From Acidimicrobiia bacterium (GTDB lineage Bacteria; Actinomycetota; Acidimicrobiia; IMCC26256; JAMXLJ01), in the NCBI GenBank assembly GCA_035651955.1, contig DASRES010000047.1, positions 1 to 47,049 of the forward strand: a stretch of DNA of 47,049 nt. Reading direction: 5' to 3'. The position numbers and the translations under genes were made by a program. The notes beneath the pieces are model-generated. The model searched no databases. It had not been told where the DNA came from and saw only the letters and a list, made by a program, of their open reading frames with translations. Positions 1 through 47,049 of this stretch are shown in pieces (position 1 is the stretch's first letter; each line of letters starts with the position of its first letter).

Positions 1-120
1 GTGCTCAACGCGCTCGAGGGCGGTGCCGGCCTCGAGCTGCTCATCGACAAGATCCGCACGACGAAGAGCAACGACGAGTTCCTCGCCGAGATCGCGAAGG
101 CTCCTACCCCAGGGGGGTAG
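1..120 (+). CDS. rho: Transcription termination factor Rho, C-terminal end (partial)
   Basis: Only the last 39 codons are inside the window; the 5' part lies upstream. The reading frame from base 1 ends at TAG 118–120, and the tail ([18 protein letters not shown]) is the characteristic C-terminal helix of the hexameric RNA helicase Rho, which terminates transcripts at C-rich sites. Its position directly before rpmE is the usual actinobacterial order and supports the call. The last residues (KAPTPGG) are encoded inside a perfect hairpin that also contains the stop codon, so the extreme C-terminus is shaped by an RNA structure rather than by protein conservation. Confidence 0.9.
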
Positions 121-129
121 GAGCCTTCG
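95..129 (+). terminator. Perfect 16-bp hairpin spanning the rho stop codon
   Basis: Left arm 95–110 and right arm 114–129 are exact reverse complements separated by a 3-nt loop (AGG). The rho stop TAG lies at 118–120 inside the right arm. No T-run follows, so this is an I-shaped actinobacterial-type terminator or a 3'-end stabiliser rather than a classical U-tailed terminator. Confidence 0.7.
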
Positions 130-150
130 ATGCTGTCTCGCGCGCTCACT

Positions 151-230
151 GCGGGCCGGGATACCCGGCCCGCGGGCGTTCGCTCGCTGGCGAGCGCCTG
201 CGCTCCTCCGTCGCTCCGGCGCCGCATCCG
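151..230 (-). repeat. Dispersed GC-rich repeat in the rho–rpmE gap
   Basis: Bases 181–230, read on the minus strand, match 38629–38680 after glyA at about 47 of 52 aligned positions (core GCCGGAGCGACGGAGGAGCG here). Next to it, 151–173 is a perfect 10-bp hairpin around ATA whose minus-strand centre GGGTATCCC is also the centre of the repeats at 3223–3277 and 42605–42659. The gap therefore holds a composite member of one repeat family in reverse orientation. Confidence 0.7.
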
Positions 231-299
231 GGTCGGTCGGAATGGTTCGCTGGCCTGCGCCGTTATCCTGGAGTCTCCCGTCTCCCGGAAGGTTTTCCT

Positions 300-536
300 G
301 TGAAGGCTGCAATTCATCCTGAGTACGTCGAATGCACCGTGCGGTGCTCGTGCGGGAACACGTTCACCACGCGCTCGACCGTCCCGGAGCTGCGCGTCGA
401 GCTGTGCTCCGAGTGCCACCCCTTCTACACGGGCAAGCAGAAGCTCGTGGACACCGGCGGTCGCGTCGAGCGGTTCCAGCGTCGCTACGCGAAGGCCCAG
501 AAGACGCAGAAGTCCAGCCGGGCGAAGAAGGCCTGA
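300..536 (+). CDS. rpmE: 50S ribosomal protein L31, zinc-binding type
   Basis: 78 residues, the normal length for L31, which sits on the large ribosomal subunit at the intersubunit bridge. The start is the GTG at 300, chosen because GGAAGG at 287–292 lies 7 nt upstream and the protein then begins MKAAIHPEY as the family does. Cysteines 16, 18, 36 and 39 form the CxC…CxxC zinc site of the zinc-containing (C+) form; the zinc-free paralog made under zinc starvation lacks these. Gene order rho–rpmE is standard. A weak -10 candidate, TATCCT at 264–269, would give a leader of about 25 nt. Confidence 0.95.
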
Positions 537-571
537 GCGGCACGGCGACCGGCGCGGCCGAGGAGCGCGGC

Positions 572-1513
572 GTGGCCAAGCAGCCCGAGGCCCGCTACAT
601 GGGCGGGCAGGCGGTCATGGACGGCGTGATGATGCGGGGCGCCACGACGTGGGCCGTCGCGTTGCGCACCGAGGAGGGCGACGTCGACGTCGTGGTGCAC
701 GACGCGCCGCAATGGGCGGAGCGGTGGTCGCGCGTCCCGCTCGTCCGCGGTGTGGTCACGCTCGCGGAGTCGCTCACGCTCGGCATGCGCGCGCTGATGT
801 GGTCGGCGAGCCGTCAGCTCCCCGAGGAGGAGCAGATCTCGAGCGGCGCGCTCGGCTGGGCGATGGGCATCGCGCTCGTGCTGTTCACCGCGCTGTTCAT
901 CCTCCTGCCCGCGCTCGCCGCCAAGGGCCTGGGTGGTCTGGTCGGTCACAGCGGCTGGCAGTTCGACGTCGCGGAGGGCGTCCTGCGCCTCGGCATCTTC
1001 CTCGGCTACCTCGCGCTGATCGCCCGCATGGCGGACGTGCGGCGGGTGTTCCAGTACCACGGCGCCGAGCACAAGGCGATCGCCGCATACGAGAACGACG
1101 TCGAGCTGACGCCCGAGTCCGCGCAGCGCTTCACGACCGAGCACGTCCGCTGCGGGACGAACTTCCTCCTGACCGTGATGGTCCTCACGATCGTCGTCTA
1201 CGCGTTCGTCGGCCGTCCGAGCTGGCTCGTGCTGGTCGCGTCCCGGATCGTGCTGATCCCCGTGATCACCGCGTTGAGCTACGAGGTGATCCGGTTCGCC
1301 GCGAAGCACATGGACCGGCGGTGGGTCCGCGCGGCGATGCGTCCCGGTCTGGTGCTGCAACGCATGACCACTCGCGAGCCGACGCTCGATCAGCTCGAGG
1401 TGGCGATCGCGTCGCTGCGCGCCGTGCTGACCGCCGAGCAGCTCGCCGAGGTCGACGGGCGTGCGCGCATGCCGCGCGTCGACCCGCTCGTCAACCCGGC
1501 GTTCGGCTCGTAG
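572..1513 (+). CDS. DUF1385 (YqhQ-like) polytopic membrane protein
   Basis: 313 residues from GTG 572, which has GGAG 6–7 nt upstream and leaves a 35-nt gap to rpmE. The N-terminal GGQAVMDGVMMRG (residues 11–23) and the HGAEHK motif (163–168) are hallmarks of the DUF1385 family. Hydrophobic segments near 97–117, 137–153, 198–214 and 217–236 suggest about four membrane spans. The molecular role is not established. In many Gram-positive genomes the family sits between rpmE and prfA, as here. The 3' end overlaps the convergent TetR gene by 23 bp, with no room for a terminator between them. Confidence 0.9.
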   Translation: MAKQPEARYMGGQAVMDGVMMRGATTWAVALRTEEGDVDVVVHDAPQWAERWSRVPLVRGVVTLAESLTLGMRALMWSASRQLPEEEQISSGALGWAMGIALVLFTALFILLPALAAKGLGGLVGHSGWQFDVAEGVLRLGIFLGYLALIARMADVRRVFQYHGAEHKAIAAYENDVELTPESAQRFTTEHVRCGTNFLLTVMVLTIVVYAFVGRPSWLVLVASRIVLIPVITALSYEVIRFAAKHMDRRWVRAAMRPGLVLQRMTTREPTLDQLEVAIASLRAVLTAEQLAEVDGRARMPRVDPLVNPAFGS

Positions 1514-2105
1514 CCGCGCCCGACCAACCGAGGATCGCGGCGCGCAGCGCGACGCTCGTCATGTCGAGGAAGACGTCGTCGCGTGCGGCGTCGCCGTGGT
1601 CGAGCCAGTTCAGCGTCGCGTCGACGAGGTAGCTGACGACCGTCTGCGCCGCCCACTCGTGCACGGACGCGTCGACACGGCCCGCCAGCAGCGCGCGTGA
1701 TGCGTCGACCGCGTGGTCGCGCAGCTCCCGCGCGTACTCCGCGAACGCGGGTTCGCGCGCGGCATGCCGCCAGAGCAGCTGAAAGCCGGCAGGATCCTCA
1801 CGGGCGACCGTCAGCAGCGACCGCGCGCCGATGCTCGCGGTCCCGGGCCGCGCGTACTCGGCGAGGAACTCCTCGGCGAGGCGGTCGAACACCCGCTGCA
1901 GCACGGCGCGGTACAGCTCCTCCTTGGAGTCGAAGTGCCGGTACACGATGAGCTTGGTGATGCCGGACGCCGCCGCGATGTCCTCCATCGAGGTGCCCGC
2001 GTAGCCCCCGCCCGCGAACGCGACAGCGGCGCCGCGCAGGATGGCGGCGTGGCGCTCGGCTCGGGGGAGCGGGCGGGTCGGGGTGGTCTCGGACGCGGTT
2101 GCCAT
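1491..2105 (-). CDS. TetR/AcrR-family transcriptional regulator
   Basis: 204 residues from the minus-strand ATG at 2105. An N-terminal helix-turn-helix lies at about residues 20–65 (MEDIAAASGITKLIVYRHF, TetR-type), followed by an all-helical ligand/dimer domain, the usual TetR size and layout. It is divergent from the ferritin-like/monooxygenase pair, and a perfect inverted repeat, GTAAAC-N6-GTTTAC, lies at 2108–2125 right next to its start codon. It probably represses itself and the divergent pair and releases on binding a small molecule; the ligand cannot be told from sequence. The frame is open far upstream of this ATG, but only because of high GC: the operator and the divergent gene occupy that DNA. 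Confidence 0.88.
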   Translation of the reverse strand: MATASETTPTRPLPRAERHAAILRGAAVAFAGGGYAGTSMEDIAAASGITKLIVYRHFDSKEELYRAVLQRVFDRLAEEFLAEYARPGTASIGARSLLTVAREDPAGFQLLWRHAAREPAFAEYARELRDHAVDASRALLAGRVDASVHEWAAQTVVSYLVDATLNWLDHGDAARDDVFLDMTSVALRAAILGWSGAATSRTPG

Positions 2106-2128
2106 CGGTAAACCGAGGAGTTTACACT
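2099..2128 (+). promoter_or_regulatory. TetR operator within the divergent promoter
   Basis: A perfect palindrome GTAAAC-CGAGGA-GTTTAC occupies 2108–2125. On the plus strand TTGCCA (2099–2104) and TACACT (2123–2128) are spaced 18 nt and read as -35/-10 boxes, so the operator fills the spacer and touches the -10, the normal layout for TetR repression. A TAAACT box on the minus strand is formed by the same palindrome and could serve tetR. Confidence 0.65.
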
Positions 2129-2156
2129 CCCGCGTGTACCACGCGCGGGAGGTGCC

Positions 2157-3308
2157 ATGAGCACGCTGCAGCTCGAGTGGACCGAGGACGAGCTCCTGGC
2201 GAGCGACCCGATCGCGGAGCCGCTCGTCGCCGGCGGCCGCCGGTGCCACGGCGGCTTCGACGACACCGGCGCGTACCGGTCGCCACGGACGCGCAACCGC
2301 GCGCCCGCGATCGCCGCATGGCAGCGACACCATCGTGACCAGTTCGGCACCGAGCTCGTCGAGGCGCCGCTCGACACGTGGCCCGAGAGCTACCCGAACG
2401 TCGCGCAGGCGAAGTTCCTGCTGCGCGAAGGCGTCAGTGCTCCCGTCGTCGCGACGTTGACGCGCATCGGCACGGTCGAGGGGTTCGGGGCGATGATCCG
2501 TCACGCGCAGATCGGCGACCTGCAGCGCTTCTTCGACGAGCCCGTCGACGGCACCGCGATCGCGCACCTGCAGCGCGGCCTGTTCGAGGCGCACGCTCGC
2601 GACGAAGCCGGCTTCGCGGACGAAGCAGGTCATCGCGACATGTGGTGGGCGGCGCGCGACATCGCCTTCGACCGTCCGATCACGCGCGACGAGACGAAGG
2701 CGATGATGCAGCGCATGGGCATCGTCGAGCCCGGCGCGGGGGGACTGGTGGACCAGGAGGCGGCCCGTCGCCGGATGCTCGAGGCACGCCGCTTCGACGA
2801 TCTCGATCTCGGCCTCGAGATGCTCGTGCAACGGATGATCAGCATCCTGCTGATCGAGGTGTCGGCCTTCCACATCTTCCGCTGGGCCGAGACCGTCTTG
2901 TCCGACGGCGACCTCGTCGCCGGTGACGGCGAGGCGGCGCGCATCGTGAGCTACATCCGCCAGGACGAGACGCCGCACGTCGAGTACCTGCGCACCGCGC
3001 TCACCGAGATGCGCGACCGCACGTTCGTCGGCGAGAGCGGCGCGCGCATCCCGGGTCGCGACGTCATCGGCACGCTGTGGGACGTGATGCTGGCCGACTC
3101 GCTCGGCCCGCGCCGCGACGACAACCTCCGCGCGACGTTGGGCGAGGTCGAGCACGCGCTCGACGGCAACCCGCGCCGCGACGACATCCTCGAGGAGTTC
3201 CACGCGCTCGGTTCCGGAGCGACGAGCGCCCGCGAGGCGGGTATCCCGCCGAGCAGCGAGTGCGACCATGGGCATCGTCCGGCCCGGCCGGGCGGCGTGA
3301 CGCGATGA
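2157..3308 (+). CDS. Ferritin-like (putative di-iron) protein
   Basis: 383 residues from ATG 2157, with GGGAGGT at 2147–2153. I do not recognise a named family. It is mostly helical and carries metal-ligand-like clusters: FEAHARDE (143–150), EVSAFH (234–239) and DETPHVEYL (270–278, an ExxH motif), a pattern seen in ferritin-like di-iron oxygenases and oxidases. It is the first gene of a two-gene unit with the luciferase-like monooxygenase, overlapping it by ATGA, and is controlled by the divergent TetR operator. Residues from about 356 to the end are encoded by a dispersed intergenic-type repeat (3223–3277), so the original protein probably ended earlier. Role inferred: oxidation of an unknown small molecule together with its neighbour. 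Confidence 0.6.
   Translation: MSTLQLEWTEDELLASDPIAEPLVAGGRRCHGGFDDTGAYRSPRTRNRAPAIAAWQRHHRDQFGTELVEAPLDTWPESYPNVAQAKFLLREGVSAPVVATLTRIGTVEGFGAMIRHAQIGDLQRFFDEPVDGTAIAHLQRGLFEAHARDEAGFADEAGHRDMWWAARDIAFDRPITRDETKAMMQRMGIVEPGAGGLVDQEAARRRMLEARRFDDLDLGLEMLVQRMISILLIEVSAFHIFRWAETVLSDGDLVAGDGEAARIVSYIRQDETPHVEYLRTALTEMRDRTFVGESGARIPGRDVIGTLWDVMLADSLGPRRDDNLRATLGEVEHALDGNPRRDDILEEFHALGSGATSAREAGIPPSSECDHGHRPARPGGVTR
3223..3277 (+). repeat. 55-bp dispersed repeat, copy 1
   Basis: Matches 42605–42659 at 50 of 55 positions. Its centre GGCGGGTATCCCGCC is a perfect 6-bp stem around a 3-nt loop. Here it lies in frame inside the 3' end of the ferritin-like gene and encodes its last residues; the other copy lies between atpF and atpH. 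Confidence 0.85.
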
Positions 3309-4669
3309 AGTTCGGCATCTTCTACGAGCACCAGCTCCCGCGCCCGTGGACCGACGAGTCCGAGCACGAGCTGCTGAAGGACGCGCTCGAGCAGTGCGCG
3401 CTCGCGGACCGGCTGGGCATCGACTACGTGTGGGAGGTCGAGCACCACTTCCTCGAGGAGTACAGCCACTCGAGCGCGCCCGAGCTGTTCCTGGCCGCGG
3501 TGTCGCAGCGCACGCGCGACATCCGTCTCGGTCACGGCATCGTGCAGACGCCGCCGCCGTTCAACCATCCGGCGCGCGTCGCCGAGCGCATCGCGACGCT
3601 CGACCTCCTCTCCGACGGCCGCGTCGACTTCGGCACCGGTGAGTCGAGCTCCGAGGCCGAGCTCGGCGGCTTCCTCGTCGACCCCGTACAGAAGCGTGCG
3701 ATGTGGGAGGAAGGGCTGCGCGTCGCGCTCCGTTGCCTGACCGAGGCGCCGTTCACCGGCTTCGCAGGCGACTACGTCACGATGCCGCCGCGCAACGTCG
3801 TCCCCAAGCCCCGGCAGAAGCCGCATCCGCCGGTGTGGGTCGCGTGCAGCCGCCGCGACACGATCCACCTCGCCGCGCAGAAGGGGATCGGCGCGCTCAC
3901 GTTCGCGTTCATCGACCCCGAAGAGGCCGAGCACTGGATCGCCGACTACTACGACACGCTCGAGCGTGAGTGCGTCCCGATCGGCGACACGGTGAACGCG
4001 AACCTCGCGTGCGTCACGCCGTTCATGTGCCATCCCGACGAGGAGGAGGCGCTGCGACGCGGTCTCGAGGGCGCGAACTTCTTCGGGTACTCGCTCGCGC
4101 ACTACTACGTGTTCGGCCGGCACCGTCCCGGCGTCACCGACGTCTGGGCCGAGTACCAGTCGCTGCGCGCGGAGAAGGGTTACTCGCCGGAGGCCGTGAT
4201 CGCGGCCGCGCAGCACTCCGACCGGCTCGGGGCCAAGGCCGTCGAGCAGGGCGTGTCCGGTCTCCGCGGCGCGATCGGCACGCCCGACCAGCTGCGCGCG
4301 TTCCTCCGTCGCTACGAGGAGTACGGCGTCGACCAGGTGATCTTCGTGAGCCAAGCCGGCAAGAACCGCCACGAGGACATCATGGAGAGCCTCGAGCTGT
4401 TCGGCCGGGAGGTCCTGCCGGAGTTCAAGGATCGCGACGCGGCGCAGCAGCGGAGCAAGGCAGCGCGTGTCGAGCCGATCGTCGACAAGGCGTTGGCCCG
4501 GAAGCCCGACGCCGACCACCCGCCGCTGCCCTCGCCCGACTACGACTTCCCCGCGATCCCGCGCGCGATCGCGGACCGGTCGGGCTCCGACGACTTCCAC
4601 GCGTGGCTCGACAAGGTCGCCGAGGAGCGGGCGGCCGGCCGGGAGGACATCTTCCCGCGCCTGTCGTGA
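3305..4669 (+). CDS. LLM-class (luciferase-like) flavin-dependent oxidoreductase
   Basis: 454 residues from ATG 3305, whose ATGA overlaps the preceding stop, so translation is coupled. The fold is recognisable from MKFGIFYEHQ at the N-terminus, VWEVEHHFLEEYSHSSAPEL, the GHGIVQTPPPFNHPARVAERIATLD stretch (residues about 78–102) and GRVDFGTG, all typical of bacterial luciferase-like monooxygenases that use reduced FMN and oxygen. A C-terminal extension of about 80 polar residues after FGREVLPEF goes beyond the usual 340–370 length. Together with the ferritin-like protein and TetR it looks like an inducible small-molecule oxidation module; the substrate is unknown. Confidence 0.85.
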   Translation: MKFGIFYEHQLPRPWTDESEHELLKDALEQCALADRLGIDYVWEVEHHFLEEYSHSSAPELFLAAVSQRTRDIRLGHGIVQTPPPFNHPARVAERIATLDLLSDGRVDFGTGESSSEAELGGFLVDPVQKRAMWEEGLRVALRCLTEAPFTGFAGDYVTMPPRNVVPKPRQKPHPPVWVACSRRDTIHLAAQKGIGALTFAFIDPEEAEHWIADYYDTLERECVPIGDTVNANLACVTPFMCHPDEEEALRRGLEGANFFGYSLAHYYVFGRHRPGVTDVWAEYQSLRAEKGYSPEAVIAAAQHSDRLGAKAVEQGVSGLRGAIGTPDQLRAFLRRYEEYGVDQVIFVSQAGKNRHEDIMESLELFGREVLPEFKDRDAAQQRSKAARVEPIVDKALARKPDADHPPLPSPDYDFPAIPRAIADRSGSDDFHAWLDKVAEERAAGREDIFPRLS

Positions 4670-4725
4670 CGCGCACCTGAACCCGGCTTCACACTGCGCT
4701 CACACGCGGGGTCGATCGTGACCGC

Positions 4726-6006
4726 GTGAGCGTCAGTGACCGTGAGCGGGTCTCGCACGTCGTGCGCCGGCTCTCGGTCGGCGCGCATCCCGACGTCGTC
4801 GGCGCGCTCCGGACGACCGACGACGCGATCGCGAGGGCGCTCGACCTGTCCGCTCCCGCGGCACCCCCTCCGACGCTCGCGCCGCCGGCCACCGAGGAGG
4901 AGTCGCGCCGTGTCGCGGCGATCACCGAGCCGCTCGCGTGGTGGATCGGTCGCATGCGCGCCGACTCCCGCCTGATCGAGGAGCGGCTCGTGTGGTTCTG
5001 GCACGACCACTTCGCGACGAGCATCGCGAAGGTGCGCGTGCCGTACCTGATGTGGCAGCAGCACCTCACGATCCGCCGGTACGCGACGGGCAGCTTCGCC
5101 GACCTCCTGCACGCGATGGCGAAGGATCCGGCGATGCTCGTCTGGCTCGACGGTGTGACGAACACCGCGCGTCAGCGGAACGAGAACTTCGGCCGCGAGT
5201 GCATGGAGCTGTTCACGCTCGGTCGGAACGCGGGCTACACGCAGGACGACGTCGTCGCGGCGTCACGCGCGTTCACCGGCTGGGTCGTCGACGTGCCGTT
5301 CCGGCGCAACGCGGTCGCGGCCGGTGCGGCGCCGTACGCGGCGGCGTTCGTCCCCCGGCGCCACGACGCGGGCACGAAGACGCTGCTCGGCGCGACGGGC
5401 GACTTCGACCTGGAAGGCGCGCTCGACGTCATCCTCGACCATCCCGCAGCCGCGCGCTTCGTCGCGACGAAGCTCCACCGCGAGCTCGTCGGCGTCGATC
5501 CCGACCCGCCGACCGTCGCTCGGCTCGCCGCGACGTTCCGCCGCGACTGGGGCGTCCTCTCGCTCGTCGAGGCGATCGTCACGAGCCCGGCGTTCACCTC
5601 GGACGCCGCGGTGCGCGCCAAGGTGCGCACTCCACTCGAGAAGCTCGTCACGTTGCTGCAGGCGGTCCCGTCCCGGGCGCCGGCACACGCCGCGAACGGG
5701 GGCGGCAAGGCGGCCCTCGCCGCGCTGCGCCGTATGGGGTACGTCCCGTTCGCACCGCCGAACGTCGGCGGCTTCCCCAAGGGCGCGCCGCTGCTCGGCC
5801 CGCACGAGCTCGTCCACGCGCTCGACCTCCTCGCCGCGATCGGCGGACCGCCCCCGGAAGCGTTCACCGCGGACGTCGACGCGCTCTTCGCACGCTTCGG
5901 TGTCTTCGACGTCGCACCCGCGTCGCGCGCGGTCGTCGCGTCGCATGACGATCCCGTGACCCGCGTCGCGCTCGTGCTCACCTCACCCGAGGTCGCGCTC
6001 ACATGA
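4726..6006 (+). CDS. DUF1800 domain-containing protein
   Basis: 426 residues from GTG 4726. Family signatures include LVWFWHDHFATS (about residues 88–99), ENFGRECMELFTLG and FTGWVVD, followed by VATKLHRELVG and the PPNVGGFPKG segment; all are typical of DUF1800. The family is normally encoded next to DUF1501 proteins, as here, and its function is not known. I see no clear signal peptide on this protein, whereas its partner has a Tat-like signal. A short repeat begins at its stop codon (6004) and the partner starts 73 nt later. Confidence 0.88.
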   Translation: MSVSDRERVSHVVRRLSVGAHPDVVGALRTTDDAIARALDLSAPAAPPPTLAPPATEEESRRVAAITEPLAWWIGRMRADSRLIEERLVWFWHDHFATSIAKVRVPYLMWQQHLTIRRYATGSFADLLHAMAKDPAMLVWLDGVTNTARQRNENFGRECMELFTLGRNAGYTQDDVVAASRAFTGWVVDVPFRRNAVAAGAAPYAAAFVPRRHDAGTKTLLGATGDFDLEGALDVILDHPAAARFVATKLHRELVGVDPDPPTVARLAATFRRDWGVLSLVEAIVTSPAFTSDAAVRAKVRTPLEKLVTLLQAVPSRAPAHAANGGGKAALAALRRMGYVPFAPPNVGGFPKGAPLLGPHELVHALDLLAAIGGPPPEAFTADVDALFARFGVFDVAPASRAVVASHDDPVTRVALVLTSPEVALT

Positions 6007-6025
6007 GCGAGCGAGCCGTGAGGCG
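6004..6025 (+). repeat. Stop-codon-associated short repeat, copy 1
   Basis: The 22 bases starting with the DUF1800 stop codon (TGAGCGAGCGAGCCG, then TGAGGCG) recur at 15658–15679 with one mismatch, where they also begin at a stop codon. The rest of the gap to 6079 is GC-rich with CCGGCGCCGG and GGAGGCGCC palindromic pieces and GGAG-type ribosome-binding signals before ATG 6080. Confidence 0.65.
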
Positions 6026-6079
6026 AGCGGAAGCGGTGGCCCGAGCGGCCCGGCGCCGGAGGCGCCAGGAGCGGGAGAC

Positions 6080-7345
6080 ATGACTGGCGAGCCGCGCCGC
6101 GTCACACGCCGGCAGTTCCTCACCGGCGCAGGCATCGTCGCGACCGCCGCGGTCGCGGGTGGCTACGGCGTGAGCGTCTGGACGCGCGACGCGCCTACGA
6201 CGAAGAAGCAGGCGCGCACCGTTGCACACGGTGATCCACGCGGCACGCTCGTCGTCGTCGAGCTCGGCGGCGGGAACGACGCGCTCAACATGGTCGTGCC
6301 GAACGACCCGGCGTACCGCGCGCTGCGGCCGACGCTCGGCGTCAGCGATCCGATCCACCTCGACGACGAGACCGGCCTGCACCCGAAGCTGGTCAAGCTC
6401 GCGGAGCGGTACCGCCGCGGCCAGGTCGCGATCGTCGAAGGAGTCGGGTACCCCGACCCGAACCTCTCGCACTTCGCGTCGCTCGCGACGTGGTGGTCGG
6501 CGCACCCGGGGGGCTCCCTCGACACGGGCTGGCTCGGCCGCTACCTCGACGCAACCGTGGGGTTCGACGACCCGCTCGCGCTCGTCGCGATCGGTCCGAC
6601 ACCGTCGCCTGCCGTGCTCGGCGAGCGGTCGTTCGCGACGTCGATCGCCGACGCGACCGGTCTCACGCCGCGCCTGCCGGCATGGGCGGACCGCGCGTCG
6701 GACGTCGTCGCGGCGTGGCGCGGGTTCGCGCCGGCGCCGGTGGATCCCGTCACGCTCACCGAACGGGTCGACGACGCGCTCCGCCTGACCGTCTCGGCCC
6801 GTGACGAGCTGCGCGCCACGCTCGGCACGGGTGGCGCTCCCGCGGCGTCCGACGTCGGCGCCGCGCCCGGCGGTGCGCTCGTGGACGAGCTCGAGCTCGC
6901 CGGGCGTCTCGTCGCCGGACGCCGTCGCCCGCGCGTCGTGTACGTCAGCGGGACGGGCGACTTCGACACCCACCAGGGCGAGGCGACGCGCCACCCCGCA
7001 CTGATGGCGGACCTCGACACCGGCATCGACCGGCTGTTCACGGCCGCCGGCCCGGCCGGGAAGGACCTGCTCGTGATGACCGTCTCCGAGTTCGGTCGCC
7101 GGCCCGCGGAGAACGGCAGCGGCACCGACCACGGCACCGCGGCCGCGCACCTGCTCGTCGGGTCGTCGGTGCGCGGCGGACGCCACGGCGCGCGGCCGTC
7201 GCTCGCCCGTCTCGACCAGCACGGCAACCCCGTCGCCACCGTCGACTTCCGTGCGCTGTACGCGTCCGTGCTGCGCGACTGGCTCCATGCGGATCCCGAG
7301 CCCGTGCTCGACGGCGCGTTCGGAGGCCTCCGCGTCGTCGCCTGA
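6080..7345 (+). CDS. DUF1501 domain-containing protein with Tat-like signal
   Basis: 421 residues from ATG 6080. The N-terminus has a twin-arginine motif (TRRQFLTGAG, residues 9–18) followed by a short hydrophobic stretch, so export by the Tat pathway as a folded protein is likely. Family motifs are VVVELGGGNDALNMVVP (about 53–69), GVGYPDPNLSHF, DFDTHQ, MTVSEFGRRPAENGSGTDHG and the C-terminal DFRALYASVLRDWL. DUF1501 proteins resemble the sulfatase/alkaline-phosphatase fold and pair with DUF1800; no reaction has been established. Likely co-transcribed with the DUF1800 gene. Confidence 0.9.
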   Translation: MTGEPRRVTRRQFLTGAGIVATAAVAGGYGVSVWTRDAPTTKKQARTVAHGDPRGTLVVVELGGGNDALNMVVPNDPAYRALRPTLGVSDPIHLDDETGLHPKLVKLAERYRRGQVAIVEGVGYPDPNLSHFASLATWWSAHPGGSLDTGWLGRYLDATVGFDDPLALVAIGPTPSPAVLGERSFATSIADATGLTPRLPAWADRASDVVAAWRGFAPAPVDPVTLTERVDDALRLTVSARDELRATLGTGGAPAASDVGAAPGGALVDELELAGRLVAGRRRPRVVYVSGTGDFDTHQGEATRHPALMADLDTGIDRLFTAAGPAGKDLLVMTVSEFGRRPAENGSGTDHGTAAAHLLVGSSVRGGRHGARPSLARLDQHGNPVATVDFRALYASVLRDWLHADPEPVLDGAFGGLRVVA

Positions 7346-7374
7346 CGCGGGAAGGCACCGACCCCGCCCACCGT

Positions 7375-7380
7375 TAGCCT
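7375..7380 (+). promoter_or_regulatory. Leaderless-type -10 box for prfA
   Basis: TAGCCT ends 7 nt before ATG 7388, so transcription would begin at or very near the start codon. No ribosome-binding site precedes the ATG, which supports leaderless translation. Confidence 0.5.
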
Positions 7381-7387
7381 GGTCGGG

Positions 7388-8464
7388 ATGCTCCCCCGCG
7401 ACCGCCTCGCCGACCTGGAGGCCGAGCTCGAGAAGCTCGAGTCGAACCTGCCCGAGATCTACGCGTCGGGCGACCAGCAGGCGACGCGCGACGCCGGCCG
7501 CCGTCATGCGGAGCTCAAGCCGCTCGTCGACGCGTGGCGCGACTACAAGCGCACCGAGGACGACGTCGCGGAGGCGAAGGAGCTTCTCGGCAACGAGGAC
7601 GACGCCGAGATGCGCGAGTTCCTGCGCGGCGAGGTCACGGAGAAGGAAGCGCGGCTCGGCGCGATCGACGCGCACATCAAGGAACTGCTCCTCCCGCGCG
7701 ACCCGAACGACGGCAAGAACGTCATCGTCGAGATCCGCGGCGCGGTGGGCGGCGAGGAGGCGAACCTCTGGGCCGCGGACCTCTACCGCATGTACCAGCG
7801 CTATGCCGAGGCGCACGGCTGGCGCGTCGAGCCGATGTCCAGCCAGCCGTCCGAGATGGGCGGCTTCCGCGAGGTGACCTTCGTCGTGAAGGGGCCCGAC
7901 GCGTGGACGCGCCTGAAGTACGAGGCCGGCGTCCACCGGGTGCAGCGGGTCCCGGTGACGGAGAGCCAGGGCCGCGTCCACACGAGCGCGGCGACCGTCG
8001 CGGTGCTCCCCGAGGCGGAGGACATCGCGATCGACGTCGATCCCAACGACCTCGAGATCGACGTCTACCGGTCGACGGGACCGGGCGGGCAGTCCGTCAA
8101 CACGACCGACTCCGCGGTCCGCATCACGCACAAGCCGTCGGGACTCGTCGTCACGTGCCAGGACGAGAAGAGCCAGCTGCAGAACAAGGAGAAGGCGATG
8201 CGGATCCTGCGCTCGCGCCTGCTGCAGATCGAGCAGGAGCGCCAGCAGCAGGAGCTCTCGTCCGCGCGGCGCAGCCAGGTGAAGAGCGGTGACCGCTCCG
8301 ACAAGAGCCGGACGTACAACTACAAGGAGAACCGGGTCACCGACCACCGTGTCAACCTGACGGTGAAGGCCCTCGATCGCGTGCTCGAGGGCGATCTCGA
8401 CGAGATCGTCGACGCGCTCGCGGCCGCCGAGCGCAGCGAGCAGCTCGCCGCGTCGGACAGCTGA
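7388..8464 (+). CDS. prfA: Peptide chain release factor 1
   Basis: 358 residues, the normal RF1 length. RF1 reads UAA and UAG in the ribosomal A site and triggers peptide release. The tripeptide anticodon is PVT at 189–191 (the RF1 form of PxT, not the SPF of RF2), and the catalytic GGQ is at 233–235, in the conserved context STGPGGQSVNTTDSAV. The gln of GGQ is methylated by PrmC, encoded 14 nt downstream, so the pair is functionally linked. ATG 7388 is chosen because it follows a leaderless -10 box. Confidence 0.97.
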   Translation: MLPRDRLADLEAELEKLESNLPEIYASGDQQATRDAGRRHAELKPLVDAWRDYKRTEDDVAEAKELLGNEDDAEMREFLRGEVTEKEARLGAIDAHIKELLLPRDPNDGKNVIVEIRGAVGGEEANLWAADLYRMYQRYAEAHGWRVEPMSSQPSEMGGFREVTFVVKGPDAWTRLKYEAGVHRVQRVPVTESQGRVHTSAATVAVLPEAEDIAIDVDPNDLEIDVYRSTGPGGQSVNTTDSAVRITHKPSGLVVTCQDEKSQLQNKEKAMRILRSRLLQIEQERQQQELSSARRSQVKSGDRSDKSRTYNYKENRVTDHRVNLTVKALDRVLEGDLDEIVDALAAAERSEQLAASDS

Positions 8465-8478
8465 GCCAGCGAGCCGAC

Positions 8479-9462
8479 GTGGCGAGCTGGCGACAGCTGC
8501 TCGATGACGCAACCCGTGCGCTCGATGCCGCCGGTGTCACCGCCGCCTCGACCGAGGCCCGGTGGATGCTCGAGGAGGTCTCGGGCTACGACGCGGCGGA
8601 GCTGCTCGCCAACCGGGGCGACGACGCGCCCGCACGCGCGGTCGCCCGTCTGCAGGGGATGGTCGCGCGGCGCGCCGCCGGCGAGCCCCTGCAGTACGTC
8701 CTGGGTCACTGGTCGTTCCGCGACCTCGATCTCCTCGTCGACCCGCGCGTCCTGATCCCGCGTCCCGAGACGGAGGTGGTCGCCGAGGTCGCGCTCGACG
8801 AGGCGGTGCGGCTCGGTGCGAGGCGCGGCCGGCCGCGCACGTTCACACGTTCCCACACGCCGCGGCCGTTCACGATCGCCGATCTCGGGACGGGATCGGG
8901 CGCGCTCGCGCTCGCGCTCGCGACGCAGCTCCCCGAGGCCGAGGTGTGGGCCACCGACGTGAGCGAGGACGCGCTGGCCGTCGCGCGCGCGAACCTCGCC
9001 GGGATCGGGACCGCCGCGACGCGTGTGCGCGTCGCGAGCGGCTCGTGGTTCGACGCACTGCCGCCGTTCCTGCGCGGCCACGTGCGTCTCGTCGTGTCGA
9101 ACCCGCCGTACGTCGCCAACCGCGAGATGCAGTCGCTGCCCGCGGACGTCGCGGACCACGAGCCGATGGAGGCGTTGGTGAGCGGCCCGACCGGCCTCGA
9201 GGCGATCGAGCGCATCCTCGCGGATGCGCCGTCATGGCTCGTGGCGAACGGTTCCGTCGTGTGCGAGATCGCACCGCACCAGAGCGTCGACGCCGTCGCG
9301 GTCGCGCTCGAGCACGGATTCGAGGAGGCGTTCACGCGGCCAGACCTCGCGGGACGCGAGCGCGTGCTGGTCGCGCGGCGGCGGATAGGGTGGCCGGGAT
9401 GGCCGACGAGCTCGACGTCGACGCGATGCTCCAGCGGTTCCGGGACCGGGCCGAGGCCGTGA
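8479..9462 (+). CDS. prmC: Release factor glutamine N5-methyltransferase
   Basis: 327 residues from GTG 8479. PrmC transfers a methyl group from S-adenosylmethionine to the glutamine of the GGQ loop in release factors. Visible features are the helical N-terminal domain, the RPETE motif (95–99), the AdoMet-binding DLGTGSGALAL (about 135–145) and the catalytic NPPY (208–211). Residues 112–131 (GARRGRPRTFTRSHTPRPFT) look like an insertion before the AdoMet motif. The last 21 residues overlap the next gene in another frame and are unlike PrmC, so the ancestral C-terminus was probably shorter. Confidence 0.95.
   Translation: MASWRQLLDDATRALDAAGVTAASTEARWMLEEVSGYDAAELLANRGDDAPARAVARLQGMVARRAAGEPLQYVLGHWSFRDLDLLVDPRVLIPRPETEVVAEVALDEAVRLGARRGRPRTFTRSHTPRPFTIADLGTGSGALALALATQLPEAEVWATDVSEDALAVARANLAGIGTAATRVRVASGSWFDALPPFLRGHVRLVVSNPPYVANREMQSLPADVADHEPMEALVSGPTGLEAIERILADAPSWLVANGSVVCEIAPHQSVDAVAVALEHGFEEAFTRPDLAGRERVLVARRRIGWPGWPTSSTSTRCSSGSGTGPRP
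9386..9391 (+). promoter_or_regulatory. Leaderless-type -10 box inside the 3' end of prmC
   Basis: TAGGGT ends 7 nt before ATG 9399 of the 71-residue protein. It would let this small gene be transcribed separately from prfA–prmC. Confidence 0.45.
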
Positions 9463-9614
9463 AGAGCCGGCCGCTCCCACCGGTCGCGGGTGCCGAACGG
9501 CAGCGCTTCGTCGAGCAGGCCCAGCTCGACTACCAGGACTTCGCGATCGTCGGCGACGCGTCGTGGACCTTCGAGGACGGCGTCCTCACCCTGCAGGTCG
9601 ACCTCAAGGGCTGA
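9399..9614 (+). CDS. Small conserved-looking hypothetical protein (71 aa)
   Basis: Starts at ATG 9399 and overlaps the last 64 nt of prmC in another frame. The protein (MADELDVDAMLQRFRDRAEA at the start, FAIVGDASWTFEDGVLTLQVDLKG at the end) is acidic and soluble, with a predicted N-terminal helix and C-terminal beta strands. I do not recognise the family. Codon use is strongly GC3-biased, like the real genes around it. A leaderless-type TAGGGT box stands 7 nt upstream. It ends 4 nt before the convergent DUF983 gene. Confidence 0.65.
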   Translation: MADELDVDAMLQRFRDRAEAVKSRPLPPVAGAERQRFVEQAQLDYQDFAIVGDASWTFEDGVLTLQVDLKG

Positions 9615-9618
9615 GCGC

Positions 9619-10032
9619 TCAGGACGACCGCTCGTCGAAGATCTCGAACCGGTCCATCCGCTGCAGGTACGCGCGGTCCACCGCCATCCACACCGTCTTC
9701 GAGAACGGGTAGTAGAGGATCGGCGCGAACAGCATGAGCGGTACGAGCACCGCGAGCAGCGGTGCGACCGGGATGTTCGGGACGGTCGCCGCGACGAGCG
9801 CGACGAACACGGCCGCGAACACGCCGCCCACCACGATCATGTTGATCGCGAGCGCACCGACGAAGTAGCCGGACTCACGCTCGAAGTGCAGCCCGCAGCG
9901 CGGACAGTCGGGCACCAACGTGAAGTACCGGCGGAACAGGTGACCGCTGCCGCAGCGCGGGCATCGCCGTGTGAAGCCCCACCACATCGTGCGTGCACGG
10001 CTCGGTTGGACGGTCACGACGCGCCGGCCCAC
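9619..10032 (-). CDS. DUF983 family membrane protein
   Basis: 137 residues. Two zinc-ribbon-like CPRC pairs (C24/C27 and C42/C45) are followed by two hydrophobic segments (about 56–84 and 88–111), the standard DUF983 layout. The start is GTG 10032, chosen because TACCCT on the minus strand lies 6 nt upstream in a leaderless arrangement. Function is not established; members often sit near respiratory or lipid genes. It is downstream of, and in the same direction as, the two PD-(D/E)XK genes but has its own promoter-like box. Confidence 0.85.
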   Translation of the reverse strand: MGRRVVTVQPSRARTMWWGFTRRCPRCGSGHLFRRYFTLVPDCPRCGLHFERESGYFVGALAINMIVVGGVFAAVFVALVAATVPNIPVAPLLAVLVPLMLFAPILYYPFSKTVWMAVDRAYLQRMDRFEIFDERSS

Positions 10033-10038
10033 GGTCCC

Positions 10039-10044
10039 AGGGTA
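10039..10044 (-). promoter_or_regulatory. Leaderless-type -10 box for the DUF983 gene
   Basis: On the minus strand TACCCT (10044 to 10039) is followed by 6 nt and GTG 10032. The box lies in the 21-nt gap after the upstream nuclease gene. Confidence 0.45.
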
Positions 10045-10053
10045 CCGGTCGGG

Positions 10054-10842
10054 TCAGACGTTCACGCCGGGCGGAACCGGCCATGCGGCGACCGCGGGCG
10101 CGGCGCTGTCGCGGCAGATCGAGCGGTACCGGCACCACCCGCACGTGGTCGGGTCCGCCACGCCCGCGTACTCCTGCTCCTGCCACATCTCGCCGACCAC
10201 CGCGCGCATCTCCTCCTCGATGTCGGCGAGCTCGTCGTCGTCGGGCTCGAAGGGCACCGGGTCGTCGACGACCTCCGGCGAGAGGAACTCGTAGCGCACG
10301 CGCACGCGCAGTCCCTTGCGGGCCGCGCGCGGCGCGAGCAGCCAGGCCTGCAGGCGCGCCCGCGGGTCGTCCCGGAGGTGCTCGGACGTCGGCGGCGCGC
10401 CCGTCTTGTAGTCGCGCGCATCGGCGATCCCGTCGTGGATCCACACGGCGTCGATGCGCCCCGTCGCCATGAACATCGGTGCCGGCAGGCGATGGAACCG
10501 GGCGAGGTCGAGCTCGTGTGCCGACCACACCGCGCCCTCCGGGCAGCGACGTGCATGACGCTCGACGAACGCGTGCATGGGCCCGTCACCGTCGAAGCCG
10601 TGCGCGGCGAGGACGTCCACCACATGGGCGCCGTCACGGCAGGAGCCCGTTCCGGTCGTGTGCACCTGCCGGAGCATCGCGTGCACCGCGACGCCGAGGT
10701 CGGGCGACGGGCCCTCGTCGCTCGCCGGGATGCCGAGCATGCGCGCGATCCGGTACTCGCGGCGACACCGCCGCCACTGGACGAGCGACGTCGCGTTGAG
10801 CGCGACGATCGCGGCCGGGCGGACGTCGTCGCGCGCCGTCAC
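10054..10842 (-). CDS. PD-(D/E)XK nuclease with Cas4/AddB-type Fe-S cysteines
   Basis: 262 residues from GTG 10842, whose GTGA overlaps the stop of the upstream gene. The active site is complete: GVAVH (G50/H54), GRID (D131), and the D-x-K pair in RDYKTG (D144, K146), matching the RecB-type PDDEXK_1 nuclease domain. Four cysteines, C26, C234, C237 and C243 (C…CxxCx5C), have the spacing of the 4Fe-4S cluster in Cas4, AddB and Dna2-type nucleases. No helicase, cas1 or cas2 lies nearby, so it is not a CRISPR gene. A DNA-processing or repair role is inferred, probably as a partner of the adjacent related protein. Confidence 0.85.
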   Translation of the reverse strand: MTARDDVRPAAIVALNATSLVQWRRCRREYRIARMLGIPASDEGPSPDLGVAVHAMLRQVHTTGTGSCRDGAHVVDVLAAHGFDGDGPMHAFVERHARRCPEGAVWSAHELDLARFHRLPAPMFMATGRIDAVWIHDGIADARDYKTGAPPTSEHLRDDPRARLQAWLLAPRAARKGLRVRVRYEFLSPEVVDDPVPFEPDDDELADIEEEMRAVVGEMWQEQEYAGVADPTTCGWCRYRSICRDSAAPAVAAWPVPPGVNV

Positions 10843-11597
10843 GTGTGTGCCTTGCACCCGGGGACGAAGCGGCAGGACGCGCAGTCGGAACCCGGGGCCG
10901 GATCGGGCTGCGCGATCCGCTCGCGGATGAGCGCGACGCGCGCTGCGACCCAGTCGTCCAGGTCCGCCCGCCGCGACGCGACGTCGACCACGTCCTCGCG
11001 GCGCGCGCCCTGCACGACGTCCGCGACTGACACGAGCAACGGGCGGTCGCCGGCCCAGCGCGCGAGACGGAGGAGCACGAACCGCACGTCGGCGTCGTCG
11101 ACCAGCACCGCGGGAACGCCGGAGCCCAGTCGGAGCAGACGCACCTCGGCGCGCCCGTCGCCGTCCTCGACCACCAGCCCGCACCGGCCGACGAGACGCA
11201 CACCGAGGCCGTCCAGCGTCGTGGACCACTCCTCGTCGCCGGGGAGGTCCGCGGCGCGCACCGGGCGATCGCCGTAGAGGGCGACGTACCAGGCGGCCGC
11301 GTGCTCGTACAGCCGGCGCTCCTCGTCCGTCAGGGCGTCGGCCCGGAACGCGCCGATCGACGGCGACGCCACGTCGACGTGACACAGCCGGGCGTCCTCG
11401 AGGAGGCGCTGCTCCACGCGGAACCGACCCGACCCGAGGTTCATCCCGCGGTGGTCGCCGTGCTCGTGCGCCAGCCGCCGCGGGCACATCGTTCCGGCGC
11501 GGCGGAGGTGGCTCACCGTGACCTTCGGCGGCTGGTCGGCGTCGAGGTCCGCGCCGCCACTGCGTGTGCTCGGTCGCACGGGTTCGGCCTTCACCAC
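10839..11597 (-). CDS. PD-(D/E)XK-like protein with lost catalytic residues
   Basis: 252 residues from GTG 11597 (a second GTG follows directly). It has the same four-cysteine frame as the downstream nuclease: CPRR at C38 and CASCRFVPGC at C239/C242/C248. The region equivalent to GRID…DYKTG reads VGRCGLVV…AEVRLLRLG, so the catalytic aspartate and the lysine are missing, and the GxxxH motif is not evident. It is probably a catalytically inactive but Fe-S-binding paralog that forms a heteromer with the active nuclease, to which it is coupled by a GTGA overlap. The reading is homology by pattern, not proven. Confidence 0.6.
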   Translation of the reverse strand: MVKAEPVRPSTRSGGADLDADQPPKVTVSHLRRAGTMCPRRLAHEHGDHRGMNLGSGRFRVEQRLLEDARLCHVDVASPSIGAFRADALTDEERRLYEHAAAWYVALYGDRPVRAADLPGDEEWSTTLDGLGVRLVGRCGLVVEDGDGRAEVRLLRLGSGVPAVLVDDADVRFVLLRLARWAGDRPLLVSVADVVQGARREDVVDVASRRADLDDWVAARVALIRERIAQPDPAPGSDCASCRFVPGCKAHT

Positions 11598-11649
11598 GGG
11601 TCACGGTATGCCGACACGAGGATGTGGCTTCGGACCTCCAGGTGCCGCC

Positions 11650-11655
11650 TAGCAT
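11650..11655 (+). promoter_or_regulatory. Leaderless-type -10 box for the DUF4012 gene
   Basis: TAGCAT is followed by 7 nt and GTG 11663, which is in frame with the DUF4012 protein and places its membrane helix near the N-terminus. Confidence 0.5.
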
Positions 11656-11662
11656 CCCGCGC

Positions 11663-13411
11663 GTGGCTGCGGATCGCGAGCGGCCCCGCCGGCGGCGGTG
11701 GCCGTACGTCGTCGTGTTCGTCGCGGTCGTGGTCGCGTGGCTCGCGTTCTCGGCGTTCTCGTTGCTCCGCGCCCGCCACGACGCCAACCTCGGCATGGAC
11801 CTGCTGCGCCAGGCCCGTTCGACCCTCACCCCGACGGATGTCGTCCGCGGTCAGGGTGCCGACATCCTCGCCGCCGCCGAGCGCGACTTCGCCCGGGCCC
11901 ACGACCGCGTGGACAAGCCGTGGCTGAAGCCGCTCGAGATCGTGCCCGTCGTCGGGCGGCAGGTCCGCTCGATCGACGCGCTCACCGGCTCGGCCCGCCG
12001 CGTCGTCGCCGTCGGCTCCGACGCGATGACGCGCTCGCGCGCCCAGCTCTCCGCACCCGTCGTGACCGGCGACGCGCGCGTCCAGCAGGTCCGCGCCCTC
12101 GGGTCGATCGCCAGCTCGGCGTGGCGGCAGCTGCGATCGGTCGACCTCGGCCCCGGGAACGCGCTGATCGGCCCGCTGCGCGACGCCCGCACGAAATTCT
12201 CCCACGACCTCGCGAAGCTGCGCGACGCGCTGAAGAACGTCGACGACGCGTCCACCGGTCTCGCGCAGCTCATGCAGGGCCCGTCGCGCTACCTCGTCGT
12301 CGCGGCGAACAATGCCGAGATGCGCGCCGGATCGGGCATGTGGCTGAGCGCAGGGCTGCTCGACGTGCAGAGCGGCCGGTTCGCCGTCGGGGACATGCGA
12401 CCCACGCCGGACCTCGCCCTCGACCCGGGCGTCGTCCCGATCACCGGCGACCTCGCGGCACGGTGGGGTTGGACGGTCCCGAACCAGGAGTGGCGGAACC
12501 TCATGATGAGCCCGCAGCTCCCGGCGAACGCCGAGCTCGCGGCGAGCATGTGGCGCGCGCAGTCGCCGGTGCCGATCGACGGCGTGCTCGTCATCGACCC
12601 GGTCGCGCTGCAGGCACTGCTGTCGGCGTCCGGCCCGGTGAACGTGGACGGCAAGGTGATCGACGCCGACAACGTCGTGGCCTACGTGCTGCACGACCAG
12701 TACTACGGCGCATCGACCGAGACCACGCAGCAGGCCGAGCGACGCGAGCAGCTGAGCGCGATCGCCCGCGCCGCGATCCAGGGCATCGACCAGCACGGCT
12801 GGGACGCCAGCAAGCTGGTCGACCAGCTGCGCACGGCCGCGCAGGGCCGTCACGTGCTGGCGTGGTCGAGCAATCCGGTGCAGGAGAAGGCCTGGGAGGC
12901 CGCGGGCATCAGCGGGACGTTCCCCCGGGACTCGCTCATGGTCTCGATGCTGAACCGCGGCGGCAACAAGCTCGACCAGTACCTGCACGTCGACCCGACG
13001 CTCGTGGTGACGCCGACCGCCACACGCACTGCCGCGACGCTGCAGGTCGCCGTGTCGAACCAGACGCCACCCGACCAGCCGTTCTACGTCGAGGGGCCGT
13101 TCCCGGGCACGGGCCTCGCGGCGGGCGAGTACCTCGGGATCCTGGCGGTCAACGTCCCGGCCGACGCGTCGAACATCAGCATCGACAACGGCGCGCCCCT
13201 CGTCGCGGCCGGCCCCGACGGCGACAGCCGCGTCGTGGCGACGTACGTGCGGCTCGCCCGGGGACAGAGCCGGACGCTCACCGTCCGCTTCACGCTCCCC
13301 GCCGGCGCACGGACGATCGACGTGCAGCCGTCCGCCCGGATCCCCGGTGAGGTGTGGCACTTCCGTGACCAGCAGTGGGTCGACTCGGCGGCCCGCCCGT
13401 TGACCTGGTGA
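11663..13411 (+). CDS. DUF4012 domain-containing membrane-anchored protein
   Basis: 582 residues from GTG 11663. A basic N-terminus (RERPRRRRWP) is followed by one membrane helix (about 13–35), and the rest is predicted outside the cell. The DUF4012 core is recognisable from the QGPSRYLVVAANNAEMRAGSGM segment, split here around residues 210–230, and from PVPIDGVLVIDPVALQALL further on. DUF4012 proteins are common in actinobacteria next to polysaccharide genes; the biochemical role is unknown but envelope or glycan assembly is inferred. It is divergent from the nuclease pair and is the first gene of the surface-glycan region. Confidence 0.82.
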   Translation: MAADRERPRRRRWPYVVVFVAVVVAWLAFSAFSLLRARHDANLGMDLLRQARSTLTPTDVVRGQGADILAAAERDFARAHDRVDKPWLKPLEIVPVVGRQVRSIDALTGSARRVVAVGSDAMTRSRAQLSAPVVTGDARVQQVRALGSIASSAWRQLRSVDLGPGNALIGPLRDARTKFSHDLAKLRDALKNVDDASTGLAQLMQGPSRYLVVAANNAEMRAGSGMWLSAGLLDVQSGRFAVGDMRPTPDLALDPGVVPITGDLAARWGWTVPNQEWRNLMMSPQLPANAELAASMWRAQSPVPIDGVLVIDPVALQALLSASGPVNVDGKVIDADNVVAYVLHDQYYGASTETTQQAERREQLSAIARAAIQGIDQHGWDASKLVDQLRTAAQGRHVLAWSSNPVQEKAWEAAGISGTFPRDSLMVSMLNRGGNKLDQYLHVDPTLVVTPTATRTAATLQVAVSNQTPPDQPFYVEGPFPGTGLAAGEYLGILAVNVPADASNISIDNGAPLVAAGPDGDSRVVATYVRLARGQSRTLTVRFTLPAGARTIDVQPSARIPGEVWHFRDQQWVDSAARPLTW

Positions 13412-13504
13412 ACGGCACGCGACCGTCGCTCGCGGAGCGTGGCCGCAACCCCGCGACAGCCGGCGGTATCGCGCAGTTGCGACGGGTATAGGTCGATCGG
13501 CCCG

Positions 13505-13533
13505 TTGTCGCGCCGTCAACGTCTGGCTACACT
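13505..13533 (+). promoter_or_regulatory. Sigma-70-type promoter for the LPFTG protein
   Basis: TTGTCG (13505–13510) and TACACT (13528–13533) are spaced by 17 nt. The predicted transcript has a leader of about 35 nt with GGGAGG 5 nt before GTG 13574. Confidence 0.6.
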
Positions 13534-13573
13534 CCGCGCGGAGCTTGGGGGGAACAGGGCCAGGGAGGCAGCA

Positions 13574-13906
13574 GTGAAGCAGGGACCGACCGTCTCGGGA
13601 CGTGTCGAGGAGGGGCCGACCGGCCCGACGATCCGGCGCCGTGTCGCCCGTGCGGCTGCGGCCGGCGCGATCGTGCTCGGCGTCCTCGCACCGACCGCCG
13701 CGTTCGCGCAGACGTACCCGAACGGGGGCACGACGCCGCCGAAGGCGAACGACCCGGGCGCGCAGGTGCAGGGCGTCAGCGCCACGAACAACAGCTCGTC
13801 GCTGCCGTTCACCGGCGGTGACGTGGCCGGCCTCGCCGCCATCGGCGGTGGCGCCGTCGTCGTCGGTGGGCTGCTCGCGCTCCGTTCGCGGCGTTCGCAC
13901 GCCTGA
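13574..13906 (+). CDS. Small secreted LPFTG cell-wall-anchored protein
   Basis: 110 residues from GTG 13574, preceded by GGGAGG at 13563–13568. A basic region and hydrophobic stretch (RRRVARAAAAGAIVLGVLAP, about 21–40) end in a signal-peptidase site near AFA-Q46. A short Gly/Thr/Pro/Asn-rich mature part follows, then LPFTG (77–81), a hydrophobic helix (about 84–102) and the basic tail RSRRSHA. This is a complete sortase sorting signal, so covalent attachment to the cell wall is likely. The mature part is only about 30 residues, too small for an enzyme; it may be a spacer or display protein. No sortase gene is in the window. Confidence 0.8.
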   Translation: MKQGPTVSGRVEEGPTGPTIRRRVARAAAAGAIVLGVLAPTAAFAQTYPNGGTTPPKANDPGAQVQGVSATNNSSSLPFTGGDVAGLAAIGGGAVVVGGLLALRSRRSHA

Positions 13907-13917
13907 ATCTGCACGCA

Positions 13918-13934
13918 TCCCCGTCGTGAGGGGA
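13918..13934 (+). terminator. Weak hairpin after the LPFTG gene
   Basis: TCCCC and GGGGA (5-bp stem) flank a 7-nt loop 11 nt after the stop codon, followed by AAAG but no T-run. It is a possible weak terminator between the LPFTG gene and the next unit. Confidence 0.3.
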
Positions 13935-14103
13935 AAGCTCATCACGCCGGGATTCGTGCCGACCTGATCGTGATGACGGCTGCGATGAGCGGCGCGACTG
14001 CTCCGCAGGGTGGGCTAGCGTGCATCGGAGCGCCTGTCGGGTGCTTCCGCGCGTCGTGTGTGCGTACCACAGTGTCGTACGTGGTCGTCCGGGCTACGGG
14101 AAC

Positions 14104-15660
14104 GTGAGGGTGAGCGTCGGAGAGCGGGTACGCCCCGATCGGATCGAGAGCACGCGTCCGCCGCGGGCGACCCGCGGGCGCGCGCGACCCCGTCCCGAGC
14201 TCGGGCGGGTCCACCATCCGTCCCTGCGCACCATCCTGCTCGCGGTGGACACCACGTCGGTCGCGGCCGCGTGGCTGCTCACGCTCCTCGTGCCGTGGGC
14301 CGGTCGCTCGGCCTTCCACACCCAGCGCTACGCGATCGCGATCGCCGTTCCCGCGATCACGCTCGGCTCCCTGGCGCTGATCGCGTCCCAGCGCCTCTAC
14401 CTGGCGCGCGTCTGCGGCGTGCGCGCCGTCGAGGTCGCGCGCCTCGCGAGCGCGTCCCTGATCTCCGGTGTCGCGACGTACGCCGTCGCCGCCGCGCTCG
14501 GCGCGTCGATCTCGCTGCCGCGAACGCTCGTCGGCGTCGCCCTCGCGTTCACCTTCCTCACGTTCGGCCGCGGCGCGTACGGCACGTGGTTGAAGAGCTC
14601 GCGCGCGACGGGTCGCTTCAGCCGACCCGTCGTCATCGTCGGGACGAACGCGGAGGGACGCGAGCTCGAACGCCTGTTGCGGACGCACCCCGAGCTCGGG
14701 TTTCGCGTGGTCGGTTGCGTCGGTCGCTCCGACGAGCTGGCGCTGTGGCGCGACGACGTGCCGTGGCTCGGCGACCTCGGCGGTGCGGCCGACGCGATCC
14801 GCGGGCGGGGTGCGAACGGCGTGATCATCGCGGCGAGCGCCGTCCCGCACGACCAGCTCAACCGGCTCACTCGTCAGCTGCTCGCGGCCGACGTCCACGT
14901 GCACCTGTCGACCGGGCTGCAGGGGATCGCGTACCGGCGGCTCCGGTCGCTCCCGCTCGCGCACGAGCCCCTCTTCTACCTCGAGGCCGTCTCGCTGTCG
15001 CGGTGGCAGCTCGCCGCGAAGCGCGCGCTCGACATCATCGTCGCCGCGATCGCGTTGCTGTTCGCGGCGCCCGTCCTCCTGCTCGCGGCGGTCGCGATCA
15101 AGGTCGGCGACCGGGGCCCCGTCCTGTTCCGGCAGCGACGGGTCGGGCGGGGCGGGAGGACCTTCGAGGTCCTCAAGCTCCGGACCATGGTCCCCGACGC
15201 CGAGGAGCGCCTCGCGGAGGTGACGGCCGAGAACCTGCGGCGTGACGGACCACTGTTCAAGGCCTCCGACGACCCGCGGCGCACGAAGGTCGGCAGGGTG
15301 CTCGAGGCGACGAGCCTCGACGAGCTGCCGCAGCTCATCAACGTGCTCGTCGGGACGATGAGCCTCGTCGGCCCCCGGCCCGCGCTGCCCGACGAGGTCG
15401 CCCAATTCGACGACGAGCTGCTCGAGCGGCACAGCGTCCCGCCCGGCATCACCGGACTGTGGCAGGTGGAGGCGCGCGACAACCCGTCGTTCGAGGCGTA
15501 TCGCCGCCTCGACCTCTTCTACGTCGAGAACTGGTCGATCACGCTCGACCTGGCGATCCTGTTCGAGACGTTCCAGGCGGTCGTCGCGCGACTGCTGCGC
15601 GGCCCGACGCCGCACTTCGAGACGATCGAGCACGCCCAGGACCGAACCACCGCGGCGTGA
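14104..15660 (+). CDS. Polyprenyl glycosylphosphotransferase (WbaP/CpsE type)
   Basis: 518 residues from GTG 14104 (GTG 14110 and earlier in-frame GTGs are alternatives; the start is not settled). This enzyme begins glycan repeat-unit synthesis by moving a sugar-1-phosphate from a nucleotide sugar onto undecaprenyl phosphate at the inner membrane face. Four N-terminal membrane helices are followed by a nucleotide-binding-like middle domain (RPVVIVGTNAEGREL), a fifth helix starting at KRALDIIVA, and the catalytic C-terminal domain with KLRTM, SLDELPQLINVL, MSLVGPRPALP and PGITGLWQV, all family hallmarks. A -10-like TAGCGT lies at 14016–14021. Its stop overlaps the next gene by GTGA. Confidence 0.93.
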   Translation: MRVSVGERVRPDRIESTRPPRATRGRARPRPELGRVHHPSLRTILLAVDTTSVAAAWLLTLLVPWAGRSAFHTQRYAIAIAVPAITLGSLALIASQRLYLARVCGVRAVEVARLASASLISGVATYAVAAALGASISLPRTLVGVALAFTFLTFGRGAYGTWLKSSRATGRFSRPVVIVGTNAEGRELERLLRTHPELGFRVVGCVGRSDELALWRDDVPWLGDLGGAADAIRGRGANGVIIAASAVPHDQLNRLTRQLLAADVHVHLSTGLQGIAYRRLRSLPLAHEPLFYLEAVSLSRWQLAAKRALDIIVAAIALLFAAPVLLLAAVAIKVGDRGPVLFRQRRVGRGGRTFEVLKLRTMVPDAEERLAEVTAENLRRDGPLFKASDDPRRTKVGRVLEATSLDELPQLINVLVGTMSLVGPRPALPDEVAQFDDELLERHSVPPGITGLWQVEARDNPSFEAYRRLDLFYVENWSITLDLAILFETFQAVVARLLRGPTPHFETIEHAQDRTTAA

Positions 15661-16814
15661 GCGAGCGAGCCGGGAGGCGGACCGGCACTCGCACCGTCGT
15701 CGAGGCGCCGTTGCGCGCGTTGCTCGTCAACGAGAACCTCGGCGGGCACGCCTCGATGCACCTCTACATCCGCGAGGCGCTGCGCGACGTACCCGAGCTC
15801 GCGGCCGACGTCGTCGACGTGCCGCGTGCCGGTCTCGCGCGCAAGCTCCTCGCCGCCCCGGTCCCCGGCCTCGCGTCGCGCGACCTCGATCTCGCGCCGC
15901 TGCGCGCGCAGCTCCTCCAGAGCGCGTGGGTGCGACGCGTGCTCGAGCACCGGGCCGGGGCGTACGACGTGGTGCACGTGTACACGCAGAGCACCGCGCT
16001 GCTGTCCGCGGACCAGCTCCGCACGCGCCCCAGTGTGGTCTCGACCGACGGCACCGGGACGCAGAACGCGTACCACCTGCCGTACCGCCGCCCGACGCGC
16101 TGGACCGCGTCCCAGGCGCGTGCCGCGCGCCGGTTCGAGGACGGCGTGTACGAGGCCGCGACGCTCCTCGTCGCGCAGTCGCACTGGGCCGCGCGCTCGC
16201 TCGTCGACGACTACGGCGTCCCCGCCGAGCGGGTGCGCGTCATCCCGTTCGGCGTGCCGATCCCACCTGCCGTGCCACGGCGCGAGCGCGACGGCCTGCC
16301 GCTCGTGACGTTCGTCGGCAAGTCGCTCGAGCGGAAGGGCGGGGTGCGCCTGCTGCGCACGTTCCGCGAGCACCTGCGCGGTCGCTGCGAGCTGAACCTC
16401 GTCACCCTCGAGCACGTGGCGCCGGAACCCGGTGTCGTCGTGCACAACGACTTCCGACCCGGCGACCCGCGTCTCGTCGACCTGTTGTCGCGGAGCGCCG
16501 TGTTCGCGTTCCCGAGCGACATGGACAACTCGCCGTACTCGGTGGTCGAGGCGATGGTCGCCGGCCTGCCGGTCGTCGCGACGCGCGTCGGTGGTGTCCC
16601 CGAGATGGTCGTCGACGGCGAGACGGGCGTGCTCGTCGGCGACGACGACGCGCAGCTCGCCGCCGCGATCGCGTCGTTGCTCGACGATCCCGACCGACGC
16701 CGCGAGATGGGTCTCGCAGCGCGGCGGCGGGCCGAGGAGCGATACGACGCGCGCACGACGACACGCGCGCTCGCCTCGGTCCTCAGCGAGGCCGTCGAGC
16801 GGTTCCAGCCGTAG
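15657..16814 (+). CDS. GT4-family glycosyltransferase
   Basis: 385 residues from GTG 15657, which forms a GTGA overlap with the sugar transferase stop. The GT-B fold is shown by LLVNENLGGHASMHLYIREAL at the start (split near residue 36), LLVAQSHWAARSLVDDYGVP and RVRVIPFGVPIP in the middle, and the GT4 donor-site stretch FPSDMDNSPYSVVEAMVAG followed by LPVVATRVGGVPE. It probably adds the second or a later sugar to the lipid-linked unit begun by its neighbour. Its first seven codons are made of the short stop-codon repeat (15658–15679), so the N-terminus is probably not conserved. Confidence 0.9.
   Translation: MSERAGRRTGTRTVVEAPLRALLVNENLGGHASMHLYIREALRDVPELAADVVDVPRAGLARKLLAAPVPGLASRDLDLAPLRAQLLQSAWVRRVLEHRAGAYDVVHVYTQSTALLSADQLRTRPSVVSTDGTGTQNAYHLPYRRPTRWTASQARAARRFEDGVYEAATLLVAQSHWAARSLVDDYGVPAERVRVIPFGVPIPPAVPRRERDGLPLVTFVGKSLERKGGVRLLRTFREHLRGRCELNLVTLEHVAPEPGVVVHNDFRPGDPRLVDLLSRSAVFAFPSDMDNSPYSVVEAMVAGLPVVATRVGGVPEMVVDGETGVLVGDDDAQLAAAIASLLDDPDRRREMGLAARRRAEERYDARTTTRALASVLSEAVERFQP
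15658..15679 (+). repeat. Stop-codon-associated short repeat, copy 2
   Basis: Identical to 6004–6025 except one base. It starts with the stop codon of the sugar transferase and also encodes the first residues of the GT4 protein (SERAGRR). Confidence 0.65.
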
Positions 16815-16937
16815 CCGCGAGCGCCCGCGACGCGGGCGCACCATGGCCGCGCCGCCCGGGTCGCCGAACGCGCAGCGTCACCTGCGAGCGACTCGTCCGG
16901 GAACGTCCGATGTCGGGCGATTTCGCGAGCACGGACC

Positions 16938-18812
16938 GTGCTCAAGTGGGTTTGCGCGGCCGTCGAAAACCACGGCGTGCAGTTCGGGACCCCCGCTCGC
17001 CGTGCCCGGTTCGTCGGCGCGACCGCGCTGTTCGCGCTGCTCGTGGTCGTGGCCGCCGTCGCCTCCGGGGGGACGCCGGCGGCCCACGCGGGCATCGACT
17101 CCTACGGGCTGGGGCTGGGGGAGCGCTTCGGGTTCTCGCCCGGCGGCGACCTCCTGTGGAACCGCACGTACCAGCAGCAGTCCGCCGAGCTCGACGCCAT
17201 CGCGGCGACCGGCGCGAAGTGGGTACGGATCGACTTCCCGTGGGACACCGTGCAGGCGGCCGGGCCCGCTTCCTGGAGCTGGGGCCAGGACGACACGCTC
17301 GTGCAGATGGCGACCGCGCGCGGGCTGCACGTGCTCGGCGTGCTCGCGTACACGCCGGCCTGGGCCCGCCGCAGCGTGTGCAACACGAACCACGCGTGCC
17401 CACCGAACGACCCCAACGCGTTCGCCGCGTTCGCGCGCGCGGCCGCGCAGCGCTACGGCTCGAACGTCACGGCGTGGGAGGTCTGGAACGAGCCGAACTG
17501 GGACCCGTTCTGGGCGAGCGGCCCCAACGCCGTCGACTACGTCAACCTGCTGAAGCCGACGTACGTCGCGATCAAGAGCGTCGCGCCGAGCGCGACCGTC
17601 GTCACCGGTGGGCTCGCGCCGTACGGTGATCTCGCGCGCACGGCCATCGACCCGAAGGTCGCCGCGGAGCACCCGGTGAACTTCCTGAAGGCGATGTACG
17701 CGGCCGGTGCGCGCGGGTACTTCGACGCCGTCGGTCACCACCCGTACTCGTATCCATACGCGCCGACCGACTGCTGCATCGGGTGGAACGCGGTGCTGTA
17801 CACGCAGACCCTGCACGACGTCATGGCGCAGAACGGCGACGGCGCGAAGAAGATCTGGGGGACCGAGGCCGGCGCGCCGACCTCCGGTTGGGGTGCGGTC
17901 TCCGAGGCGCAGCAGGCGCAGTGGGTGCAGCAGTACTTCAGCCTCTGGGACAACTGGTCGTTCACGGGCCCGTTGATGTTCTTCACGCTCGCCGACGCGG
18001 GCGGCGACCCGACGAACAACGCGAACTACTTCGGGTTCATGCACGCAGATCTCTCGCCGAAGCCCGCGTACAACATGTTCGTGCAGCAGGTGCAGGCGGC
18101 CGCGGGCATCGGCACGGTGTCCGGCGGCAGCACGTCGAGCCCCTTCCTCAAGGTCTCCGCACCGTCACGCGCGGTCGCGGCGAACCCGAACGGCGGCTAC
18201 TACGTCCTCGCGCCCGACGGCAACGTCGTCGCGTTCGGCGGCGCGCCGTACTTCGGGTCGTCGATCGTCCCGGGCGGGCTCGCGCGCGACCTGGCGGTCA
18301 TGCCCGACGGCAAGGGCTACGTGATGCTCGACGGATGGGGCGGTGTGCACCGCTTCGGCAGCGCCACGAGCCTGCCGCTCCCGAACGGCTACTGGCCCGG
18401 GTGGGACATCGCGCGTCGCGTCGCGATCACGTCGGACGGGCGCGGGCTCGCCGTGCTCGACGGGTGGGGCGGCGTGCACGCGAGCGGCGACGCGCCCAGG
18501 CTCACACCGGGCTGGTGGCAGGGTTGGGACATCGCGCGGGCGATCGCGATCGCGCCCGACAACCAGGGTGTGTACGTGCTCGACGGGTGGGGGAGCGTCC
18601 ACGTCGCGGGAAGCGCGAAGGTCGAGCCCGGCGGACCGTTCTGGTACGGCTGGGACATCGCGCGCGACCTCGTCGTCACGCCGGACAACGGTGGCTACGC
18701 GGTGCTCGACGGGTTCGGGACGATCCATCCCGTCGGCGACGCGCCGCACGGCGTCACGCCCGGCTACACCCCCGGTGATCTCTGGCGCGGCCTCGCGCTG
18801 AAGAGCGGCTGA
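16938..18812 (+). CDS. Secreted PslG/GH39-like glycoside hydrolase with C-terminal propeller-like repeats
   Basis: 624 residues from GTG 16938. A signal sequence (about 23–51, ending AAHA) precedes a clan-A barrel. WEVWNEPN holds the acid/base Glu185 and IWGTEAGAP the likely nucleophile Glu310; FDAVGHHPY lies between them. This pattern resembles GH39 enzymes such as PslG, which trims exopolysaccharide in Pseudomonas. From about residue 408 the protein has five repeats of about 45 residues with the signature VLDGWGGVH…GWDIAR, a beta-propeller-like module likely to bind glycan or protein. It follows the GT4 gene in the same direction after 123 nt with no clear promoter. Substrate is unknown; the product of this locus is the natural guess. 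Confidence 0.8.
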   Translation: MLKWVCAAVENHGVQFGTPARRARFVGATALFALLVVVAAVASGGTPAAHAGIDSYGLGLGERFGFSPGGDLLWNRTYQQQSAELDAIAATGAKWVRIDFPWDTVQAAGPASWSWGQDDTLVQMATARGLHVLGVLAYTPAWARRSVCNTNHACPPNDPNAFAAFARAAAQRYGSNVTAWEVWNEPNWDPFWASGPNAVDYVNLLKPTYVAIKSVAPSATVVTGGLAPYGDLARTAIDPKVAAEHPVNFLKAMYAAGARGYFDAVGHHPYSYPYAPTDCCIGWNAVLYTQTLHDVMAQNGDGAKKIWGTEAGAPTSGWGAVSEAQQAQWVQQYFSLWDNWSFTGPLMFFTLADAGGDPTNNANYFGFMHADLSPKPAYNMFVQQVQAAAGIGTVSGGSTSSPFLKVSAPSRAVAANPNGGYYVLAPDGNVVAFGGAPYFGSSIVPGGLARDLAVMPDGKGYVMLDGWGGVHRFGSATSLPLPNGYWPGWDIARRVAITSDGRGLAVLDGWGGVHASGDAPRLTPGWWQGWDIARAIAIAPDNQGVYVLDGWGSVHVAGSAKVEPGGPFWYGWDIARDLVVTPDNGGYAVLDGFGTIHPVGDAPHGVTPGYTPGDLWRGLALKSG

Positions 18813-18871
18813 CCCCGATCACGCGGCCGTCCCGGCGATCGGCATGCGACGGGTCGTCGGCGGCGAGCCCG

Positions 18872-18965
18872 TACGATGGCCTGCGCTCGGGCATCCCCGA
18901 GGAACCCGCCGCAACGTTCGGTTGCCGTGGGGCGGAGCGCCGTAGCGGGCGCGGAGGGATCTCTC
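18872..18965 (+). promoter_or_regulatory. Promoter box and structured leader before the flippase gene
   Basis: TACGAT (18872–18877) reads as a -10 box. The following transcript would fold into three hairpins: CTCGGG-CATC-CCCGAG (18886–18901); an outer stem CCGCC/GGCGG (18906–18910 with 18931–18935) enclosing GCAAC-GTTCG-GTTGC (18911–18925); and GCGCC-GTAGCG-GGCGC (18937–18952). GGAGGG follows at 18953–18958. I cannot match it to a known riboswitch class. Confidence 0.45.
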
Positions 18966-20627
18966 ATCGTCGATCAGCGCACGCCGGACAACTCGAGTGA
19001 CGCGCCCGTGACCGGGCCGGCCCGTGGGCCGGGACGCGTCCCGAAGGCGTCGGGCTCGATGCTGTCGGGCGCCGGCATCCTGCTCGCCGGACGGTGGGGC
19101 GTCGCCGTGCTCGGGTGGACGACGACCGTCATCGTCGTCCGCACGATCAGCACGCCCGCGTTCGGTGAGTACTCGCTGATCTTCAGCCTGCTCGGGATCA
19201 TCGGCTTCATCTCGGAGCTGAAGCTGAGCCGCATCGTCCTGCAGCAGGTGATCGTGGCGGACGAGCAGGAGGCGGCCGCAGTCGTCGGCTCGTACACGAC
19301 CCTGCGCGTGATGGTCGGCGTCGTGGCGTATCTCGTCGCGATGGCGGTGGTGTGGATCGCGAACTACCCCGCGAGCGTCGTCCAGGCGACGGCGGTCGGC
19401 GGGCTCGTCGTCATCATCTTCTCGGCCGCGTACGGCATCACGCTGCTCTTCGAGGCACGGCTGTGGCTGCGCAGCATCGCCGCGAGCCAGTTCCTCGCGC
19501 AGGTCGTCCAGCTCGGGGTCACCGCGCTCATCGCGGCGCTCGGCGCGGCCTCCGTGCTGCTGTACGCGTGGGCGAACGTCGTCAACGCGTTCGTCACGTT
19601 GTTCTGGCTGGTGTGGGTGATCCGGCACATCGCACGCATCCGGCTGCGCATCGACCGCAGGTGGTGGGTCGCCTGGTTGAAGGAGGGAGCACCGCTCGCG
19701 GTCGGTGCGGCGCTCGACACCATCTACTTCCGCATCGACACGGTGATGCTGTCGCTGCTCGACACGTTCCGCTCGGTCGGGATCTACAGCGTCGGCTACA
19801 AGTTCTCCGACCTGCTCGGCTTCGTCTCGACGGCCGTCGGCACCCCCGCGATGACGATGATGGTGCGCGCGTGGCCGGAGAACCCCGCCGAGTTCCGCCG
19901 CGCGTTCCGGCACGCACTCATCCTGCTGACCGTCGCGAGCGTCGGCGCGGCGGTCGGCTTCGGCGTGTTCGCGAAGCCGTTGGTCGTGCACCTGTACGGC
20001 GCGAACTACGGCGTGGGCGCGGAGGCGGCGCGGCTGCTCGTCGCGGGCCAGGCGCTGCACTTCTACACGGTGCTGTGCTTCATCACGTTGGTGTCGGTCG
20101 GTCGAAACCGGCTCTATCCGATCGCGACGCTGACCGGCGTCGTCGTGAACGTCGGGCTCAACGCGGCGCTGATCCCGCGCTACTCGTTCAACGGGGCGGG
20201 GTGGGCCACGGTCGTCACCGAGAGCATGGTGATGGCCGTCCTCGGGTTCGGCGTGCTGCGCATCCCCGGGATCCGGCCGCTCCCGTGGCTGCCGCTGCTG
20301 AAGTGCGCGGTCGCCGGCGGCGCGATGTTCGCGGCCGGCGAGGCGATGCTCGGTTCGCTGCCGTGGCCGGTCGCCGGGCTGCTCGCCGGGCTCGTGTACC
20401 TCGCGGTGCTGCACGTGACGCAGGTGGACGGGCGGGGCGGTCTGCGGGTCCTGCTCACGAGCGGCCGCATCCGCCACGGCACCGACGGACCGACGTTCGC
20501 CGACGAGCGTGACGACGAGCGCGCGCCGCTCGGGACGCCCGATGCCGCGGGCGCGCGCGACGAACACGTCGCCGAGGCGTTCGAGGGCCCCGAGGACTTC
20601 CTGCCCCCGCCCGGTCAGCTCCCGTAG
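18927..20627 (+). CDS. Polysaccharide flippase (Wzx/MATE-like, MVF superfamily)
   Basis: About 566 residues if started at GTG 18927. The N-terminus is uncertain: the best ribosome-binding sequence (GGAGGG, 18953–18958) points 7 nt on to an in-frame ATC at 18966, and GTG 19008 is another option. The conserved part begins at SGSMLSGAGILLAGRWGVAVLGW. Twelve or more hydrophobic helices, with the typical RTISTPAFGEYSLIFSLLG and GAPLAVGAALDTIYFRIDTVML stretches, mark an oligosaccharide transporter that flips lipid-linked repeat units across the membrane. A C-terminal acidic tail (about 50 residues) is probably cytoplasmic. The 3' end overlaps the convergent BY-kinase gene by 13 bp. Confidence 0.87.
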   Translation: MGRSAVAGAEGSLIVDQRTPDNSSDAPVTGPARGPGRVPKASGSMLSGAGILLAGRWGVAVLGWTTTVIVVRTISTPAFGEYSLIFSLLGIIGFISELKLSRIVLQQVIVADEQEAAAVVGSYTTLRVMVGVVAYLVAMAVVWIANYPASVVQATAVGGLVVIIFSAAYGITLLFEARLWLRSIAASQFLAQVVQLGVTALIAALGAASVLLYAWANVVNAFVTLFWLVWVIRHIARIRLRIDRRWWVAWLKEGAPLAVGAALDTIYFRIDTVMLSLLDTFRSVGIYSVGYKFSDLLGFVSTAVGTPAMTMMVRAWPENPAEFRRAFRHALILLTVASVGAAVGFGVFAKPLVVHLYGANYGVGAEAARLLVAGQALHFYTVLCFITLVSVGRNRLYPIATLTGVVVNVGLNAALIPRYSFNGAGWATVVTESMVMAVLGFGVLRIPGIRPLPWLPLLKCAVAGGAMFAAGEAMLGSLPWPVAGLLAGLVYLAVLHVTQVDGRGGLRVLLTSGRIRHGTDGPTFADERDDERAPLGTPDAAGARDEHVAEAFEGPEDFLPPPGQLP

Positions 20628-22042
20628 TAGCTCGTCGGCCGCGGCGTCGACGCGCGGTTGACCACGACGCCGACGATGTTGGCGCCGCCGCGCTCGAGCG
20701 ACTCGATCGTCGACCGCACGGCGCGCTTGCGGCTCGTCTTCGTGTCGAGCACGAACACCGTCGCGTCGCACTGCGAGGCGACCGCCATCGCGTCGGCGAA
20801 CAGCGCGCCGGGCGGCGTGTCGACGACGACGAGACGCACGGCACGCAGCGCGTCGAGCACGCTGCGGAACGCACGCGCGCCGAGCACACCGGACGGGTCG
20901 CTGACGGGCGTCCCGCTCGGGAGGATCCGCAGGAACGGGCTCGAGCCGTTGCGGCGGAGCGCGCTCGCGATGTCCGCGCCCTGCAGCACGGCCGACAGAC
21001 CGGGCGCGCGCACGACACCCGTGCGCTCGTGGATCGCGGGCTTGCGGAGGTCGGCGTCCACCAGCACGACCTTCTCGTCGAGCGCCGCCGCGGACTCCGC
21101 GAGGTGGATCGCGACGAACGTCTTCCCGGCGTCGGGGTTCGCGCTCACGATCGCGAGCGTGCGCGGCTTGCCCGCACCCTCGAGGAACATGAGGTTCGTG
21201 CGCAGGATGCGGAAGGCCTCGATCGTGTCGGCGTCGGAACCCTTCGGGATGCGGGCGAGGACGGGGAGGCCGACGACCTTCATGATGTCCGCGCTGTCGT
21301 CGCTCGCGGAGAAGCGGTCACCGACGGCCCGGGCGACGACCCACAGCTCGGCGATGACGACGAACGACACGACGAGCGCGAGAAGCGCGTCCGTCGTCGG
21401 CCGGGGCGAGACCGGGGTCGAGCTCGCCACCGCGGGCGACGCGACGATGATGCGGTTCCGCGGTTGGGCCTCGCGGTTGTAGAGCGCGGTCTGTGCGGCC
21501 TGCAGCGCGTTGTTCAGCGAGCCCGCGGCGGGACTGCCGGGCGGCAGGCTCGCGAGCTGCTTGGTCAGCTGGTCGATCTGCGCGTTCAGCGGCGCGATGT
21601 CGGCGAGCGTGCTCGTGTTCTGCTGGTCCTCGACCGCGCTCGTCAGCGCGATGGTCGCACCGCGCGCCAGGGCGCGTGCCGCCGCGGGCGACGGGCCGGT
21701 CGCCGTCACGCGCAGGAACGCGATGTTGCCGATCTGGCTGACCGAGATGCGGCCGAGGCCGGCGGACGGGTCGATCTTCAGGCCGGACTCCTTCACCGCC
21801 TGGAACACCACCGGGACGGACTCGCCGAGCTGCGCGTACGTCTGCGTGAGGAAGTTGGTGTCGTCGGTGGTCGCCTGCCCGATCGAGGCCCGGCCCGAGA
21901 TCACCTGGAGGTCGGCCTTCGCGGAGTAGGTCTTGGCCCGGCTCGCGTCGACGGCGTACACGGTCGCGGCGACGAGCACGGAGACGATGAGGATCCGCCA
22001 CCAGTTCTGGAGGATCGTCCGGAGGTGCTCGGCCACGTCCAC
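20615..22042 (-). CDS. Wzz-type chain-length determinant fused to BY-kinase
   Basis: 475 residues from GTG 22042. The N-terminal Wzz domain lies between two membrane helices (about 15–32 and 219–240), with an extracytoplasmic coiled part between. The C-terminal cytoplasmic domain is a bacterial tyrosine kinase: Walker A SANPDAGKT (300–308), Walker A' VLVDADLRKP (from 327) and Walker B LVVVDTPP (404–411). The P-loop differs from the usual PGEGK(S/T) form, and the tyrosine tail is reduced to Y472–Y473. Such proteins set polysaccharide chain length and are switched by autophosphorylation; no partner phosphatase is in the window. A near-consensus TACAAT stands 8 nt before the start. Confidence 0.92.
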   Translation of the reverse strand: MDVAEHLRTILQNWWRILIVSVLVAATVYAVDASRAKTYSAKADLQVISGRASIGQATTDDTNFLTQTYAQLGESVPVVFQAVKESGLKIDPSAGLGRISVSQIGNIAFLRVTATGPSPAAARALARGATIALTSAVEDQQNTSTLADIAPLNAQIDQLTKQLASLPPGSPAAGSLNNALQAAQTALYNREAQPRNRIIVASPAVASSTPVSPRPTTDALLALVVSFVVIAELWVVARAVGDRFSASDDSADIMKVVGLPVLARIPKGSDADTIEAFRILRTNLMFLEGAGKPRTLAIVSANPDAGKTFVAIHLAESAAALDEKVVLVDADLRKPAIHERTGVVRAPGLSAVLQGADIASALRRNGSSPFLRILPSGTPVSDPSGVLGARAFRSVLDALRAVRLVVVDTPPGALFADAMAVASQCDATVFVLDTKTSRKRAVRSTIESLERGGANIVGVVVNRASTPRPTSYYGS

Positions 22043-22050
22043 GGCGGGTC

Positions 22051-22056
22051 ATTGTA
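22051..22056 (-). promoter_or_regulatory. Leaderless-type -10 box for the BY-kinase gene
   Basis: On the minus strand TACAAT (22056 to 22051) is followed by 8 nt and GTG 22042; there is no ribosome-binding sequence. Confidence 0.55.
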
Positions 22057-22134
22057 GGGGTGAGGGATCCGCCGTTCGGGGCACCGGGTGACCGGCGCGC
22101 GCGGAGCGTCGCCGGCCCGGTCGACCGGCGGGCG

Positions 22135-23385
22135 CTACGGCGACGGCGGCGGGAGCGTGCCGGCGATGACACGCGTGATCGTCTCGAGCGCGGGCTTCGG
22201 CGAGCCGTCGGCGTGCAGCACGCCGAACGAGTCCTGCTGGTCACGCCCGGGGCCGGCGTCGCGGACCGAGAACCACAGCATCGGACCGGTGAACGGCCAC
22301 GTGTTCCACACCGAGTAGTACTCCGCGACCCACACCGCCTGGGTCCGTTCGCCGACCGACCCGTCGCCGCGGGTGGGTGCCCCGACCTCGGTGGCCCAGA
22401 TCTTCTTCGCCCCGTCGCCGTGCGACGCCATCACGGCGTAGAGGTCCCGGGTCTGGAGGAACGCGTTCGACGAGACACGTGTCGTGGGGTCGAGCGGGAA
22501 CGTGTACGGATGGTCGGCGACGCCGTCGAAGCTCGCCCCGCCGCCCGCGTCGTAGATCCGCTCCAGGAACGTCCGGGGCGACACCGAGGAGCCCGCGTCG
22601 TTCGTCGCCGGTGCCAGGCCGCCGGTGAGGATCGTCACGCCCGGTTCGACGGACCTGAGCGCGGCGGCGCTCATCTCGAGCAGCTGCGTGTAGCGGATCG
22701 GGTCGGGACGCTCCCAGAACTGGTCGACGTTCGGCTCGTTCCAGATCTCCCACACCGCGACGCCTCGGGTCGCGTACCGCAGCGCCGCCGCGTGGACGAA
22801 CCGCGCGAAGTCCGCCGGGTCGTTCGGCGGGTGCTTCTGGCTCGTGCCGGGAGGGCGCGCCCACTCGGGCGTGTACGTCGGCAGCGCGATGACGTCGAGC
22901 CCGCGTCGGTGCGCGGCGTTCACGACGCGGTCGATCGCGCTCCAGTCGAACGACGTCGGCCCCGCGCGCTGCACCCACGACCAGTCGAAGTCGAAGCGCA
23001 CCCACCGAGCGCCGGTGGCCGCGACGGTGTCGAGGTCCGCGGCGAGCTGACCGTCGTCGTCGGCGAGGATCGTGCTGCCGGTCGCGAAGCCGGCACGCGC
23101 GCCGATCGCGGTTCGTGGCTTCACCGGTGGCGCGACCGCCGCGATCGGGTTCGACGTCGTCGTCGTCGACGGCCCGGCGGTGGTGCTCGAGGTCGTCGAC
23201 GGTCGCGACGGCGCCGACGACCCGGGCGGGAACGGCGCGGGCGACGGACCGCCACGCAGCGCCCACACCACGATCCCGAGGATCACCACCAGCGCGATGC
23301 CGACGACGACCTGGGTCCGCGTCGGCCGCGACGCGCGCGGGCGCGCGCCGCCCTGCGGGTCGTGCGGCGCGTCAGGCGGGCTCAC
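22135..23385 (-). CDS. Membrane-anchored PslG/GH39-like glycoside hydrolase
   Basis: 416 residues from GTG 23385, overlapping the upstream GT4 gene by 14 nt. A cytoplasmic N-terminus is followed by one membrane helix (about 24–43), a Ser/Thr/Pro linker (about 46–80) suited to crossing the wall, and a clan-A barrel. WEIWNEPN gives acid/base Glu217 and IWATEVGAP the likely nucleophile Glu333; FDGVADHPY and KHPPNDP also match the paralog at 16938–18812. Unlike that paralog it is tethered and lacks the C-terminal repeats. A role in trimming or releasing the exported polysaccharide is inferred from PslG-like enzymes and from context. Confidence 0.8.
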   Translation of the reverse strand: MSPPDAPHDPQGGARPRASRPTRTQVVVGIALVVILGIVVWALRGGPSPAPFPPGSSAPSRPSTTSSTTAGPSTTTTSNPIAAVAPPVKPRTAIGARAGFATGSTILADDDGQLAADLDTVAATGARWVRFDFDWSWVQRAGPTSFDWSAIDRVVNAAHRRGLDVIALPTYTPEWARPPGTSQKHPPNDPADFARFVHAAALRYATRGVAVWEIWNEPNVDQFWERPDPIRYTQLLEMSAAALRSVEPGVTILTGGLAPATNDAGSSVSPRTFLERIYDAGGGASFDGVADHPYTFPLDPTTRVSSNAFLQTRDLYAVMASHGDGAKKIWATEVGAPTRGDGSVGERTQAVWVAEYYSVWNTWPFTGPMLWFSVRDAGPGRDQQDSFGVLHADGSPKPALETITRVIAGTLPPPSP

Positions 23386-24529
23386 GCGCGAGCGCCTCGT
23401 CCACCGCGGCGACGAAGCGTTCGCGGAACGTGGCGGCCGAGAACGACTCCGCGTGCGCGCGGATCACCGCCCCGTCGAAGCGATCGGGGTCGAAGCGGCG
23501 CATCGCGCCGGCGAGGGCGTCGACCTCGTCGGCTGATCCGTCCGACCGGTAGAGCAGGCCGGTCACGCCGTCGACGACCGTGTCGAGCGCGCCGCCGTAC
23601 CCGAGCGCGACGACGGGCGCGCCGCATGCCTGCGCCTCGACCGGCACGATCCCGAAGTCCTCCTCGTGGGGGAACACGAGCGCGCGACAGCGGCGGTACA
23701 GGTCGAGCAGCGTGGCGTCGTCCACGCGCCCGAGCATCTCGAGGCCCGGCCACGCGTGCGCCTCGACGTCCGCGCGGCCACGCCCCTCGCCGGCGACGAC
23801 CAGGCGCACACCGGCGGCGCGCGCGGCCGCCGCGGCGAGATCGGCGCGTTTGTACGGCGCGAGCCGTCCCGCGAACAGGAAGAAGTCCTCGCGCGCGACC
23901 GACGGGTCGGCGGTGTAGTGGTCGATGTCGACGGGTGGTGCGACGACGGTCGCGTCGCGATCCCACCAGTCGCGGACCCGCTGCGCGACGTGTTGGGAGT
24001 TCGCGACGATGCGTGTCAGCCGCGACGCGGCGCGGGCATCGGGTCGGCGTTGGGTCGCGGCGAACGCCGCGAGTCCCGCGCGGCCCAGGGGGCCACCGAT
24101 CTCGTGGGCGCGCATCGACGGCTCCCAGATCCAGCGCGCGGGCGTGTGCGTATACGAGACGACCGGGGTGCCCGGGCGTACCCGAACCCGGTTCGCGAAC
24201 GCGTGGTGGCTCGTCACGACGAGATCGGCGTCCGCGAGGTCCATGCGCGCGATCGCGAGCGGCAGCAAGGGGAGCAGGTAGGCGTACGTCGTCCCGCCGC
24301 GGTACAGCCGCTGCAACGGCGTCGTCTCGACCGTCGCGCCCTTCATGCCGGCCGGGAGCGCGTCGCGGTCGAGGATCGGGACGTGGACCGTCGCCTCGGG
24401 CCAGATGCGATGGAGCTGCTCGACGACGCGCTCGGCGCCACCGAGCTCGGTGAACCGCTCGTGCACGATCGCGACGCGTCGCGGGCGCGGGTGCCCGCCC
24501 CTCACGTCGTCAACGGCCCGCGCGTCCAT
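23372..24529 (-). CDS. GT4-family glycosyltransferase (WbaZ/mannosyltransferase-like)
   Basis: 385 residues from ATG 24529. The start VAIVHERFTELGGAERVVEQL (residues about 19–39), the SYTHTPARWIWEP motif, RIVANSQHVAQRV, the sugar-nucleotide site FAGRLAPYKRADLA and the GT4 signature FPHEEDFGIVPVEAQACGAP place it with WbaZ-like GT4 transferases, many of which use GDP-mannose. It is cytoplasmic and extends the lipid-linked glycan. It overlaps the downstream glycoside hydrolase gene, so the two are one unit. The 144 nt upstream (24530–24673) hold no gene that I can see. Confidence 0.9.
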   Translation of the reverse strand: MDARAVDDVRGGHPRPRRVAIVHERFTELGGAERVVEQLHRIWPEATVHVPILDRDALPAGMKGATVETTPLQRLYRGGTTYAYLLPLLPLAIARMDLADADLVVTSHHAFANRVRVRPGTPVVSYTHTPARWIWEPSMRAHEIGGPLGRAGLAAFAATQRRPDARAASRLTRIVANSQHVAQRVRDWWDRDATVVAPPVDIDHYTADPSVAREDFFLFAGRLAPYKRADLAAAAARAAGVRLVVAGEGRGRADVEAHAWPGLEMLGRVDDATLLDLYRRCRALVFPHEEDFGIVPVEAQACGAPVVALGYGGALDTVVDGVTGLLYRSDGSADEVDALAGAMRRFDPDRFDGAVIRAHAESFSAATFRERFVAAVDEALAREPA

Positions 24530-24673
24530 TCGGTCCCCGGCTGCGGTGCTCGCGGCTCACGCAACACCTCGTCGTCGTCGTTCCCCGCCGCGCGCGCGGC
24601 GGGGCGCCGCCCGGTCGAGGAGGGACCGCGACGCTATCCCGTCGCGCGAGGTGCTCCGCGCGCACGTACCCGG

Positions 24674-26233
24674 CTAGGCCGGCGCGTACAGGACGACGCG
24701 GAGATCGGGCTGGAAGACCCGTTCGGTGACGGGCCGCATCGCGGGGCGCAACCCCGCCACGCTGCGCCGTGCCGCGGCGTCGTCCTGGCCCGGCGGCCAT
24801 CCTCCGCCGCGCGCGATCACGACCCACACGCGCCGCCCGCTGGTCGAGATCGTGCGGACCTCGCGCGCCGTCGGGAACGTCTGCGTCTCGTTGCCGGTGC
24901 GGAACGTCGTCCACGGTTGGCGGGGGAACAGCGGGACGAGCCCGTGCGCGTCACCGCCGTCGCGGTGCAGGTAGTACTCGAACGGGATCCGCGCCTCGTC
25001 GCCGAGGAAGACGATGCCGTCACCGGGGCGCGCGTGGTCGAGGATCCACGGCGTCGCGTCGCGCCAGTCGTCCTTCGGGTGCCCGCGGTAGTAGCTCGCG
25101 AGCGCGACGCCGGACAGCCCGACGACCGCGACGAGCGCGACGGCGCCGAGCCGCTTGACGTCGAGCGCGCACACCGCGACCGCGACGAGGATCAGCAGCG
25201 CGGGCGTGACCTGGACCAGGTACCGCGACTGGAAGCTCTGCTCGACGAACGACGCGACGATCGTCACGATCGTCGGGACGACGAGCCACGACCACGTGAG
25301 CGCGTGACCCCACGACCGCGTGCTGCGCAGCCCGCGCCGCCACACGGGGATCGCGCTGAGGAGCGCGAAGAAGGCGAGGACGAACATCACGACGACGAGC
25401 GCGCGCGAACCTGTTGCGGCAATCGAACCGATCGCGTGGACGAGCTCGGACAGCGAGCGTCCGCCCTCGAGGAAGTGCGTGCGCTCGCCGCGCGTCGCGG
25501 CGAGCAGCACGAGCATCGGCGCGCTCAGTGCCGCGATCACGATCCCGCCACGCGTCAGCCGCCGTCGGTCGACGCGCTCAGCGGGGACGAACGGCAGGGA
25601 CGCGGCTTGCGCGACCAGGATCCCGATCCCCACCGGCTGCGTGTACACGAGCAGCCCGCTCGGCACGACCCACGCGACGAACGTGCGCCGCGACGGCGAG
25701 GTCATCTCGCCGGCGAAGCCGTACATCGAGACCGCGCCGAGCAACATGGTCAGGAGGTACGTGCGCGTCTCCTGGCCGAACACGACGACGTTCACGTTGA
25801 TCGCCACGAGCAGGCCGACGACGAGCGCGACGCGCCGCCCGAAGAGGCGGCGGGCCGTCAGCGCGACGACGGGGACGAGCGGGAGCGCGCACAGCGCCGA
25901 CGGCAGACGCAGGAACCACTCGGCGTCCGAGATGCGCGACCAGAACCACATGAAGACGAGGTAGCCCGCGCCTCCGGCCTCGCTCGTCGTGATGTGATGG
26001 ACGAACGCGGGCCAGCTGCGGTGGACCGACGACCACGTGAACCCCTCGTCGAGCCAGAAGCTGTTGCCGCCGAGGCGCCACAGCACGAGGAAGGCGGCGA
26101 TCGCGATCTCGATCGCGATGACGGCCCGGTCGGACGGCCAGGTGATGGCCCGCGACCGCTGCGGTCGCGTCAGGTCGTGCGACCGCGGGGCCGCCGGCGC
26201 GACACCGGCCTCGTCGTGGACGTCAGTGCGCAC
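24674..26233 (-). CDS. ArnT/PMT-like polytopic glycosyltransferase 1
   Basis: 519 residues from GTG 26233. About ten hydrophobic helices begin at AVIAIEIAIAAFLVLWRLGG. Directly after the first helix comes FWLDEGFTW, the periplasmic Asp-Glu motif of GT-C enzymes that use polyprenyl-phosphate sugars, and the next loop has FLRLPSALCALPLVPVVALT, as in the PMT_2/ArnT family. The C-terminal part (about 370–519) is a soluble outside domain. It probably decorates a glycan or protein on the outer face. It is divergent from a second GT-C gene at 26535. Acceptor and donor are unknown; a polymerase role cannot be excluded since no clear Wzy is present. Confidence 0.82.
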   Translation of the reverse strand: MRTDVHDEAGVAPAAPRSHDLTRPQRSRAITWPSDRAVIAIEIAIAAFLVLWRLGGNSFWLDEGFTWSSVHRSWPAFVHHITTSEAGGAGYLVFMWFWSRISDAEWFLRLPSALCALPLVPVVALTARRLFGRRVALVVGLLVAINVNVVVFGQETRTYLLTMLLGAVSMYGFAGEMTSPSRRTFVAWVVPSGLLVYTQPVGIGILVAQAASLPFVPAERVDRRRLTRGGIVIAALSAPMLVLLAATRGERTHFLEGGRSLSELVHAIGSIAATGSRALVVVMFVLAFFALLSAIPVWRRGLRSTRSWGHALTWSWLVVPTIVTIVASFVEQSFQSRYLVQVTPALLILVAVAVCALDVKRLGAVALVAVVGLSGVALASYYRGHPKDDWRDATPWILDHARPGDGIVFLGDEARIPFEYYLHRDGGDAHGLVPLFPRQPWTTFRTGNETQTFPTAREVRTISTSGRRVWVVIARGGGWPPGQDDAAARRSVAGLRPAMRPVTERVFQPDLRVVLYAPA

Positions 26234-26534
26234 GCGCCCACCGCGCCGTGCTCGTCACCCGCGGACGCTCGCCCGCCGACCGGTCGTGTCGTGTGCGCAC
26301 TCGGCCCACCTGGTTCGCCGCAGACGTCCCCGTCCCGGGACCGCGGGGCCCCCGGGCATGGTCCCACACCGCGGGGACCGTCCCGCGCGGCCCTTCGGGG
26401 CTCCCCGATCGGATCGGCATCCGGGGCTCGTTCTTGACCCGCGACGCGTGCGGATCCGCCGCTCACGGCGTGATGTCCGTTCCGGTCCGGAGTGCTCCGT
26501 TTCGTGGCCACGAATCGTGGCTACACTGTCACCG
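26234..26534. promoter_or_regulatory. Divergent intergenic region between the two GT-C genes
   Basis: 301 nt without a gene. GGGACC/GGTCCC/GGGACC inverted elements lie between about 26335 and 26385 and could form alternative hairpins. Near the plus-strand gene a perfect 14-bp palindrome TTCGTGGCCACGAA (26501–26514) plus a third half site TCGTGG (26515–26520) abut TACACT (26522–26527), which stands 7 nt before GTG 26535. The palindrome covers the -35 position, as expected for a repressor site. No convincing promoter for the minus-strand gene is visible. Confidence 0.55.
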
Positions 26535-28142
26535 GTGAGGGTGGCTCCGGACGCGCGCGTCGGCGCGCCTCCCCACGGTGATCTCGCCGACGCACCGGCG
26601 CGGCCGGCGCGGGCGAGCGCGGTCCGGACCGCGGTCGCGCTCGCGATCGGTGCGGCGATCCTCGTCGCGATCGTGTTGCGGTTCGTGACGAAGTCGGACC
26701 TCTGGTCGGACGAGGCGCTCTCCGTCAACATCGCGAACCTCCCGCTGCACGACCTGCACGCCGCGCTCGAGCAGGACGGTGCCCCGCCGCTCTACTACCT
26801 GCTCCTGCACGGTTGGATGCGCGTCTTCGGGACGGGCGACTTCACCGTGCGGGCCATGTCGGGTCTGTTCTCGCTCGCGACGCTGCCCGCCGTCTGGGCT
26901 GCGGGCCGCCGCCTCGACCGGCGCCGCAGCGAGCTCGCGCTGCCCGACGAGGACCGGTCGACCGTCGCGTGGGCCGCCGTGCTGCTGCTCGCGTCGTCGC
27001 CGTTCGCGATCCGCTACGCGACCGAGACGCGCATGTACGCGCTCGTCATGTTCCTCGTCGCGTGCGGCTACCTAGCGGTGCTGCGCGCGTTCGACGAGCC
27101 GACGGTGCCCCGCCTCGCCGCCGTCGCCGCCGTCACCGGGCTCCTGCTGTACACGCACTACTGGGCGTTCGCGCTCGTCGGCGTCGTCATCGCGTTCCTC
27201 GCCGCGACCGCGATCCGCGGCGCGCACCGACGCGCGGCCGTACGGCTGCTCGTCGCCGTCGGCGTCGGGTGCCTGACGTTCCTCCCGTGGGTCGGGACCT
27301 TCCTGTACCAGGAGCGGCACACCGGCACACCGTGGGGCAACCCGCTGTCGCCCGCCAGCGGGACGAGTGCCGCGATCCTCGGGTTCGGCGGCTCCACGCG
27401 CCCGCTCGCCTGGGGTCTCCTGTTGCTCGTCCTCCTCGCGTTGTTCGCGCGCGCGCTCGACCGTCGCCACGTCGAGGTCGACCTCTGGACGCGCCCGGGC
27501 GTACGCGCGGAGATCGCGGTCGCGTTCGGTGCGCTGTGGTGCGGGCTCGTCATCTCGTACGCGGGCAAGAGCACGTTCGACCCCCGCTACGCGTCGGTGA
27601 TGTTCCCGCTGTTCCTGCTCGCCGCCGCGTTCGGGGTCGCCGCGTTCCAGAGCCGGATCTTCCGGTACGGCGTCGTCGCCCTCGCCGTCGCGCTCGGCTT
27701 CGCGGGCGGGTGGAAGAACGTCTCGACGAACAGGACGCAGGCCGCGCAGGTCGCGAACGTCATCAACGCGTCCGCGCACCAGGGCGATCTCGTCCTCTAC
27801 TGCCCCGACTCGGCCGGGCCGGATGTCAACCGGCTGATCGACAGCTGGCACGGGCTGCGCGAAGCGACGTTCCCGGACTTCCAGAGCCCCCAGCGCGTCG
27901 ACTGGGTGGACTACCAACGCCGGACGGACGTCTCGCCCCTCACGTTCGCGGAGCAGGCGATCGGCGTCGCGGGACGGCACGACATCTGGTACGTCTGGTC
28001 GCCGGGTCTCAACGGTCTGCGCGACAAGTGCGAGCGGATCCTCGACGCGCTCGGGATCATGCGGCCCCACCACGACCGCATCCTCGAGCCCGACCCCGCG
28101 TACTTCGAGCACGCGGGGCTCGTCCACTACGCGCTCGGGTAG
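26535..28142 (+). CDS. ArnT/PMT-like polytopic glycosyltransferase 2
   Basis: 535 residues from GTG 26535, chosen because the leaderless-type TACACT lies 7 nt upstream and the first membrane helix (AVALAIGAAILVAIVLRF) then falls near residue 35–52. DLWSDEALSV carries the GT-C Asp-Glu motif, followed by PPLYYLLLHGWMRVFG and the ATETRMYALVMFL stretch typical of this family. About ten helices are followed by an outside C-terminal domain of about 135 residues. It is a distant paralog of the divergent gene at 24674–26233. Likely a membrane transferase acting on the exported glycan; substrates are unknown. The 3' end is 16 nt from the convergent methyltransferase gene. Confidence 0.83.
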   Translation: MRVAPDARVGAPPHGDLADAPARPARASAVRTAVALAIGAAILVAIVLRFVTKSDLWSDEALSVNIANLPLHDLHAALEQDGAPPLYYLLLHGWMRVFGTGDFTVRAMSGLFSLATLPAVWAAGRRLDRRRSELALPDEDRSTVAWAAVLLLASSPFAIRYATETRMYALVMFLVACGYLAVLRAFDEPTVPRLAAVAAVTGLLLYTHYWAFALVGVVIAFLAATAIRGAHRRAAVRLLVAVGVGCLTFLPWVGTFLYQERHTGTPWGNPLSPASGTSAAILGFGGSTRPLAWGLLLLVLLALFARALDRRHVEVDLWTRPGVRAEIAVAFGALWCGLVISYAGKSTFDPRYASVMFPLFLLAAAFGVAAFQSRIFRYGVVALAVALGFAGGWKNVSTNRTQAAQVANVINASAHQGDLVLYCPDSAGPDVNRLIDSWHGLREATFPDFQSPQRVDWVDYQRRTDVSPLTFAEQAIGVAGRHDIWYVWSPGLNGLRDKCERILDALGIMRPHHDRILEPDPAYFEHAGLVHYALG

Positions 28143-28158
28143 CGCCCCGCCGCCCCCG

Positions 28159-28824
28159 TCACGCGTCGCGCCGGCGGACCGCGAGCGCGCGGTAGACGGG
28201 CAGCACGCGGCCGATTGCGAACGGCAGGCGGCGCTCCTCGACGATGTCCCCGGCCGCCTCGAGCGCCGGGACGACCTGCGCGCGGCGGCCCTCGAACGTG
28301 TCCTCGCCCCGCTCGCCGGTGAGGACCTTGAGGCCGAGGTCGAGGACGGGCGACGTCCCGGGCGTGACGACGAGCGCCACGCCGTGCGGGGTCAGGACGC
28401 GCACCGCCTCGCGCGCCGCGACCGCGACGTCGGGGACGAACTCGAACGCGCTGACCACCACGACCGCGTCGAACGTTGCGTCCGCGTACGGCAGCGCGCA
28501 CGCGTCACCGGTGACGAGCCGCACCTCCACGTCGATCGTGCGCAGCTGTCTGGTGACCGCGGCCGCCTCGTCGTGCACGTCGACGCCGTGCAGCTGCTCG
28601 CAGTGTCGCGCGAGCTCGGGCAGGAGGATTCCGCTGCCGTACCCGATCTCGAGCAGGCGTCGCGCACGCGGACGGATTCGCAGCAGCGACGCGATCGCGC
28701 CGAAGCGCATCCGCTCGACGCGTCCCAGCACGCCGCGGTACGCCCAGTCGCCCTGGTCGAGGGGGTTCGTCTTGACGAGCAGCTCGCGTGGGAGCAGACG
28801 GACGCGCGACCCTGCGGCGCTCAC
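28159..28824 (-). CDS. Class I SAM-dependent methyltransferase
   Basis: 221 residues from GTG 28824, whose GTGA overlaps the upstream wecB-like stop. The Rossmann methyltransferase core shows LLEIGYGSGILLPELA (about residues 57–72; motif I, E-x-G-x-G-x-G), a motif II acidic residue in GVDVHDEAA, GDACALPYADATFDAVV and FVPDVAVAAREAVRVLTPHG. This matches the Methyltransf_11 group that methylates small molecules or sugars. Coupling to the 2-epimerase suggests that it methylates a sugar or lipid-linked intermediate of this locus; the acceptor is not known. Confidence 0.82.
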   Translation of the reverse strand: MSAAGSRVRLLPRELLVKTNPLDQGDWAYRGVLGRVERMRFGAIASLLRIRPRARRLLEIGYGSGILLPELARHCEQLHGVDVHDEAAAVTRQLRTIDVEVRLVTGDACALPYADATFDAVVVVSAFEFVPDVAVAAREAVRVLTPHGVALVVTPGTSPVLDLGLKVLTGERGEDTFEGRRAQVVPALEAAGDIVEERRLPFAIGRVLPVYRALAVRRRDA

Positions 28825-29945
28825 GGGCGGGTCACCAGCTCGTCGATGGCGGCGACGCACCGCTTGGACGCGTCACCGTCGCCGTACGGGGACGGCGTCT
28901 GCGCGAGCCGCGCGTGCAGCGCGTCGAGATCCGACGACCAGTCCGCGACCGTCTCGCCGATGGCCGGGCCCGGGGCGACGAGCCGCGCGAACGTCCCTTG
29001 GACCTCGGGCCGCTCGGTCGAGTTCCGCACGACGACGAGCGGCCGCTTGATCACGCTCGCCTCCTCCTGGAGCCCGCCCGAGTCCGACACCAGGATGCCG
29101 CTGCTCGCCGCGAGCCCGAGGAACTCGCGGTAGCCGAGGGGTTCGACGACGCGCAGCCGTCGCAGCCGGTCGTCGAGCCCGAAGGACGTCGCGCGCGTCG
29201 CGGTGCGCGGGTGGAGCGGGAGCACGACGGGCATCGGCAGCCGCGCGAGCTCGTCGAGGATCGTCGCGAGCACGTCGGGGTCGTCGACGTTCTCGGGACG
29301 GTGGAACGTGGCGAGCACGAACGCATCCTCGTCGACACCGTGCGACGCGAGCAGCGCGCGCCGCTCGTCGTCGTCCGGGACGATCTCGGGCACGACGTCC
29401 ACCACCGTGTTGCCGGTCGTGGCGATGCGCTCCGCCGGGATGCCCTCGGCGAGGAGGTTCGCGCGGCTCGTCTCGGTCGGCGCGCAGCAGAGGTCGGCGA
29501 GGTGGTCGATGACCACGCGGTTGTGCTCCTCGGGCATCGCACGGTCGAAGCTGCGCAACCCGGCCTCGACGTGCACGAGCGGGATGCCGGAGGCGTTCGC
29601 GGCGAGCGCGCCGGCGAGCGCCGTGTTCGTGTCGCCCTGGACGACCACGGCGGCGGGGCGCCGGTCCGCGAACAGCCGGTCGAGCGCGACGGTGGCCTCG
29701 CCGATCTGGCGCCCGCGGCTCGTGCCCCCGATGTCGAGGCGGACGTCCGGTGCACCGAGGCGGAGCTGGGTCAGGAAGACGTCCGAGAGCGCGGCGCTGT
29801 AGTGCTGGCCGGTGTGGACGGCGCAGGCGCGCCCGCCGAGCTCGCGCAGCACGCCGGCGAGCTTCACGATCTCGGGCCGGGTGCCGTACACGACGGCGAC
29901 GGCGCCGGATCGCCGCCCGGGATTGTCGTCGCTCACGGGTCCCAC
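28821..29945 (-). CDS. UDP-GlcNAc 2-epimerase family protein (WecB/WbpI-like)
   Basis: 374 residues from GTG 29945; GAAGG lies about 9 nt upstream. Non-hydrolysing 2-epimerase signatures are YGTRPEIVKLAGVL, HTGQHY, VVQGDTNTALAGALAA, HVEAGLRSFDRAMPEEHNR (split across residues about 125–143), TGNTVVD and SDSGGLQEEA. Family members interconvert UDP-GlcNAc and UDP-ManNAc, or act on UDP-2,3-diacetamido sugars as WbpI does. Because the divergent genes next door resemble WbpE, WbpB and WbpD, the WbpI-type role is a good possibility, but residues alone do not decide between the two. Confidence 0.9.
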   Translation of the reverse strand: MGPVSDDNPGRRSGAVAVVYGTRPEIVKLAGVLRELGGRACAVHTGQHYSAALSDVFLTQLRLGAPDVRLDIGGTSRGRQIGEATVALDRLFADRRPAAVVVQGDTNTALAGALAANASGIPLVHVEAGLRSFDRAMPEEHNRVVIDHLADLCCAPTETSRANLLAEGIPAERIATTGNTVVDVVPEIVPDDDERRALLASHGVDEDAFVLATFHRPENVDDPDVLATILDELARLPMPVVLPLHPRTATRATSFGLDDRLRRLRVVEPLGYREFLGLAASSGILVSDSGGLQEEASVIKRPLVVVRNSTERPEVQGTFARLVAPGPAIGETVADWSSDLDALHARLAQTPSPYGDGDASKRCVAAIDELVTRP

Positions 29946-30204
29946 GTGGTTACCTTCGGCTGGTCGGGTCGGGGCTCAACCGTCTCATCACGGTTTCACG
30001 TGTGGGTGGTCCGATATATCCCGACTCGGTGCAACTGCGAAATCCTCGCATACCTCTCATGGGACGGTGGGTGGCCGCCGATAAGCTGTGCGTGTCCGGG
30101 AACTCAGGAAGACGTGCCGTCATTCGACGTCACGCCGCGGCGCGCGGCGTGACCGCCCGGCCGACCGGACCGCACGGTCTCGCGATTTCCCGGGAGGAGG
30201 CGCC
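29946..30204. promoter_or_regulatory. Divergent regulatory region wecB-like / degT-like with a strong leader hairpin
   Basis: 259 nt, locally AT-richer than the rest of the window (GATATATC near 30012). Two CACGTG hexamers occur at 29943–29948 and 29998–30003. TAAGCT (30082–30087) could be the -10 for the aminotransferase operon, giving a leader of about 110 nt. That leader contains a perfect 10-bp hairpin, GTCACGCCGC (30128–30137), loop GGCGC, GCGGCGTGAC (30143–30152), and ends with GGGAGGAGG (30192–30200) before GTG 30205. Confidence 0.5.
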
Positions 30205-31443
30205 GTGACGGACGTCCGCCTGGTCGACTCGCCGCTCGTCCTGCCATCGGACCAGGACGCATCCGGACGGACGCTCGGTGACGAGGAGCTCGCGCTGCTC
30301 GCCGAGGTGGTCCGCAGCGGCACGCTGACGAGCACCAAGGGCCCGCAGGTGCCCGCGCTCGAGCGCCGGTTCGCCGAGATGCTCGGCGTACGGCACGCGA
30401 TCGCGTGCGCGTCGGGGACGGCCGCGGTGCACCTCGCCGTGGCGGCGGTCGACCCGGAGCCGGGCGACGAGATCGTCACCACGCCCGTCACCGACATGGG
30501 CGCGCTGAGCCCGATCCTGTACCAGGGCGCGATCCCCGTGTTCGCGGACGTGGACGTCGAGTCGTGCAACGTCACGGCCGAGACGATCGAGGCACGGCTG
30601 AGCGAGCGCACGCGCGCGATCGTCGTCACCCACCTCTTCGGCGCGCCGTGCGACATGCCGGCGATCGAGGAGCTCGCGCGGTCGCGTGGCATCCCCGTCA
30701 TCGAGGACTGCGCGCAGGCGTACCTCGCGCGCAGCCGCGGTCGGCTCGTCGGGACGATCGGCACGGTCGGCTGCTTCAGCCTCCAGCAGGGCAAGCACAT
30801 CACCACCGGTGAAGGTGGTCTCGCCGTCACGAACGACGACGCCGTCGCGCGACGCATGCGCCTGTTCGTGAACAAGGCGTGGCCGTACGGCGAGCCCGAC
30901 CCCGACCACGAGTTCCTGGCCCTGAACTACCGGCTCACGGAGCTCCAAGGCGCCGTGGCGCGTGCCCAGCTCGAGAAGCTGCGGGCCGGCGTCGACCAGC
31001 GCATCGCGATGGCCGAGCGCCTGACCGACGCGCTCGCCGGGGTCAGCGGCATCTCGACGCCGCACGCCGCGCCCGGTGACGTCCACACGTACTGGAAGTA
31101 CTGCCTGCGCGTCGACGAGCGCGTCGTCCCGGGCGGTCCGCAGGCGTTGGCCGCGGAGCTGAAGGTCGGCGGCATCGCGTCCGCGCCGCGCTACATCCAG
31201 AAGCCCGCGTTCCAGTGCGCGGTCTTCCGTGACCAGCGCACCTTCGGCATGAGCCGCTTCCCGTTCACGCTCGCTCGTCCGGAGGCCGTCGACTACGACG
31301 AGAACCGGTTCCCGGGCGCGTTCGCCGCGCTGGCGGGCATCCTCGTCCTGCCGTGGAACGAGCGCTACGAGCCCGAGCACGTCGACGGCCTCGCGGCCGC
31401 GATCACGGCGTCGATCGACAAGCTGGCAGGAGGTGCGTCGTGA
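30205..31443 (+). CDS. DegT/DnrJ/EryC1-family sugar aminotransferase (WbpE-like)
   Basis: 412 residues from GTG 30205, which follows GGGAGGAGG. This PLP enzyme class transfers an amino group to a keto sugar nucleotide. The PLP lysine is K197 in FSLQQGKHITTGEGG; VIEDCAQAY and CASGTAAVHLAV are the other family markers. Gene order with a Gfo/Idh dehydrogenase and a hexapeptide acetyltransferase mirrors wbpB–wbpE–wbpD, where WbpE makes the 3-amino group of UDP-2,3-diamino sugars. First gene of a tightly packed plus-strand operon that runs to about 36722 through ATGA/GTGA overlaps. Confidence 0.9.
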   Translation: MTDVRLVDSPLVLPSDQDASGRTLGDEELALLAEVVRSGTLTSTKGPQVPALERRFAEMLGVRHAIACASGTAAVHLAVAAVDPEPGDEIVTTPVTDMGALSPILYQGAIPVFADVDVESCNVTAETIEARLSERTRAIVVTHLFGAPCDMPAIEELARSRGIPVIEDCAQAYLARSRGRLVGTIGTVGCFSLQQGKHITTGEGGLAVTNDDAVARRMRLFVNKAWPYGEPDPDHEFLALNYRLTELQGAVARAQLEKLRAGVDQRIAMAERLTDALAGVSGISTPHAAPGDVHTYWKYCLRVDERVVPGGPQALAAELKVGGIASAPRYIQKPAFQCAVFRDQRTFGMSRFPFTLARPEAVDYDENRFPGAFAALAGILVLPWNERYEPEHVDGLAAAITASIDKLAGGAS

Positions 31444-32471
31444 GCGCCCCGCTTCGAATCGGGCTGATCGGTGCGGGCGGCATCGCTCGGGCGTACGTCG
31501 AGCTGTTCGAGCGCGTCGAGCGGGCGCAGCTCGTCGCGGTCGCGGACGTCGACATCGACGCCGCCCGCGCGCTCGCCGGTCGCGTCGACGCGATGCCGTT
31601 CGAGTCGCACGTGGAGCTGGGCGAGCAGGCGGGCTGCGACGCCGTGATCGTCTGCACGCCGCCCGCGACCCATCCCGAGATCGGCTCCTACTTCCTGAAC
31701 CGGCGCGTGTCCGTGCTCTGCGAGAAGCCGTTGGCGGTCGACACCGCGAGCGCGCGCAACCTCGTCGAGCTCGCCCAGCGACACGGGGTCGTCCTCACGA
31801 TGGCGGCCAAGTTCCGGTTCGTCGACGACGTGATCCGCGCGAAGAGCATCGTCGACTCCGGCATCCTCGGCGACATCATCCTGTTCGAGAACGCCTTCGC
31901 GTCGCGCGTCTCGATGGCCGACCGGTGGAACGCGGTGCCGGAGGTCAGCGGGGGTGGTGTGCTCATCGACAACGGCACGCACTCGGTGGACATCGTGCGC
32001 TACTTCCTCGGCCCCATCGCGGAGGTCATGGCCGTCGAGGCCAAGCGTGTGCAGCGCCTTCCCGTCGAGGACACCGCGCAGCTGTTCGTGCGCACGGCCG
32101 CGGACGTCGCCGCGACGGTCGACCTGTCGTGGAGCATCAACAAGGAGCTCGACAGCTTCATCAACGTGTACGGGTCCCACGGCACGATCCGGGTCGGCTG
32201 GCGCGAGTCGAAGTACCGGCAGGCGAGCAGCCCCGACTGGGTCGTGTTCGGACACGGCTACAAGAAGCTCGAGTGCATGCGGCGCGCGGTGGAGAACTTC
32301 TGCGGCGCGGTGCGCGGCGAGGAGCAGCTCCTCATCACGCCGGAGGAGGCGATCGCCTCCGTCGACGTCATCGAGGCCGCGTACAAGTCGCTCGGCCGCG
32401 GCGGCTGGGTTCCGGTGAAGGGCTACGAGGAGGAGACTCGCCCGGTCGCCCGGATCTCCGGCGTCGCCTGA
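31440..32471 (+). CDS. Gfo/Idh/MocA-family oxidoreductase (WbpB-like)
   Basis: 343 residues from GTG 31440, overlapping the previous stop by GTGA. The N-terminal NAD-binding fold shows RIGLIGAGGIARAYVELF (about residues 6–23), VADVD, then CEKPLAVD (EKP motif) and the C-terminal domain with GGGVLIDNGTHSVDI, where the family's catalytic histidine lies. Such enzymes oxidise a ring hydroxyl on a sugar nucleotide; next to DegT and WbpD-like genes, oxidation of C3 to supply the keto group for the aminotransferase is the likely job. A UDP-sugar 6-dehydrogenase (WbpA) that would precede it is not in the window. Confidence 0.88.
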   Translation: MSAPLRIGLIGAGGIARAYVELFERVERAQLVAVADVDIDAARALAGRVDAMPFESHVELGEQAGCDAVIVCTPPATHPEIGSYFLNRRVSVLCEKPLAVDTASARNLVELAQRHGVVLTMAAKFRFVDDVIRAKSIVDSGILGDIILFENAFASRVSMADRWNAVPEVSGGGVLIDNGTHSVDIVRYFLGPIAEVMAVEAKRVQRLPVEDTAQLFVRTAADVAATVDLSWSINKELDSFINVYGSHGTIRVGWRESKYRQASSPDWVVFGHGYKKLECMRRAVENFCGAVRGEEQLLITPEEAIASVDVIEAAYKSLGRGGWVPVKGYEEETRPVARISGVA

Positions 32472-32493
32472 GCGGGCGAGCGCGAGGCGCGTC

Positions 32494-33132
32494 GTGATCG
32501 CGTCCGACGCCCGAGTCCATCCGACGGCCGACGTCGAGGACGGCGTCGACATCGGTGCGCGGACCTCCGTGTGGTCGGATGTCCACGTGCGCGGCCCGGC
32601 CCGCATCGGGTCCGACTGCATCATCGGTGAGAAGACGTACATCGCCTACGACGTCGAGATCGGCGACCTCGTCAAGCTCAACGCGTTCGTGTACGTGTGC
32701 GCCGGTGTGACGATCGAGCGCGGGGTGATGGTCGCGGCGGGGACGATCTTCACCAACGACCGGTTCCCGCGGGCCACGACGCCCGACCTCACCCGGCTCC
32801 GCGGTTCCGAGCCCGACGAGCACACGCGCTCGACGCTGGTCCGCGAGGGCGCGACGATCGGGGCGCGCTGCGTCGTCGGCTGCGGCATCACGATCGGACG
32901 GTTCGCCATGGTCGGCATGGGCGCCGTCGTCACGCGGTCCGTCCCGGACTTCCACCTCGTCGTCGGCTCGCCCGCGCGCTCAGTCGCGTGCGTCTGCCGG
33001 TGCGGCGAGCCGTTCCTGCGGCTCGACGAGCCCGGTTCCACGGAACGGGACGACGTCGGGTGCCCCGCGTGCGGCGCCCGCTACTCCGTCCACGACGGTG
33101 TCGTCGCCGAGCGCGCTCCGGCGGCGTCATGA
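32494..33132 (+). CDS. Hexapeptide-repeat N-acetyltransferase (WbpD-like) with C-terminal zinc ribbon
   Basis: 212 residues from GTG 32494. The left-handed beta-helix is seen in repeated I/V-G-x-x-x-x turns: VHPTADVEDGVDIGARTSVW, IGSDCIIGEKTYIAYDVEIG, GATIGARCVVGCGITIGRFA, followed by MGAVVTRSVPDFHLVVGSPA, as in WbpD and related acetyl-CoA enzymes. These acetylate the 3-amino group of UDP-2-acetamido-3-amino sugars. After residue about 165 an unusual tail carries CVCRCGEPF…CPACGARY, a four-cysteine zinc-ribbon-like module. It overlaps the next gene by ATGA. Confidence 0.87.
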   Translation: MIASDARVHPTADVEDGVDIGARTSVWSDVHVRGPARIGSDCIIGEKTYIAYDVEIGDLVKLNAFVYVCAGVTIERGVMVAAGTIFTNDRFPRATTPDLTRLRGSEPDEHTRSTLVREGATIGARCVVGCGITIGRFAMVGMGAVVTRSVPDFHLVVGSPARSVACVCRCGEPFLRLDEPGSTERDDVGCPACGARYSVHDGVVAERAPAAS

Positions 33133-34484
33133 CCCCGCAGCGGTGGGGGATCGTCGGTGGCGGGATGCTCGGGCTCACGCTCGCGCTGCGGCTGCGCGAG
33201 CAGGGGCACGACGTCGTGCTCGTCGAGGCGGCCGACCGGCTCGGCGGCCTCGCGTCGGCGTGGCATCTCGGTGACGTCGTGTGGGACCGCCACTACCACG
33301 TGACCCTGCTCTCCGACGTGCACGTGCGTGCCGTGCTGCGCGAGCTCGGGCTCGAGTCGGAGATGCGGTGGGTCGAGACGAAGACCGGCTACTACGCCGA
33401 CGGCCGGCTGTCGTCGGTGTCGAACAGCCTCGAGTTCCTGCGCCTGCCGTCGCTCGGCCTGGTCGACAAGGCGCGTCTCGCGGCGACGATCCTCTACGGC
33501 TCGCGGGTGCGCGACTGGCAGCACCTCGAGCAGGTCCGCGTGTCGGACTGGCTGACGCGCTGGTCGGGCCGGCGGACGTTCGAGCGCTTCTGGCTGCCGC
33601 TGCTGCGCGCCAAGCTCGGCGAGAGCTACCGCGACGCGTCGGCCGCGTTCATCTGGGCGACGATCCAACGTCTCTACGCGGCGCGCCGGACCGGGCTGAA
33701 GAAGGAGATGTTCGGCTACGTCCCCGGCGGCTACGCGCGGATCCTCGAGCGGTTCGCGCACGTGCTCGGCGAGCGCGGCGTCGAGATGTCGCTCGGGCGC
33801 GCCGTGCAGTCCGTCGCGCGCGTCGACGACGACGGCGCCGCGTCGCACCCCGTGGAGATCCGCCTCGCGGGCGGCGAGGTCGTGGCGTGCGACTCCGTCG
33901 TCGTCACGGCGCCGGGAAACGTCGCGGCGCGCATCGTGCAGGGCCTCTCCGAGGGCGAGCGACGCGCGCTCGAGGGCATCCGGTACCAGGGGATCGTGTG
34001 CGCTTCTCTGCTGCTGCGCGACGGGCTCGGCCCGTACTACCTGACCTACCTGATGGACGACGTCCCGTTCACCGCGGTCGTCGAGATGTCGGCCTTCGTG
34101 GACCGCGCGAGCTTCGGCGGCAACGCCCTCGTCTACCTCCCGAAGTACGTCGCGCCCGACGACCCGCTCTTCGAGGTGCCCGACGACGAGATCGAGGCGC
34201 GCTTCGTCGACGCGCTCGCTCGCATCTACCCCTCGTTCTCGCGGGACGACGTCCTCGCGTTCCGGGTCTCACGGGCGCGCCAGGTCTTCGCGATCCCGAC
34301 GCTCGGTTACTCGCGGTCGCTCCCGCCGACCGCGACGAGCGTCCCCGGTGTGCACGTCGTGAACTCCGCGCACATCGTGAACGGCACGCTGAACGTCGAC
34401 GAGACGGTCCACCTCGCCGAGTCGTGGGCGGCCGGGATCGGGGTACCCGTCGAGGAGGCCGCACTGTCGGCGGGCCCGGCGTGA
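33129..34484 (+). CDS. FAD/NAD(P)-dependent amine-oxidase-like oxidoreductase
   Basis: 451 residues from ATG 33129 (ATGA overlap). The N-terminal dinucleotide fold is clear: WGIVGGGMLGLTLALRL (GxGxxG) and VLVEAADRLGGLASAW, as in the protoporphyrinogen oxidase/amine oxidase and UDP-galactopyranose mutase-like superfamily. VVVTAPGNVAARIV and the C-terminal VPGVHVVNSAHIVNGTLNVDE close the FAD site. Related proteins are frequent in O-antigen and capsule loci, where their substrates are mostly undefined. It may isomerise or oxidise a sugar of this pathway. No UDP-galactopyranose mutase-specific motif is evident to me. Confidence 0.83.
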   Translation: MTPQRWGIVGGGMLGLTLALRLREQGHDVVLVEAADRLGGLASAWHLGDVVWDRHYHVTLLSDVHVRAVLRELGLESEMRWVETKTGYYADGRLSSVSNSLEFLRLPSLGLVDKARLAATILYGSRVRDWQHLEQVRVSDWLTRWSGRRTFERFWLPLLRAKLGESYRDASAAFIWATIQRLYAARRTGLKKEMFGYVPGGYARILERFAHVLGERGVEMSLGRAVQSVARVDDDGAASHPVEIRLAGGEVVACDSVVVTAPGNVAARIVQGLSEGERRALEGIRYQGIVCASLLLRDGLGPYYLTYLMDDVPFTAVVEMSAFVDRASFGGNALVYLPKYVAPDDPLFEVPDDEIEARFVDALARIYPSFSRDDVLAFRVSRARQVFAIPTLGYSRSLPPTATSVPGVHVVNSAHIVNGTLNVDETVHLAESWAAGIGVPVEEAALSAGPA

Positions 34485-34485
34485 G

Positions 34486-34491
34486 TACGCT
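34486..34491 (+). promoter_or_regulatory. Leaderless-type -10 box for the deacetylase gene
   Basis: TACGCT begins directly after the FAD-oxidoreductase stop codon and is followed by 6 nt and GTG 34498, so the last two genes of this unit can be transcribed on their own. Confidence 0.4.
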
Positions 34492-34497
34492 CCGAAG

Positions 34498-35502
34498 GTG
34501 GCGCGCATGAAGATGCTTGCGAGCCTGTCCCTGGACCTGGACAACCAGTGGTCGTACATGAAGACCCACGGTGACGCCGGCTGGGACTCGTACCCGTCCT
34601 ATCTCGACGTCGTCGTCCCGCGCGTCCTCGACTTCCTCGCCGCGCGAGGGCTGCGCATCACGTTCTTCGTCGTCGGTCAGGACGCCGCGCTCGACCGGAA
34701 CCACGACGCGCTCGCCGCGCTGTCCCGCGCCGGTCACGAGATCGGCAACCACTCGTTCCGCCACGAGCCCTGGCTGCACCTCTACTCCGAGGCCGAGCTC
34801 GAGAAGGAGCTGACGCGCGCGGAGGACGCGATCGAGTCGGCGACCGGCGTGCACCCGACCGGCTTCCGCGGGCCGGGGTACAGCCTGTCCGAGACGACAC
34901 TGCGCGTGCTCGTGCGGCGCGGCTACCGCTACGACGCCTCGACGCTGCCGACGTACCTGGGGCCGCTCGCACGCGCCTTCTACTTCCGGTCCGCGCGGCT
35001 CGACGACGAGCAACGCCGCGAGCGCTCGCAGCTCTTCGGCACGTGGCGCGACGGCGCCCGGCCGGTCGGGCCGTACCGCTGGTCGGTGGACGGCACGACG
35101 CTGCTCGAGCTCCCGGTCACGACGATGCCGGTGGCGAAGGTGCCGATCCACGTCAGCTATCTGCTGTACCTGAGCGCGTACTCGCCGGCGCTCGCACGCG
35201 CGTACTTCCGCGGCGCGCTCGCGATGTGTCGCGCGGCGCGCGTCGGTCCGTCGATCCTGTTGCACCCGCTCGACTTCCTCGCCGCGGACGACGTCGACGC
35301 GCTCGCGTTCTTCCCCGGCATGGACCTGCCGTTGCCGCGCAAGCTCGACACGGTCGCAATGAGCCTCGACCTCCTCACGAATGCCTTCGACGTGCGCCCG
35401 GTGGGGGAGCACGCCGCCGCGCTCGACGCGCGCACGGACCTCCGCACCGTGCAGCCCCGCTTCGACTACGTCCCGGAGCACGACGGAGCCGTCTCGCGGT
35501 GA
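34498..35502 (+). CDS. Polysaccharide deacetylase (NodB homology, CE4-like)
   Basis: 334 residues from GTG 34498. The NodB fold removes N- or O-acetyl groups from glycans with a metal ion. Motif 1 is SLDLD (11–15, metal Asp and base), motif 2 is NHSFRH (84–89; H85 and H89 as metal ligands), and motif 3 is FRGPGYS (123–129). No signal peptide is visible, so it may act on cytoplasmic or lipid-linked glycan, as some PIG-L/NodB-like enzymes in polymer loci do, or be exported another way. It overlaps the next gene by GTGA, tying it to the glycan pathway. Confidence 0.88.
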   Translation: MARMKMLASLSLDLDNQWSYMKTHGDAGWDSYPSYLDVVVPRVLDFLAARGLRITFFVVGQDAALDRNHDALAALSRAGHEIGNHSFRHEPWLHLYSEAELEKELTRAEDAIESATGVHPTGFRGPGYSLSETTLRVLVRRGYRYDASTLPTYLGPLARAFYFRSARLDDEQRRERSQLFGTWRDGARPVGPYRWSVDGTTLLELPVTTMPVAKVPIHVSYLLYLSAYSPALARAYFRGALAMCRAARVGPSILLHPLDFLAADDVDALAFFPGMDLPLPRKLDTVAMSLDLLTNAFDVRPVGEHAAALDARTDLRTVQPRFDYVPEHDGAVSR

Positions 35503-36722
35503 CGACCGAGCACCCTCCCGACGCCGTGCCCACCCCGATCCCGGACCCGGTGCAGCTGCCGCCGCGCCGTCCGGAGGACCGGCCGCTCGTCTCGGTGATC
35601 GTCCCCGCGTTCAACGAGGAGGCGATCATCCGGCAGAGCCTCCGGACGCTGTGCGACTACATGCGCACGCTCGAGGACCTGTACCGGTGGGAGCTGATCG
35701 TCGTGAACGACGGCAGCAGCGACCGTACGGGCGATCTCGCCGAGGAGTTCGCGGCGACGGAGCCCGGCGTGCGCGTGCTCCACCACCGGGTCAACTTCCG
35801 GCTCGGTCAGGCGCTCCGATACGCGTTCAACGCGTCGCGTGGTGACTTCGTCGTCGTCATCGACTGCGACCTGAGCTACGCGCCCGACCACATCGGGCGG
35901 CTGCTCTACACGATCCAGGACACGCGTGCGCGCATCGTGATCGCGTCGCCGTACATGCACGGCGGGCGGACGACGAACATCCCGTTCCTGCGCCGCCAGG
36001 CGAGCCGCTGGGCGAACAAGCTGCTCGCGTTCGCGGCCGGTGGTGACCTGTCCACCGTGACCGGGATGGTCCGGGTCTACGACGGTCGGTTCCTCCGCAG
36101 CCTGAGCCTCAAGGCGATGGACACCGACATCAACACCGAGATCATCTACAAGGCGCGTGTGCTGCGCGCCCGGATCGTCGAGATCCCCGCGCACCTCGAC
36201 TGGTCGTTCCAGTCGACCGGTGGCGTACGGCGCCGCGGATCGCTGCGTGTGCGACGGACGACGTTGTCGTCGTTGTTCAGCGCGTTCATCTTCCGGCCGT
36301 TCCTCTTCTTCATCCTCCCGGGGCTCGTCCTCCTCGCGCTGTCGCTCTACACGGGCGGGTGGGTGGTGTGGCACGTCGCCCAGCAGTACGGCCACAAGTC
36401 GGCGTTCGGCAACTACGGGTTCACGGGCGCGATCCAGAACGCGTGGCACGAGGCACCGCACACGTTCTTCATCTTCGGGATCAGTCTCCTGCTCTCCGTG
36501 CAGCTCCTGAGCCTCGGGATCATCGCGACGCAGAGCAAGCGCTACTTCGAGGAGCTGTTCCACCTCGGGACGTCGATCTACCGGAGCGTGAAGGGGCCCG
36601 ATCCCGCGGATGTCGACGTCGCGGCCTTCGACGTCGTCGACGACGGTCTCGACCCGCGCGAGCGCCGATCGCCCCGCGCCGACCGGCGCCGCAACGGGAC
36701 CGCCGCCGAGCTGGGCGACTGA
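35499..36722 (+). CDS. GT2-family glycosyltransferase (DPM1-like) with C-terminal membrane helices
   Basis: 407 residues from GTG 35499 (GTGA overlap). The GT-A fold shows VSVIVPAFNEEAIIRQSLRTL (about residues 31–51), VVNDGSSDRTGDL and the metal-binding DCDLSYAPDHIG. Two strong hydrophobic segments near the C-terminus (FLFFILPGLVLLALSLYTGG and FFIFGISLLLSVQLLSLGII) anchor it. Dolichyl-phosphate-mannose-synthase-like enzymes make polyprenyl-phosphate sugars, the donors for GT-C enzymes such as the two ArnT-like proteins in this window; that link is inference. The C-terminal tail is charged and disordered. Last gene of the surface-glycan unit. Confidence 0.9.
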   Translation: MTTEHPPDAVPTPIPDPVQLPPRRPEDRPLVSVIVPAFNEEAIIRQSLRTLCDYMRTLEDLYRWELIVVNDGSSDRTGDLAEEFAATEPGVRVLHHRVNFRLGQALRYAFNASRGDFVVVIDCDLSYAPDHIGRLLYTIQDTRARIVIASPYMHGGRTTNIPFLRRQASRWANKLLAFAAGGDLSTVTGMVRVYDGRFLRSLSLKAMDTDINTEIIYKARVLRARIVEIPAHLDWSFQSTGGVRRRGSLRVRRTTLSSLFSAFIFRPFLFFILPGLVLLALSLYTGGWVVWHVAQQYGHKSAFGNYGFTGAIQNAWHEAPHTFFIFGISLLLSVQLLSLGIIATQSKRYFEELFHLGTSIYRSVKGPDPADVDVAAFDVVDDGLDPRERRSPRADRRRNGTAAELGD

Positions 36723-36767
36723 ACGCGCGGGCTCACCAGCCTCCGGGGGCGGTCGAGGACCCGGCGT

Positions 36768-36773
36768 TACACT
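36768..36773 (+). promoter_or_regulatory. Leaderless-type -10 box for rpiB
   Basis: TACACT is followed by 8 nt and ATG 36782. It marks the return to housekeeping genes after the surface-glycan unit. Confidence 0.55.
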
Positions 36774-36781
36774 GCGCGGAC

Positions 36782-37231
36782 ATGCGTGTCGCCGTCGGGT
36801 CCGATCACGCCGGGTACCCGCTCAAGCATCACCTCGTCGCCGTCCTGAAGGAGCGCGGTCACGAGGTCGACGACCTGGGGACGTCGTCGGAAGAGCCGGT
36901 CGACTACCCGCCGTTCTGCGCCGCGGTCGCGCGCGCGGTCGCGTCGGGCGAGGCGGACCGCGGCATCGTCCTCGGCGGCAGCGGGCAGGGTGAGCAGATC
37001 ACCGCGAACAAGATCCGTGGCGTGCGCGCCGCGCTCTGCAACGACCTGTACACGGCGCGGATGTCCCGTCAGCACAACGACGCGAACGTCCTGTCGCTCG
37101 GCGCGAGGATCGTGGCGCCCGAGCTGGCGGAGGAGATCCTCCAGCTGTGGCTCGACACCGCGTTCGAGGGCGGCCGGCACGTGCGCCGGCTCGAGGAGAT
37201 CGCCGAGATCGAGGAGGCCGAGCGAGCATGA
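36782..37231 (+). CDS. rpiB: Ribose-5-phosphate isomerase B
   Basis: 149 residues from ATG 36782. RpiB interconverts ribose-5-phosphate and ribulose-5-phosphate in the pentose phosphate pathway. [14 protein letters not shown] at the start, [22 protein letters not shown] (split near residue 70) and [15 protein letters not shown] are diagnostic. The active-site loop is GSGQGEQ, as in the mycobacterial enzyme where a glutamate does the job of the E. coli cysteine. ATGA overlap with glyA couples the two genes. Confidence 0.94.
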
Positions 37232-38481
37232 CCACCGGAACCGACCCGCTCGCGGCGACCGACCCCGCGATCGCGGACGTCATCGGCCGTGAGCGGGAGC
37301 GCCAGAACACGACGATCCAGCTCATCGCGTCGGAGAACTTCACCTCGCGCGCCGTGATGGCCGCGCAGGGGTCGGTGCTCACCAACAAGTACTCGGAGGG
37401 CTACCCGGGCAAGCGGTACTACGGCGGGAACTTCGTCGTCGACGAGGCCGAGGAGCTCGCCCGCGCGCGGGCCAAGGAGCTGTTCGGCGCCGAGCACGCG
37501 AACGTGCAGCCGCACTCGGGTGCGAGCGCCAACATGGCCGTCTATTTCGCGCTGCTCGAACCGGGCGACAAGGTCATGGGCATGCGCCTCGACCAGGGCG
37601 GTCACCTCACGCACGGGTCGCCGGTGAACTTCAGCGGCCGCTTCTACGACTTCGTCGCGTACGGCGTCGACGCGCAGAGCGAGGTGCTCGACTACGACGA
37701 GGTCCGCGACGTCGCGCGCCGCGAACGGCCCAAGGCGATCATCGCGGGCGCGACCGCGTACCCGCGTCTGATCGACTTCGCCGCGTTCCGCTCGATCGCC
37801 GACGACGTGGGCGCGCTGCTCATCGTCGACGCCGCGCACATCGCAGGGCTCGTCGCCGGTGGCGCGCACCCGTCGCCCGTCCCGTACGCGGACGTCGTCA
37901 CGTTCACGACGCACAAGACGCTGCGCGGACCGCGCGCCGGCGCGATCCTGTGCCGCGAGCAGTACGCCACGATCATCGACAAGACGGTGTTCCCGGGTCT
38001 CCAGGGCGGGCCGCTCATGCACGTCATCGCGGCGAAGGCCGTGGCGTTCCACGAGGCCGCGCAGCCGTCGTTCCGTGACTACGCGACGAGCGTCGTGCGC
38101 AACGCGCAGGCACTCGCGGGTGCGCTCGCCGAGGAAGGCCTGCGCATCGTCTCGGGCGGCACGGAGAACCACTTGATGCTCGTCGACCTGCGTCCGTTCG
38201 GCGTGACGGGCAAGGTCGCGCAGCAGGCACTCGATCGGGCCGGGATCACGTGCAACATGAACACGATCCCGAACGACCCCGAGAAGCCGTTCGTGACGAG
38301 CGGCCTGCGCCTCGGCACGGCGGCGGTCACGACCGCGGGGATGGGGGAGCCCGAGATGGCCGAGATCGCGTCGCTGATCGCCCGGGTCCTGCGTGCGGTC
38401 GACGACCCCGACGTCGCGGCCGACGTCCACGAGTCGGCGAACCGCCTCTGCTCCAAGTTCACGCCCTACCCGGAGCACTGA
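37228..38481 (+). CDS. glyA: Serine hydroxymethyltransferase
   Basis: 417 residues from ATG 37228, the usual length. The enzyme converts serine and tetrahydrofolate to glycine and methylene-tetrahydrofolate. Signatures are [59 protein letters not shown] and the PLP lysine K230 in [14 protein letters not shown]. It overlaps rpiB by ATGA. Its stop TGA shares two bases with an ATG (TGATG at 38479–38483) that opens a repeat-rich frame which is probably not a gene. Confidence 0.97.
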
Positions 38482-38746
38482 TGGGCGCGACGTCGCGGGA
38501 GCCGGATGCGGCGACCGGAGCGACCGGGGTGAACGTACGTCTTCGGGCCGCGCTGCTTCGTGAGCGGGATGCGGCGACCGGAGCGCCCAGGGTGAACGTG
38601 TGTTCCCCAACCGCGCCACTTCGTGAGCGGGATGCGGCGACCGGAGCGACGGAGGAGCGCAGGGAGCTCGCCAGCGAACGACGGATACGCGTCGCGCAGG
38701 CCGGACACCCGAGCGCTGCAGCGACGGAGTGAGCGAGAAGACATAG
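38482..38746 (+). repeat. Repeat-filled gap between glyA and wecA with 63-bp tandem units
   Basis: Two 63-bp units (38504–38566 and 38567–38629; 51 of 63 bases equal) and the start of a third (38630–38648) each begin GGATGCGGCGACCGGAGCG. From 38629 to 38680 the sequence matches, inverted, the rho–rpmE gap (181–230). A frame from ATG 38481 to 38732 (83 codons, with 21-residue repeats) is open, and a minus-strand frame is open as well, but codon third positions contain many A/T bases, unlike every real gene here. I therefore read it as a non-coding repeat array. Confidence 0.7.
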
Positions 38747-40006
38747 ATGGGCGGATACGCGGTCGTCCTCGCGGTCGCTGCGTGCACGACGGCGCTGTTG
38801 ACGCCGTTGGTCCGCTGGCTCGCGTTGCGCGTCGGCGCGGTCGCGATGCCCGACCCGCGCAAGATGCACACGCGCCCGATGCCGTCGCTCGGTGGCGCGG
38901 CGATGTTCGCGGGGTTCCTCGTCGCGATGGCCGTCGCGTCGAGGATCCCGCAGTTCCACGAGATGTTCCGGGGGTCGTCCGAGCCGGTCGGGCTGATGCT
39001 CGCGGCGGCCGTCATGTTCGTCGTCGGCGCGATCGACGACTTCCGCGAGATGTCACCGCCGGCGAAGCTCGCGGGTCAGGTGCTGAGCGGCAGCATCCTG
39101 TCGATCATGGGCGTGCAGATGCTGTTCTTCCACGTCCCGTTCTCGAGCTTCGGCACGGTGGTGCTGTCGCCCGACCTCGCGCCGCTCGTCACCGTCATCA
39201 CCGTCGTCGTGATGGCGAACGCGATCAACCTGATTGACGGGCTCGACGGGCTCGCGGCGGGCATCGTGATCATCGCCGGCTCGGCGCTGTTCCTCTACTC
39301 GGACCGGCTCTTCAAGGGCGGGTTCCTCGAGGGGTCGAACATCGCGCCGCTCGTCGCCATCATCGCGGTCGGCGTGTGTCTCGGGTTCCTGCCGTTCAAC
39401 TTCAACCCGGCGCGCATCTTCATGGGCGACGCGGGCGCGCTGTTCCTCGGGCTCCTCATGGCGACGATGACGATCACGATCGGCGGCCGGGCCGACTACG
39501 TGTACCCGGGGCAGACGTACTTCTTCTACGCGCCGTTGTTCATCCCGGTCGTCATCCTCGGCGTCCCGATGCTGGACACCGCGTTCTCGTTCGTCCGGCG
39601 CGTCGCGAGACGCCAGTCGTTCGCGGTCGCGGACAAGAACCACCTGCACCATCGTCTGATGCGCCTCGGCCACGGCCCCCGTCGCACGGTCGTGATCCTG
39701 TGGTCCTGGACCGCGTTGCTCTCCGCGCTCGCGCTGCTGCCGCTGTACGTGAAGCGGGGCAACGGCCTGGTCCCGGTCGGGGTGCTCGGCCTCGGGCTGT
39801 TGCTGTACGCCGTCTTCCACCCCGGCGCGCGGGAGGCCCGCCGCGGGCACGGCGATCCGGTCGTCGCCGCCGACGGGGACGGCACCGACGACGCGGTCGT
39901 CGACCTCGAGTCCCGCCGGCGGGGGGCGCGGGTCGCGGTCGGCGCGCACGGCCCGGCGCCGCGGACACGCCGTGGCCGCGGCCCCCGGTCCGGCCGGTCG
40001 GTGTAG
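38747..40006 (+). CDS. wecA: WecA/TagO-like UDP-GlcNAc:polyprenyl-phosphate GlcNAc-1-P transferase
   Basis: 419 residues from ATG 38747. About eleven membrane helices carry the family's cytoplasmic motifs: FVVGAIDDFREM, NAINLIDGLDGLAAG, NFNPARIFMGDAGALFLG and the HLHHRLM motif, which separate this GlcNAc-1-phosphate transferase group from MraY. It starts lipid-linked glycans such as arabinogalactan linker, teichoic-acid-like or O-antigen-type polymers. In actinobacteria this gene (rfe) regularly precedes the atp operon, as here. A charged C-terminal tail of about 65 residues is probably cytoplasmic. It could be a second initiating enzyme beside the WbaP-type transferase at 14104. Confidence 0.92.
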   Translation: MGGYAVVLAVAACTTALLTPLVRWLALRVGAVAMPDPRKMHTRPMPSLGGAAMFAGFLVAMAVASRIPQFHEMFRGSSEPVGLMLAAAVMFVVGAIDDFREMSPPAKLAGQVLSGSILSIMGVQMLFFHVPFSSFGTVVLSPDLAPLVTVITVVVMANAINLIDGLDGLAAGIVIIAGSALFLYSDRLFKGGFLEGSNIAPLVAIIAVGVCLGFLPFNFNPARIFMGDAGALFLGLLMATMTITIGGRADYVYPGQTYFFYAPLFIPVVILGVPMLDTAFSFVRRVARRQSFAVADKNHLHHRLMRLGHGPRRTVVILWSWTALLSALALLPLYVKRGNGLVPVGVLGLGLLLYAVFHPGAREARRGHGDPVVAADGDGTDDAVVDLESRRRGARVAVGAHGPAPRTRRGRGPRSGRSV

Positions 40007-40069
40007 GGGGCGCGGCCCACCGCCACCGTGCGCCGCCACGCCCCGTACCTGGGCTGTCATCGCAGCGAG

Positions 40070-40098
40070 TTGCACCCTGCGAGGCGCTCCGTTAGATT
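40070..40098 (+). promoter_or_regulatory. Main promoter of the ATP synthase operon
   Basis: TTGCAC (40070–40075) and TAGATT (40093–40098) are separated by 17 nt, the best sigma-70-type match in the window. Transcription would start near 40105, giving a leader of about 65 nt that contains CGCGCGGGCACGCGCGGG-type direct repeats and GAGGGAGA before GTG 40169. Confidence 0.7.
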
Positions 40099-40168
40099 GG
40101 GAATCGTTTCACAAAGCCCGCTGCCCGAGCCGCGCGCGGGCACGCGCGGGCGCATCGAGGGAGACCGG

Positions 40169-40429
40169 GTGAGAGTCGGCGAGCGGCGAGCGACACCTGC
40201 AGTCGGACACAACGACGGCCTGACCCAGGCCCTCACGTTCGTCGTTGCACCGCTGCTGCTGGGCCTGATCGGGTACGGCCTGGACCGGTGGCTCGGTACG
40301 CGCCCCGTCCTCATGCTCGCGCTCGCGTGCTTCGGCGTCGCGGGGACGTTCGTCACCTCGTTCTACGAGTACCAGGCGCGCTGCGCCCGGGAGGACGAGG
40401 GGAAGCCGTGGACGCGGCGGCGAGCATGA
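40169..40429 (+). CDS. AtpZ/AtpI-like small membrane protein
   Basis: 86 residues from GTG 40169 with GAGGGAGA just upstream. Two hydrophobic helices (about 15–36 and 42–63) enclose YGLDRWLGTRPVLMLAL, the typical loop of AtpZ-type proteins encoded first in many atp operons. These small proteins are linked to assembly or ion supply of the F1Fo ATP synthase. Overlaps the next gene by ATGA. Confidence 0.75.
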   Translation: MRVGERRATPAVGHNDGLTQALTFVVAPLLLGLIGYGLDRWLGTRPVLMLALACFGVAGTFVTSFYEYQARCAREDEGKPWTRRRA

Positions 40430-40929
40430 ACACGGGGGAGGCCGGTGTAGTACCGGCACACGCGTACGAGTCCCAGGTCGCGGGGGACCTCGTGCGCCGC
40501 GCGGCGATCGTCGCGCCGCTCGTCGTGCTCCTCGCGGGTGTGATCCGGGGAGTCGACGGCGCGGTGAGCGCGTTCGTGGCGTTGGTGCTCGTCGCGCTCA
40601 ACTTCCTCGTCGCGGCCCGTCTCGTCGGCTGGTCCGCGGGCAAGGGCCTCGGCGCGGTGTACGCCGCGGTCCTCGGCGGGTACGTGGTGCGTCTCGGTGC
40701 GCTCGCCGCGATCGTCGTCGGTCTCGAGCGTCTGAGCTGGATCGACCTGCCCGTCCTCGTCGTCACCGTCGCGGTGACGCACCTGGGCCTGCTCGTGTGG
40801 GAGATGCGCTACGTCAGTCTCTCGCTCGCGGCGCCCGGTCTGAAGCCGGCGGCCGCGCCGCGCCGGCACCACCGTCCGGTCCTCGCCGGCGGCAGCCCGT
40901 CGCCCGACCCGTGGAACAACAAGGAGTAG
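40426..40929 (+). CDS. atpI: AtpI-like ATP synthase subunit I
   Basis: 167 residues from ATG 40426; GTG 40408, with GAGGGGAAG before it, is an equally possible start. Four hydrophobic helices (about 25–42, 44–62, 75–95 and 101–120) in the ATP-synthase-I pattern (LVALNFLVAARLVGW, VTHLGLLVWEMRY) and its place directly before atpB support a role in c-ring assembly of the ATP synthase. The C-terminal 40 residues are polar and variable. Confidence 0.8.
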   Translation: MNTGEAGVVPAHAYESQVAGDLVRRAAIVAPLVVLLAGVIRGVDGAVSAFVALVLVALNFLVAARLVGWSAGKGLGAVYAAVLGGYVVRLGALAAIVVGLERLSWIDLPVLVVTVAVTHLGLLVWEMRYVSLSLAAPGLKPAAAPRRHHRPVLAGGSPSPDPWNNKE

Positions 40930-40934
40930 TGGGC

Positions 40935-41982
<1,048 letters not shown>

Positions 41983-42053
41983 GACCGAGCTTCGACGCGC
42001 CCGGCCGACCCTCACCGGGCGAGCGTTCGTGACCCGAGGGTACGGAGGTCGAC

Positions 42054-42593
42054 GTGCATCTCGTTGTGCTGGCCGCGGAGAACACCACCAACGTCACGGC
42101 CAAGAACCCGATCATCCCGGAGGGAAAGGAGATCCTCTGGGGCGCGATCGCGTTCTTCATCGTGCTCGCGCTGCTGTGGAAGTTCGCGTTCCCCGCGATC
42201 AAGAAGGCCCTCGCGGACCGCGAGCAGCGGATCCGGGACGACCTGGAGCGCGCCGAGTCGGCGCGGCAGGAGGCCGAGCAGTCCCTCGAGGAGTACCGGC
42301 GCCAGCTCGCGGACGCGCGCGCGGAGGCGGGTCGCATCATCGAGGAGGCGCGGCAGGCGGCCGACCAGGTCCGCAAGGACCTGCTCGCGCGTGCGGAGGC
42401 GGACGCGGCGGACGTGCGGGCGCGCGCCCGTGACGACATCCGTCTCGCGACCGAGCGCGCGATGGGCGACCTGCAGACCCGGGTCGCCGACCTGTCGATC
42501 GAGCTCGCCGAGAAGGTCGTCGAGCGCAACCTCGACCGTGACACGCAGCTGGCCCTGATCGAGAGCTACATCAACCAGGTATCGACGTCATGA
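42054..42593 (+). CDS. atpF: F0F1 ATP synthase subunit b
   Basis: 179 residues from GTG 42054, with GGAGGT 5–6 nt upstream. One membrane helix (about 26–46, LWGAIAFFIVLALLWKFAF) is followed by a long charged coiled coil that forms the peripheral stalk. It is not fused to delta, unlike in mycobacteria. The next gene follows after 79 nt filled mostly by a dispersed repeat. Confidence 0.95.
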   Translation: MHLVVLAAENTTNVTAKNPIIPEGKEILWGAIAFFIVLALLWKFAFPAIKKALADREQRIRDDLERAESARQEAEQSLEEYRRQLADARAEAGRIIEEARQAADQVRKDLLARAEADAADVRARARDDIRLATERAMGDLQTRVADLSIELAEKVVERNLDRDTQLALIESYINQVSTS

Positions 42594-42604
42594 GCACAGA
42601 GCGG

Positions 42605-42659
42605 CGAGCGGCCGCGAGGCGGGTATCCCGCCGAGCGGCGAGCGCGACCATCAGCATCG
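42605..42659 (+). repeat. 55-bp dispersed repeat, copy 2, inside the atp operon
   Basis: Equals 3223–3277 at 50 of 55 positions and contains the GGCGGGTATCCCGCC hairpin. It lies between atpF (stop 42591–42593) and atpH (start 42673), so every full-length atp transcript carries it. Confidence 0.85.
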
Positions 42660-42672
42660 CGGGAGCGAAGGT

Positions 42673-43197
42673 ATGAGCGACCGCGTCGAGGCGTACGCCA
42701 ACGCGTTCCTGGAGGTGGCCCGGGCGGAGGGCTACCTCACGGACATCGAGGACGAGCTCTACCGGTTCGCCCGCGCGTTCGAGAGCTTCGACGACCTGCG
42801 CATGGCGTTGACCGACCAGGCGCTCCCCGCGGAGCGGCGCATCGCGGTGATCGAGGAGCTGATGGGCGGCAAGGCGCTGCCCGCGTCGATCGCGCTCGCG
42901 GGGATGGTCGTCGCCGCGGGCCGCGCCCACGACCTGCCCGTGATCGTCGATCGCTTCGTCAGCGAGGCCGCGCAGGAGCGCGATCAGGAGGTCGCCGAGG
43001 TCCGCAGCGCGGTGCCGCTCGACGCCGGTCAGCAGCAGCGACTCGCCGCCGCGCTCGCCCGCGCGACCGGGAAGCAGGTGGAGATCAAGGTCGTGATCGA
43101 CCCGACCGTGCTCGGCGGGATCGTGGCGCGCGTCGGTGACGTCGTCATCGACGGCTCGGTGCGCCACCGCCTCGAGCAGCTGAAGGAGCAGATCTGA
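42673..43197 (+). CDS. atpH: F0F1 ATP synthase subunit delta
   Basis: 174 residues from ATG 42673, with GGGAGCGAAGG upstream. It is the OSCP-type subunit that joins the peripheral stalk to the top of F1. [16 protein letters not shown] at the N-terminus and the C-terminal [15 protein letters not shown]-like stretch (here [20 protein letters not shown]) with [13 protein letters not shown] are diagnostic. One base separates it from atpA. Confidence 0.95.
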
Positions 43198-43198
43198 C

Positions 43199-44749
43199 AT
43201 GCCCGAGCTGACGATCAACGCCGACGAGATCGCGGCCGCGCTGCGCAAGCACGTCGACACGTTCCAGCCGTCGCTCGCGAAGGGACAGGTCGGCCGGGTG
43301 CTCCTCGTCGGCGACGGCATCGCGCGCGTCGCGGGCCTGCCCGAGACCGCGGTGAACGAGCTGCTCGAGTTCGAGGGCGGCATGCTCGGCCTCGCGCTGA
43401 ACCTGGACGAGGACTCGATCGGCGCGGTCGTGCTCGGTGAGGTCGACGAGATCGAGGAGGGCGCCGCGGTCCGGGCGACGGGCCGCATCCTGTCGGTCCC
43501 CGTCGGCGACGCGCTGATCGGGCGCGTGGTGAACCCGCTCGGCGAGCCCGTCGACGGCAAGGGTCCGATCAACGCGACGGAGGAGCGCCGCCTCGAGGTC
43601 CAGGCGCCCGGCATCGTCGGCCGCACGCCGGTCCACGAGCCGTTGCAGACGGGCATCAAAGCCATCGACGCGATGACGCCCATCGGTCGCGGTCAGCGTG
43701 AGCTGATCATCGGCGACCGCAAGACGGGCAAGACGACCGTCGCGATCGACACGATCCTCAACCAGCGCGGCACCGGCGTGAAGTGCATCTACGTCGCGGT
43801 CGGCCAGAAGGGTTCGACCGTCGCGCAGACGGTCGCGACGCTCGAGTCGCACGGCGCGATGGACTACACGGTCGTCGTGAACGCGCCTGCGTCGGAGGAG
43901 GCGGTGTTCAAGTACCTCGCGCCGTACGCCGGGTGCGCGATGGGTCAGCACTGGATGGACAACGGCGACGCCGCACTGATCGTCTACGACGACCTCTCGA
44001 AGCAGGCCGAGGCGTACCGCCAGCTCTCGCTGCTGCTCCGCCGTCCGCCGGGCCGCGAGGCGTATCCGGGCGACGTCTTCTACCTCCACAGCCGGCTGCT
44101 CGAGCGGGCCGCCAAGCTGAACGACGAGCGGGGCGGCGGCTCGCTGACCGCGCTGCCGATCATCGAGACGAAGGCGGGCGACGTGTCGGCGTACATCCCG
44201 ACCAACGTCATCTCGATCACCGACGGCCAGATCTACCTCCAGGACGACCTCTTCAAGTCGGGTGTGCGCCCCGCCGTGGACGTCGGCATCTCGGTGTCGC
44301 GCGTCGGGAGCGCCGCGCAGATCAAGGCGATGAAGGAGGTCGCCGGGACGCTGAAGCTCGACCTCGCGCAGTTCCGCGAGCTCGAGGCGTTCGCGACGTT
44401 CGGCTCCGAGCTCGATGCCGTGTCGAAGGCGCAGCTCGACCGGGGCTACCGGCTGACGGAGCTGTTGAAGCAGCCGCTGAACTCGCCGATGCCGGTCGAG
44501 AAGCAGGTCCTCTCGATCTTCTGCGGCACGTCGGGCGCGCTCGACGACCTCCCCGTGGCGGAGGTCCGACGCTTCGAGGCCGACCTCCTCGACTACTTCG
44601 AGGGCCGGCACGCCGACATGCTCGACCAGATCCGCACCAAGGGCACGCTCCCCGACGAGGAGGCGCTGCGGCGGGCGGTCGACGACTTCAAGGCGACGTT
44701 CGTGGCGACGATCGACACGACCGGGCACGAGGCACGGCGCGAGGTCTGA
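43199..44749 (+). CDS. atpA: F0F1 ATP synthase subunit alpha
   Basis: 516 residues from ATG 43199, the usual size. It forms the non-catalytic sites of the F1 head. The P-loop GDRKTGKT lies at 172–179, and [15 protein letters not shown], the [20 protein letters not shown] stretch and [25 protein letters not shown] mark alpha rather than beta. The C-terminal helical domain is complete. Confidence 0.98.
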
Positions 44750-44755
44750 CGGGGC

Positions 44756-47049
<2,294 letters not shown>

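Follow-up and report, generated by a model that had tools for sequence, protein, structure and literature searches.

Two neighbouring genes of an Acidimicrobiia bacterium, referred to here as A and B, probably encode a dedicated nuclease heterodimer, in which protein B would cut DNA and protein A, a degenerate nuclease fold, would hold, position or limit it, without ATP and probably in housekeeping repair. The genes lie in a window of 47,049 nucleotides, the whole stretch of DNA that was analysed (contig DASRES010000047.1), whose source assembly comprises 4.1 Mb and is 96% complete. An earlier note on this DNA had described A and B as genes that overlap by GTGA and whose products share a C...CxxCx5C frame, with G-x3-H, D131, D144 and K146 in B and, in A, GRCG at the place of an expected GRID and no D-x-K. 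The overlap was located in the window and all of these residues were confirmed in the two translations (Table 1); the GRCG claim is refined in one respect: the residue of A that aligns with D131 of B is G140, a position at which 16 of the 38 homologues of A have Asp. The start codon of A is uncertain, and the N-terminal ~20 residues are predicted to be disordered. At window positions 11564-11597, the longest open reading frame of A runs head-to-head into that of the divergent DUF4012 gene, so that at least one of the two annotated starts is too early.

Table 1. Genes and motifs of the A-B pair in the window; counts refer to homologues of the respective protein.
Feature	Position	Strand	Remarks
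Protein A gene	10839-11597	(-)	252 aa; putative Fe-S pseudonuclease subunit, degenerate PD-(D/E)XK site
A C38	11484-11486	(-)	First putative Fe-S cysteine; 38/38
A GRCG 137-140	11178-11189	(-)	At the place of B GRID (D131); Asp in 16/38
A EVRLLR 151-156	11130-11147	(-)	At the place of B DARDYK; retains the structural E-x-R but not the catalytic D-x-K
A C239-x2-C242-x5-C248	10854-10883	(-)	Putative Fe-S cysteines; 38/38
GTGA overlap	10839-10842	(-)	Four bases common to A stop and B start
Protein B gene	10054-10842	(-)	262 aa; putative Fe-S RecB-type PD-(D/E)XK nuclease subunit, intact active site
B C26	10765-10767	(-)	First putative Fe-S cysteine; 41/41
B G50-x3-H54	10681-10695	(-)	Motif I; 41/41
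B H61 and C68	10639-10662	(-)	Predicted second metal site, first half; H61 41/41, C68 38/41
B H96-x3-C100	10543-10557	(-)	Predicted second metal site, second half; 41/41
B GRID 128-131	10450-10461	(-)	Motif II; D131 41/41
B RDYK 143-146	10405-10416	(-)	Motif III; 41/41
B C234-x2-C237-x5-C243	10114-10143	(-)	Putative Fe-S cysteines; 41/41

Protein B retains the catalytic motifs of RecB-type nucleases

B matches PF12705 with 74.5 bits (E 1.7e-20), which is above the Pfam gathering cut-off of 22 bits. C26, G50, H54, D131, R143, D144, Y145, K146, G148, C234, C237 and C243 are invariant in all 41 homologues, and Q165 of the RecB-type QhxxY motif is present in 37 of the 41, with mostly Leu or Ala at position 169. 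B is classed as an intact Fe-S RecB/Cas4-type PD-(D/E)XK nuclease, whose activity we infer from its intact catalytic motifs. In a model of a naturally fused A-B protein, which is described below, the best fold matches of the B domain are the nuclease domain of mycobacterial AdnA (Z 17.9 over 224 residues; 7sjr, 6ppr) and ACE1 (Z 17.7; 9iab, 9iac), followed by AddB (Z 14.3) and Cas4 (Z about 11). In addition to the active site, H61, C68, H96 and C100 are predicted to meet as one second metal site, which has no counterpart in A. Three B proteins of f68, a distant lineage of the phylum, carry a His close to the position of C68 instead, a ligand swap of the kind that a metal site would show.

Protein A has a predicted nuclease fold and a decayed active site

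In profile searches, which the earlier note had proposed, B is assigned to PF12705 and scores 16.4 bits with the cas4 model TIGR00372, below the cut-off of 65, and A stays below the PF12705 cut-off with 12.8 bits. A is also without a match in NCBIfam, PADLOC or PHROGs, and a PDB sequence search with two A queries (A1, A2) returned nothing significant. The AlphaFold model of A (36 homologues in the alignment; pLDDT 92.5, pTM 0.87), compared with known structures by Foldseek and VIA-align, matches ACE1 at Z 14.4, the nuclease domain of AdnA at Z 14.2, AddB at Z 9.9, Cas4 at Z 9.6 and, at Z 5.8, 1w36_C, which is RecC of RecBCD and has an inactive nuclease-like domain. The leading matches are PD-(D/E)XK proteins, and PD-(D/E)XK is the fold predicted for A, as the earlier note had supposed. 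When the family profiles of A and B are aligned with hhalign (81.6%, E 1.1e-5), they match over 216 columns, end to end and with the cysteine frame in register, which gives moderate support to a sequence relationship between the two. The invariance of the cysteines, this alignment and the predicted fold of A show that the observed pattern is not due to chance, and a bound Fe-S cluster is predicted from the invariant cysteines in both proteins.

C38, E92, Y104, R153, C239, C242 and C248 are invariant in all 38 A homologues, and E151 is found in 35 of them. Among the 38 proteins, the A-family columns at the positions of D144 and K146 of B favour neither Asp nor Lys, and Asp at motif II is confined to the 16 proteins mentioned above; together with the invariant cysteines, these columns indicate that the active site is decayed throughout the A family and that the Fe-S staple is not. 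A search for an alternative conserved acid/lysine site in A found none: its only invariant residues other than cysteine are E92, Y104 and R153. It is very unlikely that A is itself active via an unorthodox site, for example E92 together with E151, which would give the pair two active centres. Active sites with moved residues do exist in the PD-(D/E)XK superfamily (PMC1189080), and the invariance of E92 and R153 and the near-invariance of E151 would suit such a site; beyond these residues, however, A has neither a conserved Lys nor a second Asp/Glu pair. Furthermore, E151-x-R153 aligns with D/E141-x-R143 of B, whose R143 is invariant, and looks structural because this counterpart sits beside the intact catalytic D144-Y-K146.

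In close pairs, dN/dS is 0.03-0.30 for B and mostly 0.09-0.26 for A; an exception is the pair L022-L024, in which A has a dN/dS of 0.68 at a dS of only 0.11. These values indicate that A is under purifying selection, and mostly low dN/dS together with the invariant columns rules out that A is a decaying pseudogene. The idea that A is a recent tandem copy of B is unsupported: most B proteins receive from the A profile a score that does not exceed the one given to an unrelated solo nuclease in the same genome, and its best B score is obtained with a B protein of lineage f68.

A and B are adjacent, in some genomes fused, and predicted to pack together

The earlier note had suggested looking for the pair in other genomes, and it is conserved there. 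B lies directly downstream of A on the same strand in all 30 loci first fetched, which comprise the genome of the window and 29 relatives. Matches to A and to B are each present in 41 of 61 searched genomes, in nearly the same set; two genomes with A only (G053, G056) hold fragments of A, probably at contig ends to judge by their coordinates, and two with B only (G013, G031) hold weak partial matches. Among 23 unfused loci, 12 have a start codon so placed that the four-base overlap of stop and start is possible. Ten genomes carry A and B as a single open frame with no stop in between (L016, L022-L029, L059). We do not claim multiple independent fusions: the tree of B needs one or two changes, and a single origin is possible. 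In an eleventh fused A-B (L038, G008:C1), there is an apparent frameshift inside A, which reflects either a sequencing error or decay.

The nearest named relatives are metagenome assemblies of Acidimicrobiia and Actinomycetota. In a scan of genome contigs with the B profile, Actinobacteria bacterium IMCC26256, whose genome is complete, also proved to have the pair, in unfused form. The same gene order is found in lineage f68 (L093-L095) and in f89, another family of the same class (L134). Elsewhere in the sampled genomes, the pair is absent at E 1e-8, and only partial matches to other PD-(D/E)XK proteins were obtained; among the best 50 matches listed for BFVD, there are only single-domain phage nucleases and no two-domain match. 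Of the 58 genomes sampled in the order, 17 have no match to A, and several of these are incomplete or reduced; thus, the pair is not essential.

A model of the natural fusion L016 (507 residues), for which fused sequences were aligned together with sequences of A alone and of B alone, has a pLDDT of 93.3 and a pTM of 0.90. Two equal domains without a defined position would be expected to reach a pTM of about one half, so the global pTM of this one natural fusion predicts a definite packing of A against B. As to the inactive/active nuclease heterodimer of the earlier note, the predicted folds, the residues, the pairing and the fusion speak for it; a stable complex in cells and the activity of B are what we infer, and the same applies to DNA binding by A and to the substrate.

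Inactive nuclease-like partners beside active ones are well known from RecBCD (RecB-RecC) and from eukaryotic repair (Mus81-Eme1, XPF-ERCC1). By analogy with RecC, Eme1 and ERCC1, A may be the scaffold and DNA-holding half, which positions or limits the substrate of B. The two proteins are very likely translated together; A would dock on B in a defined packing, forming a single-chain pseudo-dimer where the genes are fused, and both proteins would be stapled by Fe-S clusters. B, with its intact motifs, would be the catalytic subunit and perform metal-dependent cutting, and the substrate would probably be single-stranded ends, flaps or branched DNA. It is also conceivable, if unlikely, that A serves mainly to fold or stabilise B, in the manner of a chaperone, or to regulate it, and is not a DNA-holding half. 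Co-translation and fusion would suit any obligate partner, and few residues of A outside the Fe-S set are invariant; however, A keeps the whole nuclease fold and the Fe-S staple, and known inactive nuclease-fold partners generally bind DNA.

The pair sits in a housekeeping neighbourhood without a linked motor

Across the order, prfA, prmC, DUF983 and DUF4012 genes are common neighbours of the pair, and they do not make up a defence island. In many relatives, a thiolase-like gene (TLP1_add_C) lies between B and DUF983, for instance at L065 8738-10255 and L079 8864-10408. DUF983 directly follows B in the window (10033-10053) and in L061, which belongs to the same genus. In lineage f68, one neighbour of the pair encodes a P-type ATPase and another a cell-wall protein. 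No helicase gene was seen beside the pair in the neighbourhoods examined. The additional gene that separates B from DUF983 in most relatives was considered as a missing helicase partner and discarded, since it is thiolase-like in the four loci in which it was read. The absence of a linked motor and the housekeeping setting suggest ATP-independent processing of ends, flaps or branches in repair.

As the earlier note had stated, the pair stands outside any CRISPR or AddAB context. The genome, 96% complete, has no match to Cas1, to PF01930 (Cas4) or to Piwi. Another contig carries an AddAB-like locus (L128, G000:C61:6000-20000), which encodes a UvrD-nuclease resembling AddA together with a protein resembling AddB. 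A solo PF12705 nuclease, which also matches DUF2800, lies elsewhere in the same genome (L129, G000:C46).

An anti-phage defence module seems improbable. B has weak matches to the PADLOC defence nucleases DruK (E 1.4e-5) and Cas4 (E 1.2e-4), and the distribution in the order is patchy, both of which would speak for such a module. However, the neighbourhood of prfA, prmC and DUF983 is stable across families, the presence of the pair in most families of the order looks vertical, A has no PADLOC match, and no effector, ATPase or methylase gene is linked. The A-B heterodimer would more probably serve housekeeping repair than CRISPR, an Argonaute system or defence against phages.

Relation to known nuclease systems

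AdnA, the best fold match of B, also contains an SF1 motor, whereas A and B consist of nuclease-fold domains only and adjoin no helicase gene. ACE1, an Argonaute-associated Cas4 family protein, has a stand-alone Cas4-like fold of a size similar to that of A and B; however, the title of its structure ties it to Argonaute, whereas the pair comprises two proteins, one without catalytic residues. An ACE1-Argonaute module was rejected, despite the fold match, for lack of a Piwi match in the genome. RecC carries a degenerate PD-(D/E)XK domain beside an active one in RecBCD, as A stands beside B, but is large and belongs to a motor complex, whereas A is free-standing, 252 aa long and keeps all four Fe-S cysteines.

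Cas4 (PF01930, TIGR00372) and the Cas4-like nucleases of pfam12705 share with B the RecB motifs and the C...CxxCx5C module. A Cas4 or solo-Cas4 identity was nevertheless rejected: B is below the cas4 cut-off, and the genome is devoid of Cas1 and Cas4. A survey of Cas4-like proteins places pfam12705 proteins outside CRISPR (PMC5704561). It rates all Cas4 proteins as active, whereas A lacks the site, and its section 8 describes helicase-linked pfam12705 proteins and no pseudonuclease pair (PMC5704561). The survey also cites the TTV1 nucleocapsid protein as an inactivated Cas4-like protein (PMC5704561), which is, however, a capsid component and not an Fe-S RecB-type nuclease pair. Active and inactivated PD-(D/E)XK domains also occur in PAB2104/COG1395 (PMC1189080), but this archaeal HTH protein is kin to Holliday-junction resolvases and again not an Fe-S RecB-type pair.

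Significance

In the literature searched, no earlier description of a free-standing Fe-S RecB-type inactive/active pair was found. Degenerate beside active PD-(D/E)XK domains are already known; the evidence points to the A-B pair as an undescribed two-part enzyme. We give even chances to a more specific proposal, according to which a pseudonuclease, still with its Fe-S cluster, serves to hold or gate the substrate of an active RecB-type subunit with an extra His/Cys metal site, and the pair works as a helicase-free enzyme for ends, flaps or branches beside AddAB. Split and naturally fused versions exist, including the unfused one in the complete genome of IMCC26256, which makes the question directly testable. 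If the proposal is true, Actinomycetota would possess, alongside AddAB, an enzyme that processes ends or flaps without a helicase, and the pair would offer a natural case for the role of an Fe-S cluster in a nuclease fold that does not cut.
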